A stretch of DNA of 64,000 bases from Meiothermus sp. (lineage in GTDB: Bacteria; Deinococcota; Deinococci; Deinococcales; Thermaceae), in assembly GCF_026004055.1 (NCBI RefSeq), contig NZ_BPIJ01000001.1, positions 868,001 to 932,000 on the forward strand, read 5' to 3'. Below, piece after piece: positions 1 to 64,000 of the stretch. Each line of letters begins with the position of its first letter. Position 1 is the stretch's first letter. The translations under genes and the position numbers were made by a program. The notes beneath the pieces were generated by a model that was not told the DNA's origin, did no database searches, and saw nothing but the letters and a program-made list of their open reading frames with translations.

Positions 1-786
1 AACGTTCTGCCAGAAACGCGGCTGGGCCCCTACGGCCAGGGTGTAGTTCCCGGCGGGCAGACCAAGGGAGATTTGCCGGCCCGGCACCAGGCTTTGCTCG
101 AGGGTGGTTTCCAGGCGCAGCCCCCGCTCGCCGTTGCGGGTGGCCCACCAGGTCTGCCCGTCAAACACCGCAAAGCTCACCTCGGCTTTGGGGGGAAGCT
201 CGAGGCGGGCCTGGATGGGCGGATCCAGTCGGGCGTAGAGGTTGTTGCCCACAAACACTCCTACCGTGCCGGGAGCCGTGCCGGAAAGCACCAGTACCGT
301 GCGCTCGGCCTGGACGGGGAGAAGCCGCACCTGAGGGTCAAAGGGCCGCCCGATGAAGTTCTGTACGACCATCACCCTGCGCCCCTCACGCACCAGCGCC
401 ACCCCCAGGTGGGTGAACTCGGGCTTGAGCAGGTTGGCCCGATGTCCAGGACTGTTCATCCAGCCCGTAAGCGCCCGCCGGGGAATTTCTGGGTCGGGGT
501 AGCCCTCAAAGCTGGCCAGGTTCTCCCCTACCGTGACCTCGAGCACCCCGGCGTCCCGCAGCCGCTCGGCAGCCCCCAGGCCGTCGGGGTTCTGGTGGGC
601 AAAAAAGTTGCGCCGGAGCATGTCCTGCGCGTGGCCCAGGGCCGCTTTGTAGGCCAGCGCATCCCACTGCAAGGGTCGCAGCCCGCGCTCGGTGCGCACC
701 TGGTTGGTGCGCTGCAGCACCTCGAGCTCCAGGGCGCTTTGGCCTAAGGCCCCACCCCAAGCCAGAGCCAAGAGCAAAAACCACAC
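1..786 (-). CDS. CAP (SCP-like) domain secreted protein, 3' end outside window
   Basis: Partial gene; its C-terminus lies beyond base 1. It is read from a GTG at 786 (an in-frame GTG at 792 is also possible), with an AAAGGG Shine-Dalgarno about 5 nt before the 786 start. The first ~20 residues (VWFLLLALAWGGALGQS) form a signal peptide. A CAP domain follows: ELEVLQRTNQVR, then HAQDMLRRNFFAHQNPDG, GENLASFEGY, and GWMNSPGHRANLL (the conserved W...S.GHR..ll block), ending with HLGVALV and VVQNFIG. CAP proteins are extracellular and of varied function; a specific activity cannot be read. The remaining ~90 residues look like a beta-rich extension. It runs in the same direction as the M16 genes upstream of it but is separated from them by ~85 bp. 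Confidence 0.85.
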   Translation of the reverse strand, partial: MWFLLLALAWGGALGQSALELEVLQRTNQVRTERGLRPLQWDALAYKAALGHAQDMLRRNFFAHQNPDGLGAAERLRDAGVLEVTVGENLASFEGYPDPEIPRRALTGWMNSPGHRANLLKPEFTHLGVALVREGRRVMVVQNFIGRPFDPQVRLLPVQAERTVLVLSGTAPGTVGVFVGNNLYARLDPPIQARLELPPKAEVSFAVFDGQTWWATRNGERGLRLETTLEQSLVPGRQISLGLPAGNYTLAVGAQPRFWQNV

Positions 787-871
787 CTTCACCCTTTGAT
801 AATAGAGCCATCGGCCCATGGGGCGGGTGTATATTCCCTGATACCAGATACCAGGCCTTACCCTAACTCTA

Positions 872-2110
872 TCAGGCAGGCACCAGCGCGTAGATGAAGC
901 TCTTGCTAAAAGGCTTCTCCTCCAGTAGCCCGTTGACATCGGCCAGCGTAACCGCCTCGACCTTGCGGGCTATCTCACTCAGGGGCGCGTAGGTTTGGTT
1001 ATATACGTAGTGAATGCCCACGCTCATCAGGCGCTGCATGGGGGTCTCACCGGCAAACACCAAAGCGGTCGCGAGCTTGTTTTTGGCCCGCTCGAGCTCG
1101 TCCTGGCGCACCCCTTCGCGCTCGAGGCGGGCCAACTCCTCGCGCAAGACGGCCTTAACTGCCTCTTCGTTGGCCGGGTCGGTCTGGGCATAGACGTAAA
1201 AAACCCCGGCCCGGTCGGCCTCGTCTACCCCGGCGCTTACCGACTCCACCAGGCCTTTGTCGGTCAGGGCCCAGTAAAGCCGGCTGTTGCCCTCCTCTCC
1301 CAGAATGCTGGCCAGGATGTTGGCCGCGTAGCGGCGCGGGTCTTGGGCCGAAACCCCCGGTGCAAACAAGGCCAGGTAGGTCTGGGTGGCCTTGGCATAG
1401 GGCTCGCGCAGCTCGCCCTCGGCGGGACTGAGCGGTGGGTAGACCCTTTCGGCCCGGCCTTTAGGCCAGGCGGCGGTGAGTTCCTGGATTTGTTCCAGGG
1501 TGCGCTCCCAGTCGACCCGCCCCGCCATGACCAGCACCAGGTTGGCCGGGGCGTAGCGCTGGGCCTGATAAGCGGCCATCTGCTCGCGGGTGAGGGCTGT
1601 GATCGAAGCGGTGGTACCCAGCACGCTATGGCCCAACGGATGCCCGGCAAAATAGTGCGCCCGCCCCCAGTCAAAAAGCATGATATTGGGCCGGTCTTGG
1701 TAGAGGGCAATTTCTTCCAAAATCACTTGTTTCTCGGTGTCGAAATCTTCCTGGCGCAAAGCGGGGCGCATCAGGTCAGTCCAGAGCTCCAGGAGCCGGG
1801 GGGCAAACTCGGGCAGCACAGCCCCGTAGTAAACGGTGTTCTCCTCCGAGGTATAGGCGTTGTACTGAGCCCCCATCTGGTCGAACTCGAGGTTCACCCC
1901 CAGGGCGTCCCGCTTCTCGGAACCCTTGAAGAGCATGTGCTCTAAAAAGTGCGACACCCCGGCAATCTCGGGGGTCTCGTCGCGGCTTCCGGTCTTGCAA
2001 AAGTAGCCCAGGGCCACGCTCTTGGCTTCGGGGTTAATCTCGGCCAGAACGGTCAAACCGTTCTCCAGGGTGGCTTGCTTAAACTCGACGGCAGACTTGG
2101 TTTGGGTCAT
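872..2110 (-). CDS. M16 family zinc peptidase, catalytic subunit
   Basis: Insulinase-family (M16B) metallopeptidase of 412 aa. The inverted zinc motif HxxEH is present as HFLEH at residues 54-58, and the downstream zinc-ligand glutamate lies in the QVILEEIALYQ block near residue 132. The second half carries the non-catalytic M16 repeat (GEEGNSRLYWALTDKGLVESV). ATG start, no signal peptide, so probably cytoplasmic. It lies downstream of a second M16 gene that lacks the zinc motif. In bacterial M16B pairs, one subunit carries HxxEH and the other the Arg/Tyr substrate-binding pair, so the two probably form a heterodimer. The natural substrate is unknown. Confidence 0.93.
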   Translation of the reverse strand: MTQTKSAVEFKQATLENGLTVLAEINPEAKSVALGYFCKTGSRDETPEIAGVSHFLEHMLFKGSEKRDALGVNLEFDQMGAQYNAYTSEENTVYYGAVLPEFAPRLLELWTDLMRPALRQEDFDTEKQVILEEIALYQDRPNIMLFDWGRAHYFAGHPLGHSVLGTTASITALTREQMAAYQAQRYAPANLVLVMAGRVDWERTLEQIQELTAAWPKGRAERVYPPLSPAEGELREPYAKATQTYLALFAPGVSAQDPRRYAANILASILGEEGNSRLYWALTDKGLVESVSAGVDEADRAGVFYVYAQTDPANEEAVKAVLREELARLEREGVRQDELERAKNKLATALVFAGETPMQRLMSVGIHYVYNQTYAPLSEIARKVEAVTLADVNGLLEEKPFSKSFIYALVPA

Positions 2111-2196
2111 ATTGGCTCCAAAAAGATGCGTGCTTCAAAAGGTCGGGATGAAATTTGGATTCTGGGAAGCTCCCTTAGTCATAGGCTTTCCCCTTG

Positions 2197-3429
2197 CTAT
2201 TCCGTTCCCACCAGCTTTCTTGGCCCCAAAGTCGCAATCCAGGGGTTCTGATAGGGGTTGTGGGCCAGGTAGCTGTTGATGCGTTCCAAATCTACCGAAA
2301 GGATCTGGGTTTCGATCTCGTCTAAGGTGCGCACCCGGCCCAGCAAATAGAGATCGCGGGCCATGCTGGCCGCCCTCGAGCGCGAAGACTCATCCTGCAT
2401 CACCAAAGCCGCGCGCAGACCTATCTTGGTACGTTGTAGTTCTTCTTCGCTCACCCCTTGCGAAAGCCGCGCTATCTCCTGCTGCATCACCCCAAGGGTT
2501 TCGTCGGCCCGCTCGGGGGTGGTGCCAGCGTAGGCCATTAGATAGCTATAGCCCTTCACCCCGTTGGGGGCGGCAAACACCGAGTAGACCAGACCCCGCT
2601 TCTCCCGCACCTCGGTAAAAAGACGGCTGCTGCTGCCCCCGGAGAGCACCTGGGCGGCCAGGCGGGCGCTGTAGAACTCGGGGTGATCGAAGGAAACATC
2701 GGGGTAGATCAGACCTATTTGCACCTGGGCGCTGTCTTGCTCCAAATGGATGGTCTGGGGCGGGCGCAGTTCAATGGGCGGGTACCCGGCCCCCTTGCCC
2801 TGCCAGGCCCCTAGGGTATTGCCAACCGCTTCCCTGACTTCCTCAAAGCGCACCCCCCCGACCAAGGCCAGGATGGTGCCCTGAGGTGCATACCGCTGGG
2901 CAAAGTCGGCCCGCAAATCTTCGGCGCGCATACGCTCCAGATCGGCTTTGTTTCCGCTGGGGTTGCGCCCGTGGGGGCTGGCAAAGACCGCGCGCCTTAG
3001 GGCTGTGAACATCTTCTTGGGCGGCTGATCCTCCAGCGCGGCCAACTCTTGCAAGGCGATCTGGCGCACTGCCTCCAGGGCCTCGCTGGGCAGGTGGGGG
3101 CGCATCAGCACATCGGCATACAGTGCGAGCACCGCTTCGAGCTTGTCGGCCAGAAACTGTGCGGCAAAGGTGGTGTGCTCGAGGGCGCTACCGCTCCCGC
3201 GCCGCACCCCCAGGTCGTCGAAGGCCTCGGCCAGGGCCCGCGCATCGCGGCTGCCCGCACCTTTCCAGAGCCAGCCCTCCAGCAGGCTGGCCGCACCCTC
3301 CATACCGGCAGGGTCATTCACTGCGCCTACCGGCACCTGTAGTTGTAGGGCTACCCCGGGCATCCAGGGGCGTTCTTCCACCGCCAGTATGAGGCCGTTA
3401 GGCAGTACTTCTATCTGGGTTGACGCCAT
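2197..3429 (-). CDS. M16 family peptidase-like protein, non-catalytic partner
   Basis: Second M16B protein, ~410 aa. At the position of HxxEH it reads [11 protein letters not shown], so both zinc histidines are missing. It does carry the Arg/Tyr block ([18 protein letters not shown]) typical of the substrate-binding partner subunit. The start is taken as the ATG at 3429. A TATACT box lies about 8 nt upstream, the spacing of a leaderless transcript, and no good ribosome site is seen. An in-frame TTG at 3438 is less likely. The gene heads a minus-strand pair with the catalytic M16 subunit (87-bp gap) and is divergent from recG. Inferred role: dimer partner of the catalytic subunit. Confidence 0.9.
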
Positions 3430-3548
3430 ACCGACCAAGTATACGCGTTGGTTGTTTGCAAACCAGTGAGCTTTCGAACATTACCTCGCGCTCGAGCGTT
3501 ACGTGCCGGGCCTGGGTACAATGTGGCTTGGCAATTGACGAGGCGACC

Positions 3549-5924
3549 GTGACCCGCGACGAACTCAAAGCCCGCCTGCTCCGCCCCCTAATGCGCGAAC
3601 TAGCCGATGGCGCCCAGGATCGGGTGGTGGCGGGGGGTCTGGAAAAACTGCTACAAAACCTGGCCCAGCCCTTCCCCGAGGTGGGGCAGGCCCTGGCAGG
3701 CTACCGTCAGATGGAACCCGAGGCCCGCAAAGCGCAGCTCCAAAAGGCCATTGAGCTGCTGGGGGGACAGGTAGCAGGGAACCGGGCCCAGGGGCCAGGG
3801 GATAGGGGCGAGGGAATAGGCAACCCTTACCCTACCCCCCATCCCCCACCCCCCATCCCCCTGCATTTCGACACCCCCCTCGAGGCCCTGAACCTGGGGC
3901 CCGGCGCCAAAAAAAAGCTGGCCGAACTGGGCCTCCGGGTGGTGCGCGACCTGCTGCACTACTACCCCCGCCGCTACGAAGACCGCCGCACCCTGCAAAG
4001 TGTGCGCGACGTGGAAGATGGCGCCAAGGTGACCGTGGTGGGCAAGGTGCTGAGCCGTGAACTGGTCAAGACCCCGCGCAAAGGGCTGCAACTGGTGCAG
4101 GTGCGCTTTATGGACGCCTGGGGCTGGAAGTTCACCGGGGTCTGGTTCAACCAGCCCTGGGTACTCAAACAACTGCCCGAGGGGGCCAGCATCGTGCTCT
4201 CGGGACGAGTGCAAAAGCGCGGGGGCCACATCTCGCTCATGGTGGAATACTTCGAGGACGAGGGGGGCGAGTCGCTCTCTACCGGGCGCATTGTGCCGGT
4301 TTACCCCGCCAAAGAGGGCATTGGGCAGGCTTTCTTGCGTCGGGCCGTCTGGCGAGCGCTGGAGGCTTACCAGGGGATACCCGACCCCCTCGAGCCTTAC
4401 TTGAGAGGACAGGGGGCCCCGGAACCCGGCACCCTAACCCTGGACCAGGCCCTGCGCCAGGCCCACTTTCCCGACTCAGAAGCGAAGCTCGAACAGGCCC
4501 TCTACCGGCTCAAGTTCGACGAGTTTTTGCTCTTGGAGCTCAAGGTAATGATTCAGTCGGGCGGCTCGGCCTTGCTGGGCCGGATGTTCCGGGTCACCCC
4601 CGAGATGGTCGAGCGCTTCCGCTCCACGCTGCCCTTTCGCCTGACCGGCGCACAAGAGCGGGTGCTGGGCGAAATACTGGAAGACATGCAGTCCGAGCGG
4701 CAGATGGCCCGACTGGTACAGGGCGATGTGGGCTCGGGCAAGACCGCGGTGGCCGCCGCTGCCCTTTATGTGGCTGCCCAGAACGGGGCCCAGGGGGCCC
4801 TGATGGCCCCCACCGAGATTCTGGCCAAGCAGCACTTCAACAACCTGACCCGCTACCTCTACCCGCTGGGGGTCTCGGTGGATCTGCTGGTAGGCTCCAT
4901 GACCGGAAGCGAGAAGCGGGCCGTGCAGGAGCGTCTCCAAAGCGGTCAAACCCAGGTGGTGGTGGGCACCCATGCCCTCATTCAGGACGGGGTATCGTTC
5001 CGCGACCTCGGCCTGGCCGTGATCGACGAAGAGCACCGCTTTGGGGTGATGCAGCGCCGCCGGCTCTTGGGCCAGCGGCCCGATGTGCTGGTGATGTCGG
5101 CTACGCCCATCCCCCGTTCGCTGGCTCTGACCCTGTACGGCGACCTCGAGGTCTCCCAGATCGACGAGCTGCCCCCAGGCCGCACCCCCATCCAAACCAA
5201 AATCCTCACCCAGAAAACCCGCACCCAGGCCTACGCCTTTGCCCGGCAAGAAATCCAGAAAGGCCACCAGGTGTTTGTGGTCACGCCCATGATTGAGGAG
5301 GGCGAGTCGGAGGCCACCGCCGAGCTGGCCGCGGCCACCCGGCTGCGCAAGGAGCTCGAAACCCTTTTGCCGGATGTACGCATCGACCTACTCCACGGCA
5401 AGATGAAGCCAGACGAAAAAGATGCCGTGATGGAGCGCTTCCAGCAGGGGGCCTTCGACCTGCTGGTCTCCACTACCGTGATTGAGGTGGGAGTGGACAT
5501 TCCCCAGGCTACCCTGATGATCATCGAAAACGCCGAACGCTTCGGGCTGGCCCAGCTTCACCAGTTGCGCGGGCGGGTGGGGCGGGGGGGGCTGGCATCT
5601 TACTGCATCCTGATTGCCGGCGAGACCTCCAAGCGCACCCTCGAGCGTCTGCGGGTGATCGAGGCTTCCACAGACGGCTTCTACATCGCCGAGCAAGACC
5701 TGCGACTGCGCGGCCCCGGCGAGCTAAGAGGGGTGCGCCAGTCAGGGATGCCCGACCTGCGGCTCGGTGACCTGGCCTCCGACCAGGCCATCATCGAGCA
5801 AAGCCGGGCCCTGGCCAAGGCCATTCTGGAGGCCGACCCCTACCTAGAGCACCCCCAACATGCCCTTCTAAAGCGCGAGTTACAGGCCAGGGCCGAGGCC
5901 ATCGGCTTCCGCGAGGTGATCTGA
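3549..5924 (+). CDS. recG: ATP-dependent DNA helicase RecG
   Basis: 791-aa RecG, the helicase that remodels stalled replication forks and branch-migrates Holliday junctions. The wedge/OB region ([14 protein letters not shown]...) follows a ~115-residue N-terminal part. The helicase core shows Walker A ([14 protein letters not shown]), the RecG DEEHRFG box, [17 protein letters not shown], and a C-terminal motif VI block ([11 protein letters not shown]). Start chosen at GTG 3549, where GAGG lies 5 nt upstream and [11 protein letters not shown]-type sequence begins; longer upstream readings have no family-like sequence. Residues ~78-110 (bases ~3769-3870) are a Gly/Pro-rich low-complexity stretch built from GGGGATAGGG-like DNA, perhaps an in-frame repeat expansion. 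A terminator follows. Confidence 0.96.
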
Positions 5925-5962
5925 TGGCCTGAACCTCAGGCAGTCCAAGCTCGAGCCCATCC

Positions 5963-5996
5963 CCCCAGGAACCCCCTCTCCTGGGGCTTTCTTTTA
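5963..5996 (+). terminator. Rho-independent terminator after recG
   Basis: Perfect 8-bp stem CCCCAGGA / TCCTGGGG (5963-5970 and 5979-5986) with an 8-nt loop, followed by CTTTCTTTT. It lies ~40 bp after the recG stop and upstream of purA. Confidence 0.85.
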
Positions 5997-6040
5997 CCTT
6001 GGGCTTTGCGCTTTGGGCTCTGGGCCTTAGGCTATATAGC

Positions 6041-7243
6041 GTGCCAGGAATTGCCATCATTGGAGCCCAGTGGGGCGACGAAGGAAAGGGTAAAGTAACC
6101 GATGCCCTCGCAGAGAATGCCGACTTTGTGGTGCGCTACCAGGGAGGGGCCAACGCCGGCCACACCGTGGTGGCCCAGGGCAAAACCTTTAAGCTGAACC
6201 TCTTGCCCACCGGGGTTATCCATCCCCAGGCCACCAATATCCTGGGCGACGGCATGGTGATAGACGCCTTCCGCTTTGCCGAAGAGATGCACAACATGCG
6301 CAGCGAGGGCTTGCAGCCCAAGGTGCTGGTTTCGGATAAAGCCCATCTGGTGCTCCCTCACCACAAGGCGGTGGAGGCCCGCAACAACTTCGTGGGCACC
6401 ACTCGCCGGGGCATCGGGCCGGCCTACTCCGACCGGGCGCGGCGGGTGGGCATCCGGGCAGGGGACTTGCTCAACGAGACCGTGCTAAAAGAGCGGGTCG
6501 AGACCCTGCTCACCGAAAAACCCAACTCCACCAAAGAGGCGGGCTGGGACACCTCCGCCAAAGCCCTGGCCGATCTTTACAAGATGCGGGAGATACTAGC
6601 CCCCCACATCACCGACACCGGAGCCCTGCTGCGCGAGGCCCTCAAGCACGGTAAAAAGGTGCTCTTCGAAGGGGCCCAGGCCACCCTCCTCGACCTCAAC
6701 TACGGCGACTATCCCTTCGTGACCAGCTCCCACCCCACGGTGGGCGGCATCATCGTGGGAACCGGGGTCAGCCACAAGGCCATCCACAAGGTCTACGGGG
6801 TGGCCAAGGCCTACGCCACCCGGGTGGGCAACGGCCCCTTCCCCACCGAACTCCACGGCGAAGAAGACGAGTTTTTGCGCCAGAAGGGGGGCGAGTTCGG
6901 GGTGACCACCGGGCGGGCCCGGCGCACCGGCTGGCTCGACCTGGTGCTGCTCAAATATGCCTGCGAGGTGAACGGCTTTGACGGGCTGGTGATCACCAAG
7001 CTGGACGTGCTCTCGGGCTTCCCCACCGTGAAGGTAGGTGTGGAACACCTCTCGGATGGCCGCGTGAAGTACGAGGAAATCCCCGGCTGGGGCGACCTCT
7101 CGGGCATCCATAGCCGCGAGCAGTTGCCCGAGAGCGTCAAGCGCTTCATCGAGCTAATCGAGGACTACACCGAGACCCCGGTGGTGATGTTCTCCACCAG
7201 TCCGCGCCGGGAGGACACTTTTGGGGCGGTGAGCTGGGTTTAG
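6041..7243 (+). CDS. purA: Adenylosuccinate synthetase
   Basis: PurA, 400 aa, converts IMP, aspartate and GTP to adenylosuccinate in AMP synthesis. It has the N-terminal P-loop-like GAQWGDEGKGKVTD, GGANAGHTVV, the IMP-binding block GTTRRGIGPAYSDRA, VTSSHPTVGGI and the C-terminal guanine-site region. Start chosen at GTG 6041 (VPGIAIIGAQWGDEG), which matches the family N-terminus. TAGGCT (6028-6033) sits 7 nt upstream, so translation is probably leaderless; a weak TTGCGC (6006-6011) could be the -35 box. The upstream in-frame extension is TTTGGGC-type low-complexity DNA and is not coding. Confidence 0.96.
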   Translation: MPGIAIIGAQWGDEGKGKVTDALAENADFVVRYQGGANAGHTVVAQGKTFKLNLLPTGVIHPQATNILGDGMVIDAFRFAEEMHNMRSEGLQPKVLVSDKAHLVLPHHKAVEARNNFVGTTRRGIGPAYSDRARRVGIRAGDLLNETVLKERVETLLTEKPNSTKEAGWDTSAKALADLYKMREILAPHITDTGALLREALKHGKKVLFEGAQATLLDLNYGDYPFVTSSHPTVGGIIVGTGVSHKAIHKVYGVAKAYATRVGNGPFPTELHGEEDEFLRQKGGEFGVTTGRARRTGWLDLVLLKYACEVNGFDGLVITKLDVLSGFPTVKVGVEHLSDGRVKYEEIPGWGDLSGIHSREQLPESVKRFIELIEDYTETPVVMFSTSPRREDTFGAVSWV

Positions 7244-7254
7244 CCTCGTAAGAA

Positions 7255-8400
7255 CTACAAGAACTCTATCTCAATGGTATCGGGGTTAATCGCCAACTCA
7301 GGATTCGCTTTCCATATGGCTAGGGCGAGCGTGTAGGTATTCAGAATAGACCTCAAAGACGTATGTGGCGGTTTTGCCTTAACCTTGGTGGAGAGAGATG
7401 GCACCGTACTCTTTGTCTCTACAGAAAAACCCGTACCGGACTTAAAGGGGGCAATTTTAGTTCCGAAATTAGTCTCCGTTAGCTTAAGAAGTTCCTCAGG
7501 TAAGTCAGGTAGCTTAATTCCTTTGGTCTCCAGGTATCGGTTGTCTGCCAGGCGTATACACAAGTTTAACGACGGACCAGAACCTTTGCTGCTAGGCAGT
7601 TGCCCCCTCTTGGTGTATGCCTGCCTTAGCGTCATCCTTTTGGTACTAGTTGCACTTTCCCATCGGCCCATTGCCTCTGGCGAAAGATGACTTTCTAGAA
7701 TTTGGGCTACTTCTACTAGAGAATCCCTGGTTATTTGCGCCACTTCAAGCTGCTTGAGATAAATCTGTTTCTTGCCACCGCTTGCTCCTACTCCTGGAGC
7801 TCCTGTGGTTAGTATAGATTCATCGGGTTGCTCATATTGCTGTTCAGCACTCTCCTCCTTTGAACTATTTGAACTGTTATTCTCGCAATCAATTGGAAAT
7901 TTTTTGTAGCCTTGCGGTGTAGAAGATCCTGAAGTGCCTAGCAAGACCTTGTATATCTCCCATATATCGCCATCTGTGAAAACAATACTCTCTGGAAAAT
8001 GCTTTCCCCCTCTAGGAATAGACCAAATACCCTCTTGGCATATCACCGCTAAGATAGAAGCCACCTGTGTTTTCACGTCTTCCTCGAAAAAGAACCTTTT
8101 GTTTTTTAGTGGTAATACCTGGCCATCGACTCTCTTGGCCTCAATCGCTACGCGAGGAATTGACCCCCAAGGCGTTTTGTCCATGAGAACGTAGTCCAAT
8201 ACGGGATTTTTGCCGCGCGAATCCGTGGGTAGTGGATACTCTGTAAGTACAGCACCGCTAGCAAAGTCCCAACCTAGCGCTTCGAGAACAGGGTCTATCA
8301 AAAGCTGGCGAACTCGTTCTTCGTTTGCAGCCAGGTCGGGCAGATTAGTCAGTATTCGATCACGCACTTCCAATAAGGTTCTGCGCAATGTTTTTTCCAT
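7255..8400 (-). CDS. Orphan HsdR_N / PD-(D/E)xK nuclease-like protein
   Basis: 381-aa protein starting at ATG 8400. The first ~150 residues resemble the N-terminal nuclease domain of type I restriction HsdR subunits: RQLLIDPVLEALGW, TEYPL (E54), PVLDYVLM (D69), VAIEAKR (E87, K89) and a downstream KTQVASILAV (Q112). These fit the D...ExK nuclease core with the HsdR-type glutamine motif. No helicase motor, methylase or specificity gene is adjacent. Residues ~155-200 are a Ser/Glu/Gln-rich linker, and the C-terminal ~180 residues are unrecognised. The gene is visibly AT-richer than its neighbours and I saw no CTCGAG in it, so it was probably acquired horizontally. It sits convergent to purA with an 11-bp gap. 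Function unknown; solitary defence nuclease is a guess. Confidence 0.7.
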   Translation of the reverse strand: MEKTLRRTLLEVRDRILTNLPDLAANEERVRQLLIDPVLEALGWDFASGAVLTEYPLPTDSRGKNPVLDYVLMDKTPWGSIPRVAIEAKRVDGQVLPLKNKRFFFEEDVKTQVASILAVICQEGIWSIPRGGKHFPESIVFTDGDIWEIYKVLLGTSGSSTPQGYKKFPIDCENNSSNSSKEESAEQQYEQPDESILTTGAPGVGASGGKKQIYLKQLEVAQITRDSLVEVAQILESHLSPEAMGRWESATSTKRMTLRQAYTKRGQLPSSKGSGPSLNLCIRLADNRYLETKGIKLPDLPEELLKLTETNFGTKIAPFKSGTGFSVETKSTVPSLSTKVKAKPPHTSLRSILNTYTLALAIWKANPELAINPDTIEIEFL

Positions 8401-8452
8401 GCCTAATGGTGGCAAAAATTACTTGTTTTTTCAAGGGTAGTCAGAAACTCGC

Positions 8453-9581
8453 TCAACGCAACACCTCCCCCGGCTTAATCCGCAAGGCCCGCCAGAGGGG
8501 CAGCAGCGAGGCCAGCATCACCACCAGCAGGCTGAAACTCGAGACCCACACAAAGTCGGAGGTCTTGATGTCTACCGGCAGGCGGGTTAGGAAGTAGAGT
8601 TCGCCGGGAATCTCCACCGGGCGCCAGCGGAAGTAGCTGGATAGGCCCCAGCCAAGCAGGTTACCCATCAGGATGCCCAGCGCTCCCAGAATCAGGCCCT
8701 GCAAGGCAAACACCCCGGCCACCTGGACACCCCGCGCCCCCATCACCCGCAACAGGGCAATGTCGGGGGTTTTCTCGATGACTGTAAGCACCAGCACGCT
8801 GGCCATACCCAAGGCCGCCACCACCACAATCAGGAAGACCACAATCCCAATCACCCGCTTTTGCAGGGCCAGTTGCTCTATTAGGGTGCGGTTGCTGGAC
8901 TGCCAGGTCTGGGGGAAGTAGTGGCGACCGGCCAGCGCCATCCCCACCTCGGGGGCTTTGTCGGGGTCGCGCAGCCGGAGTTGGTAGCCCGAGAGGGCCG
9001 CGGGCTGTTCCATCAGTGCGCGGGTATCGGCCAGGGTGGTGAAGGCAAACCCGGCGTCGAGCAGGTAGTTGCCGGTCTGGAAGGTGCCCACGACCTCGAG
9101 CCCGATTCGCTTCTGGTTGATCGAGACCAGAAACAGCTTGTCGCCCGGATAGGCTCCCAGGCTGCGGGCCAGCGCACTGCCCAGCACAATGCCGCCTTCC
9201 TTGAGCCGGGACAGGTCGAGGTCGGGGGTAAACAGCCTGTCCGCCCTCCCCCAGCCCGATCAGGGTGGCAAAGTCGGCTCCTGCCGAGCGACCCGCCTCG
9301 GCCCGGCGGGTCAGCAGGGCCTTGGTCAGGAAGACCGGGGTTTGGCCTACTACCTCGGGGTGCGGAGGGGGCGGAGGGCTTTCCTCCGGGTTCAGGCTCT
9401 GCAGATAGAGGTGGGGCACCGCCTTCAGGGTGGCCTCTACCAGCCCTTTGATGAAGCCGTTGGTGAGCGAAAGTGCGGTGGTAAGCACCATAATCCCAAC
9501 CGCCACCCCCAGAAGTGTGATGAGACTCTGGGTTCGACGGTAGCGGAGTTGGCGTAGGGCCAGAAACCAGACAAAGCGCAT
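8453..9581 (-). pseudogene. FtsX/LolE-type ABC transporter permease, frameshifted
   Basis: Two reading frames together make one MacB/LolE-like permease. The N-terminal part (MRFVWFLALRQLRYRRTQS, then GVAVGIMVLTTALSLTNGF) is a first TM and a periplasmic start. The second frame supplies the rest of the periplasmic domain and three TMs (IGIVVFLIVVVAALGMASVL..., GLILGALGILMGNLLGWGL, VWVSSFSLLVVMLASLLP), ending in LRIKPGEVLR. The frames join at the G-rich run at 9237-9252; removing one base there restores LGEADRLFTPDLDLSR. The span 8453-9581 is one base longer than a multiple of three. Either a true frameshift or a sequencing error is possible. No ATPase partner is adjacent. Confidence 0.82.
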
Positions 9582-9768
9582 AGGGTTATGGGTCAAGGGC
9601 CTGCTCTGCACCAGGCTGCTGTGGGTGAAAGTCTAGTAGCCGCTCGAGAAGGCTGCATCGTCGGGGACGCAATACTCCAAGTAAACGGCAAGCCCAAACA
9701 GGCCTTGGGAAGCCGGAGGGCCAGGAACCCAGTGATCCTTGGCCCTGGATCCTTGACACTAGACTACT

Positions 9769-10206
9769 CTACCCTCGCCCGCGCTGTATCACCGTCACCC
9801 GAACGTTGCGCAGCCCAAAGCGGATGGCCGTACTGCGGTCGGGCAGCCACACATCCAACCGCTCCCGCTTGCGCGGGTGCATGGTGTCCTCTACAACAAA
9901 CACCCTGCCTTTGAACAGGTAGTTGAAGCGCCCCTTACCCACCCCCGCCGGGGTGCCTAGATCCTCGAGCATGACTTTAGAGCCGTAGGGCAGCTCGCGC
10001 AGCATATCCCGGCTCACGGCAATAATGCCGATGCGGGTGCGGGCCCCGGTAGCGGTGATGAAGGGGGTGCTGTCGGTTTCCCGCACCGAGGAGGTATAGG
10101 CCGTAGCCTTGAGGGTCATGACTCGGGGGGCCTGGGCCCAGCTCAATCCGAAGGTCGCAATCAGCAGGATCAAGCCAGCAATTCGCAAACGAAATAGCCC
10201 TTCCAT
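9769..10206 (-). CDS. 3D-domain secreted protein (MltA/YuiC-like barrel)
   Basis: 145 aa with a signal peptide (LRIAGLILLIATFGLSWAQA). The mature part is a 3D-type double-psi barrel: VMTLKATAYTSS, then ITATGARTRIGIIAVSRDML, PYGSKVMLED, and the aspartate block VFVVEDTMHPRKRERLDVWL. The three conserved Asp residues give the family its name. Related barrels act as lytic transglycosylases or bind peptidoglycan, so a cell-wall role is likely, but catalysis is not proven. Strong-looking SD GAGG just upstream of ATG 10206. A 368-bp gap lies upstream. Confidence 0.85.
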   Translation of the reverse strand: MEGLFRLRIAGLILLIATFGLSWAQAPRVMTLKATAYTSSVRETDSTPFITATGARTRIGIIAVSRDMLRELPYGSKVMLEDLGTPAGVGKGRFNYLFKGRVFVVEDTMHPRKRERLDVWLPDRSTAIRFGLRNVRVTVIQRGRG

Positions 10207-10574
10207 ACGTCCTCGAGGGTAGGGGGGCTCTTCTCAGCTTCTCTTAGAAATAGGCGTCACGTCTCTCATTTAGCCAGCCCCAGAATAGGCCTGCAAGCGA
10301 ACATCTGGGGCTTTTATGGGCCGGATAAGGCCCATTCGCACCCTGGCTATATGAGAGCAGCCTAAAATCTCACTTTAGTTTTCTCATCTTGGCCTTGACG
10401 GCTTCCTGACACGTCTAATGGGCTGGTATACCATATTTATCCTGTGCTGGACGGGTTTTATCCAGAACAAATTAGCAAACTTGTATTACGCCTGTAACGT
10501 ATAGAAGTAACGCCAGGCCGGCACCCGCTGTCGGATTTGAACATCCGGCCCTTCCCAAGCGGGTTGGTTCGAAC
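10207..10574. other. 368-bp intergenic region with palindrome and hairpin
   Basis: No protein gene is seen. Its contents are a perfect 10-bp palindrome TGGTATACCA at 10424-10433 (the same 10-mer lies in the leu promoter), a plus-strand -35/-10-like pair (CTGACA 10406-10411, TACCAT 10429-10434, 17-nt spacing), and a nested hairpin near 10527-10556 (CCCGCT/AGCGGG arms around CGGAT/ATCCG). The latter could act downstream of the FakA-like gene, but no T-run follows it. A small RNA is possible but not shown. Confidence 0.4.
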
Positions 10575-12173
10575 TTATTCCAGCACAGCAAGGTAATCGT
10601 AGAGGTCGGGCCCGCCGGGGTGAATCTCCAGGCTGAGGTCGGGGAAGGCCTGCGTGAGCCGGGCGACCAGGGCGTCCAGAGTGTCTTTACCGACCGTGGA
10701 ACCGTGGAAAATGGTCAGTATTTCGTGCTCGCCGTCCTGGGCGGCCAGTTTGACCATATCGAACAGCGCGTCCTCGGGGGTGTCGGCGGCCAGGATCAGT
10801 TTGTCGTCGCGCAGGCCGATGGGCTGACCTTCCCGCACGCTCACCCCCCCAATCTCCACGCTGCGGCTGGCCCGGGTCACCTCCAGGGTGACCGCTCTTC
10901 TAGAAGCTTCTTCCATCTCGGGCAGGAGTTCGCTCGAGGGCAGTTCGGCCTGATACACCACTGTAGCGGCCAAACCCTGGCCCATGGTACGGGTGGGGAT
11001 CACGTGTACGGTCTTGCCATCGGCCAGACCCGCTGCTTGCTGGGCCGACATGATCACGTTGGCGTTGTTGGGCAGCACGATCACTTCGGGGTTGGGCAGG
11101 CTTTTGATGGCATCCAGAATGTCCTGCACGCTGGGGTTGGCGGTCTGGCCTCCGGCCACAATGCGGGCCCCAAAGCCCCTAAAGGCCTTGACCAGTCCCC
11201 AGCCGTTGGCTACCGCTACCAAACCGGTAGGCGGAGGAGCCTCGTCGGCAGCCCCGGCCATCGAGAGAATCTCGGTATGCTGCTGCGACATGTCCTCTAC
11301 TTTGGTGCGGATCATCTTGCCGTAGCGCGCCACGCTGGCCAGCAGGCCGTCGGGGTCGTTGGTGTGGATATGGCCCTTGACGTAACCCTCGGCCCCCACC
11401 ACCAGCAAGGAGTCGCCAAACGAGGCCACTGCCTCACGGATTTTCTCGATAGGTTCAGCCACTCCTTCCATCAAGAACTCGGTGCAGTAGCCGAATTCCT
11501 CCTCCTCGAAGGCAGTCTGAGCATACTTCTCGATTTTGGGCGGTTCGGGCAAGGGCAAACCCCTAAGGTAGCCCTTGAGGCCCTCGATAAAGCGCAACAA
11601 GCCCACCCCTCCGGCATCCACCACCCCGGCCTGCTTGAGCACCGGGAGCAGCTCGGGGGTGCGGTCGGAGGCTGCGCGGCCATGCTGCAAAGCCCCTTGC
11701 AGAACCTCCTCGAGGCTCTGGGCCCCCGCCTCCACCGCCTTGCGGGCACCTTCAGCCACCCCCCTCGAGACCGTCAGGATGGTACCCTCCACCGGCTTCA
11801 TCACCGCCTTGTAGCCCATACGGGAGCCCTCCTCTAAGGCCTGGGCCAGCAAAGCCGGAGAAACCGCGCTGGCTTCTTTGATGGTCTCGGCAAAGCCCTT
11901 GAGGATTTGCGAGGTGATGACCCCCGAGTTGCCCCGCGCCCCCAGCAATGAACCATAGCTGATGGCCCGTGCCACCTCGCTCATCTTGCTGGTGTCGGCT
12001 AAATCCAGCTCCCGCCGTACCGATTGCAGCGTGAGGTGCATGTTGGTGCCGGTGTCGCCATCCGGCACAGGGTACACGTTCAGGGCGTTGGTCTCCTCTA
12101 CGTAAACTGCAAACCAGTCGGTCGCATAGCGGAACGCCTTGGCCAGCTCGGCCGGTGAAAGCGCGTTAGCCAC
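10575..12173 (-). CDS. DAK2-domain protein, FakA/YloV-like kinase subunit
   Basis: 532 aa. The N-terminal DAK2 (DhaL) domain carries the ATP/Mg site NVYPVPDGDTGTNM (residues ~31-44), GARGNSGVI and GTILTVSRGVAEGAR. The C-terminal half resembles the FakA domain (GYCTEFLME, GDSLLVVGAEGYVKGHIHTNDPDG, VIVLPNNANVIMSA...). In Firmicutes, FakA phosphorylates fatty acids delivered by a DegV-family FakB protein; no FakB gene is in this window. The ATG overlaps the stop of the Asp23 gene by 8 bp, so the two are translationally coupled. The Asp23-FakA pairing is widely conserved. The exact substrate here is inferred from family only. Confidence 0.9.
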   Translation of the reverse strand: MANALSPAELAKAFRYATDWFAVYVEETNALNVYPVPDGDTGTNMHLTLQSVRRELDLADTSKMSEVARAISYGSLLGARGNSGVITSQILKGFAETIKEASAVSPALLAQALEEGSRMGYKAVMKPVEGTILTVSRGVAEGARKAVEAGAQSLEEVLQGALQHGRAASDRTPELLPVLKQAGVVDAGGVGLLRFIEGLKGYLRGLPLPEPPKIEKYAQTAFEEEEFGYCTEFLMEGVAEPIEKIREAVASFGDSLLVVGAEGYVKGHIHTNDPDGLLASVARYGKMIRTKVEDMSQQHTEILSMAGAADEAPPPTGLVAVANGWGLVKAFRGFGARIVAGGQTANPSVQDILDAIKSLPNPEVIVLPNNANVIMSAQQAAGLADGKTVHVIPTRTMGQGLAATVVYQAELPSSELLPEMEEASRRAVTLEVTRASRSVEIGGVSVREGQPIGLRDDKLILAADTPEDALFDMVKLAAQDGEHEILTIFHGSTVGKDTLDALVARLTQAFPDLSLEIHPGGPDLYDYLAVLE

Positions 12174-12507
12174 GGCTCACCCCCACCACGTGGATGCGCA
12201 CACTGGAAAGCTCGGCCCCAGCCAGCGTCTTGGCAGCCCACTGCACCCGCTCCCCAATGCTATCCACCACTGTGGGAATGCGGGCACCAAAGGCCACTAC
12301 CACATACAGGTCGGCCTGATACTTCCCGGCCGCGTTGGGGTCGGGCTTGACCACCACCCCTTCGCTGGCCTCGCTCCGGCCCAGGATACGGCTGATGGAT
12401 TCGCGGATACCGGCAGGGCTCATCCCGAGCACCCCCGGCACTTCATGCGCAGCCAGGCCCAGGATGGTGGCCAGCGCGCTTTCGGTCACGGTAATGTTTC
12501 CTTTCAA
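12166..12507 (-). CDS. Asp23/Gls24 family envelope stress protein
   Basis: 113 aa, Asp23 (alkaline shock protein 23) family. MKGNITVTESALATILGLAAHEVPGVLG-type start, GVVVKPDPNAAGKYQADLYVVVAFG and VDSIGERVQWAAKTLAG are the family blocks. It is a small cytoplasmic protein often cotranscribed with FakA-like DAK2 genes, as here. AAAGGA-type SD precedes ATG 12507. A TATAGT -10 box lies about 100 bp upstream. Confidence 0.9.
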   Translation of the reverse strand: MKGNITVTESALATILGLAAHEVPGVLGMSPAGIRESISRILGRSEASEGVVVKPDPNAAGKYQADLYVVVAFGARIPTVVDSIGERVQWAAKTLAGAELSSVRIHVVGVSRG

Positions 12508-12604
12508 GGTTAACCTCCAGATTTGGGTAGTTTACCCTTCAACCCCGCCCCTTCCTGTGGCCGGAAAGCCATTGCACGGGGTTGATTTGATCCCTTATGG
12601 CGCA

Positions 12605-12633
12605 ACTATAACGCACCCCTCACCCAGTTTCCA
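12605..12633 (-). promoter_or_regulatory. Predicted promoter for asp23-fakA
   Basis: On the minus strand TGGAAA (12633-12628) and TATAGT (12610-12605) are separated by 17 nt. The predicted start leaves a ~90-nt leader before the Asp23 gene. Seen by eye only. Confidence 0.4.
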
Positions 12634-12684
12634 GGCTTTCATGAGGGCTTTCGCATACCTTTTGGATTGGAATCGGTTACCCGG

Positions 12685-13356
12685 CTAGCGCCCGTTGCCG
12701 TTTTCGATTAGGGTGGCCTCCAAGCGGCCAAAGTCACGCCCGAAGATGATCCGAACCGGCGTACGGCGGGCATCGGTACGATACCAGACCTCAATCAGCA
12801 AGTCTTCGCGGGCATAACGATAGCCTACCAAGCCATTGCCCGCCAGGAGTTCAAGCTGTCCCTGGGTTAGTTTAGCGTAGTCCACCGCATAGATCCGGCG
12901 GGTCTCGGGACGAAGGCGCAGGTAGTAGATGAGCGAGAGCGGATCCATGACCTCTTCCTGGGCGCTGCTCCAGGTGGACTGTTTGCCATCGGGGTAAATC
13001 ACCTTTGCCCAGGAGCCGTTGTTCTCCTGGCGCTCGAAAAAGAGCCGGGTGGTGCCTTTGAAGGGCTCGCTCAGGGTTTGTCTAAAGCGGTCGGTAAAGA
13101 AGTCTAGGCCGACCTGGCTTTCCGACTCGAGACCATAGCCTAGGGCCTGGGCCAGTCCGGTGGGCTCGAGTTTGAGTCGAAAACGCCAACCACCCTCGAT
13201 TGGCTCCGCACTCAAGTACAGCTTGCCCACCGCAATCCCCTGCCAGGCCAGGTTGTAGACCAGCCGCTCGCCGGGCGGCCAAGGCACACCCTGGGCCAAC
13301 ACGTGCGAGCTAAGCCCCATTAACCCTAGTAGAAAAAATCCGCTGCTCCGAAGCAT
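12685..13356 (-). CDS. DUF3108-like exported protein
   Basis: Read from ATG 13356 it is 223 aa, with signal peptide LRSSGFFLLGLMGLSSHVLAQG. The body is beta-rich (GERLVYNLAWQGIAVGKLYL, RFRLKLEPTGLAQALG, DPLSLIYYLRL), the pattern of DUF3108 proteins. Longer in-frame starts upstream add sequence with no signal-peptide logic. Members are periplasmic or outer-envelope proteins of unknown function. It precedes the asp23-fakA pair on the same strand by ~175 bp, with the Asp23 promoter between them. Confidence 0.72.
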   Translation of the reverse strand: MLRSSGFFLLGLMGLSSHVLAQGVPWPPGERLVYNLAWQGIAVGKLYLSAEPIEGGWRFRLKLEPTGLAQALGYGLESESQVGLDFFTDRFRQTLSEPFKGTTRLFFERQENNGSWAKVIYPDGKQSTWSSAQEEVMDPLSLIYYLRLRPETRRIYAVDYAKLTQGQLELLAGNGLVGYRYAREDLLIEVWYRTDARRTPVRIIFGRDFGRLEATLIENGNGR

Positions 13357-13503
13357 GGCCCTTTGCCCAAGAGTACAGCCCCGTAGGATGCTTCGGGTTA
13401 GAACCCAGGAAAAATCACCCCAACGCCCGCAATAAACTGAACTGGCAAATAGCAGAAAGTGCAACAAAAGCAGGTGCCTAGCGCCTAACCTTTCCCAAAA
13501 CCT

Positions 13504-14607
13504 CTACAAAGCTGCCTGAGGCTCGGTGTAGGGCATCCCAAAGGCTTCGGCGACCCCCCGGCAGGTCAGCTTGCCCTGGTGGGTGTTGAGGCCCAGCATC
13601 AGGGCAGGATCGTCGTGCAGGGCGTCTAGGCCTTTCTCGGCCAGCCTGAGCAGGTAGGGCAGGGTCTGGTTGGTAAGGGCAAAAGTAGAGGTGCGCGGCA
13701 CCGCACCCGGCATGTTGGCCACGCCGTAGTGCACCACCCCGTCCACCACGTAGGTAGGGTCGGCGTGGGTGGTGGGCTTGATGGTCTCCACACAGCCGCC
13801 CTGATCTACCGCCACATCCACAATCACCGAGGCTTCTTTCATGGTGGAGAGCATCTCGCGGGTAACCAGCTTGGGGGCCTTGGCACCAGGAATCAGTACC
13901 GCCCCTATCAAAAGATCGGCATGGCGAATAGAAGCAGCCACATTGGCCTCGGTTGAGGCCAGGGTGATTACCCGACCCCCGAACACATCGTCGAGATACT
14001 GCATCCGGGCTTTGTTCACGTCCAGGATGGTCACCTGAGCCCCCATACCCAGCGCAATTTTGGCGGCATTGGTGCCCACAATACCCCCGCCCAGGATCAC
14101 CACGCTCGCGGGCGCCACCCCCGGCACCCCTCCCAATAGCACCCCACGGCCCCCATGGGGTTTCTCCAGCGCAGCGGCTCCTACCTGCGGCGCCATGCGC
14201 CCCGCCACCTCGCTCATGGGCAGTAGCAGCGGCAGTGAGCCGTCCTCGAGCTGCACCGTCTCGTAGGCAATAGCAGTCGTACCCCCCTCGAGCAAAGCCC
14301 GGGTGAGGGGCTCGTCGGCAGCCAGGTGCAAATAGGTGAAGAGAATGAGCCCTTTGCGCAGGTACTTGTACTCCTCAGCAATGGGCTCTTTTACCTTCAC
14401 CACCAGATCGGCCGCCCAGGCCTCATTGGCGCTCACAATTTCGGCCCCGGCTCTTTGGTATTCTGCATCGGATATCCCCGAGCCTACCCCGGCCCCTTGC
14501 TGCACCAATACTCGGTGCCCCCGCCGTACCAGGCTGGTCACGCCCCCGGGCGTAAGGGCCACACGGTTCTCGAGGGTCTTGATCTCCTTGGGCACACCAA
14601 TCACCAT
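13504..14607 (-). CDS. ald: Alanine dehydrogenase
   Basis: 367-aa NAD-dependent L-alanine dehydrogenase (alanine to pyruvate plus ammonium). The start [22 protein letters not shown] is typical; [32 protein letters not shown] contains the Rossmann dinucleotide motif, and [21 protein letters not shown] is a conserved catalytic-region block. A strong SD AGGAGG lies 5 nt before ATG 14607. It is divergent from an Lrp/AsnC regulator across a 101-bp AT-rich gap, a common arrangement for amino-acid-responsive control of ald. Confidence 0.96.
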
Positions 14608-14708
14608 ATCTACCTCCTGTTTTTAAACAAGAATAGAGGCTTTTTTGGGCATATAAAAGCGATTTCTTACTGGCAAAAGGGTTTTGCGCTTTACAAACTT
14701 AAGCCATA
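14608..14708. promoter_or_regulatory. ald/lrp divergent control region
   Basis: AT-rich 101 bp between divergent ald and the Lrp-type regulator. An imperfect palindrome TTGTTTAAAAACA (plus-strand 14618-14630) lies just upstream of the ald SD and has the look of an Lrp-family half-site pair. TTTACAAACTTAAGCCATAAT precedes the regulator. Binding is inferred from arrangement only. Confidence 0.45.
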
Positions 14709-15167
14709 ATGACAAAAGTGTCTTCCAAACTGCTTGATAAGGCCAACATTGCCATCCTGAACGAACTGCAAAAAGACGGCCGGCTCTCCTACCGCGAGCT
14801 AGGCCGACGGGTGGGGCTCTCGACCCCTGCCGTCACCGAGCGGGTTCGTCGTCTGGAAGATGCCGGCATCATTGCGGGCTATGGAGCGCGGATCAACTCA
14901 GGCGCTCTGGGGTACACCATCACCGCCCTGATCGAGGTGGCAACCCCGCCGGGCCGCTACCAGCAGATGCTCGAGTTTGCCCGCACCACCCCGGCGGTGC
15001 GGGAGTGCTATTTTGTGACCGGCGAGTCGTCCTTCGTGGCTAAGGTCGTGGTGTCGTCGGTGGAGCACCTGCAAGAACTGATCCAACAGCTCGGCTTCTA
15101 CGGCAGCACCCGTACCTCGGTGGTCTTGTCCCAGCCAATCATCAAAGAAACCTTTGAGCTAGATTGA
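14709..15167 (+). CDS. Lrp/AsnC family transcriptional regulator
   Basis: 152 aa. N-terminal winged helix (ILNELQKDGRLSYRELGRRV, then GLSTPAVTERVRRLEDAGII, residues ~12-52) and a C-terminal RAM/AsnC effector-binding domain (TALIEVATPPGRYQQM, VRECYFVTGESSFVAKVVV). Such proteins assemble into octamers and sense amino acids. Divergence from ald suggests control of alanine catabolism and of itself. Convergent to truB with a MITE between. Confidence 0.93.
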   Translation: MTKVSSKLLDKANIAILNELQKDGRLSYRELGRRVGLSTPAVTERVRRLEDAGIIAGYGARINSGALGYTITALIEVATPPGRYQQMLEFARTTPAVRECYFVTGESSFVAKVVVSSVEHLQELIQQLGFYGSTRTSVVLSQPIIKETFELD

Positions 15168-15195
15168 AGGCGCTCGAGGGGGCGTTGGATTCTTA

Positions 15196-15320
15196 TACCG
15201 GATTCAAAAAGATAGTTTTCAGAACAAACAACCCTGGTAGTTATCTTTTTGAATCCTAGAGCACTCCCTTCGGTCGGGTTAGTTTGTCACCGAACGGTGA
15301 CAAACTAACCGAATCTGGTA
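15196..15320. mobile_element. MITE copy 1 (125 bp), intact, TTA target duplication
   Basis: Starts TACCGGATTC and ends GAATCTGGTA (imperfect terminal inverted repeats) and is flanked by TTA on both sides (15193-15195 and 15321-15323), a 3-bp TNA-type target duplication. Two internal hairpins: GGATTCAAAAAGATA with its perfect complement, and TTAGTTTGTCACC/GGTGACAAACTAA. There is no ORF. It is 125 bp long, like copy 2 at 46151-46275. The right-hand TTA is the truB stop codon read on the minus strand, so insertion left TruB unchanged. It lies between convergent lrp and truB and may double as a terminator. Confidence 0.88.
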
Positions 15321-16250
15321 TTATTCCTTGAACACCCGCCTAATGCGGAGTTTGAAGCCGTCCCCCTCGGCCATCGCCACCAGCCGGCGCTTGGGACCAA
15401 CCAGGGCCACCAGTCCCCGGGCGGGAATGGGCAGCGGTACCCCCTCCATCACCCGCTTGGCCTCGGCGTGGGAGAGCTCGACGCTGGGGCAGGAAAGGGC
15501 CTCGAGCTCGTCCAGGGTTTTTCGCACATCCAGGTGCTCTATTTCCTGGGCCTGCCCCAGGCCAATCTTCCCCACCCTGGTTCGCACCAGACCCGAGAGG
15601 AAGGCTTTGCTGCCCAGTTGCTCGCCCAGGTCTCGAGCAAATGAGCGCACATAGGTACCGGGCCCTACCACCAAGCGGATCACGGCGGTAGGATACGCGC
15701 CCAAGGGCTTGGGCAACTCAACCGGGCGCCCCCGCTCGGAGAGTTTCCAGCCCGAAGCCGAAGGCGCAATGCGGTGGGGGATGGGGGTGGGGTCGTAGGC
15801 CAGCAATTGAAGCTCATGGTATCTGACCGGGCGGGGCTCGAGCTCGATGGCCTGTCCTTTGCGGGCTGCTTCATAGGCCTTGACTCCCCCCACCTTGACC
15901 GCCGAGTAGGCCGGGGGCCGTTGCTCCACTACCGACAAAAATCCAGGTAAGGCTGCTTCAACCTCGCGCTGGCTGGGACGCCGGGCGCTTTCCTCTACAA
16001 TGGGGCCTTCGGCATCCAAAGTCTCGGTGGTTGCCCCAAAGGAAACCCAGGCGATGTATTCTTTGTCTTCTGCCGAAAGAAAGGGCACCAGTTTGGTCGA
16101 GGCATCGGTGGCCAAAATCAAAACCCCCGTGGCCAGAGGGTCGAGGGTTCCGGTATGGCCCACCCGGCGGGTTCCCAGCAGTTTACGAACCATGTCCACC
16201 ACGTCGTGCGAGGTGCGGCCCAGGGGTTTGTTCACGGCAAATAGAGCCAT
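15321..16250 (-). CDS. truB: tRNA pseudouridine(55) synthase
   Basis: 309-aa TruB, which makes pseudouridine 55 in the T-loop of tRNAs. The catalytic Asp lies in VGHTGTLDPLATGVL, preceded by NKPLGRTSHDVVDMVRK; RPPAYSAVKVGGVKAYEAARKG and VGPGTYVRSFARDLGE are further family blocks, and a C-terminal PUA-like region follows (ARGLVALVG...). The start is ATG 16250 (MALFAVNKPLG). A TACAAT box 8 nt upstream suggests a leaderless message. A longer in-frame reading runs into a dispersed repeat and is not coding. The stop codon coincides with the target duplication of MITE copy 1. Confidence 0.96.
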   Translation of the reverse strand: MALFAVNKPLGRTSHDVVDMVRKLLGTRRVGHTGTLDPLATGVLILATDASTKLVPFLSAEDKEYIAWVSFGATTETLDAEGPIVEESARRPSQREVEAALPGFLSVVEQRPPAYSAVKVGGVKAYEAARKGQAIELEPRPVRYHELQLLAYDPTPIPHRIAPSASGWKLSERGRPVELPKPLGAYPTAVIRLVVGPGTYVRSFARDLGEQLGSKAFLSGLVRTRVGKIGLGQAQEIEHLDVRKTLDELEALSCPSVELSHAEAKRVMEGVPLPIPARGLVALVGPKRRLVAMAEGDGFKLRIRRVFKE

Positions 16251-16367
16251 GTCAGCGGATTGTACCCAAGAAATACCCAAAAAGGGTAGGCTCGGCAAGG
16301 TAGAGGTATCGCTCACCGAGACCGCCAAGGGTCTTGGGTAGAACAAGGCGCAGTTTTCGGAATGATC

Positions 16368-16481
16368 GCGCTCTTCACAGACACGGCCGCCCACGAAAAC
16401 GAGAAGGGACAAACAAGCGTGGGCCGGGCCCGCCCACGCTTGGGTTTCGAGTTTCCAGGCAGCCTATTCCGTCCAGGGCAA
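16368..16481 (-). repeat. Dispersed hairpin repeat B, copy 1
   Basis: Read on the minus strand: CCTGGAC, ~20 nt, GGAAACTCGAAACCCAAGC, then a 10-bp hairpin AAGCGTGGGC/GCCCACGCTT (16415-16424 and 16432-16441), then TGTCCCTTCTCGTTTTCGTG, GGCGGCC and GTGTCTGTGAAGAGCGC. A second copy is at 56882-57101 on the plus strand. Flanks are nearly identical but the hairpin arms differ in sequence while staying paired. No ORF. It lies between the GH114 gene stop and the truB start, so the hairpin may terminate the exopolysaccharide operon. Confidence 0.8.
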
Positions 16482-16547
16482 AGCTTTCTTGAAGTCGGAT
16501 GACTCAAAATAGGCGTAGATCGCTCTAGAACACCCTGCTCGGTAGTT

Positions 16548-17255
16548 CTACAGACGGGTGAGTTCACGGTTGCTCACAAAGGTGGGGAGTCCATAGTACA
16601 TCGCCCGTAGACGGGCATACCCCTCGAGCCAGAGGTTGTTGGCGTAGTCCAGCGCATAAAGCTCGAGGGGATACCCCTGGAGCCTGAACAGGCAACTTAG
16701 GTTGTACTCGAGTTCGAATGCGGGCAACACCCGATAGCCCCAGGGCGTCCATGTGGTAGAAAACGACTCCAGAACTACCCCGTTCACCAGAGTTGCCAGT
16801 TCGGGCAAGAGATGGAAGCCTCGGTTGGCGAATATCAGTCGGGCTCCCAGCTTTTCCCGTAGTTGGGCGATGAGACCCAGCATAATAGTCCGATCCTGAG
16901 GAAATAGGGCAACAGTATCCAAGGTGTCCAGAAATAAACCTTCAAAGCCCATATTCATCGCTTTCTGCGCCTCATCCAGTCGGCTCACGACCCACTCGGG
17001 ATGGGCAGGATCTACATACACTGTATTCCAGTCCAGGTTGCGGGCATCGCGGTGCCAGGGCGAGGGAGTGGGCTGGTCTTCACCCAGGCTTAAGTAGGCC
17101 AGGGGTAGGGTTCGCTGGCTACGCAAAAAAGCCAAATCTTCTGATGTATAAGCCCAGGTCTGCAACACCACTTTTTGATAACGGCACAATTGCTCTAGCC
17201 GACCCTGCCCATAGTAGAAGGCCAGGGGTTTGGCTTTAGCAGGTGTGGTGTTCAT
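16548..17255 (-). CDS. GH114 endo-alpha-1,4-polygalactosaminidase-like protein
   Basis: 235 aa, TIM-barrel of the GH114 family (the hydrolase domain type found in PelA). Marks are VVLQTWAYTSEDLAFLRS, PLAYLSLGED, NTVYVDPAHPEWV, GFEGLFLDTLD (acidic catalytic region, residues ~105-115), LIFANRGFHLLPEL and ELYALDYAN. No signal peptide or lipobox is seen, unlike the second GH114 gene at 22941. It starts 8 nt after the stop of the 12-TM gene, as last gene of the locus. A role in trimming or recycling a GalNAc/GalN polymer is inferred. Confidence 0.82.
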   Translation of the reverse strand: MNTTPAKAKPLAFYYGQGRLEQLCRYQKVVLQTWAYTSEDLAFLRSQRTLPLAYLSLGEDQPTPSPWHRDARNLDWNTVYVDPAHPEWVVSRLDEAQKAMNMGFEGLFLDTLDTVALFPQDRTIMLGLIAQLREKLGARLIFANRGFHLLPELATLVNGVVLESFSTTWTPWGYRVLPAFELEYNLSCLFRLQGYPLELYALDYANNLWLEGYARLRAMYYGLPTFVSNRELTRL

Positions 17256-17263
17256 CGTTTCGC

Positions 17264-18697
17264 CTACTGATAGTTGCGAATCTCTCGCAAAACCGGCAGG
17301 GCTACCAGCAACAAATACATGGTAAAGACCCCACAGCCCAGCAGATAGCTCAGGTGTCCATCCAAAGGCAACAAGCCCTGTAGGGAAAGACCAAAAGCCG
17401 CCAGATACACCGTCAGGGCCAGCACCATCCCCAGCAGTACCCGCAGGGTGCGGTTCATGGAGGTGAGGGTGAAGGCCACAAAAAACCCTAGACCCAACAG
17501 GAAATTGGCCACTAGAAATATCTGGGACTCTGAATCGCGGAGGTTGAGAAACACTGCTGCCAACAGACTAAGTACCAACAAGAGCAGTCCATAAGAGGCC
17601 AGCACGGACAAAAAGATGCGATTGACGTTGCGGGCAAATACGCCCAGGTCGTTGGTGCTGGCCAACAACAGGCTCATGCGCTCCAGAAAGACCCGCAGTT
17701 GCCACTCCAGACCCCCCATGCTAAGCACCAGCGGAATTACAGCCAGACCCGAGACGATGGGGGTATTGGTCACCCAGTGCCAGAAAGGGTTGATGAATAC
17801 AAAAATAGCACTCAATAAGCCGTATAGCATGAGCGGGAGGGTATCCAGCCAGTCGGCCCGCTGCAACACTTTCCAGGGGGAATGTGTGGCCTTGCCCTGA
17901 GTCGTGATAAATGCAGCCCCAAAACTGAGCAGCACCGAAACCATCATGACCAGGGTGGTAGTGGCTGCGCCCAGCACATCTGGAGCCAGCAAGAACAGTA
18001 CCCCCGACCCCACCGCGGGCAAGGTCGCCGCCAGCAACCACAGTTCGCGCTTGTACAAAAGCAGAATGCCCGAAGCCATATGGTAGGCCATCTGCAAAAC
18101 CACCAACGCTACTAAGGCCAGGTTCCCTTGAATGATGGGGGGAATCAGAATCGCCAGGCCCAACCCGATAAACATCATGTTTCGTAGCAATACGCGGGCT
18201 TCAGGATCAAAGCCCCGACCTATCAAGACATAAGCTAGACGAATCATGCCCTGGCTCCACGACCAACCCAAGATGGCCGACAAGATTAGCCCCAGGGTGG
18301 CCTCCTGGGCCCCCACCCAGGCAAACACTGCCGGATAGAACAATCCCGGTATCCCATAAAACAGCCCATGCGAAAGTTCTCGCAGCGCACTGGAGAAATG
18401 GTAAATCTTGCGCTTAGCAGGCGTCCCTTTGCGAGGCACTATGCGAAAAAGGGCTTCGGCTAATTCGAACACGTTGGGGTAACCAAAACGCTCGAGTACC
18501 ATCCGGTCGTTGTAGCCATGAGCCTCGAGCGCCGCCGCAATCTGTTGCGCATCCACAGCAATTTCACACACCGGCCCTAGGTGCTGCACCAGTTGGGCCA
18601 GGCGACTGGAAGGAGTAGATAGAACTTTACCAGTTCGTGTATAGCTAGGCAGTACCGCTACGCCCCGATCCTCAAAAAAATCAATACGCTGACTCAT
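17264..18697 (-). CDS. 12-TM membrane protein, PelG-like (flippase-type)
   Basis: 477 aa. An N-terminal cytoplasmic domain of ~115 residues contains the IAAALEAHGYNDRMV and FGYPNVFELAEALFRIVP blocks. About 12 hydrophobic segments follow (from GLFYGIPGLFYPAVFAW to FTMYLLLVALPVL). The topology and its place next to a PelF-type glycosyltransferase suggest a polysaccharide exporter like PelG of the MATE/MOP group. Classical PelG lacks this N-terminal domain, so orthology is uncertain. No Shine-Dalgarno is evident before ATG 18697; a TATGAT box abuts it. The 78-bp gap to the upstream glycosyltransferase may hold an internal promoter. Confidence 0.65.
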   Translation of the reverse strand: MSQRIDFFEDRGVAVLPSYTRTGKVLSTPSSRLAQLVQHLGPVCEIAVDAQQIAAALEAHGYNDRMVLERFGYPNVFELAEALFRIVPRKGTPAKRKIYHFSSALRELSHGLFYGIPGLFYPAVFAWVGAQEATLGLILSAILGWSWSQGMIRLAYVLIGRGFDPEARVLLRNMMFIGLGLAILIPPIIQGNLALVALVVLQMAYHMASGILLLYKRELWLLAATLPAVGSGVLFLLAPDVLGAATTTLVMMVSVLLSFGAAFITTQGKATHSPWKVLQRADWLDTLPLMLYGLLSAIFVFINPFWHWVTNTPIVSGLAVIPLVLSMGGLEWQLRVFLERMSLLLASTNDLGVFARNVNRIFLSVLASYGLLLLVLSLLAAVFLNLRDSESQIFLVANFLLGLGFFVAFTLTSMNRTLRVLLGMVLALTVYLAAFGLSLQGLLPLDGHLSYLLGCGVFTMYLLLVALPVLREIRNYQ

Positions 18698-18775
18698 ATC
18701 ATAGGGTGACTGTTTTTAGGAACAAACGCAGAGCAGTGGCCAAATCGGATCGTAGTCTCATATCCTGAAGTAAGC

Positions 18776-20260
18776 TCAGCTTTTTGCGGCCACCAGTAAC
18801 TCCGTAGGTGTCTTTGGCTCGGTAGGAATCTTAGGTGTACTCGAAAAAAAAACCACGTCGTGGTACATCTTACGATAGTCGTTCAGGAAGCGCTCGAGGG
18901 TGAAGTGTTTGAGTACCCTCTCGCGCGCTGCTTTACCCATTGCAATCCGGCGTTGGTCATCCGTCAGAAGTTCGACACACGCTTTTCCCATCGCTACGGG
19001 GTCACGGGCAGGTACCAGAATCCCTGCATCGCCAACTGCCTCCGCTACACCGCCCACATCAGTTGAAACCGTAGCCCGCGCACACGACATAGCCTCGATC
19101 ACAGCATAAGGAAAGCTCTCCGAGATGCTGCTCAAAACCGCCACGTGCCCGGCCTGATAACCCCGTGCAGCCGGGGAGATACGGCCTTCGAAGGTCGCGG
19201 CTCCCTGCAAACCCAGCTCCTCAATGAGCTTTTCACAGCTTTCACGGTAACGCTCGTTGCCCGCAGGCGTAGGGCCGAACATCCGCAAGCGGGCATTGGG
19301 CACATGTTCTTTGGTATAGGCAAACGACTCGATAAGGGTATGCAGGTCTTTGAGGGGATCTATACGACCCACAAAGGTCAGGGTCGGCACCTCAGGCTCT
19401 TTTTCGGGGGGTGGGAACAGCGCGGGGTCAATTCCGTTGTGAATGGGGCGAATCGAGGAAGGGAAGGCCCCATTACGTTCTTCCCAACGACGATTGTACT
19501 CCGAAACCGGCACAATTAAGTCGGCCATCCGGTAAGCTGCACTCGAGAGCAAGCGAAAAAAGTTCAAGATTAGGATTTGCACCGATGAACTATAGGGTGC
19601 TTGCAGATAACTCAGGTAACGTTCGCGAAGATAGACCCCATGCTCAGTCAAAACGAACGGGGCTCGGTAATGCCATTTCCCCAGCATGCCGACCAACGCC
19701 GCAGGTCCGTTAGAAACAGCATGGTAAACCTCGGCTTTGGGAGGAATTAACTGCAGAGGACGCAGCAAATGCTCAATCAACTGTGAGGCCATAAGCGCAT
19801 CATGTAGGGTCAGATCGGGTAGTGGAGCATCGGAGAGGTCTTGAGGGTGGTGCCCTTTCCAGGCCTTGATCAGCCGCCCCAGGGCCGCTTCACTCAACAA
19901 AGCCTCACCCAGGTTGGCTTGCTGAGCATAGCCAGCCATAGCCCGCAAAGCCCACAGAAAATAAGTGGTGCCCCAGTTGGGCTGCACCAGTGCACTCACA
20001 AAGCTTTGATGTACTTGGGCAAACCAGCGGGAAGGACGCTGCCTCGAGCGACTCCGGCGAACCGTATTCCATAAGGGAAAGTTGACCACACCTTTCAGGT
20101 TTGGGGGTGACGGATAAGCCGGTGTTTCCAGGCCATTGCCGGTCAGAGCAATTACCTCGAACTCAAAATCGCTCAGGCCACGAATGAGTTGATCGCACCA
20201 AACGCTCACCCCGCCCACCACAAAGGGGTAGGTTCCTTCAGTGATCAGTGCAATTCTCAT
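18776..20260 (-). CDS. pelF: PelF-type GT4 glycosyltransferase
   Basis: 494 aa read from ATG 20260 (GAGGAG SD upstream). The N-terminus RIALITEGTYPFVVGGVSVW is the hallmark of the PelF branch of GT4. A GT-B fold is indicated by AEVYHAVSNGPAALVG, RAPFVLTEHGVYLRERYL, VPTLTFVGRIDPLKDLHTLI, GHVAVLSSISESFPYAVIEA (E-x7-E region) and DVGGVAEAVGDAG. In Pel systems PelF uses UDP-sugars, thought to be UDP-GalNAc, to build the polymer in the cytoplasm. Flanked by the deacetylase lipoprotein gene (35 bp upstream) and the PelG-like gene. Confidence 0.85.
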   Translation of the reverse strand: MRIALITEGTYPFVVGGVSVWCDQLIRGLSDFEFEVIALTGNGLETPAYPSPPNLKGVVNFPLWNTVRRSRSRQRPSRWFAQVHQSFVSALVQPNWGTTYFLWALRAMAGYAQQANLGEALLSEAALGRLIKAWKGHHPQDLSDAPLPDLTLHDALMASQLIEHLLRPLQLIPPKAEVYHAVSNGPAALVGMLGKWHYRAPFVLTEHGVYLRERYLSYLQAPYSSSVQILILNFFRLLSSAAYRMADLIVPVSEYNRRWEERNGAFPSSIRPIHNGIDPALFPPPEKEPEVPTLTFVGRIDPLKDLHTLIESFAYTKEHVPNARLRMFGPTPAGNERYRESCEKLIEELGLQGAATFEGRISPAARGYQAGHVAVLSSISESFPYAVIEAMSCARATVSTDVGGVAEAVGDAGILVPARDPVAMGKACVELLTDDQRRIAMGKAARERVLKHFTLERFLNDYRKMYHDVVFFSSTPKIPTEPKTPTELLVAAKS

Positions 20261-20295
20261 CGCTACTCCTCTTCGGCAGTGGCTCAAAAACTCCC

Positions 20296-22593
20296 CTACT
20301 CTGAAGGCGTGTATGAAAAGCTCAAGCTCTGCCCGGCAGAAAGGTTGACCTTTGAAATGGTATCGCCTCCGTACACCCTGCTCTCCCCCTGCGCCGCCCC
20401 TGTAAAAAACAGTACACCCGAACGCCCCGATGGCGCGGTGAATATGACCTGCTGGGTGCTGCGATCCCAGGTTGCGGTGATACCCGCTTGCAACAGGTTG
20501 GCATGGTTGGTGCGTTCGGCCACATATTCGCCGATCTCGTCCCAGGAGGGGTTGAGCACCGGTATTTGGTAGTAAGAGGAGTATTTTTGCATCAGGAGGT
20601 TCAGGTAGTCAAAGACCAGACTACGGCCCGGCGCAAACTCGCGCAGGTTGGCCTGGTGGAAGTAGTGTGAGCTGGCGCTGGTCTGGAGGTGGTAGAGGGC
20701 CAGGTTGGTCTCCTGCTCGAGGATTTCCTCGTAAGTGAGTGCCCTGGGCCAGTAGGGGCTCTGCCCGCCCGGTGCGTAGATGTAGTTGTAAAACGAGGTG
20801 GCTTCCGCAGGCGTGCTGACGGTATAGGCGATGTTGGTGGGCCAGACTGGAATCATGAGCAGATCGAGGCGCAGGGCCACCCCACAGATGGGGCAGGGCG
20901 GCTTGTGGCTGGTTACCGAGTAGTTGCCGTGGATGTAGCGGATGCCTAACTCGCGGGCCCGATCCAGCAGAGCGTTGTTCACGCAAACCAGACCGAAGTC
21001 CTTGCGGGGCTCGTCCGAGCCGGGGCCCGAGGGTGTGGCTACCGCCGGACACTCTGAGGGCAGGGTAGGCGGAAGGATGGGCGCCGGGGCCGGGCTCCGA
21101 TACCAGCCCAGGCCCGAGAGCTCGCCGGTCTTGAGGGTCTTGCTGCCGTACCAGAGGCCCAGTTGGTTGGCCAGGCGGGTGTTTTCGGCAATCTGGAAGC
21201 GTAGAACAGCACTTTCGGTAATGTTATCCATGGAGGGGTGGTCGCGGGTGTGGTTAACCCAGCGCATCCGGCTGGCCAGGCACTTGGTCAGGCTGGACAG
21301 GGGGTCGCCGCTGGATACTCCGGGGTTGCAGCTTGCGGCCACGCCCGTATTCACCCCGCGCCCGTTGAAGGCCAGGTTCAGCATGAAGCCATTGCTGAGA
21401 GGATAGGTCGCGTTGAGCTGGCGCTGCTGCTGGTACACCGACCAGGCATCTAGCGCCGAGAGTCGGAAGGGCTGGGGCCGGTAGCGCAGGGGCTCGCCCG
21501 GCTGGAGGGTCTCGTCCCACCAGTCGGACTCGAGGCCCCAGTCGTCCACATCTACCGCCAGGATATGCCGCCGCTCGCCGATAAAAAGCCCCCGAGTGGC
21601 CCAGCGAACCAGGCCATAGCCCAGCAGTTGGGTGTGCAGCAGATAGGGGTTGCTGGCGAAGGTCAGGGCGATGCGCTCGCGCCCGTCGGCGCTGCGACTG
21701 AACACCCCCAGCACATTACCGCTCGAGTCCTGCAAAAGGGGCTGAACCAAGCAGCCCGGAGACTCCTGGGCTGTGGCCAGCCGGGCCGGATAGGTATGGG
21801 CATTTTGAATGGGAATGACTGCGTTGGGGTTTAGGTAGCCAAACAACCCCCGCCCCTCAGGCGTAAGGGTCATTTGGATAGCCGGATAGGGGGGCGGATC
21901 GCCCGGCGGGTTGGTAGGCGGATTATCGGTACGCAGCCCTTCGTTACCCGCAGGCCGCACCGAGCGGATGCAGTAGTCCTCCGGGCCCGCAAAATGCACC
22001 GTTGGGGTTCCCGGCCCCGGAAAGGTATAGAGCGAAACCGAGCGCACGGCATAGTTCCGCTGGTAGGCCCACAGCCGGCTCCATTCGTCCAGCGTAAAGG
22101 CGCTCTCAAAGAGCCCCGGCGAGACCTCGTAGGCCAGGTTGTTGCTGGCCAGCAGGATGGCCTGGAAGCGTCCCCCCGAGGCATCCTCCAGCACACTGCT
22201 GGTTAGCTCCTGTGTCGCGGCCAGCAATACCTCGTAGTGGGCCCCCAGTTGGTCGAGGATGGCCCGCCAGGCTTGCAGGCCGGGGTCTTCAGCAGTAGGG
22301 CCAATCACCAGGAGGCGCAGGGCCACACGGTTGGCCGGGAGCGCCTGGGACTGCACCCCCTGGTGCTGGGGTTGGAACGCCCCTGGAATTTGCACGCCCG
22401 GCAGGGGCCGGTTGGCATCGGCCTTTTGAAGCGGTAGGGCTACCGGCGCCCCCTCGAAGCGGGGCATGGAAGGGGTCGGGGGCGGGCTGTCGGGTACCTC
22501 GCCCGTGCTATTACTTTTTTGCAGATTACAACCAGCCAGCACCAGAAGCAGGCTGACTAGAAGGAAGGCAACAATTCGGATAGTGGTTTTCAT
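20296..22593 (-). CDS. CE18/PelA-deacetylase-like lipoprotein
   Basis: 765 aa. Signal peptide with lipobox LVLAGC (Cys22), then a Pro-rich linker. Residues ~90-200 form an alpha/beta domain (ALRLLVIGPTAEDPGLQAW). The C-terminal part resembles the carbohydrate esterase 18 group (PelA C-terminus, fungal Agd3): an Asp motif AVDVDDWG (~346-353) and a H-x3-H motif NHTRDH (~447-452) fit a metal-dependent deacetylase core. GLVCVNNALLDRARELGIRYI and the end (LFFTGAAQGES...) are unassigned. In Pel biosynthesis PelA deacetylates the GalNAc polymer; here hydrolase and deacetylase are on separate genes. Assignment by motifs, not by search. Confidence 0.75.
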   Translation of the reverse strand: MKTTIRIVAFLLVSLLLVLAGCNLQKSNSTGEVPDSPPPTPSMPRFEGAPVALPLQKADANRPLPGVQIPGAFQPQHQGVQSQALPANRVALRLLVIGPTAEDPGLQAWRAILDQLGAHYEVLLAATQELTSSVLEDASGGRFQAILLASNNLAYEVSPGLFESAFTLDEWSRLWAYQRNYAVRSVSLYTFPGPGTPTVHFAGPEDYCIRSVRPAGNEGLRTDNPPTNPPGDPPPYPAIQMTLTPEGRGLFGYLNPNAVIPIQNAHTYPARLATAQESPGCLVQPLLQDSSGNVLGVFSRSADGRERIALTFASNPYLLHTQLLGYGLVRWATRGLFIGERRHILAVDVDDWGLESDWWDETLQPGEPLRYRPQPFRLSALDAWSVYQQQRQLNATYPLSNGFMLNLAFNGRGVNTGVAASCNPGVSSGDPLSSLTKCLASRMRWVNHTRDHPSMDNITESAVLRFQIAENTRLANQLGLWYGSKTLKTGELSGLGWYRSPAPAPILPPTLPSECPAVATPSGPGSDEPRKDFGLVCVNNALLDRARELGIRYIHGNYSVTSHKPPCPICGVALRLDLLMIPVWPTNIAYTVSTPAEATSFYNYIYAPGGQSPYWPRALTYEEILEQETNLALYHLQTSASSHYFHQANLREFAPGRSLVFDYLNLLMQKYSSYYQIPVLNPSWDEIGEYVAERTNHANLLQAGITATWDRSTQQVIFTAPSGRSGVLFFTGAAQGESRVYGGDTISKVNLSAGQSLSFSYTPSE

Positions 22594-22643
22594 TCGTCTG
22601 AACCCTCTGGATATCGGATCGAAAGGCGTATGCAGAGTATTTT

Positions 22644-22742
22644 CCCAACCTTAGGGTAGACGACGAACCCCACACACCATAGGGCAGTTGACCCGTTATC
22701 TTTCGTTACATTAATCACGTTTGTGGGGCCCTAAGGTTAGGG
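22644..22742. repeat. ~100-bp inverted-repeat element
   Basis: Inverted ends CCCAACCTTAGGG (22644-22656) and CCCTAAGGTTAGGG (22729-22742), with an inner pair CCCCACA/TGTGGGG. It carries no ORF. Only one copy is seen in the window, and no clear target duplication. It sits upstream of the CE18-like lipoprotein gene where that gene's promoter would be expected. Confidence 0.5.
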
Positions 22743-22775
22743 TTTGGGGTCTTCGCGTATACAAGAGCCCCAAAC
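22742..22775. repeat. Hairpin in 22.6-22.9 kb intergenic region
   Basis: GTTTGGGGTCTT (22742-22753) pairs with AAGAGCCCCAAAC (22763-22775) apart from one bulged base. It is the first of three consecutive hairpins. Confidence 0.55.
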
Positions 22776-22821
22776 AATAGCCTTGCAAGAAGCCGCCAAG
22801 TTGTCCAGGGACGCATTTCCT

Positions 22822-22853
22822 GGCAAGTACACCCTATCCCTTGTGTACTTGCC
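22822..22853. repeat. Perfect 11-bp hairpin
   Basis: GGCAAGTACAC (22822-22832) and GTGTACTTGCC (22843-22853) with a 10-nt loop. There is no strong T-run on either side, so it may be an RNA structure or an operator rather than a terminator. Confidence 0.6.
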
Positions 22854-22865
22854 TTAGGAGTGTGC

Positions 22866-22901
22866 AAATCCCACTCGAGCCCTATCAGCCCGGTGGGATT
22901 T
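22866..22901 (-). terminator. Probable terminator after the GH114 lipoprotein gene
   Basis: AAATCCCAC (22866-22874) and GTGGGATTT (22893-22901) form a 9-bp stem whose A/T ends resemble a terminator. It lies ~40 bp past the stop of the minus-strand GH114 lipoprotein gene (22941). Confidence 0.55.
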
Positions 22902-22940
22902 CTGCGTCTGAAACGCTATGGTGCTACTTAACGGTGGGAG

Positions 22941-23819
22941 TTACCTGCACTCCTCCACCCAACCGTCGAGTTCCCGCCGCTTGAGAATGGAGAAAATACC
23001 CAGGTTCTGCGTGTTGCTACAAAATTGCGAGGCGCTCTTGATGCGGGTATCGGTGTATTCGATGTTCAGGACGGGCTTGCTCGCTTGCAGCATGGGGCGG
23101 GTCTGGTTGCACCAGCCCTGGTCGAAGCACTCCTCGGTGACGAGGAAATCGAAGTCGTTGAGGAGCTGCGAGAGCAGTTCGGTGGTGTTTTTGAGGCCAA
23201 TCGCCAGGCCCCGCTGGTGGGCTTCTGCCGCCAGCCAGCGGTTGAAGCGAATCTGATCCTGGGCCGTGAGGGGAAAGCCGGTGTTGTTCTGGTAGCCGTT
23301 CACGTTGTCGGGGTCTACCCCCACGAAGCCTTTTTGCTTGCACAAATCGAGCCGGGCCCGCAGTACGGGGGCCAGCTTGTCAATCTGGCGAATGTCCAGC
23401 CAGCGCTCACCGGGCCAGCCGTCGTAGTTGCGGCCCAGTACCTCGGGCGGGAATTGGTTCTTGTCAGGTCGCCAGTTCTCCCAGGAGCCTGCACTCAGAT
23501 AACACACCGCCTTGACTCCCCGGGCTGCTAGCTCCTGCACCACACTGGCCGGGGTATCGAACAGATCCACGTTGTAAACCGTCACCTGGCGGGTCTTGTC
23601 CAGCGTTCCGGTGTACTGGATGTGCCAGGTGGTATTGACCGCAGGTTTCCACCAACTGCCTGGGGTGGCGGGTGGAGTGGGATTGGTGGGGGGAGTAGGG
23701 TTCGCTGGAGGCGATGGATTGGTAGGGGTGGGGTTTGGGGTGGTTACATCGGGGGCGCTGCCACAAGCGGTGATGGCGATAGCCAGAATCCATAAAAGGC
23801 GCAGCATAAGCAGAATCAT
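22941..23819 (-). CDS. GH114 polygalactosaminidase-like lipoprotein
   Basis: 292 aa. Lipoprotein signal (LRLLWILAIAITAC, Cys19), then a Pro/Thr-rich tether of repeated NPTPP units (~residues 23-52), then a GH114 barrel: TTWHIQYTGTLD, VYNVDLFDTPASVVQELAARG, VKAVCYLSAGSWENWRPD, ERWLDIRQID, GFVGVDPDNVNGYQN (acidic active-site region), GLAIGLKNTTEL and FLVTEECFDQGWC. Probably anchored outside the cell, where it could cut alpha-1,4-galactosaminogalactan-type polymer. AGAGGGGG SD before ATG 23819. It heads the minus-strand polysaccharide locus but is separated from the deacetylase gene by ~350 bp of hairpins. Confidence 0.87.
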   Translation of the reverse strand: MILLMLRLLWILAIAITACGSAPDVTTPNPTPTNPSPPANPTPPTNPTPPATPGSWWKPAVNTTWHIQYTGTLDKTRQVTVYNVDLFDTPASVVQELAARGVKAVCYLSAGSWENWRPDKNQFPPEVLGRNYDGWPGERWLDIRQIDKLAPVLRARLDLCKQKGFVGVDPDNVNGYQNNTGFPLTAQDQIRFNRWLAAEAHQRGLAIGLKNTTELLSQLLNDFDFLVTEECFDQGWCNQTRPMLQASKPVLNIEYTDTRIKSASQFCSNTQNLGIFSILKRRELDGWVEECR

Positions 23820-23980
23820 TTGACCCCCTCTGAATCAGGGTCTTGTGGGGATAGGATGTAGGCTCCTTGAGCAACTTCTCATATAGTACTCTCCCAGGAG
23901 AGCTATCACAACTGACATCGGAAGAAGATTCAACAGACGGGTAACCCCCTCACCCGTGGTGTCGCGTAACGCCGATTGCC

Positions 23981-24008
23981 TTGACAGGCTTTAGGTCGGT
24001 GCTATCGT
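23981..24008 (+). promoter_or_regulatory. Promoter of the Ig-like lipoprotein gene (leaderless)
   Basis: TTGACA (23981-23986), 16-nt spacer, TATCGT (24003-24008), then 6 nt to the GTG at 24015. The spacing implies that transcription begins at or next to the start codon. Confidence 0.7.
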
Positions 24009-24014
24009 CAAAGC

Positions 24015-26429
24015 GTGAGGATGAGTAGCATCAAGTACCAAATGAGGGGCACCAAGCATTGGTTTTGGGGGATTGGGATTGTATTGGCGCTGCTGGCAGG
24101 GTGCAACCGGCCTACCCCACAGCCGAGCGTTCAAATTACCTTCTCTCCTGCAAACTTGAGCCTCCAGCAGGGCGAAACCAAGAACGTTAGCCTTAGCCTG
24201 GTGCGCACCAACCTACCCGGCCTGGTGGTGCTAGACCTGGCAAGCCCCCCGCCTAATGGCGTTAGCGCTACCTTTGAGCCCAACAGCACGCTGGGGAATA
24301 CCACCACCCTGCAGGTGCAGGCTTTGGGCAGTGCGGCAGTGGGCGACTTTACCCTGCGGGTACGGGTTTCACAGGGGTCTTTTTCCCAAAGCGCCGACCT
24401 GCCGTTGAAGGTAGAGCCGGCCAATGCGCCCGACCTGCGGCTCAGCCTGAATAACCCCACCCCTTCGATCCGACAAGGGCAGTACGAAGACCTGCTGGTA
24501 GACGTGCAGCGCATCAACGTGGGTGGCACGGTGGAGCTGGCCCTCGAGCCCCAGAGTGGCGGCCCGCTGCCTGCGAGCCTGAGCGCAACCTTCAGCCCGA
24601 GTCAGCCCGGCAGCAGCGTCTCGATTCTGCGGCTTTCGGTAGCTCCCACCGCCACCATTAGCACCTATCCCCTGCGCATTCGGGCCACCCTAGGTACCCT
24701 CGAGCGCACCCTGCCTTTTACTCTCACGGTTCTGCCCGCCTCGTCCGATTCCGACTTCCAGTTGAGCCTGACCCAGAACCTGAGCGTAAAGCGGGGTAGC
24801 AGCCTGAGTGAGACCCTCACCATCACCCGCACCAGCCTGGCCGGCCCCATTAGCTTGAGCCTCGAGCGCCACGACGGCAGCCCCCTCCCGCCCGGTCTGA
24901 GTGCAACCTTTGCCCCAGAGCCTGCGGATGGAACTACCTCCACCCTGACCCTCTCCACCGCCCCCAACCTACCCCTGGACAACTACCTCCTGCGGGTGCG
25001 GGGGGTACAGGGCACCCTGGTACGCACCGCCCTGGTACTGCTGAGCGTCTACGACGAGGCCGAACTCAGCGCTTCGGGGGCCGCCTGGGTGGCAGGCCAG
25101 GACAACAGTGGAGCCTGGCAGGTGGTCACCCCCACCACCGGAAAGTACCTGCTGCGCGTGGGCAACGCGGGCGGGCGCTACGGCTGGGCGGTGGTGTGCA
25201 GCCGCACCGAGGGCAGCCCCGCCACCACCACGCACCAGGTACAGGTCTACCAGCTCACTCTGAGCGAGGTGCGCGACCTGAGCCTATCGTGCCCTCTGGC
25301 GGCCACTCCTGGAACCTTCTCCAACCTGAGCGGACAGCTAAGTGGCCTGAGCGGCAGCTATGGTCAGGTGGCTTACAGGACTTCCAGCGACTTTGTGGAT
25401 ACCGCTCGAGACGGCACCTTCCCCCCTACCCCGGCCTACCCCGGCTACCTGCTGCGAGGGGTGCGCAACGGCACCGCCGACCTGATGGCGGTGCGCTACC
25501 TGCCGCCTAGCGCGCCCGGAACCCTCTTCCAGGCCGACCGGGCGCTTTTTGAGCGGAGCTACACCGTTTCAGGCAACCAGACCTTCAACCTGAATCTGAC
25601 CGGCCCCACTTCGTTTGCCCTCGAGGGTTCCTACACCGCAACCCTGACCAACCCCAATCCCAGCGCCGAGGGCCTGAGTTATCTGGCCTACCTGACCTCT
25701 TCCACCCAGACCCTCTACCTGGCCGACAGCCAGCAACAAGCCGCCAACCTGACTTACCGGGCCATCCCCCCGGCCCAGCGGCTGGCCAACGAGTATTATC
25801 TGTTCAACGCCCGCGAGACTACCTTCGACAATCTGAACCTGCGCTCGAGGCAGGTGTTGCGGGGCCTGGCCAGCCCTACCAACCTGAGCGCGAGCTTCCT
25901 GAACCTGCCGGGGGCCGGCCTGACCCTGCTGAACAACCAGTTCCAGGCTTCCTGGAGCCCCGGCTACACCTGGCCCGGCAGCGGCACCCGCTTGTTCACC
26001 CTGCGGCTGGCCCAACTGGCCGTGACCCCCAGCACCAACCTCGAGTGGCACCTGCACCTCTCGCCCGGCTGGCTGGGTACGGGCGCCAGCTACCGGGTGC
26101 CCGACCTATCCCAGACCTGCGCCGTCACCCAGACCCCCTGCGCACCCCTGCCCTCCAACGCGCCCGCCAACGGCTGGCAGGCGGTCTGGAGCTTGCAGAG
26201 CAACCTCGAGCTCGACTGGTCGCTCAGTGCGATCCAGGTGAGCCTCCCTTTGCGCGACTGGCTCCCCCTGGCCCAGAGCAGCACTCCCCCTGCCAGCCTC
26301 AACCTGGACGGCTTTAGCTTCGCAGCGGCCAGCGACGGGGGCATTCTGAACCCCAGTGCGCTCTCGGCGCAGCGCCTGCAAAAGCAGGGAGCGCCCCGGC
26401 TGCTGCCCGTCTGGCTCTCACCCCGCTAG
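24015..26429 (+). CDS. Large lipoprotein with Ig-like repeats
   Basis: 804 aa from GTG 24015 (an in-frame ATG at 24021 is also possible). Signal with lipobox ALLAGC. Three ~105-residue beta-rich repeats follow (residues ~35-345), each with a motif like ...SVKRGSSLSETLTITRTSL... / ...LSATFAPEPADGTTSTL / LDNYLLRVRGVQGTL. The C-terminal ~440 residues are Ser/Thr/Asn-rich and unrecognised. It is probably a cell-surface protein. The repeats resemble those of the convergent lipoprotein at 26569-28956. It is divergent from the GH114 lipoprotein gene, so it may belong functionally to the extracellular-matrix locus; that is inference from position. Confidence 0.8.
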   Translation: MRMSSIKYQMRGTKHWFWGIGIVLALLAGCNRPTPQPSVQITFSPANLSLQQGETKNVSLSLVRTNLPGLVVLDLASPPPNGVSATFEPNSTLGNTTTLQVQALGSAAVGDFTLRVRVSQGSFSQSADLPLKVEPANAPDLRLSLNNPTPSIRQGQYEDLLVDVQRINVGGTVELALEPQSGGPLPASLSATFSPSQPGSSVSILRLSVAPTATISTYPLRIRATLGTLERTLPFTLTVLPASSDSDFQLSLTQNLSVKRGSSLSETLTITRTSLAGPISLSLERHDGSPLPPGLSATFAPEPADGTTSTLTLSTAPNLPLDNYLLRVRGVQGTLVRTALVLLSVYDEAELSASGAAWVAGQDNSGAWQVVTPTTGKYLLRVGNAGGRYGWAVVCSRTEGSPATTTHQVQVYQLTLSEVRDLSLSCPLAATPGTFSNLSGQLSGLSGSYGQVAYRTSSDFVDTARDGTFPPTPAYPGYLLRGVRNGTADLMAVRYLPPSAPGTLFQADRALFERSYTVSGNQTFNLNLTGPTSFALEGSYTATLTNPNPSAEGLSYLAYLTSSTQTLYLADSQQQAANLTYRAIPPAQRLANEYYLFNARETTFDNLNLRSRQVLRGLASPTNLSASFLNLPGAGLTLLNNQFQASWSPGYTWPGSGTRLFTLRLAQLAVTPSTNLEWHLHLSPGWLGTGASYRVPDLSQTCAVTQTPCAPLPSNAPANGWQAVWSLQSNLELDWSLSAIQVSLPLRDWLPLAQSSTPPASLNLDGFSFAAASDGGILNPSALSAQRLQKQGAPRLLPVWLSPR

Positions 26430-26521
26430 CGTGGCCCCAAAGCGCCACCAATCAGAACCACCGCACCCCTAACCCCTTCGGTATCGCCCCGGAAAAACAA
26501 GCCAAAGCTGAGGGGAGCCTC

Positions 26522-26555
26522 TAAAAAAACTGCCTGGGCAGCCCAGGCAGTTCTT
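26522..26555 (-). terminator. Terminator between convergent lipoprotein genes
   Basis: A near-perfect palindrome AACTGCCTGGGC A GCCCAGGCAGTT at 26528-26552; on the minus strand it is followed by seven T residues (plus-strand A run 26523-26529). It ends the RCC1 lipoprotein gene and could act weakly in the other direction. Confidence 0.85.
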
Positions 26556-26568
26556 GACCCATTGCAGG

Positions 26569-28956
26569 CTAGGGTGCGGGTGCTGGGGGCACCTGTACCC
26601 CGGTGATGGAAGCGGGTTTGGCCCCATCGGAGGAGTTGTTGGTACCATCGCCCAACTGGCCCTCCACGTTGCTACCCCAGGCCACCACGGAACCATCATC
26701 TAACAATGCCATGCCATGGAAAATACCGGCTGCCAGCCCCCTGGCCGTTCTGCCGGGGTCAATACCCAGCACATCTACCGGGCTGGTCTGGTCGCCGGTA
26801 GTGGTTCCATTGCCAAGCTGGAAGCTGAAATCGTCGCCCCAGGACTTAACTGTACCGTTGCTCAGGAGAGCCAACGTAAACTCGTAGCCCGCAGAAATGC
26901 TGACCACGTCCGACAGGCCGGTTACGGGTACCGGAATGTTGCTGGAGGTGGTCGAGCCGTTACCTAGTTGCCCATGGTTATTAAAGCCCCAGGTACGCAC
27001 TGTGCCATCGGCCAGCAGGGCTACCGAGTGATTACCCCCAGCAGCAATGGCTTTCGCGGTGATTCCAGCCAGCAGCACAGGATTGGTGTAGGGGTTGTTG
27101 TTGCCGGTGCCCAGCTCGCCGTTGGGGTTGTCACCCCAAGCCCAAATGCTGCCATCCGACTTGAGGGCCAGGGTATGGTCGTCGCCTGCCGCCAGCGCAA
27201 TTACATCGGTCAGGCCCGAGATCAAAACCGGCGAGGGTTGGGGCGTGGTGGTGTTGCCAATGCCAAGCTGGCCTACATCGTTCCGACCCCAGGCATACAC
27301 TGTACCGTCGGAAAGCAGCGCCAGCGAGTAGTAGCGCCCGGCTTCCACCGCCACTGCCTTCGCCCCGCTCGGTAGGCTGGGAGTGACGATGTTGGGCGCA
27401 CTGTTGGTGCCGCTCGAGTCGGTTGCACCATCCCCAAGCTGGCCGTAGTCGTCCCGACCTACTGCCCGCACCCCACCATCTTGCAGTAGCGCTAGTGCGT
27501 GATACTCGCCCAGAGATAGCGAGACCACATCGTTGGTCGGCGCTACCCAGGCCGGTGTACTGTCGCTGGTGCCGGTGGTTATGCGCCCAAGTTGGCCGTA
27601 GGTGTTGTCGCCCCACGACCAGACCTCGCCGTTGGGCTTGACCGCCGCACTGAAGTACCCACCCGCTACCAGGGTGTTGACCCGCAACACCCGCAAGGTT
27701 AGGGGCGCCGTGCGGGTCAGGCCCCCACTGCTGGCCTGCACGGTGAGGTTGTAGACCCCCTCCGGCACGGTTCGGGCTACCGAAAGGGTCACGGGGCCGG
27801 AAGCGGTCAGGCTGGCGGGGCCAATGCTGATGCCGCTGGGGGGCGATTGCAGGCTCAGGGCCACAGTTCCACTAAACCCTGCCACCGGCGTGAGGGTAAG
27901 GTCGAAGTCCGAGAAGCTCTGCCCCTGGGCCCGCATAGTGCCGGACTTGCTCAAAGAGATGTTGAACGAGGTCACGGTCAGGTCAAAGCTGGCGGTTTTA
28001 CTCAGGCTGCCCTGGGTAGCAACCAGGGTAAGAGCATTGGGGCCGGTCGGGGTCGCGCCGGTGGTGCTAAAGCTCAGCGTGAAGTCCTGCGGGTTAGGCC
28101 CCGAGACGGTCACGCTGGCGGGCGAGACCGTCACGCCCTCCGGCGGGCTTTGCAGGCTCAGGTTCACTGGGCCGCTAAAGTTATTTTGGGGCGTGATGGT
28201 GAGGGTTGCCGAGGCCGGCGAACCCCCTTGCACCACCGTACCCGACGTGGGGTTCAGGACGATGCTGAAGTTGGGCTGAGGGGCTGCCACCACGTTTAGC
28301 TCGAAGCTCGCAGAAGCCCCAAAGTTGCCCTGGCTGGCTTGCAGCGTAAGGCTGTGGGTCTGGAGGGGGGTCGCGCCGGTGGTCTGGATTTCCAGAGCGA
28401 CGCTCTGGGCTCCGCTGCCTGACACGCTGACACTGGATGGGCTCAGCGAGACACCCTCGGGGGGGCTTTGCAGGCTCAGGTTCACCGTGCCGCTAAAGCC
28501 GTTCTGGGGCGTGATGGTGAGGGTGGTGGAGGCCGACTGTCCGGGGTTCACCGTGGCGTTGGTGGGATTCAGCGAAACCGTAAAGCCTGTCACCTTGAGG
28601 GTGAAGTTCACGGTTTTCTTCAGGCTGCCCTGGCTGGCCTCGAGGGTCAGGGGGTGATCCTGGATGGGGGTGGCGTTGGTGGTGGCGATGGTGAGGGTTA
28701 CGCTTTGTGGGGCCGAGCCACTAATGTTCACCGACGCGGGCGAAAGGCTAACGCCTGTGGGCGGGCTCAGCAAGGCCAGGTTGACCGTGCCCGATAGACC
28801 GTTTTGGGGCGTGAGGGTCAGGCTTACCTCCACCGAGTTGCCCTGCGCCACGCTCAGGGTGGTTTGCCCTGGGGTAAGCGTCAGGTTGGGCTGGGCCGGA
28901 GGGTTGCAGCCAACCAGTATGAGAACGGCCGCGAGGGGTAAAAGATAGTTTTTCAC
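26569..28956 (-). CDS. Lipoprotein with Ig-like repeats and RCC1 propeller
   Basis: 795 aa from GTG 28956 (SD GGAGG 4 nt upstream), which gives the lipoprotein signal VKNYLLPLAAVLILVGC. Longer upstream readings add non-signal sequence. Four Ig-like repeats of ~90 residues follow (units such as GLSGTVNLALLSPPTGVSLS, FSGTVNLSLQSPPEGVSLS), and their DNA (27.8-28.9 kb) is visibly repetitive. The C-terminal ~330 residues hold about seven RCC1/ATS1 blades (GEYHALALLQDGGVRAVGRD, GNHSVALLADGTVRTWGFNN, etc.), a beta-propeller. Probably surface-exposed; ligand unknown. Convergent with the other Ig-like lipoprotein. Confidence 0.9.
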   Translation of the reverse strand: MKNYLLPLAAVLILVGCNPPAQPNLTLTPGQTTLSVAQGNSVEVSLTLTPQNGLSGTVNLALLSPPTGVSLSPASVNISGSAPQSVTLTIATTNATPIQDHPLTLEASQGSLKKTVNFTLKVTGFTVSLNPTNATVNPGQSASTTLTITPQNGFSGTVNLSLQSPPEGVSLSPSSVSVSGSGAQSVALEIQTTGATPLQTHSLTLQASQGNFGASASFELNVVAAPQPNFSIVLNPTSGTVVQGGSPASATLTITPQNNFSGPVNLSLQSPPEGVTVSPASVTVSGPNPQDFTLSFSTTGATPTGPNALTLVATQGSLSKTASFDLTVTSFNISLSKSGTMRAQGQSFSDFDLTLTPVAGFSGTVALSLQSPPSGISIGPASLTASGPVTLSVARTVPEGVYNLTVQASSGGLTRTAPLTLRVLRVNTLVAGGYFSAAVKPNGEVWSWGDNTYGQLGRITTGTSDSTPAWVAPTNDVVSLSLGEYHALALLQDGGVRAVGRDDYGQLGDGATDSSGTNSAPNIVTPSLPSGAKAVAVEAGRYYSLALLSDGTVYAWGRNDVGQLGIGNTTTPQPSPVLISGLTDVIALAAGDDHTLALKSDGSIWAWGDNPNGELGTGNNNPYTNPVLLAGITAKAIAAGGNHSVALLADGTVRTWGFNNHGQLGNGSTTSSNIPVPVTGLSDVVSISAGYEFTLALLSNGTVKSWGDDFSFQLGNGTTTGDQTSPVDVLGIDPGRTARGLAAGIFHGMALLDDGSVVAWGSNVEGQLGDGTNNSSDGAKPASITGVQVPPAPAP

Positions 28957-29062
28957 AGCACCTCCTTGTAATCCAACCTCATCATAGACCCGCAATAAGA
29001 GAGCGCAAGTGGCGATTGTATCCCTCATAGCTGAATAGCTGCCCGTTCCGGCATTAGGAGTA

Positions 29063-29332
29063 CTAGCCCAGCGCCGCAACCCGTGCCACACGCTGCAGGA
29101 AGGCCGCAAAATCCTCGGCGTTTAGCACCAGTACCTCGTCCTCCACCGCTACCGCAAAACCCTGTTCGCAGTGCGACAGACACGAGACAAACTCCACCTC
29201 GAGGCCTTTGCCCACCCCACCAAAGTAACCTACTCCCAGGCGGGACTGTAGCTGCTCCAACCAGCTTGAAAAATGCTGTTCGCCCTCCCGGGCATGGCAG
29301 CCGGTGCAGATGGCCAAGCGCAACACGCTCAA
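29063..29332 (-). CDS. Small Cys-rich protein, 2Fe-2S ferredoxin-like / DUF1636-like
   Basis: 89 aa. Four cysteines fit a thioredoxin-like 2Fe-2S or metal-binding pattern: CTGC near the N-terminus, then FVSCLSHCEQGFAVAV. The start is uncertain: TTG 29332 or GTG 29326 (AAAGGG SD 9 nt before the GTG). It begins 8 bp after the glyS stop, so it is probably the second gene of the T-box-controlled message. Function unknown; electron transfer or metal binding is only suggested by the cysteines. Confidence 0.7.
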   Translation of the reverse strand: MSVLRLAICTGCHAREGEQHFSSWLEQLQSRLGVGYFGGVGKGLEVEFVSCLSHCEQGFAVAVEDEVLVLNAEDFAAFLQRVARVAALG

Positions 29333-29340
29333 GGGCCCTT

Positions 29341-30867
<1,527 letters not shown>

Positions 30868-30896
30868 GGGATGCTCCTTTTGCTCGCGCCTGGGGA

Positions 30897-31110
30897 TAAA
30901 AAACAACCCCGGCACGAATGCCTGGGGACGAAAGTTCAAAACTGAAGCCTCCGCGGTTCCACCCCAGTTCCTCAGGGGGGTTGCCCCCAAGGCCCTTTGA
31001 GCTGCGCTGAAGTGAGGCCCGCTGCCCTTCACCCGGTTCTTGGCTGCCTGGCTCACACCCTCCCAGGCTCGCTGTAGCGGAACGCCGGGCTACTCCTGCG
31101 GTTCAGCGCA
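30897..31110 (-). promoter_or_regulatory. T-box riboswitch (glycine) before glyS
   Basis: Stem I is closed by GCGCTGAA/TTCAGCGC (31109-31102 and 31011-31004). It contains the conserved GGTGTGAGCC-type distal block and a GAAGGGCAGC specifier-loop stretch with GGC (31026-31024), a glycine codon. The hallmark T-box GGGTGGAACCGCGG is at 30964-30951. A terminator CCCCAGGCA/TGCCGGGG with T6 follows at 30927-30898. CTGGGG just before the T-box can pair with CCCCAG of the terminator's 5' arm, which gives the antiterminator. This is the transcription-type class: uncharged tRNA-Gly would permit readthrough. Known for glycine genes in Deinococcota. Confidence 0.93.
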
Positions 31111-31116
31111 AGTTTC

Positions 31117-31145
31117 AGGCTAACATATAGCGCAAAGCCAAGCAA
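31117..31145 (-). promoter_or_regulatory. glyS promoter
   Basis: Minus strand TTGCTT (31145-31140), 17-nt spacer, TAGCCT (31122-31117). The implied start lies right at the 5' side of T-box stem I. Confidence 0.7.
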
Positions 31146-31167
31146 GGATTTTGCATATCCTGAAAGT

Positions 31168-31702
31168 ATGCCCTGGCTCGAGCAGCCCATCAAAACCGAC
31201 CTCACCCCGGAGGCGTTTCTCGAGTTTGAACTGGCTTCCCAGGAAAAGCATGCGTTCGTTCAGGATCAAATTTTCCTGCTGGCCGTCACAACCGGATTGC
31301 CGTTCGCCTGGGTAGCTTGCTCGAAAACCAGGGCCAGAATACCCACTGTCTGGTAGCCATTGCCGATACGCTGGTGCAGGCCGCAGAGGCCCTGTATTAC
31401 CCCGAGGTCATGCTTTACTGCGAGCGAGAAGAAGCTGCCAGAATCGTAAAAAACCCTGCCTGATTGCGGAAGTTCTGTCTGACCGCACCGCAGAGACAGA
31501 CCGGGGAGAAAAATGACTCAACTACCAGACCCTGAGCAGTCTGCAAATGTACGTGCTGCTCGAGCCAACCACCCCACGGGCCGGGGTGTTCAGACGGGTG
31601 GAGGGCGGCTGGTTCTACGAAAAAAATCGAGAGCGGCAAGCTACGACTGTCCTGCGTGGATCTCGAGGCGTCGCTCGAGGACATCTACGCTCGCTTGGAA
31701 TA
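31168..31702 (+). pseudogene. Decayed Uma2-family nuclease gene
   Basis: Fragments of one Uma2 (PD-(D/E)xK-like) protein in different frames: N-terminal WLEQPIKTDLTPEAFLEFEL, a middle piece with ALYYPEVMLYCE (the usual Uma2 active-site Asp is not clearly kept), then VLSDRTAETDRGEK, LQMYVLLEP and GGWFYEKIESGKLRLSCVDL ending LEDIYARLE. At least two frame changes and an internal deletion separate them. It is not translatable as one protein. Uma2 genes occur in many copies in this group of bacteria, and this one is a relic. Confidence 0.82.
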
Positions 31703-31977
31703 GGATCATAAACCGTTGTGGAGCACAGCCATTGAAAAGCGTGTCTCTATTCAAAACCTAAACTTGGTTGAGCTTTTACATGTAATCGAACTTGGACGGG
31801 CCAGGACAAAGGTCGCTAAGGAGTTTTGCGGCGCTGGGATAACTATTTCTTTAGGGATTTGCAACGCCTTCGTAACGTGTGGCGCAAACACCTAGAAAGG
31901 GCGAGGCATACTGTATTATTGAGGTAGGAAGAAAGCGGCGCTATGAAGAGTTGCACTACATACCAGGAGGTTCGCGC

Positions 31978-34188
31978 TTGAACAGGTACGACGACCGCGC
32001 CAGGTTGGTTTTTCACTATGCCAGGGAGGAAGGGAGCCGGCTGGGCCATAGCATGATCGGGCCGGAGCACCTGCTTCTGGGCCTGATGCGCGAGGGGGGA
32101 ACCGCTGCGCGCATCCTGATGGAGTACGGCGCTAGCTTGGAGGCCATGCGTCGCATGGTCGAAGAACTGGTCGGACGGGGCGAGGGCAGCCGCACCGGCG
32201 AGCCCCCCGCCATCACTCCCCGCGCCCGGCGGGTTATGGAGCTGGCCGGTGCCGAAGCCCGCAACATGTCGAGCCAGGTGATCGGCACCGAGCACATCTT
32301 GTTGGGCATCATCCGCGAGGGCGACGGCATCGCCTACCGCATCATGACCCACTACGCCAAGGATGTGGACACCATCCGCTGGCGGGTGCTATCGCAAGCC
32401 GGCGAGCAGACCAAAGAAAAAGCGGTGGCCACGCCTTTCCTGGACGAATACGGGCGCGACCTGACCAAGGAGGCCCGCGAAGGCAAGCTCGACCCGGTGA
32501 TTGGCAGAGCCGAGGAGATTAACCGGGTCATCCAGATTCTGGCCCGTCGCACCAAAAATAACCCCGTCTTGGTCGGCGACCCCGGCGTGGGCAAGACCGC
32601 CATCGTGGAAGGGTTGGCCCAGGCTATCGTGGAAGGGCGTGTGCCGCCGGTGCTGCGCGGGGCCCGCATCGTCTCGGTAGACCTGGCCGGGGTGGTGGCC
32701 GGCACCAAATACCGGGGTGAGTTCGAAGAACGCCTGCGGCAAATTATCGAAGAGCTCAAAAACGCCAAAGTGGTGGCTTTCATCGACGAGCTGCACACCC
32801 TGATCGGGGCCGGAGGGGCCGAGGGCACCCTGGACGCCGCCAACATCCTCAAGCCCCCCCTGAGCCGGGGCGAGATCCAGGTCATTGGCGCCACCACCAC
32901 CGGCGAGTATCACCGCTACATCGAAAAGGATGCGGCCCTCGAGCGCCGCTTCCAGCCCGTGATTGTGTTGGAACCTAGCCCCGAGGAAACCCTGGAGATT
33001 TTGAAGGGTCTGCGGCCCCGCTACGAGGCCCACCACGGGGTGGTGATTCCGGACGAAATCCTGGGCCTCTCGGTCAAGATCGGGATTCGCAGCCTGCCCG
33101 GACGCAACTTCCCCGACAAGGCCATCGACCTGATCGACGAAGCGGCCAGCCGGGTGCGCCTCAACGACTCGCTGGGCCTGCCGGTAGCGGTAGACGAGGA
33201 CGGCACCCCCCTGGTAGCCCGCGAAGACATCGAGAGTGTGGTGGACTCCTGGGGCGGCGTTTACGTGGACGACAAGGACGACAGCAAGCTCTTCGGCCTG
33301 GAAGAAGAGCTCAACAAACGGGTCATCGGCCAGAAAGAGGCCGTTGAGGCCCTAGCTGCAGCCCTCCGGCGCAGCCGGGTGGGCCTCGGTGGGCGCACCC
33401 GGGTCTCGGCCAGTTTCCTGTTTGTGGGCTCGTCGGGGGTGGGCAAAACCCACCTGGCCAAAGCCCTGGCCGAAGTGCTCTTCGGTTCGGAGCGGGCCCT
33501 GATCCGCTTCGATATGAGCGAGTTCCAGGAGCCTCACTCCATCTCCAAGCTCATTGGGGCCCCGCCGGGCTACGTGGGCTACGAGCAGGGAGGCCGTCTG
33601 ACCGAGGCCGTGCGCCGTCAGCCTTTTAGCGTGGTGCTGCTCGACGAGATCGAAAAAGCGCACCCCGACATCTACAACACCTTCTTGCAGGTGCTGGATG
33701 AGGGCCGCCTCACCGACGGCCTGGGCCGTACGGTAGACTTCCGCCGGGTAATTTTGATTATGACCTCCAACACCGGCTTCAATGTGGGGCCGGCCATCGG
33801 CTTCACCAGCCGCGAGGTAGACACCGAAAGCCCCCTCAAGGCCATCTTCACCCCGGAGTTCCTCGACCGCCTCGACGAGGTGATTCGTTTCCGCAGCCTG
33901 AGCGAGCCCGAGCTGGTGCAGGTCACCCAGATTATGCTCGAGGACATTGCCAAAGAGCTCGAGTCCCGCGAAAAAACCGTCCGCTTCGACCCGGTGGTGG
34001 CCTCCTGGCTGGTCGAACAGGCCCCCAAACAAGGCAGCACCCGCATCCTGCGCAACCTGATTCGGGAGAAGATCGAAGACCCACTCTCGCTCGAGCTGCT
34101 CTCGCGCCCCGGTCGCACGCTCTTTGTAACCCTCAAGGACGGCGAAATCGCTTTCGAAGAGCAAGAGCTCAGCCTGGGTCTGGCCTAG
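31978..34188 (+). CDS. clpC: ClpC/ClpA-type AAA+ chaperone-unfoldase
   Basis: 736 aa. Start chosen at TTG 31978, with a strong SD AGGAGG 7 nt upstream and family-like [19 protein letters not shown]. Clp N-domain with two repeats ([28 protein letters not shown]), NBD1 ([31 protein letters not shown], the GAR-type pore loop [10 protein letters not shown]), a short linker, NBD2 ([32 protein letters not shown]). It lacks the long ClpB coiled-coil, so it is a protease partner rather than a disaggregase. A longer in-frame reading to 31879 lacks a good ribosome site. No CtsR-type operator was found in the 275-bp gap upstream. Confidence 0.93.
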
Positions 34189-34216
34189 CTACCCATCCCG
34201 GATTCAACCCTGCGCA

Positions 34217-34702
34217 TCAAGCGCGCTCGAGGTCTATGTAGCTGAATCCAAAAGCGTGCTGTTCGTCCGTAGGATGATACGCCCGGTAGGTTTCGCGCCA
34301 TTCTGCCGCGTTCCAGGGCGGGAAAAAAGTATCGGCATCAGGCACGGTGGTATCCACCAGGGTCAGGTGCAGGTGGGTTGCAAGGGGCAGGAACAAGGCG
34401 AAGATCTCTCCCCCACCAATCACCATGAGTTCCTCGTCGAGCTGTAGCGCCTCTTCCAGGGAGTGCACCACCTCCACGCCTTCGGCCCCGAAGGCAGGGT
34501 CGCGGGTGAGCACCACGTTGCGCCGCTTGGGCAGGGGACGCCCGATGCTCTCGTAGGTTTTGCGCCCCATCAGCACGGTCTTGCCCAAGGTGAGGGCCCG
34601 GAAGCGCTTGAGGTCGTCGGGCAGGTGCCAGGGCAGCGCGCCCGCCCGCCCAATGGCCCGGTTTCGATCCATGGCCACCACAAAGGCAATCTTCCGGGCC
34701 AT
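34217..34702 (-). CDS. folA: Dihydrofolate reductase
   Basis: 161 aa. IAFVVAMDRNRAIGRAGALPWHLPDDLKRF holds the substrate-site W/D residues, with GKTVLMGRKTYESIG (NADPH site) and ELMVIGGGEIFALFLP as further family blocks. Reduces dihydrofolate with NADPH. Its ATG follows the thyA stop by 3 bp, so folA and thyA are cotranscribed: ThyA generates the dihydrofolate that FolA recycles. Confidence 0.96.
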   Translation of the reverse strand: MARKIAFVVAMDRNRAIGRAGALPWHLPDDLKRFRALTLGKTVLMGRKTYESIGRPLPKRRNVVLTRDPAFGAEGVEVVHSLEEALQLDEELMVIGGGEIFALFLPLATHLHLTLVDTTVPDADTFFPPWNAAEWRETYRAYHPTDEQHAFGFSYIDLERA

Positions 34703-34705
34703 AGC

Positions 34706-35500
34706 TCAGACCGCCACCGGGGCGGCAATGCGGGGGTGGGGGTGGTAGCCCTCGAGCACGATGTCGTCGTAGGTGAAGGCAAACAAATCCGTTATAGCCG
34801 GGTTGAGCCGCACGGTGGGCAGGGGCCGGGGCTCGCGGGAGAGCTGCAAACGGGCTTGCTCAAAGTGGTTCTGGTAGAGGTGGGCATCGCCCAGGGTGTG
34901 GACGAACTCCCCCGGCTCGAGGCCCGTCACCTGGGCTATCATCAGCGTGAGCAGCGAGTACGAGGCAATGTTGAAGGGCACCCCCAAAAAGATGTCGGCG
35001 CTGCGCTGGTAAAGCTGGCAGGACAGCCTCCCCTGGGCCACGTAGAACTGAAACAGGATGTGGCAGGGGGCCAGGGCCATGCGGGGCAGGTCGGCCACGT
35101 TCCAGGCGCTCACCACCAGCCGCCTCGAGTCGGGGTTGCGTTTGATCTCCTCCACCACCCAGGCCATCTGGTCTATGGTCTGGCCGTTTGCCCCTTCCCA
35201 GCTGCGCCACTGCTTGCCGTACACCGGCCCCAGCTCGCCTGCTTCGTCGGCCCACTCGTCCCAGATGCTTACCCCGTTCTCGCGCAAGAAGCGGATGTTG
35301 GTCTCACCCCGCAAAAACCACAATAGCTCGTACACCACGCTCTTCCAGTGGATTTTTTTGGTGGTCACCAGCGGAAAGCCTTCCGAGAGGTCGAAGCGCA
35401 TCTGGTAACCAAAAACGCTGCGGGTGCCCACCCCGGTACGGTCGGCCTTATCCACCCCATGCTCGAGCACGTATTGCATCAGCTCGTGGTACTGCCGCAT
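34706..35500 (-). CDS. thyA: Thymidylate synthase
   Basis: 264 aa, the same length as E. coli ThyA, when started at ATG 35500 ([15 protein letters not shown]). Catalytic Cys in [52 protein letters not shown] and GDAHLYQNH are family motifs. It makes dTMP from dUMP and methylene-THF. TAGACT 7 nt upstream suggests a leaderless start. An IS element begins only 58 bp upstream, so any distal control has been replaced by IS sequence. Confidence 0.97.
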
Positions 35501-35557
35501 GGCCGACAGTCTATCAGGATTTCCCCTGGAGTCGCTTTCATATTCTGGTAACAAAGT

Positions 35558-36497
35558 ATCTGATTTTACGCGGTCAACCAGCGAGCTGAGCCAGAGGAGA
35601 TAAATCAGGGGTGATAGCGCCGGAGATGAGTTTACGACGGTATTGGTAGAAGGTCACTGGTTGTTTCATTCTTGTTCGATGGAACTCGATCAGGGCATAG
35701 CAGAGGAACCCCAGCGCCAGATGGGCGGTGAGCTTATCACGCTTGTGATGACGATGTCCTTGCCAACCAAGTTCTTGCTGTAAACCACGAACGGCTTCCT
35801 CGATGTTGGAGCGAATAGCATAGGTTTCCAGCATTTGATGTCTGGAGAGTTTGACCGCGTTGGTACAGAGGTAGAAGTTACCCCTGCGAAGCACCTTTAC
35901 CAAGAAGCCGATACCTTTGAGCTTGCCTTCTTTGACCCAGAAAGGCGATTCATGATGTCTAAGCTGGCGACCATCCAGCAGTCGGTTTTTACGTAGTCTG
36001 GTGACAAAAGACCACCCGAGTTCATGAATCTTTCTCAACAGTTCCTTGGAAGCGTACCAAGCGTCAAACAACACAAACTCCGGTTTGAATCCCTGCTCTA
36101 CCGCCCACAACAAAAGTTCCATTGCCATGACCTGTTTACTACCCTCCTTACCCTCATCCCCCCAACACACCCGAAACGCTAAAGGCAGACGAATCGAGCC
36201 ATTTGTCCACCGCAGCACCACCACACCAAAACCCCGCACGTACCGGTTGGTTGAACTATCCTTGATTTTCGGCAAATCCAACCGTCCCCGTTGCCAACGA
36301 ACAATCACCACATCATCCAAGACCAAGTACCCCTTGCTCAAGCCACCCAACAACTTCAGCAAGGCCACTCTGCCATCCCAAAGCAGCTTCGCGTATCCGC
36401 TGTTTTCATCATTGAGCGTGGTAGATTCATCTTGGGCCTCCTGTGTTCGCAAGAGGCCCTATTTTATGACCTTAATTGTCACCGCGTAAAATCAGAT
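35558..36497 (-). mobile_element. IS4-superfamily insertion sequence
   Basis: Bounded by perfect 17-bp inverted repeats ATCTGATTTTACGCGGT (35558-35574 and complement 36481-36497), about 940 bp overall. It contains one transposase gene on the minus strand. No clear target duplication is seen. It sits between thyA and the FAD oxidoreductase gene, whose stop codon TGA is supplied by the IS end. Confidence 0.87.
35574..36452 (-). CDS. IS4-type DDE transposase
   Basis: 292 aa. Catalytic residues by pattern: LVLDDVVIV (first D), [11 protein letters not shown] (second D), and the Y-2-R-3-E signature [17 protein letters not shown] near residue 225. It seems short for IS4 (usual proteins approach 400 aa) and begins directly with the catalytic half, so an N-terminal domain may be absent. 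It fills the IS between its inverted repeats; the first inverted repeat overlaps the stop. Activity uncertain. Confidence 0.85.
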
Positions 36498-37364
36498 TAG
36501 TAGTTTGTGAGCGAATAGTGGCGCGTAAAAATACGCCGCCGAACCAAAGCCGGTAAGGGCAAAGCCACCGGGTATGGGCTTCAGGTAGTTCTGATCCAGG
36601 CGGTAGCGCACCCCGGCCCAGGACGAAGTAAACCCAGGCCGGTAACCCAGCAATTTTTCGGCCTCCGAGAGCAGCCATTCCACCTCGTGGGGCTTGGTCT
36701 GGTGTGGGGTGTAGCTATCGCGGTGGGGTAGGTAACTTCCCCCCAGGCTGTGCCCGGCCACGTACACCCCATACGAACGGGCCTGCTGGAAGTGTTCCTG
36801 GGTCTGGAGCACCGAGCCCGGCGTGAACCGCCCCCCCAGGCCCACCAGGTGCGCCCCGCTGGCGCCTCCGGCGTAGACCACCCGGCCCGCGTGCAGGGTG
36901 CGGGGTTCGGGGGTGCGAAGGTAAAGGGTGCTCCCCTCGAGGCGCTCCACCTCGGCATACAGAATGTTCAGGCCTTCGGCCAGGCGGTGCAGCAGGGGGG
37001 TGGTCTCGAGCCAGCCCGCGTTCTCCAGGTAGAGGCCTTCTTTCAGCCACTGGTGGGGGATTTTCCGATCCTCCAGCTTGGCCTTCCAGGCTTCCCGATC
37101 GGCCATGGGCACGGGCCTGAGGATGCCCCGGCGCAGTGGAACAAAGCGAGGATAAAAGTCCCACAGGGCCGCCAGCGCTTCTTCGGCCTCGGGGGCCACC
37201 ACCCCACGCTTGCCCCGCACCGGGTTCAAGAGCGCGTCCGGCACCCGGCTGGCCTCGCCTAGCTGGCGGGCAACCACCAGCACCTCTTTTCCCGCATCGT
37301 GCAGCATCCGGGCCGCGCACAGCCCGGCAATCCCGGCCCCAACGACCACGATTTCAGGCTTCAC
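36492..37364 (-). CDS. FAD-dependent oxidoreductase, DAO/ThiO-like
   Basis: 290 aa. N-terminal Rossmann FAD site IVVVGAGIAGLCAARMLHDAG with a downstream ...VLVVARQLGEASRV, and a C-terminal WAGVRYRLDQNYLKPIPG...ALTGFGSAAYFYAP resembling the FAD-closing region of D-amino-acid-oxidase-type enzymes. Substrate unknown; glycine oxidase is one possibility. It starts 10 bp after the miaB stop and is probably cotranscribed. Its last codon and stop lie inside the IS inverted repeat, so the native C-terminus was slightly altered by the insertion. Confidence 0.78.
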   Translation of the reverse strand: MKPEIVVVGAGIAGLCAARMLHDAGKEVLVVARQLGEASRVPDALLNPVRGKRGVVAPEAEEALAALWDFYPRFVPLRRGILRPVPMADREAWKAKLEDRKIPHQWLKEGLYLENAGWLETTPLLHRLAEGLNILYAEVERLEGSTLYLRTPEPRTLHAGRVVYAGGASGAHLVGLGGRFTPGSVLQTQEHFQQARSYGVYVAGHSLGGSYLPHRDSYTPHQTKPHEVEWLLSEAEKLLGYRPGFTSSWAGVRYRLDQNYLKPIPGGFALTGFGSAAYFYAPLFAHKLLI

Positions 37365-37374
37365 ATTCCCAGCT

Positions 37375-38697
<1,323 letters not shown>

Positions 38698-38757
38698 GCG
38701 AACCTCTGGGCTTGCCGGAGGGATTCCGGGGCCACACAAGGTCTTAGTGTAGCAAAG

Positions 38758-39564
38758 TTATTCAGTGGGTTCACCCTGCAGTTGCAGGCCCTCTTGAATC
38801 AGTTGCATCAGGCGGGCCTCCTCGGCAGGAATGTTGTCGCGCAGGCGGGCCGCCGCCACAATGGGCAGCCAGGACTTGAGCTCGGCGAGCTCGAGGCCCG
38901 AGAAGGTCTGGTAGTGCTCGAGGTAGGTCTGGTAAAACAGCTCGCGCTGGCGCATGATTTCTTCGCGCCCCGGTAGGTCGGGGGGAAGTTCGCTGTACAG
39001 CATCAGTAAGGTGGTACGGGCCATATCGGCCAGGGGGTTGCCGCGCATGGCGCCGGGCCAGTCAATCACAAACACCCCCTGCTCCCCTATCAGCACGTTC
39101 TCCGGGTGGAAGTCGCCGTGGCACAGCGCGGTTCCGTCGGGCAGTTGCTCCAGGTGATTAAGCAAAGCCGTGCGTAGCTCTTGGGGCAGCCGGCTGGCCT
39201 GTATACGCCGAATAAGATGAAGCCGCTGAGAAGGTAGATGTCCGGCCGCTTTCTGGTGAAGTTGGCGGTGCAAGGCCCCCAGCATCTGGGCGGCAAAACG
39301 CAAGCGGGTAGGATCGGTTTGGATATAGTCGGTGAGGGGCACCCCTTTGATCCACTGCAACACCAGGCCCCAGCGGCCCTCTACCTGCAGCACGTCTTCT
39401 ACCTTGGCCGAAGGCACGCCCATCAGCCAGACCTGCTGGGTTAGGTGGGCCTCGAGCTCGGCGTCGGCTTGGGAAAACTCGGGCCAGAACAGCTTGAGCA
39501 CGTAGCCGTCGGCCCAGGCAAACACCTCAGCCTCGCGCCCCTGTCCTAGCCGTGTCAGCAACAT
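38758..39564 (-). CDS. APH-family phosphotransferase (substrate unknown)
   Basis: 268 aa with the kinase-like fold of aminoglycoside phosphotransferases: catalytic loop LCHGDFHPENVL and metal-binding VIDWPGAMRGNPLADMA. The N-lobe has GQGREAEVFAWADGYVLKLF. Such proteins phosphorylate many small molecules, so resistance is not implied. TATCCT 7 nt before ATG 39564 suggests a leaderless start. Divergent from the leu operon. Confidence 0.87.
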   Translation of the reverse strand: MLLTRLGQGREAEVFAWADGYVLKLFWPEFSQADAELEAHLTQQVWLMGVPSAKVEDVLQVEGRWGLVLQWIKGVPLTDYIQTDPTRLRFAAQMLGALHRQLHQKAAGHLPSQRLHLIRRIQASRLPQELRTALLNHLEQLPDGTALCHGDFHPENVLIGEQGVFVIDWPGAMRGNPLADMARTTLLMLYSELPPDLPGREEIMRQRELFYQTYLEHYQTFSGLELAELKSWLPIVAAARLRDNIPAEEARLMQLIQEGLQLQGEPTE

Positions 39565-39648
39565 CGCTCACAGGATACCTGCTTTCACCTACCACTGACC
39601 GAAAAATAAACCCAGAAATGTACTGGAACGGGTGTTCTCGAGCCCGGC

Positions 39649-39678
39649 TTGACGTTTTGGTATACCAAACCTTATACT
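39649..39678 (+). promoter_or_regulatory. leu operon promoter with palindromic operator
   Basis: TTGACG (39649-39654), 18-nt spacer, TATACT (39673-39678). The spacer holds a perfect 14-bp palindrome TTTGGTATACCAAA (39656-39669), placed where a repressor would block RNA polymerase. Seven nt after the -10 box comes the ATG of the leader peptide, implying a leaderless start. Confidence 0.85.
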
Positions 39679-39685
39679 CTGGGTC

Positions 39686-39736
39686 ATGTTGGTTAGGGTA
39701 ATGCAGCGCCTACTAAGCCCCACCCCAGGGGTCTAG
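39686..39736 (+). CDS. leu leader peptide
   Basis: A 16-codon ORF, MLVRVMQRLLSPTPGV, directly after the promoter and before a terminator. It has three Leu codons (TTG and a tandem CTA CTA) and three Val codons (GTT, GTA, GTC). CTA should be rare in such a GC-rich genome, so ribosome stalling there would report leucyl-tRNA shortage. This is the standard layout of amino-acid attenuation. Confidence 0.8.
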   Translation: MLVRVMQRLLSPTPGV

Positions 39737-39752
39737 TCTGCTGCACTTCCGG

Positions 39753-39784
39753 CCCCAGAGCACCGCGCCTCTGGGGTCTTTGTT
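39753..39784 (+). terminator. leu attenuator terminator
   Basis: Stem CCCCAGAG (39753-39760) / CTCTGGGG (39769-39776) followed by TCTTTGTT. It lies between the leader peptide and leuC. The competing antiterminator pairing could not be fixed by eye. Confidence 0.8.
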
Positions 39785-39815
39785 AGGGATACAACCATAG
39801 AGGAGGCCATCGACA

Positions 39816-41237
39816 ATGGGAAAAAGTCTGTTTCAAAAAGTCTGGGAGAGCCATGCTATTCGCACCCTGCCCAACGGGCAGACCCAGCTCTTCATCGACA
39901 CCCACCTGATCCACGAGGTCACCAGCCCCCAGGCTTTTGGAATGCTACGCGACCTCGGGCTCAAGGTGCGCTTCCCCGATCGCACCTTTGCCACGGTAGA
40001 CCACATTGTGCCCACCCACAGCCTGCTCGAGCCCTTCGAAGACCCCCAGGCCGACGAGATGATCCGTCACCTGCGCAAAAACGTACAGGACTTCGGCATC
40101 ACCTTCTTCGACGTGACCTCTGGGCTTCAGGGCATTGTACACGTGATCGGCCCGGAAAACGGCATCACCCAGCCCGGCATGACCATCGCCTGCGGCGACT
40201 CCCACACCTCCACCCACGGGGCCTTTGGCGCTATCGCCTTTGGGATCGGCACCACCCAGGTGCGCGATGTGCTGGCCACCCAGACCATGGCCGTGAGCAA
40301 GCTCAAGGTGCGGCGGATTAACGTGAACGGCAAGCTGCGCCCGGGGGTGTATGCCAAGGACGTGATCCTGCACATCATCAAGGTGCTGGGGGTGAACGGG
40401 GGCATCGGCTACGCCTATGAGTACGGCGGCGAGGTGTTCGACCGCTTCAGCATGGAAGAGCGCATGACGGTCTGCAACATGAGTATCGAAGGGGGCGCTC
40501 GCATCGGCTATGTCAACCCCGACCAGACCACCTTCGACTACCTTAAGGGCCGCCCCTACGTGCCCAAAGGCGCCGAGTGGGACAAAGCCGTTGAGCGCTG
40601 GAAGGCCCTGGCCTCCGACCCCGATGCCCACTACGACGATGTGGTCAACATCCGCGCCGAGGATATTGCCCCTACCGTGACCTGGGGCATCAACCCCGGC
40701 CAGGGCTGCGCCATCACCGACCGCGTCCCCGACCCCGCCCACTATCCCGAGTCGCAGCGGGCAGCCATCGAGGAGGCCCTGGCCCACATGAAGCTCCAGC
40801 CCGGCCAGCCCATCAAAGGCGTCAAGGTGGATGTGGCTTTTTTGGGCAGTTGCACCAACGGCCGCCTCTCGGACTTCCGTGAAGCCGCCAAATACCTCAA
40901 GGGCCGCAAGGTAGCCCCGGGAGTACGGGCCATCGCGGTGCCGGGCTCGCAGCAGGTGGCCAAAGCCTGCGAGGAGGAGGGGATAGACCAAATCTTCATC
41001 GAGGCCGGGTTCGAGTGGCGGGGCGCCGGGTGCAGCATGTGCCTGGCCATGAACCCCGACAAGCTGGTAGGGGACGAACTTTGCGCCTCCTCCTCTAACC
41101 GCAACTTCAAGGGCCGCCAGGGCAGCGCCACCGGACGCACGGTGCTCATGAGTCCGGTGATGGTGGTGGCAGCGGCGGTTACGGGCCGCATCAGCGATGC
41201 GCGGGAGGTGTTTGGGGCCGAGCTGGTGGGCGCGTAG
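39816..41237 (+). CDS. leuC: 3-isopropylmalate dehydratase large subunit
   Basis: 473 aa, aconitase-family enzyme that isomerises 2- to 3-isopropylmalate. The 4Fe-4S ligands are in [11 protein letters not shown] and [35 protein letters not shown] is a conserved active-site block. GAGGAGG SD before ATG 39816. First large gene of the leu operon behind the attenuator; partner of LeuD. Confidence 0.97.
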
Positions 41238-41252
41238 TGTTACCTTTTTGTT

Positions 41253-41534
41253 ATGGTCAAAGACCGCAACCCTACCCCAACCCACACCCTCCAGCCCGAC
41301 TGGTTGACCCTCGAGCAGGGGCGCAGGCTGGTGGAGGAAGGCATATTCAAGAAGGATGAACGGCTCGAGATGGATGATCAAGGTGAAAGGGTTTGGGGCT
41401 ATCGTGAACCCAAAGACGGCACTTACTCCCATATTCAAGCCCTCGAAGTGGGTGCGATTCTTACCCCAGACACCTTGCTGGACGCCATGGCACTGGATCC
41501 AATCGATCCAATCCTGGGCCAATCGTCACCATGA
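41253..41534 (+). pseudogene. Uma2-like remnant with internal deletion
   Basis: A 93-codon frame whose start (DWLTLEQGRRLVEEGIFKKD) resembles the beginning of Uma2 proteins and whose end (VWGYREPKDGTYSHIQALEVGAILTP) resembles their C-terminus. The central catalytic part is missing, so an in-frame deletion of the nuclease core is likely. It sits inside the leu operon between leuC and a small membrane gene. It might also be an unrelated small protein. Confidence 0.55.
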
Positions 41535-41749
41535 GCCGCATTCTGCTTGGTCTGAGCCTGGTAGCCCTCTCGGTGCTGCTTTCGATGGCCACCCTGGTGC
41601 TCTGGTACCGGAGCCTTTCCAGCAATCCCGCAGGGGCCTGGGTGATCTTCATCGCCGGATTCGCGGTGGTCTCGGCGGCTGCGCTGGGAGGGGTGTGGAG
41701 CATCTCGAGGGGCTTCAAAGCAGACCGAGACGACGAGACTAGAGGTTGA
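41531..41749 (+). CDS. Small two-TM membrane protein
   Basis: 72 aa with two hydrophobic helices (LLGLSLVALSVLLSMATLVLW and WVIFIAGFAVVSAAALGGVW) and a charged, basic/acidic tail. No family recognised. The start overlaps the end of the preceding frame by 4 bp and the stop lies 14 bp before leuD, so it is transcribed with the leu genes. Function unknown. Confidence 0.6.
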   Translation: MSRILLGLSLVALSVLLSMATLVLWYRSLSSNPAGAWVIFIAGFAVVSAAALGGVWSISRGFKADRDDETRG

Positions 41750-41763
41750 AGAAAGGAGAAGCC

Positions 41764-43436
<1,673 letters not shown>

Positions 43437-43549
43437 ATCCATCCGATGCTTGCAGCATCTGGCGCAGCAATGTGCGGTCTGGAATCCACGACGATGTTAA
43501 GCCCGCTGACCCCTAGCCGTTTTGCACATTTAGGCGTATACCAAGAAGC

Positions 43550-44296
43550 ATGAAACTCAAAAACCAGACCTTCATCATCACCGGGGCCAGTCGGGGTATC
43601 GGCGAGGCTTTGGCCCTCGAGCTGGCCAAAGCCGGGGCCAACCTGGTCATTGGGGCCCGTAACGCCAAAGCGCTCGAGTTCGTGCGCAACGAGGTGCAAA
43701 GCCTGGGCGTGCGCTGCGAATCGGTGGCCGGAAGTGCCGCCCATAGCGCCGTAGCCGAGGCCCTGGTCGCAGCGGCGATGCAAATCGGGCACTTTGTGGG
43801 CTTCATCCACAACGCCGGGGTGCTGAACGCGGGGCCCCTGGCCTACGAGCTGATCGAGGCCCAGTACGACGAAATCATGGATTCAAATGTCAAGGGAGGC
43901 TACCAGCTGGCCCGCTTTGCCTATCCCCCCCTGATCCGCCAGCCCGGCAGCGTCGCGGTGTTTCTGGGTTCGGGGGTGGCCGAGCACAACATCCCGGGCA
44001 TGGGCATCTATGCCATCGCCAAAGCCGCCGAGGAACACCTGGCCCGGCAGCTCGCGCTCGAGGCCCCCGAGGTCACCTGTTTCACCTACCGCCCCGGCAT
44101 CGTGGAAACCGAGATGCAGCGGCAGCTTCGGGAGGCCCAGGGAAGCGCCAGCGAGACCCTGAGGCCCTTGTTCCGGGGCTATCAAAGCCAGGGTCGTATC
44201 CTCACCCCCGAGCAGTCGGCTAAGGCCCTGGTGCGCATCCTCGAGGGTGACCCCCGGCGCTTCCACGGTAAAATAGCTTCAGTACACGATTCTTAG
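43550..44296 (+). CDS. Short-chain dehydrogenase/reductase
   Basis: 248 aa. TFIITGASRGIGEALALELA (NADP-binding TGxxxGxG), GFIHNAGVLN (NAG motif), VAVFLGSGVAEHNIPGMGIYAIAKAAEEHLA with the catalytic YxxxK. Classical SDR; substrate unknown. TATACC 7 nt before ATG 43550 suggests its own leaderless promoter in the 113-bp gap after leuB. Lies between leuB and ilvD. Confidence 0.9.
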   Translation: MKLKNQTFIITGASRGIGEALALELAKAGANLVIGARNAKALEFVRNEVQSLGVRCESVAGSAAHSAVAEALVAAAMQIGHFVGFIHNAGVLNAGPLAYELIEAQYDEIMDSNVKGGYQLARFAYPPLIRQPGSVAVFLGSGVAEHNIPGMGIYAIAKAAEEHLARQLALEAPEVTCFTYRPGIVETEMQRQLREAQGSASETLRPLFRGYQSQGRILTPEQSAKALVRILEGDPRRFHGKIASVHDS

Positions 44297-44339
44297 CTAA
44301 AGTTTCGGCTCAAGAAAACAAACTTCCCCAGAGGCAACT

Positions 44340-46004
44340 ATGCGTTCCGACATCATCAAACAAGGCCCCCAACAAGCTCCCGCCCGGGCCATGCTCCGCG
44401 CGGTGGGCATCGGCGATGAGGAGTTCAAGATTCCCTGGGTAGGCATCGTGAATACCTGGACCGAAGGGATGCCCTGCAACTTCCACCTGCGCGACCTGGC
44501 CGCGGACCTGAAGATTGGGGCCAAAGAGGCCGGGTTCCAGACCTTCGAGTTCGGCGCTCCGGCCATCTCCGACGGTATCAGCATGGGTACGGTGGGGATG
44601 CGGGCCTCGCTGGTGAGCCGCGAGGTGATCGCCGACTCCATTGAGCTAATTGCCCAGGGCTACCTCTACGACGGCATGGTGGCGCTGGTGGCCTGCGACA
44701 AGACTAACCCCGGCGCCATGATGGGGGTCATCCGGGCCAACGTGCCCAGCCTGGTGCTCTATGGCGGCTCCATTGCCCCTGGCCTCCTGCGCGGCAAAAA
44801 GCAGACCGTGGTCTCGGTATTCGAGGCGGTGGGTCAGTATGCCGCGGGCAAAATTAGCGAGGCAGAGCTGGCCGAGGTCGAGCGCACCGCCATCCCCGGC
44901 CCCGGCGCCTGCGGCGGGCAGTACACCGCCAACACCATGGCCATGGTGCTGGAGGTGATGGGCTTCTCCCCCATCGGCTACAACGCCATCCCGGCCGTTG
45001 TACCTGAGAAAAAAGCAGCAGGCCGAAGGGCCATGCAGGTGCTGGCCGAGGCCATCAAGGCAGGCCGCACCCCCAAAAGCTTCCTGACCAAAAAGAGCTT
45101 CACCAACGCCATCGCCGCCGTAGCTGCTACCGGCGGCTCCACCAACGCGGTGCTGCACCTGCTGGCGATTGCCAAAGAGGCAGGGATTAAGCTCACCCTC
45201 GAGGAGTTCGACAAAATCTCGCGCAAAACCCCGGTAATTGCCGACATGCGCCCTTGGGGCCAGTACACCGCCTGGGAACTTTGGGAGGCCGGCGGCATTC
45301 CGCTGGTGATCCGCCGCTTGATTGAAGGCGGCCTGATTGACGGCGACCAGATGACCATCACCGGCAAAACCCTGTGGGAGGAGACCAAAAACGCCAAAGA
45401 AACCAAGGGCCAAAAGGTGGTGGTCAAGGCCGAGAAGGCCTTCAAGCCCGAGGGCGGCCTCCGGGTGCTGAAAGGTTCACTGGCCCCCGACGGCGCGGTG
45501 CTCAAGCTGGCCGGCACCGAGACCAAGGTGCATAGGGGCCCGGCCCGGGTCTTCGACGGCGAGCAAAGCGCCATGAAGGCCGTGCTCAAAAAGCAGATCA
45601 AGCCCGGTGACGTGGTGGTGATCCGCTACGAAGGCCCCAAGGGTGCGCCCGGCATGCCCGAGATGCTCTCGGTGACCTCGGCCCTGGTAGGCGAGGGGCT
45701 GGGCCCCCACGTGGCCCTGGTGACCGACGGGCGCTTTAGCGGCGGCACCAAGGGCCTGATGATCGGGCACGTGGCCCCCGAGGCCTTTGTGGGCGGCCCC
45801 ATCGCGCTGGTCAAGGAGGGCGACATCATCTCGATTGACTGCGACAAGGGCATTTTGAACCTGGAAGTATCTGCAAAAGAACTCGCCAAACGGGCCAAAG
45901 CCTGGAAACCCCCCAAGCCGCACTACAAAAGCGGCCTGTTCGCCCGCTACGCGGCGCTGGTGAGCAGTGCGCGGGAGGGGGCGGTTTTGGAGAAGCCTGA
46001 ATAG
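44340..46004 (+). CDS. ilvD: Dihydroxy-acid dehydratase
   Basis: 554 aa. [11 protein letters not shown] and [22 protein letters not shown] carry the Fe-S ligand cysteines, [16 protein letters not shown] and [22 protein letters not shown] are further family blocks. Catalyses the penultimate step of valine/isoleucine synthesis and supplies the ketoacid used for leucine. AGAGG SD before ATG 44340. A hairpin GGCTCAG/CTGAGCC with TTCTTGTT follows at ~46024-46050. Confidence 0.97.
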
Positions 46005-46023
46005 TGGGTGCCTGAAAGCAATG

Positions 46024-46050
46024 GCTCAGGCTGAGTCTGAGCCTTCTTGT
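46024..46050 (+). terminator. Probable ilvD terminator
   Basis: GGCTCAG ... CTGAGCC stem followed by TTCTTGTT, 20 bp past the ilvD stop. It overlaps the end of the minus-strand disrupted gene. Confidence 0.6.
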
Positions 46051-46462
46051 TCCACAGCGCCGACTTTGAACACATCCCTGACCGGATTGCCCGCATAGAT
46101 TTTTGCGGCAGCTGCTAGGTGGTTGGGTACATGAATCAAAAAACCCATCATACCGGATTCAAAAAGATACTCTTCAAAACCAAAAAACCCAGAGGCTATC
46201 TTTTTGAATCCTAGAGCACTCCCTTCGGTCGGGTTAGTTCGTCACCATTCGGTGACGAACTAACCGAATCTGGTATCAGCAGTTGGCTGGCCTCCTTTGG
46301 GCTAAGTGCCTCGGGATTTTGGTAGAACTTGACCAGAGCCTCGAGGTCACCGAGCCAATCCGTCATATGGAAAGCCACATCCGAAGCATCTGTAGGGGAT
46401 AACTCCATTTCCGTAGTCGAAATCTGCTCTATAGTTTGCTGAATTCGCAAGCTGTCAAACAT
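46026..46462 (-). pseudogene. Small hypothetical gene interrupted by MITE copy 2
   Basis: The N-terminal part (MFDSLRIQQTIEQISTTEME..., EALVKFYQNPEALSPKEASQLL) reads straight into the MITE. On the other side the frame resumes MGFLIHVPNHLAAAAKIYAG, NPVRDVFKVGAVEQEG and ends SDSA. Removing the 125-bp element plus one TGA target copy joins LL directly to MGFL in frame, giving a ~102-aa protein. The family is not recognised. With the MITE in place the protein ends 21 residues into the element. Confidence 0.8.
46151..46275. mobile_element. MITE copy 2 (125 bp), intact, TCA target duplication
   Basis: Same ends and length as copy 1 (TACCGGATTC ... GAATCTGGTA), flanked by TCA at 46148-46150 and 46276-46278. 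The second internal hairpin reads TTAGTTCGTCACC/GGTGACGAACTAA, so relative to copy 1 a T-A pair is replaced by C-G with pairing kept. Inserted into a small minus-strand gene downstream of ilvD. Confidence 0.9.
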
Positions 46463-46537
46463 GGCTTAAGAGTATTCGAGCCGAGCCTCGAGCTTGAAGA
46501 TGAGCTGAGTGAAGAAGGGTAGGCTCGAGGTCTACTC

Positions 46538-46594
46538 TCCTAACGCCGGAGTTAAGCCGCCCCGCAGCGGAGCGGCTTGAACGAATTGTTAGGC
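46538..46594 (-). repeat. attC-A, canonical integron cassette recombination site
   Basis: 57 bp. On the minus strand: GCCTAACAATTCGTTCAAGC, CGCTCCGCTGCGGGGC, GGCTTAACTCCGGCGTTAGG. This has R''-type GCCTAAC and R'-type GCGTTAGG core sites, L-box-like TTCAAGCC/GGCTTAAC arms and a central hairpin, as in classical 59-base elements. It overlaps the stop codon of the hypothetical cassette gene, as is typical. Confidence 0.9.
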
Positions 46595-47200
46595 TGCGCT
46601 CTTTGTAAGGGAGCAAACTTTTGTTTGATTGTCCTGGCTGTCCCATAGCGTGCAGTAAAAGGCTTCGCCGTGTATGGATATGAAGTGGCGCTCGACGAAT
46701 AGCCGAAGTCTTTGAAGATTTTCCCAGAGTTGTGGCGCTTTCTTGGCATAGAAATTGGCATGGTCTTGGTTCACGTAAGGATTGACTTCATGAAGCCATG
46801 CATGCAGTGCTTTGTAGATTCCGATTAGGTCGTCATGCGATAGGCGTCTTTCTGGAATCCCTTCAACTGTAACTTTGACATTGTTTGCTTGCTGCTCTTC
46901 ATCTGTCGCCGATCGGATGCGGCTAGGGCTTGGTAAAACCGTTAGCCCTTTCGACTTCAGCCTGTTGAAAATATCTTCCGCATTCCATTGGCCCTTGGCG
47001 TCTCGAGGCACTTGCTTTAGGCCATTCTCAATGGCTACTAAGCATCCGAATGCAATGGCCTCAACAATCTTCCGCCCTTGGAATGCCGCGGCTTCTGCTC
47101 GTGAGAAAGGCAAAAAGGTTGCTGACTGCAATGCTTCAATCGCATCGAAGCGCTCACGAACCGTGAGCATGAGTGAATAGTAAGTGTCGCGAGCGTCCAT
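46589..47200 (-). CDS. Integron cassette 1: hypothetical protein
   Basis: 203 aa, unrecognised. Notable blocks: DARDTYYSLMLTVRERFDAI, FQGRKIVEAIAFGCLVAIENGL, ALHAWLHEVNPYV and RLRLFVERHFISIHGEAF. Mostly helical by eye, no signal or TM segment. Base composition is visibly nearer 50% G+C than that of its chromosomal neighbours. The stop codon is inside attC-A and the gene is oriented away from the integrase fragment, as expected of a cassette. Function unknown. Confidence 0.8.
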   Translation of the reverse strand: MDARDTYYSLMLTVRERFDAIEALQSATFLPFSRAEAAAFQGRKIVEAIAFGCLVAIENGLKQVPRDAKGQWNAEDIFNRLKSKGLTVLPSPSRIRSATDEEQQANNVKVTVEGIPERRLSHDDLIGIYKALHAWLHEVNPYVNQDHANFYAKKAPQLWENLQRLRLFVERHFISIHGEAFYCTLWDSQDNQTKVCSLTKSAA

Positions 47201-47222
47201 AAGCAGAATTCTCTCCTAGCAA

Positions 47223-47244
47223 CCTAACGCTCCGGTTGTTAGGC
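47223..47244 (-). repeat. attC-B, core-deleted cassette site
   Basis: On the minus strand GCCTAACAACCGG then AGCGTTAGG, only 22 bp. The outer core sites match attC-A but the central hairpin and L boxes are missing, as if deleted between CCTAACAA and CCGGCGTTAGG. Such a site is unlikely to recombine well. Confidence 0.72.
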
Positions 47245-47811
47245 GGTTCCACTCGAATCGCCTTTATGTACTTCATAGCGCAACTCAACCATTCCAGTAC
47301 CCATCTGGCGAACAGAGACCAAGCGTAAAACCGGATTTAACACTCTGCGAGGGAAAAGCGGCTTGCCTTTGCCGAGAGTGGCTGAACCGATCTGAACAAT
47401 CAGCTCGTCCAGCAGGCCGGCATCATAGAATTGCCCAGCGAGATCACCGCCTCCGACTATCCAGACGTTCTTGCTGCCAGCAGCAGCCTGCATTTCAGCA
47501 TGGACGCGGCGCACATCTCCATTAACGAATCGGATATTCGCGCCTTCGATTGCTGGAAGCGTGCGACTGGAAAATATCCAGGCCGGTTGGGTATATGGCC
47601 ACGCCGCGCCAGTCTCAGCAATAACCTTTTCTGAATTGCGTATCATCCACTCGTAGGTTGCCGATCCCATGGCTAATGCGCCCACGCCCGAGATGAACTC
47701 TGGGTAGCTAGAGCTATTCAGGTCGCCGAGAGGGAAAAGCCAGTCCAGCGAGTCGTCTTCTGTTGCGATGAAGCCGTCGAGGCTCGTGGCGGTGTAATAC
47801 TGCGTTTTCAT
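47239..47811 (-). CDS. Integron cassette 2: RibD-C/DHFR-like reductase
   Basis: 190 aa. Blocks typical of the RibD C-terminal/DHFR-like group: YYTATSLDGFIATEDDSLDWL at the N-terminus, GALAMGSATYEWM, NVWIVGGGDLAGQFYDAGLLDELIVQI, and a C-terminal PLFPRRVLNPVLRLVSVRQ. Such proteins bind NADPH, but the substrate is unknown and antifolate resistance cannot be concluded. Lower G+C than flanking chromosome; the stop codon lies in attC-B and attC-C is just upstream, so it is a complete cassette. Confidence 0.85.
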   Translation of the reverse strand: MKTQYYTATSLDGFIATEDDSLDWLFPLGDLNSSSYPEFISGVGALAMGSATYEWMIRNSEKVIAETGAAWPYTQPAWIFSSRTLPAIEGANIRFVNGDVRRVHAEMQAAAGSKNVWIVGGGDLAGQFYDAGLLDELIVQIGSATLGKGKPLFPRRVLNPVLRLVSVRQMGTGMVELRYEVHKGDSSGTA

Positions 47812-47835
47812 AGTTTATTGTCTACCCATGCTGCC

Positions 47836-47913
47836 GCCTAACGTTTGAGTTCACCCGCGGACGGAAGCGGGCGAAGCCCGCTGTAGACCGTCGGGTGCAA
47901 CGAAGGGTAAGGC
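47836..47913 (-). repeat. attC-C, cassette recombination site
   Basis: 78 bp. On the minus strand it begins GCCTTACCC (a variant R'' core), has TTGCACCCG.../CCGCGGGTGAAC arms, a central hairpin AGCGGGC TTC GCCCGCT, and ends AACTCAAACGTTAGGC (R'). It follows the NTF2-like cassette gene. Confidence 0.82.
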
Positions 47914-47928
47914 AGCGATGTAGGGCGC

Positions 47929-48357
47929 TTACCCTGTTACCGATTGTACCGGCCGGATGCCGGCAATCGGGTCAGCGTGCCGGTGAACGAGCCTCCAGCC
48001 GCTGCCTTCAAGGCGAAACAGGCTGGTTACCCGCAGGGCGACCGTCGCAACTTCTGGCGCCGATGCAAGCCTTACGGAGAATCGTTCCATCTCCACCACA
48101 CAAGCCAGCGTGTCACTCGTGTGCGTAGCAATCCGGTCGAACCCAAGAATCGTTCCTTCGGAGTAATTGCCCGCCGCTCTCAAACCTGCAGTTCGAGTTG
48201 CCGCACGGCCACATGCAAACGGGCCAAATGGATTGCCGATCGTAATGTCTTCTGCGTCCGAATAGAGCGCCATGAACGGCTCGATATCGCCCCTGATGAT
48301 TGATTCGAGCGCACGATGACTCGCTTCGATGGCATCTTCAATCGTATCGAGCTTCAT
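47929..48357 (-). CDS. Integron cassette 3: NTF2-like (SnoaL/DUF4440-type) protein
   Basis: 142 aa. DAIEASHRALESIIRGDIEPFMALYSDAEDI at the start, GNPFGPFACGR, and VALRVTSLFRLEGSGWRLVHRHADP at the end, which is the usual close of ketosteroid-isomerase-like folds. Probably binds or converts a small molecule; substrate unknown. First cassette next to the attI-like junction. GGAGG SD before ATG 48357. Confidence 0.82.
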   Translation of the reverse strand: MKLDTIEDAIEASHRALESIIRGDIEPFMALYSDAEDITIGNPFGPFACGRAATRTAGLRAAGNYSEGTILGFDRIATHTSDTLACVVEMERFSVRLASAPEVATVALRVTSLFRLEGSGWRLVHRHADPIAGIRPVQSVTG

Positions 48358-48408
48358 GGCACCTCCGGGTATTGGTGTTCGAGGATCACTCTCGCGGGGA
48401 CTGTCGCT

Positions 48409-48470
48409 GCCTAACTAGTAGTTATACCACACCTGCGGTATAACGCCCTCCTGAGAGGAGTTATGCCGAA
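48409..48470 (-). promoter_or_regulatory. attI-like junction
   Basis: GTTAGGC at 48415-48409 (minus strand) marks the crossover point of the first cassette. Next to it lies a perfect inverted repeat GTTATACC/GGTATAAC (complementary plus-strand arms 48421-48428 and 48437-48444). It lies between the integrase fragment and cassette 3, where an integron attI belongs. No direct match to a known attI is claimed. Confidence 0.6.
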
Positions 48471-48650
48471 GTGGCGAATGACAATAAACCACCGAAGTTT
48501 TATTCACCCAAGACCTCCCCTTTCCTAAACTCAGTGCGCGAGGCCATCCGGGTTCGCCATCTAGCCCATAGCACTGAACGGTCGTATTTACGTTACATCA
48601 CCGACTTCCTCCTCAATAATTCCGCACCCGACCAAGTGGCGTTTTGCTAA
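48471..48650 (+). pseudogene. intI: Truncated integron integrase (IntI N-terminus)
   Basis: 59 codons from GTG 48471 to TAA 48648-48650: SPFLNSVREAIRVRHLAHST and ERSYLRYITDFLLNN match the SAM-like N-terminal domain of integron/tyrosine integrases (compare VREAIRxRHYSxRTExAYxxWIxxF). The R, H, R and catalytic Tyr residues of the C-terminal domain are absent and sequence after the stop is not integrase-like. It is divergent from the cassettes across an attI-like site, as in true integrons. So the integron can no longer make its own active integrase. Confidence 0.75.
48483..48511 (-). promoter_or_regulatory. Candidate cassette promoter (Pc)
   Basis: Inside the integrase fragment and pointing to the cassettes: TTGGGT (48511-48506), 17-nt spacer, TTTATT (48488-48483). 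Pc usually lies in intI or attI. Seen by eye only. Confidence 0.4.
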
Positions 48651-48801
48651 AGCAACGCTCGAGTGTAGTTTGTACTAAAGCGCTTTGTTGTAATAAACTC
48701 TGCTCCAAACCAAGCCCTCACGGTGGAGACAGTCAACGGTCTCCGCTCTTTGTTGTGTCAGGGTAGACTATGCGGCGTTACGATCGTTCTGGAGCTCGAG
48801 T

Positions 48802-51078
48802 ATGACACTTGCGGTAATATCGGCTTTTTTGGGTGCACTGCTTGCACCGCTCTTCCACCGCTGGCTGGGTCACCGGGCGGGCTGGGGGCTGGCCCTGTTG
48901 CCCCTGGGCCTTACGGTGTACTTTGCCAGTCTGCTGCCGGGCGTGGTAGCAGGCAACCCGGTGCGGCATAGCGCGGCCTGGGTGCCTACCCTCTCGGTCA
49001 ACTTTTCCTTTTACCTGGACGGGCTTTCGCTCCTATTTGCCCTGCTCATCACAGGCATCGGCACCTTCATCGTGATCTATACCGGCGGCTACCTCAAAGG
49101 CCACCCCGACCTGGGGCGCTTCTATCTGGTTCTCCTGCTCTTCATGGCCTCCATGCTGGGGCTGGTGCTGGCCGACAACATCGTGACGCTGTTTGTGATG
49201 TGGGAGCTCACCAGCCTCACCTCCTATCTGCTGATCGGGTTCAACCACACCGAGTTCCGCTCGCGCCGAGCGGCCACCCAGGCGCTATTTGTCACGGCAG
49301 GGGGTGGGCTGGCCCTGCTGGCGGGGCTGATCCTGCTGGCGGGGATGGGGGGTTCGTGGGAGATTTCCGAGCTGCTCGCCAAGGGCGAGGTGCTACGGGC
49401 GCACCCGTGGTACCTGGGCGCGCTGGTGCTGGTGCTCTTAGGGGCTTTTACCAAGTCGGCCCAGTTCCCCTTCCACTTCTGGCTCCCCAACGCTATGGAG
49501 GCGCCCACCCCGGTCTCGGCCTACCTGCACTCGGCCACCATGGTCAAGGCCGGGGTGTATCTGCTGGCCCGGCTCCAGCCCGCCCTTGGCGGCACCGAGG
49601 TCTGGAGCAGCACCCTGATGGCCTTTGGGCTGGCCACCCTGCTCACCGGGGCCACCCTCACCTTCCGCCACACCGACCTCAAGCGGCTTTTGGCCTACTC
49701 CACGGTGGCCGCGCTGGGGGCCCTGGTCTTTGCGATTGGGATGGTGCCCCTTACCAGCTACTACGGGGCGGTGGGTTTTGCCACCTTCCTGCTGGCCCAC
49801 TCGCTCTACAAGGGGGGGCTCTTCATGGCGGCGGGGGCTGTGGATCACGAGGCCGGCACCCGCGATATCAACCAGCTCTCGGGCCTCTTTCGGGCCATGC
49901 CCATCACGGGGGTGGCGGTGGTGCTGGCAGCCCTGTCGCTGGCCGGGCTACCGCCGGTGCTGGGGTTCATTGGAAAAGAGGCCCTTTACACGGCCTCCCT
50001 AGGGGCAGCGCCGGCCTGGATGACTGGGCTGGCGGTGCTGGGCTTTGCGGTGGGGGCTACCCTGGCCCTCATCCTCACGGTGCCCTTTTTCAGGGGCCGG
50101 CCCCCCGAGGGGGTGCACGAGGGATCCCCGAGCCTCTGGCTGGGGCCGGTGGTGCTGGCGGGGCTGGGCCTTCTGGTGGGGCTTTTCCCGGGGCTTTACA
50201 ACCCCCTGGCCGATGCCGTGGCCAGCGCGGTGAAAGGAGCACCTATTGCGTATCACCTGAAGCTCTGGCACGGCTTCAACCTGCCGCTGCTGTTGAGCCT
50301 GGTTACGGTGCTTCTGGGTGTGGGGCTTTACTTCCTCTACCCCCGGCTCCAGGCCTGGATGGCCCAAGACCCCGTCCCCGGCCCCGAAAACGGCTATGTG
50401 GCCCTGCTACGGGGGCTCTTGCGGCTGGCCCAGCGCCTCGAGCAAATTCTGCAAAGCGGCTCGCTGCGGGCCTATCTGGTCTGGGTGTTTGCGGGCCTAT
50501 CGGGGCTGGTGGGGCTGGCCCTGTGGCGGAGCGGCCCGCTGCCCTGGCCCGGTGAAGCCTCCGCTGTCAACGCGGCCCAGGTCGTGCTGATGGCCCTGAT
50601 GTTGCTGGGGGCCCTGCTGGCGCTGCGGCTGCGCTCGCACCTGGCGATGGTGGTGGTGGCGGGCATTGTGGGGGCCGGGGTGGCGCTATTGTTCCTGCTG
50701 CAAAACGCCCCCGATCTCTCGATAACCCAGTTTTTGGTCGAGACCCTTACCGCCATCCTGATTGCCCTGGTGCTGCTGCAAATCCGCAACATCGGCGAGG
50801 TGCCCAGGGGCCGCTTTTTGGACAAAGCGGTGGCGCTCTTGTTTGGCAGTCTCGTGACCGTGCTGATGCTGGGGATGCTGGCGGAGCCGATGGAGCTGCA
50901 CCTGAGCCACTTCTTTGCCCAGAAGAGCCTGCCCGAGGGCTTCGGGCGCAACATCGTGAACGTGATATTGGTGGACTTCCGGGGTCTGGACACCTTTGGC
51001 GAGATGACCGTGGTGGGGCTGGCTGGCCTGGGGGTCTACGCTCTCTTGAAGCGCCGGCGCCGGGAGGAGAAGCCGTGA
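48802..51078 (+). CDS. mrpA: Na+/H+ antiporter subunit A
   Basis: 758 aa, NuoL-related multi-spanning subunit of the Mrp antiporter. [56 protein letters not shown] (the Nuo-type proton channel signature), [22 protein letters not shown]. The C-terminal part is the MrpA-specific domain ([37 protein letters not shown]). GGAG SD 7 nt before ATG 48802. First of seven overlapping genes. Confidence 0.96.
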
Positions 51079-51500
51079 ATACGCTGATTTTGAAAACCAC
51101 CTCGAGGTTCCTCTTCACCTTGTTGCTTTTGCTCTCGGTCTTCCTGCTGTTCCGGGGCCACAACGAGCCGGGCGGGGGCTTTATCGGGGCACTGGTGGCG
51201 GTGGGGGCCTATGCGCTTTATGCCCTGGCCCACGGGCTCACGGCGGCCTGCAAGCTGCTGCCCCTGCCCCCTTTGCGGCTGGTGGGCTGGGGGTTGCTGG
51301 TGGCCCTGCTGAGCGCGCTGGTGGCCCTTTTTCTGGGCAAACCGCTCATGACCGGCGTCTGGTTCAGCCTGTTTGGGGTGAAGGTGGGCACCCCGGTCAT
51401 CTTCGACATCGGGGTGTATCTGACCGTGTTTGGAGCCCTGTTGTCGGCTATTTTTGGCCTCGAGGAAACCGCCGACCGCACCCCCGAGGAGGCCCCCTGA
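51075..51500 (+). CDS. mrpB: Na+/H+ antiporter subunit B
   Basis: 141 aa, GTG start overlapping the mrpA stop. [21 protein letters not shown] is the MrpB hallmark, with [24 protein letters not shown] near the end. Four TM helices by eye. Confidence 0.95.
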
Positions 51501-51892
51501 TGGAAACCCTGATGGCCTTTTTAGTGGGCGGCCTGACCGCGGTGGGGGTCTACCTGATGCTTAGGCCCCACCTGATCCAGTTTCTGATTGGCTTTCTGGT
51601 GCTGGGCAACGCCGCCAACCTGCTGATTTTCACCTCCGGTCGGCTGGGCAGTGCATTTCCGCCGCTGGTGCAGCCAGGCGGCGCGGTGCTGGAGCCCTAT
51701 GCCAACCCCCTGCCCCAGGCCCTGATCCTGACCGCCATCGTGATCGGCTTCGCCCTGGCGGCTTTTGGCATCGTGCTTTTCTTCCGGGCCGAGCAGGTGC
51801 TAAAGACGCTCAACGCCGAGGCCATGCCGGAGAGGCTCGGGGCCGTCCCCGCCCCCTCGCCGGTGGACGAGGTTCGGGAGGAACAGGTATGA
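51500..51892 (+). CDS. mrpC: Na+/H+ antiporter subunit C
   Basis: 130 aa, NuoK-like. VGVYLMLRPHLIQFLIGFLVLGNAANLLIF and LPQALILTAIVIGFALAAF are the family blocks. The ATG overlaps the mrpB stop (TGATG). Confidence 0.95.
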   Translation: METLMAFLVGGLTAVGVYLMLRPHLIQFLIGFLVLGNAANLLIFTSGRLGSAFPPLVQPGGAVLEPYANPLPQALILTAIVIGFALAAFGIVLFFRAEQVLKTLNAEAMPERLGAVPAPSPVDEVREEQV

Positions 51893-53367
51893 GCTGGCTT
51901 ATTGTCCTCCCTCTGCTGATGCCCCTCACCACCGGCATCCTGTGCCTGGTGGTGGGGAACCGCCCCGCCCAGCGGGTGCTGGGCCTGGTGGGAGCGCTGG
52001 GCCTCTTGGCCGCCGCCCTCGCCCTACTCACCCAGGTCAACCAGCAGGGCATCCAGGCCGTGCAGGTGGGCAACTGGCCCGCGCCCTTCGGCATCACCTT
52101 TGTGGCCGACCACCTCTCGGCCCTGATGGTGCTGGTCACCGGGGTGGTGGCGGTGGTGGTGGCCCTCTACGCCCTGGCCGAGAGCGACGCGCCCCGCGAG
52201 CAACTGGGCTACTATGCCCTCTCCCACTTCCTGCTCTTTGGGGTGGTGGGGGCCTTCCTCACCGGCGACCTCTTCAACCTCTACGTCTGGTTCGAGGTGC
52301 TGCTGCTCTCCTCGTTTGTGCTGATGATTCTGGGCGGTAGCAAGGCCCAGCTTACGGGAGGGGTCAAGTACTTTACGGTCTCGCTGCTCTCCTCGATTCT
52401 GTTTTTGGTAGCGGTGGGGCTTCTGTACGGGGCTACGGGGGCGCTGAACATGGCCGACCTGGCCACCCGGGTGGGGTCGGTTGCGCCGGGCTTGCTTACC
52501 GCGCTGGCCATGCTTTTTCTGGGGGCTTTTGGCCTCAAGGCGGCGGTGTTTCCCTTCTTCTTTTGGCTCCCCGCCTCCTACCCCGCCCCGCCGGTCATCA
52601 TCTCGGCCCTGTTTGCGGGCCTACTGACCAAGGTGGGGGTGTACGCGCTCATCCGGGTCTTCACCCTGCTCTTTACCCAGGACACCGCCTTCACCCATAC
52701 GGTGATTCTTTGGATAGCGGGCCTCACCCTGCTGTTGGGGGTGCTGCTGGCCCTGGCCCAGGGGGAGCTAAGGCGGCTTTTGTCGTTCCAGCTGGTAAGC
52801 CACATCGGCTACATGCTGATGGGCCTGGGCATCCTGAGCCCGTTGGCCCTGGCGGGCTCGGTGTTTTATGCCCTGAACCACATGATCGTGATTGCCGCTT
52901 TGTTTCTGCTGGCGGGGCTTTTGCAGCGCCTGCAGGGCACCACCGTGCTGGTGCGGATGGGCGGGCTCTACCGGAGCCACCCCTGGCTGGCGGTACTCTT
53001 CTTGCTGCCGGCCTTCTCGCTGGCCGGGCTGCCGCCCTTCTCGGGCTTCTGGGCCAAGTTCACGCTGGTGGCGGCGAGCTTGCAGGCCGGGCAGTACGCT
53101 ATTGTGGCGGTGGCCCTGCTGGTGGGCCTCTTGACCTTGCTCTCGATGGGCCTGGTGTTTGCCGAGGTCTTCTGGAAAAACCCGCCCAGGCCCCCCGTTG
53201 GCGTAGCAAGCCCGCCGGGGCTCATAGTGCCGGTGGCGCTTTTGGCCCTGCTCACCCTGGGCCTGGGGCTATGGGCCGAGCCGCTTTTGGCCCTCTCGCA
53301 GGCGGCGGCTCAGGAACTCCTCGAGCCCAGTCGCTATATTGAAGCCGTACTGGGGGTGAGCCGATGA
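51889..53367 (+). CDS. mrpD: Na+/H+ antiporter subunit D
   Basis: 492 aa, NuoN/M-like. YALSHFLLFGVVGAFLTGDLFNLYVWFEVLL, FGLKAAVFPFFFWLPASYPAPP, RRLLSFQLVSHIGYMLMGLG, SLAGLPPFSGFWAKF. Overlaps mrpC by 4 bp (ATGA). Confidence 0.96.
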   Translation: MSWLIVLPLLMPLTTGILCLVVGNRPAQRVLGLVGALGLLAAALALLTQVNQQGIQAVQVGNWPAPFGITFVADHLSALMVLVTGVVAVVVALYALAESDAPREQLGYYALSHFLLFGVVGAFLTGDLFNLYVWFEVLLLSSFVLMILGGSKAQLTGGVKYFTVSLLSSILFLVAVGLLYGATGALNMADLATRVGSVAPGLLTALAMLFLGAFGLKAAVFPFFFWLPASYPAPPVIISALFAGLLTKVGVYALIRVFTLLFTQDTAFTHTVILWIAGLTLLLGVLLALAQGELRRLLSFQLVSHIGYMLMGLGILSPLALAGSVFYALNHMIVIAALFLLAGLLQRLQGTTVLVRMGGLYRSHPWLAVLFLLPAFSLAGLPPFSGFWAKFTLVAASLQAGQYAIVAVALLVGLLTLLSMGLVFAEVFWKNPPRPPVGVASPPGLIVPVALLALLTLGLGLWAEPLLALSQAAAQELLEPSRYIEAVLGVSR

Positions 53368-53843
53368 AGGCCTTCGTCTACAACGTGGTGCTGACGGTGT
53401 TCTGGATGCTGGTGACGGAGAGCTTTACCCTCTCCAACTTTCTGGTGGGCTTTGCCATCAGTTTCCTGATTTTGCTGCTGGCCCGCCCCCTCTTCGATGC
53501 CCCCTCGAGGCGCTACTTCACCCTGGCCTGGAAGCTCCCCCGCTTTGTGGCCCTGATGCTTTGGGAGATCGTGCTCTCGAGCCTGCGGGTGGCCCAGGCG
53601 GTGCTCTCGCCCCGGATGCCCATCAGGCCGGGCATTTTTGCCTATCCGCTCGAGGTCAAAAGCGACCTGGAAATCACCCTGCTGGCCAACCTGATCACCC
53701 TGACCCCCGGCACCCTGAGCCTGGATGTCTCCTCCGACCGCAAGGTGCTCTATGTGCACGGGATGTTTGTGGACAACCCCCAGGCCGTCATCCAGTCCAC
53801 CCACGACAGCCTGGAAAAAGCTGTGCTGGAGGTGACCCGATGA
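53364..53843 (+). CDS. mrpE: Na+/H+ antiporter subunit E
   Basis: 159 aa. [20 protein letters not shown] at the start, then MRPG-type [41 protein letters not shown], the MrpE hallmark. Overlaps mrpD by 4 bp. Confidence 0.95.
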
Positions 53844-54106
53844 GCTTTTTGGAAGGGGCCTTGCTGGCCCTTACGCTCACCCTGCCCTTTGCGGTGTACC
53901 GACTGGTCAAAGGCCCCACCCTGCCCGACCGGGTGGTAGGCCTCGACCTGATTACCTCGGTCTCGGTGGCCATGGCCGCGCTCTATGCCCTGGTCAGCGG
54001 CCAGACCGCCTTTCTGGACGTGGCCATCGCGCTGGCCCTGTTTGCTTTTCTGGCCACGCTGGGCCTGGCCCGCTACATCGAGTACCGGGGCCATAAGGGA
54101 GACTGA
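53840..54106 (+). CDS. mrpF: Na+/H+ antiporter subunit F
   Basis: 88 aa from ATG 53840 overlapping the mrpE stop. RLVKGPTLPDRVVGLDLITS and TAFLDVAIALALFAFLATLGLARYIE are the MrpF blocks; three TM helices. Confidence 0.95.
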   Translation: MSFLEGALLALTLTLPFAVYRLVKGPTLPDRVVGLDLITSVSVAMAALYALVSGQTAFLDVAIALALFAFLATLGLARYIEYRGHKGD

Positions 54107-54108
54107 GC

Positions 54109-54492
54109 ATGGTAGACCTGCTGGTGTATGCGCTGGCTTCCGTGGGGATCTTCTTTCTGTTCGTCGCGGCCATCGGGGTGGTGCGGATGCCCGATCTCTA
54201 CAACCGGATGCACGCCACCTCCAAGGCGGGGACGTTGGGGGTAGGTCTCATTCTGGTGGCGGTAGCGGTGTTCTACCACGAACTCTCGGTAGCGGCCCGC
54301 GCGCTTTCGGCCCTGGCCTTCATCATCCTGACCGCGCCGGTAGCCGCCCACGCTTTGGGCCGGGCGGCCTACCTTTCGGGTGTGAAGCCCTGTGAGGACA
54401 CCTACATTGACGAGCTAGCAGGGCACTACCAGAAAAACCACAGGCTCGAGTCGGTAGAGGTCAAGCCCCCCGTAGCCGACCCTTCGGAGTAA
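54109..54492 (+). CDS. mrpG: Na+/H+ antiporter subunit G
   Basis: 127 aa. GVVRMPDLYNRMHATSKAGTLGV and ALAFIILTAPVAAHALGRAAY are typical. Two nt after mrpF. It completes the seven-subunit Mrp set for Na+ (K+)/H+ exchange, important for pH and salt homeostasis. It has an extended acidic tail. Confidence 0.95.
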   Translation: MVDLLVYALASVGIFFLFVAAIGVVRMPDLYNRMHATSKAGTLGVGLILVAVAVFYHELSVAARALSALAFIILTAPVAAHALGRAAYLSGVKPCEDTYIDELAGHYQKNHRLESVEVKPPVADPSE

Positions 54493-54496
54493 GCCT

Positions 54497-55237
54497 TCAA
54501 ACCCCCAGGCGCTCGAGGTAGTAAGGCAGCATCCTACGCCACCAGGGCCAGTCGTGGTCTACGTCGTGGCCCCAGTACTCCACCAAAGCGGGGATGCGCT
54601 TTTCGGCCAACACCCGCTCCATGGCACGCGTATCGGCGATGCACTCCTCTTCCCAGCGGCCCTGCCCGACTACGAAGACGATTTTTTTCCCATGGCGGTA
54701 GCGCTCCAAAAGGGCCTCGTCGTGCATGTTGGCCAGGTACCATAGGGGCGAGTTGAAGTAGGCGTCCATCCCCCCTTCGTCCCCCACAAAGCCCCGCACC
54801 TGGTAGAGCCCCGATAGGGCGATCACCCCGTCGAAGGCCTCGGGGTGCTTGAAGAAGAAGTTGGCGGCGTGGAAGGCCCCCATGCTGCAACCGGTGAGCC
54901 ACATGGTGGGTAGACCCGTGTTCCTCTGCACAAAGGGCACCACCTCCCCCATGATGTAGGTGTCGTAGTCGTTGTGTCGACGTGCCCGTTCCCAAGGGGG
55001 AACGCTCTGGTTGGTCCAGCTCTGCCAGTCAATGCCGTCCACGCAGATGAACTTAATCCGGCCCGCCTCGAGCAGGTAGCCGCAGGCCTCTACCATGCCC
55101 CCATGCCCCTCCCAGTCGTACCAGCGCCCGTTCTGGGCTGGAAAGACCACGATGGGCTGGCCGTAGTGGCCGTACACCTTGAGCTCCATTTCCTGGCCCA
55201 AGGCTGGGCTGTACCACTTGTGGTACTCGGTGTGCAT
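54497..55237 (-). CDS. Esterase-family alpha/beta hydrolase
   Basis: 246 aa. Alpha/beta-hydrolase with nucleophile elbow LTGCSMGAFHAANFFF, an N-terminal VFPAQNGRWYDWEGHGG, FICVDGIDWQSW, and a late WGHDVDHDWPWWRRML holding the probable catalytic His. It resembles the Esterase (EstD-like) family. Its start lies 2 bp after the stop of the ATP-grasp gene, so the two are one unit. Substrate unknown. It is convergent with mrpG, with only 4 bp between their stops. Confidence 0.87.
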   Translation of the reverse strand: MHTEYHKWYSPALGQEMELKVYGHYGQPIVVFPAQNGRWYDWEGHGGMVEACGYLLEAGRIKFICVDGIDWQSWTNQSVPPWERARRHNDYDTYIMGEVVPFVQRNTGLPTMWLTGCSMGAFHAANFFFKHPEAFDGVIALSGLYQVRGFVGDEGGMDAYFNSPLWYLANMHDEALLERYRHGKKIVFVVGQGRWEEECIADTRAMERVLAEKRIPALVEYWGHDVDHDWPWWRRMLPYYLERLGV

Positions 55238-55239
55238 GG

Positions 55240-56400
55240 CTAGGCTCGCTCCTGAATGGCCTGGGCAGCAGCCAGAAGGGTGTCCAGATCAGGGTGGCGC
55301 AAAATATAGCCATAGTTGCCAATGGCCCCCGCAAAGATGCCGCTAATGCGCTCGTGGTGGGCGACCAGGGGGCCAAACTCGGCCATCACCTGCTCGTGCG
55401 AGCGCTTGTAGTGGATGTGGTCTTTGCGGCCCACATAGGTGCAGAAATAGGGGTGTTTGGCCTGCTGGCTTACACTGCCGTAGGTAAGCACGTTTACCCA
55501 TTCCCGGAAGATGTCGATGTCGTTGGCGTAGTTGAACATGTCAATCGAGAGCCCACCCGGCGGGCGCATGTTCACTTCCAGGGCCACCAAAGAGCCGTCC
55601 TCGAGGCGAAAAAACTCGAAGTGGAAGAAGCGTTCCCGCACATTGAAAGCCTTGACCACCTTTCGCCCGGCCTCGCGCAAGTCTTCGGGGATTTCCCGCA
55701 CCATGTAGTAGTAGATGTCGGTGTCTTCGTTGACCACGTCCATCACGCCTTTGGAGTACTCGAGCGAACTATCAAAGACCACGTTGCCTTTGATGTCGGT
55801 GAGGCCATCGTAGGTAACGATTTTGCCGGGAATGAACTCCTCCATAATGTAGTCCACCGGGGGCTTGGTAGCGATATAGTCCATCAACTCGGCATCGTTG
55901 GTAATTTTGTAGGTTTTGGCCGCACCTACCCCGACATCGGGCTTGGCCACCACCGGATAGCCCACCTCCTCTACAAAGTCCTGGGCTTCCACCGGGGTAA
56001 GACAGACCCTCCCCCGCGCAACCCTCAGTCCTGCTTGCTGAAAGTACTGCTTCATCACCGACTTACGCTTGACCCGATCCATATCCGCAGGGCGCAGGCC
56101 AAAAATGTTGAAGTCCTCGCGCAGCATGGCCTCGGTCTCGAGCCAATACTCATTCATGGAGTCGAGCCGGTCGAGCTTGCCGTATTTGTGGGTAAAGTAG
56201 CCCAACGCCCGCACCAGCTCGTCGTAGTTGTGCATGTCGGAAACTTTGTAATACTCGGTCAGGGCGTTCTTCAGTTCGGGTCGCAGAGCATCGTACTCGG
56301 CATCGGCCAAACCCAGCACATTGTGCCCTGCTTCGCGCAAACGCACGCAAAACGGCCAGAAATTGGGAGGGAAATGGGGGGAAAGAAAAACCACATTCAT
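55240..56400 (-). CDS. ATP-grasp ligase, substrate unknown
   Basis: 386 aa from ATG 56400 (GGAGG SD 6-7 nt upstream). N-terminal NVVFLSPHFPPNFWPFCVRL, then ATP-grasp: FVEEVGYPVVAKPDVGVGAAKTYKI (ATP lysine loop), YIMEEFIPGKIVTYDGLTDI, and FHFEFFRLEDGSLVALEVNMRPPGGLSIDMF (metal-binding E...N). Such enzymes join a carboxylate to an amine. It is paired with an esterase gene, which suggests a small biosynthetic or modification unit. Product unknown. Confidence 0.88.
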   Translation of the reverse strand: MNVVFLSPHFPPNFWPFCVRLREAGHNVLGLADAEYDALRPELKNALTEYYKVSDMHNYDELVRALGYFTHKYGKLDRLDSMNEYWLETEAMLREDFNIFGLRPADMDRVKRKSVMKQYFQQAGLRVARGRVCLTPVEAQDFVEEVGYPVVAKPDVGVGAAKTYKITNDAELMDYIATKPPVDYIMEEFIPGKIVTYDGLTDIKGNVVFDSSLEYSKGVMDVVNEDTDIYYYMVREIPEDLREAGRKVVKAFNVRERFFHFEFFRLEDGSLVALEVNMRPPGGLSIDMFNYANDIDIFREWVNVLTYGSVSQQAKHPYFCTYVGRKDHIHYKRSHEQVMAEFGPLVAHHERISGIFAGAIGNYGYILRHPDLDTLLAAAQAIQERA

Positions 56401-56749
56401 GCCAAACCTCCAAGGCTTTTGGTGTCCCCAGTATTCCCAAGCAAAGCCCATAAATCAAGCCGAAGAAGTCTGAATCATCACCTTTGTATCGCCGCCAAAA
56501 GCCCTACCCTCATCGCACAAGGACGACCCGCGGAAACTTAGTGGTCTGGTAACAAAATACGCAGCATGGGGTTTAGCCTTCAGAACGCGCCGTGTCTCGT
56601 AAACCTGGGCCTTCGGTGCCTTGCCTGTACGGTCATGCAAAAAGCACCCCACCCCGCTTCGCCCCTTCCCTCCCCTACTGCGTAGGGGAGGCCAGGTGGG
56701 GTGGCTGACCTGGCAGCGGATTGGGGGCCTTGCCTAATACCCTCCCCCA

Positions 56750-56779
56750 CCCTCCCTACGCGGTAGGGAGGGCGTTTTT
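56750..56779 (+). terminator. GC hairpin with T-run
   Basis: CCCTCCCTAC (56750-56759) / GTAGGGAGGG (56763-56772) followed by CGTTTTT. A similar hairpin, CCTCCCCTAC/GTAGGGGAGG, lies at 56669-56691 inside CCACCCC/GGGGTGG. No plus-strand gene precedes it, so these look like REP-type repeats rather than a used terminator. Confidence 0.5.
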
Positions 56780-56881
56780 CGGCCATCTCGGGGGCCGAAG
56801 TGGGATGGAATCTCTACATCGATGTATTCGGTGTGCAGTACAAAACTTCGGAAATTTAGTTACCATACCACTAAGAATCTT

Positions 56882-57101
56882 TTGTCCTGGACAAAACAGT
56901 GGCCGCCGGGAAACTCGAAACCCAAGCACCCGTGGCCCACGCCCCAGTGCGTAACATGCGTCTGCCAGGGAATGGCTTATGCCATAGCCACAACGTGGCT
57001 AACCTGGCCCAGACGCAACGCAGACAAGCGTGCCTCACCTCGGTGAGGCACGTCTACTTGTCCCTTCTCGTTTTCGTGGGCGGCCACGTCTGTGAAGAGC
57101 G
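56882..57101 (+). repeat. Dispersed hairpin repeat B, copy 2
   Basis: Begins TTTGTCCTGGACAAAACAG, then GGGAAACTCGAAACCCAAGC, an extra ~95 bp not present in copy 1, then CAAGCGTGCCTCACC/GGTGAGGCACG hairpin and CTTGTCCCTTCTCGTTTTCG with TGGGCGGCCACGTCTGTGAA (ending AGAGCGC). The flanks match copy 1 at 16368-16481 almost exactly; the hairpin arms are different but paired. Confidence 0.8.
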
Positions 57102-57178
57102 CTGTATCGCGGTTCTGGCCAAAAGGGCCCACGCGGTAGCTCGTGCTGTAGTTCCTGCAACAAAAACCGCTGTAGGGA

Positions 57179-58075
57179 CTATTCACTTTCCAGCGCCTGT
57201 CGCACATTGCCGTCTACCCTATCTAGCAAGGCCTGGGCAGCCTCGGCATCCAGGTTTTTTTTCAGCATCACGATGGCAGTTTTGACCCGGTAGCTGCTAG
57301 ACTGAAGCGCAGCCCTGGCTTGCTCCTCTGCAACCCCCGTTGCTGCTACCGTTAGTCGAACTGCCCGCGCCAAGAGCTTGGTGTTGGTAGCCTGTACATC
57401 CACCATCAAGTTGCCATACACCTTCCCGAGCCGCACCATCAGGGCACTGGAAAAGGCATTTAGGGCAATCTTCTGGGCCGTTCCGGCCTTGAGGCGGGTC
57501 GAGCCCGAAATCACTTCGGGGCCGGTGTCCAGCACGATACCCACCTCGCTTTGCTGCACCAGAGGGGTCTCGGGGTTGTTGGCAATACCGATGGTGAGGG
57601 CTCCCACTTCCCGAGCGACCCCAATAGCCCCCAGCGGGTAGGGGGTGGTGCCGGAAGCAGCTATTCCAATCACTACATCCTGAACCGTTGGACAAAGCGC
57701 CAAAAGGTCGCGCCTTCCGGCCTCGAAGTCGTCCTCTGCACCCTCCACCGCCTGCCACAAGGCTTCCCGACCTCCTGCAATGCAGGCCACCGCCCTCTCT
57801 TGGGGCCAAGAAAAGGTAGGTGGGAGCTCGGAAGCATCGAGCTGCCCCAGGCGTCCGCTGGTACCGGCGCCCACATAAATCAGGCGCCCGCCTGCTTTGA
57901 TGCGCTCCAGGGCTAGCTCAACCGCGTTTGCAATCTGCGGTACAGCCTGTTGCACAGCTTGTACAGCCCGAAGCTGATCGTCTACCAGGGCCTGCACCAT
58001 AGCCCGGGTAGAACGGGTCTCGAGGTCGCGGTGGGCTTCGCTAATCTGTTCGGTGGCCAGAAGGGATGGGTTCAT
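57179..58075 (-). CDS. murQ: N-acetylmuramic acid 6-phosphate etherase
   Basis: 298 aa, the E. coli MurQ length, from ATG 58075. SIS fold: GRLIYVGAGTSGRLGQLDASELPPTF, DVVIGIAASGTTPYPLGAI, EVISGSTRLKAGTAQKIALNAFSSA. Cleaves MurNAc-6-P to GlcNAc-6-P and lactate in peptidoglycan recycling. Last gene of the amino-sugar operon, 17 bp after the kinase gene. Confidence 0.95.
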   Translation of the reverse strand: MNPSLLATEQISEAHRDLETRSTRAMVQALVDDQLRAVQAVQQAVPQIANAVELALERIKAGGRLIYVGAGTSGRLGQLDASELPPTFSWPQERAVACIAGGREALWQAVEGAEDDFEAGRRDLLALCPTVQDVVIGIAASGTTPYPLGAIGVAREVGALTIGIANNPETPLVQQSEVGIVLDTGPEVISGSTRLKAGTAQKIALNAFSSALMVRLGKVYGNLMVDVQATNTKLLARAVRLTVAATGVAEEQARAALQSSSYRVKTAIVMLKKNLDAEAAQALLDRVDGNVRQALESE

Positions 58076-58092
58076 AATGCACCGTTGCACGA

Positions 58093-58995
58093 CTATTCGG
58101 TTGCCGCCTCACCTTTCAACATTTCCAGAGCCATTCGGGCCGCTGTTAGGGCGCTCGAGGCGTACTGCACCGTAAGGTCAATCAGTTCTCTGGCCCCCTG
58201 CTCAATCAGCGGGCTCACCTGCAAGGCCCCCCCACACAACACCACCGGCAGTGGCCCCAGGCGATGTCGCAAGGTCAGGGCCAGATCGGCCAGCTCGCGC
58301 CCGGCCTGGAGCAGCACCTGCGTCGCGGTCTCGTCCCCTTCCTCGGCAGCCCGGCCCACTGCCGGAGCCAACGCCGCCACGGCCTGCCGTCCCCCCCCGT
58401 ACACATATTCGCGGATGCGCGGCCAGTCCCGGCCTCCCAGCACCGCATACAGATGCCGGGCCAACGGATACGAAGCCGTATCCAATCCCGCATCGTGCCA
58501 GCGCAGCAGGTGGCGCAGGGCGGTTTTGCCGATCCAAAAACCGGCCCCCTCATCCCCAATCAGATAACCGTGCCCCCCGGCCCGGTAGACGGTGCCCTCC
58601 GGGGCAATGCTGTAGGCCACCGAGCCGGTTCCGGCATAGACCACCATCCCCTCACCGGGGGCGAAGTGGGCCCGGTAGACCAGATCTATGTCGTTGAACA
58701 CCCTGACCTGCTTTCCCGAGAGTCCCAGCGCTTGCCCAATATAAGCACCCATCTGCTGGGCTTCTTTGGTGCCCGCATCCAGACCGGTAACGCCCGCCAC
58801 CACCACCGTAGGCGCGTAGGGCCTGGTTTCCGATAGCAGGGCATCCAGCGCGGCCCACACCTGCGCTCGCATTTCCTCGTTGAACAGATGCCCGGTGATG
58901 GGCGCTGTGCGCCCCTGGGCCACGACCTGGCCTGCTGCATCCAACACCGCCCACTTGCTGCTGCTGGCCCCTCCATCAATGCCCAAGACGTTCAA
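58093..58995 (-). CDS. N-acetyl-amino-sugar kinase (BadF/NagK-like)
   Basis: 300 aa, ASKHA-fold kinase: LGIDGGASSSKWAVLD (phosphate 1), VVYAGTGSVAYSI and GYLIGDEGAGFWIGKTAL (phosphate 2), VVLCGGALQVSPL (adenosine site). Near murQ it probably makes MurNAc-6-P and/or GlcNAc-6-P, as MurK does. The start overlaps the end of nanE by 4 bp. Confidence 0.88.
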   Translation of the reverse strand: MNVLGIDGGASSSKWAVLDAAGQVVAQGRTAPITGHLFNEEMRAQVWAALDALLSETRPYAPTVVVAGVTGLDAGTKEAQQMGAYIGQALGLSGKQVRVFNDIDLVYRAHFAPGEGMVVYAGTGSVAYSIAPEGTVYRAGGHGYLIGDEGAGFWIGKTALRHLLRWHDAGLDTASYPLARHLYAVLGGRDWPRIREYVYGGGRQAVAALAPAVGRAAEEGDETATQVLLQAGRELADLALTLRHRLGPLPVVLCGGALQVSPLIEQGARELIDLTVQYASSALTAARMALEMLKGEAATE

Positions 58996-59693
58996 ACCGG
59001 AACCCCCTGTACCAAGCGGCGGGTGATCTCGCGGGGGTTGGTAATGGCGGTACCCACCACCACTGCACTCGCACCCAAATCGAAGGCTTTAGAGACCTCC
59101 TCGAGCGTCCAGAAACGCCCCTCGGCGATTACCGGTACCCCCACACCCGCCACCAGTTGCTGTATTAAATCAAAGTCTGGCCCCTCGGTCTTGGGTGAGT
59201 AGGGGGTATAGCCCGACAGCGTGGTGGCTATAAAATCCGCGCCCAACTGCGCCGCATAAAGGCCCTCTTCCAGGGTCGAAACATCGGCCAGCACTGTCTT
59301 GCCCAGCTCAGCATGAATCAAGTGAATCAATTCTGCCAAAGATTCTTTGGGCCTAGGCCGTGCCGTGGCATCCAGCGCAATGACATCGGCCCCTGCCTCG
59401 GCAACCTCTTTTGCTGCTTCAAAATCGGGGGTGATGTAGACTTCATATCCCTCCACCCAACGCTTGTTGATTCCAATGATCGGCAAATAGGTTATAGCCC
59501 GAATAGCCTGAATATCTTCGGTTCCATTCGCGCGAATCCCTCGGGCCCCTCCCTGCTCTACCGCCAATGCCATTGCGGCCATAAAGTGTGGCCCGTGTAG
59601 CGGGTTATCGGCCCGTGCCTGGCACGACACAATCAGGGAGGGAAAAACCAGCCCCCTTGAACCCTTCCTGGCCTCTGGTCTCTGCACCCTCAC
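58992..59693 (-). CDS. nanE: N-acylmannosamine-6-phosphate 2-epimerase-like (NanE)
   Basis: 233 aa TIM barrel: LIVSCQARADNPLHGPHFMAAMALAVEQGGARGIRANG is the NanE start, with DVIALDATARPRP, ADVSTLEEGLYAAQLGADFI, VIAEGRFWTLEEVSKAFDLGASAVVVGTAI. It interconverts ManNAc-6-P and GlcNAc-6-P. The start is uncertain (GTG 59693, overlapping the permease stop, or GTG 59687). It links ManNAc to the same pathway as the neighbouring kinase and MurQ. Confidence 0.9.
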   Translation of the reverse strand: MRVQRPEARKGSRGLVFPSLIVSCQARADNPLHGPHFMAAMALAVEQGGARGIRANGTEDIQAIRAITYLPIIGINKRWVEGYEVYITPDFEAAKEVAEAGADVIALDATARPRPKESLAELIHLIHAELGKTVLADVSTLEEGLYAAQLGADFIATTLSGYTPYSPKTEGPDFDLIQQLVAGVGVPVIAEGRFWTLEEVSKAFDLGASAVVVGTAITNPREITRRLVQGVPV

Positions 59694-60544
59694 CCCTTTG
59701 TGGCCCCCGCCGTCAGCCCCTTGATGAACTGTTCGGACAGCAGCAGGTACAAGAGAATCAAAGGCATCGCCGCCAGGGTCAGGCCCGCAAACAGCGGGCC
59801 GTAGTCGGTGGCATACTCACCAAAGAACACGGTCAGACCCTGAGGCACGGTTTTGAGGGTAGGATCCTGCAAAAACACCAGGGGCAAAAGAAAATCGTTC
59901 CAGATCGGGATGGCTGTGTAGATGGCCACAATCGCCAGTTGGGGGCGCACCAGCGGCAGCATCACCTTCCAGAACACCTGCCACTCGCTGGCCCCATCAA
60001 TACGGGCGGCATTGTCGAGGTCAGAGGGGAGGGCCCTAAAAAAGCCGGTCAGGATGAATACAGCGGCCGGGATGCCCCCTGCGGCATAAACCAGAATGAG
60101 GCCCAGGTGCGAGTTGATCAGGCCCATTTCCTTGAGCTGTACGAAGAGCGGTACCAGCACCAGCTTGGCCGGGAACATCAAACCGGCCAGGAAGAACACA
60201 TAAATGGCATCATTCAAGCGGAACTTGAAGCGTCCCAGCGCATAGCCCGCCATGGCACTGAAGGCCAAAATCAGTATTTCAGCCCCCACTGTAATCAGGA
60301 TGGAGTTGCGGAAATAGAGGTCAAACCGGCCCGATTCCCAGACCCTGGCAAAGTTGTTCAGGCTCCAGGTCTGGGGCAGGGCAAAAGGCGAGGCGAAGAT
60401 TTCCGGGGTGGGTTTGATGGCCGAGATGAGCATCAAGAGCAGGGGCAGAATTACCCCCAAGGCATTGAGGATCAGCAGGCCGAACAAAAAGATACCGCTA
60501 GGCCCCAGCCTGCGCCAGGGGTTGGCTGAGCGAGAGGGGCTCAC
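59690..60544 (-). CDS. Carbohydrate ABC permease, MalG type
   Basis: 284 aa with six TM helices and the EAA loop NAARIDGASEWQVFWKVMLPLVRPQLAIV. C-terminal GPLFAGLTLAAMPLILLYLLLSEQFIKGLTAGATKG is typical of this subfamily. Overlaps the upstream permease stop by 4 bp. No ATPase gene is in the window; such importers often share one encoded elsewhere. Confidence 0.93.
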   Translation of the reverse strand: MSPSRSANPWRRLGPSGIFLFGLLILNALGVILPLLLMLISAIKPTPEIFASPFALPQTWSLNNFARVWESGRFDLYFRNSILITVGAEILILAFSAMAGYALGRFKFRLNDAIYVFFLAGLMFPAKLVLVPLFVQLKEMGLINSHLGLILVYAAGGIPAAVFILTGFFRALPSDLDNAARIDGASEWQVFWKVMLPLVRPQLAIVAIYTAIPIWNDFLLPLVFLQDPTLKTVPQGLTVFFGEYATDYGPLFAGLTLAAMPLILLYLLLSEQFIKGLTAGATKG

Positions 60545-61440
60545 ATCTCCACCTCCCGTCGCCGCAGATACAAGGCCCCTATGGCCGAACCCACCCCCAC
60601 AATCACAAACAAAATCACACTGATGGCTGCCGCTACCCCCACGTTGGAAGTAGCCTCGGAGGCTGCTCCGAAGGCCAAGCGATAAAACATCAGGGCCATG
60701 GTGTCGGTAGCGCCTCCAGGATTGCCGCTCACCCCCGCCATCACGTAGGGCAGTTCAAACCACTCCATGGCCCCAATGAAGGTCAGGATGATGATGGTCG
60801 TGAAGGCTGGGGCCAACAGCGGCAACATGATTTGGCGGAAAACCTGCCATTCGCTGGCCCCATCCAGGCGCGCCGCCTCGTAATAATCCTCCGGAATGGC
60901 GTTCATACCTGCCAAAAAGACCAGGGTGGGAAAGCCTACCCAGCGCCAGGCGTTGACGCAGATGAGGGTGAAGAGCGCCCAGGCAGGGTCACCCAGGGGT
61001 GCAAAGGAGGCAATCCCAGACATATTGGCGAGTTTGGTGATGGGGCCTATAAGGGGGTCGAGAAACAGCTTCCACAAAAAACCCACCACCACCAATGACA
61101 AGATGACCGGCAGGAAGACAGTAGCCCGGAAGAAGCGCATCAGAGGTGGCTGCTTCCACAGCGCATAGGCCAGCGCCAGCCCCAGTCCATTTTGAATCAC
61201 CATCAGGCCGACAAAAGCCAGGACATTGTGACGCATAGCCTCTAAAAAAACGTCGCGGAAAGGGAACGATAAAAGTTTGCGAAAATTTTCCAGCCCTACA
61301 AATTCTTCCCGATTAAAGCTCGTCCAGGAGTAGAGGCTATACCCCAGGGCCGCCACCGCCGGCCAGAGGGTAAATACCACCATCAGGAGTAGCGCTGGGG
61401 TCAAAAAAATTGCCAACCACAGACTTCTTTGCAGGCGCAT
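60541..61440 (-). CDS. Carbohydrate ABC permease, MalF type
   Basis: 299 aa, six TM helices, EAA loop YYEAARLDGASEWQVFRQIMLPLLAPAFTT. Begins LQRSLWLAIFLTPALLLMVVFTLWPAVAAL. First permease after the binding-protein gene, from which it is separated by 248 bp with a strong hairpin. Confidence 0.93.
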   Translation of the reverse strand: MRLQRSLWLAIFLTPALLLMVVFTLWPAVAALGYSLYSWTSFNREEFVGLENFRKLLSFPFRDVFLEAMRHNVLAFVGLMVIQNGLGLALAYALWKQPPLMRFFRATVFLPVILSLVVVGFLWKLFLDPLIGPITKLANMSGIASFAPLGDPAWALFTLICVNAWRWVGFPTLVFLAGMNAIPEDYYEAARLDGASEWQVFRQIMLPLLAPAFTTIIILTFIGAMEWFELPYVMAGVSGNPGGATDTMALMFYRLAFGAASEATSNVGVAAAISVILFVIVGVGSAIGALYLRRREVEM

Positions 61441-61635
61441 TGAAGAGGTCTCCGAAAACTGAGTAGAGGCTTTAGGGGTGGATTCAAAGGCATTTGAATT
61501 GGTGTCCTATCTACGTTCTCGAGTGTAAAAAACAGGAGGGCATGGTTTGAAGCACAAAGTTCTTTCCAAAAACCACTCATAAATCATGGTTCTCACGCAC
61601 ACCCTAGGCGTTGGCGCATTCGCAGCCTGCGGATG

Positions 61636-61674
61636 GCCGATGGCTGTCAGCTCGGCACGCGACCAGCCATCGGC
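61636..61674 (-). terminator. Intercistronic hairpin after the binding-protein gene
   Basis: GCCGATGGCTG (61636-61646) / CAGCCATCGGC (61664-61674), an 11-bp perfect stem 15 bp past the stop of the binding-protein gene. It has no T-run, so it more likely shields the upstream mRNA or partly lowers readthrough into the permeases. Confidence 0.65.
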
Positions 61675-61688
61675 TATAGGGTCTGCGG

Positions 61689-62948
61689 CTAACGCTGGAA
61701 GGGCTTGAACCAGGTGGCTACGCCCTTGGTCATCTCTTCGGCTACCTGGCGTCCTGTAGCCTGGCCCAGCACCATCCGTTGGAGCCCTGCCCGCATCAGC
61801 TCGGTGCCGGTTGGAGTTGCGTAACGGAAGCCCACCAGGGTGAGGTAGGGGGTGCCGTAACTGGCGGTGTACTCGATAATCTCTTGCAGCACCGGGTCTT
61901 TGGCCTTGGTGCCAGGCACTGCTGAGGCTTGGGCCAGCTTCTCGGTGAACTGCTGACCGAACTCCTGGGTCGAGAGGAAGTTGAGGAAGCGGAGGGCAGC
62001 CTCGGGGTTGCGGGTTTTGGCGTTGATGGAGTAGTTGCCGTCGGCAAAGGTAGAGACCCAGGTGCGCTCGCCCCGGCGCAAGGGTGGGGCCGGCACAAAT
62101 CCGAAGTTGAGGCGGGGGTTGTTGTCGCGGAAGTAGGCGATGTCGAAGCCACCGGTTACAAAGAAGGCGGCCCCGCCATTGGTAAAGAGGGTACGGCCCT
62201 CGGGATAGCCGATGCCGGCGAAGTTGGGGGGCATGAACTCGCGCATGGCCGCCGTTTCTTCCAGGGCGCGAATGAAACCCTCGTCTACGAAGGTCTTTTG
62301 CCCTGCCGTGACGGCCCGGAAGTAGTCGGAGCCGCCATAGAAGTTGGGGCCAATTACACCAAAGATCTGCTCGAGGCTGATGCCATCCTTGGGGCCGTTG
62401 GCCAGGGGAATAATTCCTGCTGCCTTGATGCGGGCCAGCATGGCTTTGAAATCGGGCCAGTTATCGGGAATTTCGCGGATGCCCGCCCGCGCCAGCAGGT
62501 CTTTGTTGTAGAAGAAGCCCAGGCTCTGAGTGGCAAAGGGCACCCCGTAGATACGGCGACGGGTGTCATCGCGGAAACCCCGCGCCGCATTGAGCAGCGT
62601 GGCAGGGAAGCGGGCCAGGTTGGGCACCTGCTGGGCGGTAATGGGCAGCAGATACCCTGCATCGGCCAGTTGGGCCAGACCACCGTAGGCGCGGGTGTGA
62701 ATGATATCGGGGCCTGTTCCGGCGGCCAGGGCCGAGGAAAGAATGGTGTTGTACTCGAGGTTGTTGTAGGGGGTGTAGACCACCCGAATACCAGTTCGGG
62801 CTTCGAACTGCTTGGCGATGTCGTTATAGAACTCGCGGTCTTCGACCCGCCAGCTCCAGAAAGTGAGGGTGGTTTGCTGGGCAAGCGCTACGCCCAACGA
62901 AAGTAGCACGCCCAGCAAGATAGCCCGCAAGACCGTCGTCCTGATCAT
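61689..62948 (-). CDS. Sugar ABC transporter substrate-binding protein
   Basis: 419 aa from ATG 62948 (AGGAGG SD 7 nt upstream), signal peptide TVLRAILLGVLLSLGVALAQ. Extracellular solute-binding family 1: TLTFWSWRVEDREFYNDIAKQFEARTGI, GTGPDIIHTRAYGGLAQLADAGYLLPIT, ALRFLNFLSTQEFGQQF. Operon context (NanE, kinase, MurQ) suggests GlcNAc, ManNAc, MurNAc or a wall disaccharide as ligand. A TATACT box lies ~65 bp upstream (63019-63014). Confidence 0.93.
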   Translation of the reverse strand: MIRTTVLRAILLGVLLSLGVALAQQTTLTFWSWRVEDREFYNDIAKQFEARTGIRVVYTPYNNLEYNTILSSALAAGTGPDIIHTRAYGGLAQLADAGYLLPITAQQVPNLARFPATLLNAARGFRDDTRRRIYGVPFATQSLGFFYNKDLLARAGIREIPDNWPDFKAMLARIKAAGIIPLANGPKDGISLEQIFGVIGPNFYGGSDYFRAVTAGQKTFVDEGFIRALEETAAMREFMPPNFAGIGYPEGRTLFTNGGAAFFVTGGFDIAYFRDNNPRLNFGFVPAPPLRRGERTWVSTFADGNYSINAKTRNPEAALRFLNFLSTQEFGQQFTEKLAQASAVPGTKAKDPVLQEIIEYTASYGTPYLTLVGFRYATPTGTELMRAGLQRMVLGQATGRQVAEEMTKGVATWFKPFQR

Positions 62949-63148
62949 ACCTCTGCCTCCTTGTGGGAACCCTTTAGAGCCCCCGTGACCCGGAACCATT
63001 TTTGGTCGAGGCCAGTATACGGCAAAGCCTTTTTGGTATCCAGGTGGTCTATGTTGAAACGATGCTTGTACTACTGAGTTCAGAGAATAGATTTGGAGCT
63101 GTTTTTCACAAAGAAGGCCGCAGTGCAATTAGTGGCTGACACATATAA

Positions 63149-63338
63149 TACCGGATTCAAAAAGATACTCTTCAAAACCAGAAACCCAGAGGCTATCTTT
63201 TTGCATCCTAGAGCACACCCCTCCCTGACGGTCGGCGAAAAAAAACGTCTCCCTTCCAAGGGGCGGTATCGCCCTCCGCTACGCGGATAACTTCGGTCGG
63301 GTTAGTTCGTCACCATTCGGTGACGAACTAACCGAATC
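63149..63338. mobile_element. MITE copy 3, rearranged, right end lost
   Basis: Left end TACCGGATTC preceded by TAA, first hairpin nearly intact (one mismatch), then an extra ~70 bp between GAGCAC and TTCGGTCGGG, the second hairpin as in copy 2, and GAATC. The terminal TGGTA and right-hand target copy are missing; instead sequence runs straight into an IS630-type transposase remnant. Confidence 0.82.
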
Positions 63339-63818
63339 GTCCCAACCGCAGCTCATCGCTAAACCCAATCCGGCCCAGAGCCTCCCCCAGGGTCTGACCC
63401 CCTCGGTGGAGCTGCTCGGCTATCAGGGCTTTGAGCCCCCCTTTTTCCAGCGCGCTTGCGCTGCCGCATCGGCCTTGGCAGCACTCGGTCGCGGTACTTT
63501 GGGGTGAATCTTCCATCGAGCCATCAGCCCATAGAGGCCTTTATAGCTGTACTGCACCCCAAAGCGTTGTTGCACCCACTGCCGCGCTTCTTCGTAGGTG
63601 CGAAAGCTTCCTTGGGCACTCTCGGCTCGCAGTTCCAGTTGTTGGTCTTGATCCAACCAGGCTCGACTGACCTTGACCCCCCAGCCCGGTACGCGCTTCA
63701 ACACCTCCTGCAATCCCCCGGCCCGATACCAAGCCAGCCACCGGTTGAGGGTTTTACGTCCAATCCCCACTTCTTTGGCCGCATCCTGTGCAGCTTTGCC
63801 TCGACGTACCAGCCACAT
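63339..63818 (-). pseudogene. IS630-type transposase remnant with -1 frameshift site
   Basis: The N-terminal ORF ([35 protein letters not shown] helix-turn-helix, then [45 protein letters not shown]) is a typical IS630 DNA-binding part. A -1 shift at the run AAAAAGGGGGG (63446-63436) continues [34 protein letters not shown], the first DDE aspartate region. The rest of the catalytic domain is cut off by MITE copy 3. Codons before ATG 63818 stay open and IS630-like (YTKRRKRLQ) but have no start codon. Confidence 0.82.
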
Positions 63819-63870
63819 CGCCTGCAGCCGTTTACGTCGTTTGGTATAAGAACCACTCTCGCTTTCCAGT

Positions 63871-64000
63871 TCAAACCATGCCCTGCAAAGCGGCTACTAA
63901 CTGGGCAAAGAGGCCCGTCCCCCAGGCGGCTCGGATGCGGTAGTGGGTCTGCAAGGCCACCTCGCTGGCGGGATTGTGCTGGCTTACCCCCCCCAGGCAG
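63871..64000 (-). CDS. C-terminal end of an unidentified gene
   Basis: Minus-strand open frame entering from beyond base 64000 and ending at TGA 63873-63871: [20 protein letters not shown], then [20 protein letters not shown] and MV. Codon third positions look like host coding sequence. Too short to assign. It overlaps the open codons just before the IS630 ORF. Confidence 0.45.

Follow-up and report, generated by a model that had tools for sequence, protein, structure and literature searches.

Remains of a chromosomal integron, very probably of a Thermaceae-resident lineage, in a Meiothermus genome

Integrons are gene-capturing devices, best known for spreading antibiotic resistance. In the window analysed here (the whole stretch of 64,000 nucleotides from Meiothermus sp.), a preliminary description made from the letters alone had proposed an integron with three cassettes, an attI-like site and a fossil integrase. 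Is this an integron, and does it belong to a lineage resident in the family of its host or was it brought in from elsewhere? All of the proposed features are present, and positions 46538-48611 very probably represent a decayed (fossil) chromosomal integron of a Thermaceae-resident lineage. What remains is attI, an intI reduced to its first ~47 codons, and three cassettes sharing one orientation, the products of which are, from the intI-proximal to the distal one, a SnoaL/NTF2-like protein, a RibD_C/DHFR-like protein and a 203-aa hypothetical protein. Anatomy, homology, the identity of the attC and attI sites and the loss of intI are established, at the level of sequence, by the following features:

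46538-46594, minus: complete attC of cassette 3, Xanthomonadales-like, crossover 46543/46544 (R1 45.6 bits, E 9.5e-7 genome-wide)
46544-47227, minus: gene cassette 3, 684 bp from crossover to crossover, core boxes at both ends; limits set by the IntI crossover position
46589-47200, minus: 203-aa hypothetical protein of cassette 3 (open reading frame; GC3 0.505)
47223-47244, minus: attC remnant of cassette 2, both core boxes (GCCTAAC/GTTAGG), middle deleted (sequence; weak fold)
47228-47841, minus: gene cassette 2, 614 bp, core boxes at both ends
47239-47811, minus: 190-aa RibD_C/dihydrofolate-reductase-like protein of cassette 2 (PF01872, 1e-14)
47836-47913, minus: complete attC of cassette 1, R'' box GCCTTAC instead of GCCTAAC (R1 46.7 bits, E 5.2e-7, the best of the genome)
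47842-48414, minus: gene cassette 1, 573 bp, core boxes at both ends
47929-48357, minus: 142-aa SnoaL-like (NTF2 fold) protein of cassette 1 (PF13474, 3.8e-8)
48409-48415, minus: attI core (GTTAGGC), crossover 48414/48415; conservation in nine Thermaceae integrons begins here
48410-48611, plus: attI and intI 5' segment common to other Thermaceae (identity 90.1% to G026, 86.1% to G028, 81.6% to G027, 67.8% to G034)
48421-48444, no strand: palindrome GTTATACCACA-NN-TGCGGTATAAC between the attI point and intI, conserved in related loci
48471-48650, plus: intI pseudogene, a 59-codon frame with IntI homology in residues 1-47 that ends at 48611 (PF13495, 2.9e-6; TIGR02249)

The attC sites were scored with R1, a covariance model built from 15 attC sites in integrons of other bacteria, those found through IntI; as it was trained on other bacteria only, the sites are tested without circularity. 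Its top two matches across the 3.18-Mb genome are 47836-47913 and 46538-46594 on the minus strand, the very coordinates put forward in the preliminary description. When the recombining bottom strand is folded, each site yields the hairpin expected of an attC, with a bulged base in 46538-46594 (z -2.5) and a bulge in 47836-47913 (z -4.0); the classical architecture ascribed to the former is present. A rule-based attC finder permitting one mismatch returned only 46538-46594 on both strands of the 64 kb, and under stricter settings gave 47 matches on the cassette strand and 0 on the opposite strand in 982 kb of intI loci. An Rfam scan of the window gave no family match, which carries little weight because Rfam may hold no attC model. 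The earlier statement that each gene ends in a CCTAAC...GTTAGG site stands for two complete attCs; 47223-47244, 22 bp long, is only an internally deleted remnant that does not fold significantly (z -1.5). With R''/R' and L''/L' boxes in two complete sites at cassette 3' ends, and a remnant as the third, the array conforms to the general definition of an integron. It is also a CALIN as defined for IntegronFinder 2 (at least two attC within 4 kb, without an intact intI), the two matches lying 1.24 kb apart as scored with R1, not with IntegronFinder's own model. Against the reading as a fossil integron speak the reduction of one of the three attCs to 22 bp and the mutated R'' box of another, as well as the shortness of the IntI fragment and the lack of a recognised cassette promoter.

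At the head of the array, the GTTAGGC junction and adjacent inverted repeat noted earlier are both found: 48409-48415 (GCCTAAC on the plus strand) holds the crossover, and the arms of the repeat occupy 48421-48431 and 48434-48444. This palindrome may be an operator or an integrase-binding site. In an alignment of nine Thermaceae loci on the crossover (GCCYAA^C), mean pairwise identity rises from 0.29 on the cassette side to 0.71 in the first 20 bases on the attI side, and beyond the crossover point the sequence differs in every one of the nine integrons. Because conservation starts only at the crossover, different first cassettes appear to have been joined at one point, a trace of integron recombination that marks attI as the place where the first cassette joins. 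Capture of the cassettes at a secondary site, through an integrase operating from another location and with the intI fragment incidental, is extremely unlikely: the same genome does contain a solitary attC on contig C3 and a second integron relict at 133-134 kb of contig C1, but here the first cassette meets attI exactly at the crossover point.

The claimed layout, intI divergent from oriented cassettes, is present, with compact open reading frames in a single orientation. The 59-codon frame, described earlier as an IntI N-terminal piece, matches an integron integrase in PF13495 (34 aligned residues, over the curated cut-off), in positions 1-35 of TIGR02249 (1.5e-4) and in the DNA of relatives, although only residues 1-47 are homologous and the remainder is run-on. 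The TIGR02249 score is far under the full-length cut-off, as expected of a fragment. Positions 48612-48721 match nothing else among the sequences compared, and the missing 3' part of intI was sought near other rearrangement ends and not found. Since the integrase stops at codon ~47 and a search of this genome yielded no complete IntI, the copy is a fossil, and the proposed loss of the integrase is confirmed. The locus is accordingly not a complete integron, which would have an intact intI with RHRY catalytic residues and the IntI-specific insert. That chance inverted repeats lie here beside the relict of an ordinary phage or Xer recombinase has next to no probability, even though the fragment is short and TIGR02249 weakly matches Xer-like genes in many genomes (controls): a single stretch of 1.4 kb contains the top two attC matches of the genome, each at the 3' end of a gene; chance matches are rare, 98 of 111 Deinococcota genomes having no attC-model match at E 1e-3; and the attI-intI DNA has nucleotide identity to that of relatives.

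The three minus-strand genes are as unlike their host as had been suggested: their GC3 is 0.51-0.59, that of the neighbouring ilvD and mrpA 0.83-0.85. No promoter for the cassettes could be recognised in the array. The closest homologs of the RibD-like protein, with identities of 85% and 83%, are encoded by Nostocales plasmids (Aulosira laxa AP018310, Nostoc commune NZ_AP025733); their genes, like the one here, have a GCCTAAC box over the stop codon and then an attC-like left half. In these homologs GCCTAACAATTGCAATG..AGCGGAC follows the gene and a GTTAGAC or GTTATGC box lies upstream, as expected of a former cassette; the left half is longer and likewise begins with GCCTAACAA. The right half of the attC has decayed in the plasmids, whereas the Meiothermus copy has lost the middle. 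The 203-aa protein has no significant Pfam or NCBIfam family, no homologs in plasmids or viral contigs, and one weak match (27%) across 38 integron-bearing genomes.

Over 63 bp, the attC of cassette 3 shares 85.7% identity with those of the aadB (ant(2'')-Ia) cassettes of class 1 integrons, a type assigned to Xanthomonadales by Ghaly et al. (PMC8352920); the genes of the two cassettes are unrelated, and cassette 3 is not carried by a mobile element. The likeness of the attCs would suit a recently acquired mobile integron, proteobacterial and class-1-like, inserted by the mrp operon. Such an origin is nonetheless very improbable: attI and intI have the sequence type of the Thermaceae, and neither a transposase nor a plasmid backbone was seen next to the array. 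The IntI tree places the Thermaceae proteins outside the proteobacterial clade, in a group with those of Cyanobacteria and Anaerolineae (100/98 support). Mobile class 1 integrons are recognised by intI1, a sul1/qacE 3' segment or a transposon or plasmid context; the intI and attI found here are different, and a search of PLSDB plasmid DNA gave a 131-bp stretch outside the array as its sole match. A single origin of all Thermaceae IntI types was neither rejected nor demonstrated (p-AU 0.50). Rooting with XerD introduced a long branch, and that tree was set aside.

A full intI was sought in related Meiothermus genomes and found in four of them (G035, G042, G040 and G030, the last being M. luteus), in each case over the curated cut-off. 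These IntIs carry the stretch ALARKYPNAAKEWGWQYVFP, which we take to be the IntI-specific region, and their genes adjoin a gene of the arginase/agmatinase family (named by eye from the translation). The type-1 integrons of these four genomes (L025-L027, L031) resemble the fossil in a homologous attI position and IntI N-terminus and in the same crossover point, though with different cassettes; they differ from it in the full-length intI, the attI-intI sequence type and the chromosomal site. Further attC sites lie near intI in G040, G033, G026, G028 and M. luteus, with additional ones at other places in several Meiothermus genomes. The integrons of the relatives are apparently intact and probably functional. 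Their cassette frames encode, among other products, a single-chain HSDR_N/N6-methylase/specificity protein, a GNAT acetyltransferase, DUF1697, an alpha/beta hydrolase and PhzF. The first cassette of the full-length G040 integron (L025 9139-11709) specifies an 856-aa protein with HSDR_N, N6-methylase and specificity domains, likely a restriction-modification defence gene.

How did the integron come to its present place? Among 18 Meiothermus genomes only this one contains the 1.87-kb array, so these are not ordinary chromosomal genes of the genus. Downstream of ilvD, G036 and the window agree as far as 46533, five bases short of the attC; G036 then runs on into an RNA-methyltransferase-like gene, whose counterpart here lies at 788 kb of C1; the mrp neighbours of G036 correspond to 1251 kb of C1. 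As the ilvD and mrp neighbourhoods are unlinked in G036 and joined here, the integron sits at a rearrangement junction. It adjoins mrp as had been described, but by no simple insertion.

The attI-intI piece is 90% identical to that of another genus (G026), whose ilvD is 80% identical, and 82% identical to that of a congener, whose ilvD is 91% identical. Being nearer to another genus and less near to the congener than ilvD, it suggests exchange within the Thermaceae, with ilvD as the one host gene compared. Vertical inheritance of the platform at this place, downstream of ilvD, would do without such transfer and finds a parallel in G034, where an attC, a cassette, attI and an intI fragment likewise follow ilvD, with a flanking motif in common with this locus. 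This inverse relation of identities, together with the lack of an integron after ilvD in most Meiothermus, makes vertical descent doubtful, though a distinct possibility. The proposed horizontal acquisition is therefore firm for the cassettes and tentative for the platform, the attI-intI segment of which is part of a Thermaceae lineage that has full-length representatives in the genus.

The order of capture, the donors of the cassettes and the cause of the intI truncation we infer for the fossil integron as follows. An intact IntI would once have recombined the folded bottom-strand attC of circular cassettes into attI, each incoming cassette entering beside intI and displacing the older ones outward. 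By that order, the SnoaL-like cassette would be the most recent arrival and the 203-aa one the earliest. The cassettes presumably came from other bacteria (one attC is of the Xanthomonadales type, and the RibD-like gene is common to cyanobacterial plasmids). A later rearrangement uniting the ilvD and mrp neighbourhoods may have removed intI past codon ~47, and, no complete IntI having been found in the genome, the array would be frozen unless one arrives from outside.

Among known systems, the sedentary chromosomal integrons and CALINs of Gammaproteobacteria (e.g. Xanthomonadales; PMC9024848) are similar in attI, intI and oriented cassettes, and in R''/L''/L'/R' attCs with a bulged base on the folded bottom strand; the Meiothermus locus differs in its Deinococcota host, truncated intI, three cassettes only and an IntI outside the proteobacterial clade. 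The word integron was used earlier within the Thermaceae for the 'super-integron' of Thermus parvatiensis (PMC5529391), which is described as a prophage region with attL/attR, phage genes and a tRNA, not attC cassettes. A 2021 review names 14 phyla with integrons, Deinococcota not among them (PMC8618304), and the text on IntegronFinder 2 makes no mention of the phylum (PMC9024848). A search of openly accessible main texts for integrons in Meiothermus, Deinococcus, Deinococcus-Thermus and Deinococcota returned no report. The kind of integron is known, and we found no earlier report of a Deinococcota host in the papers searched.

The chances are about even that Meiothermus has working chromosomal integrons, full-length in several species, which are exchanged among Thermaceae and capture proteobacterial and cyanobacterial cassettes at elevated temperature. 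If so, Deinococcota would join the integron hosts, and single-stranded attC folding and recombination would function at thermophilic temperatures. The apparently intact integrases of a thermophile would supply heat-stable IntI for structural and in vitro work, its integrons would show what high temperature does to attC hairpins, and they would open a cassette pool outside the usual hosts, including the G040 restriction-modification gene. The fossil, for its part, illustrates the death of an integron, with cassettes left fixed behind.

Several minor observations may be added. A ~130-bp element with inverted ends and an internal hairpin occupies 46147-46276 and repeats at 15195-15321 and 63145-63338; missing at the matching G036 site (L042), it is a MITE-like insertion. 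The second relict of this genome (C1:133059-134406; L032 8060-9407) consists of a type-1 IntI N-terminus reading into a HigA-like antitoxin C-terminus (180 aa), attI, a 316-aa frame without Pfam match and a weak attC (24.8 bits). The idea that IntI-antitoxin fusions form a conserved gene was rejected, the HigA-like tail occurring only in this genome; G040 (35-kb contig) and G029 instead have the same internally deleted type-2 intI with an open frame of 167 codons (L033 4513-4767 and L034 6393-6647). The solitary attC (24.8 bits; C3:106477-106557, L200 1501-1581) stands at the 3' end of a GIY-YIG (LEM-3-like) frame. In other Deinococcota genera, attC-model matches occur at G050:C1:278246-278314, G044:C13:17160, G108:C1:1530346 and 1531809 (two matches 1.5 kb apart) and G099:C83:30574, the last genome also encoding a nearly full-length IntI on another contig.
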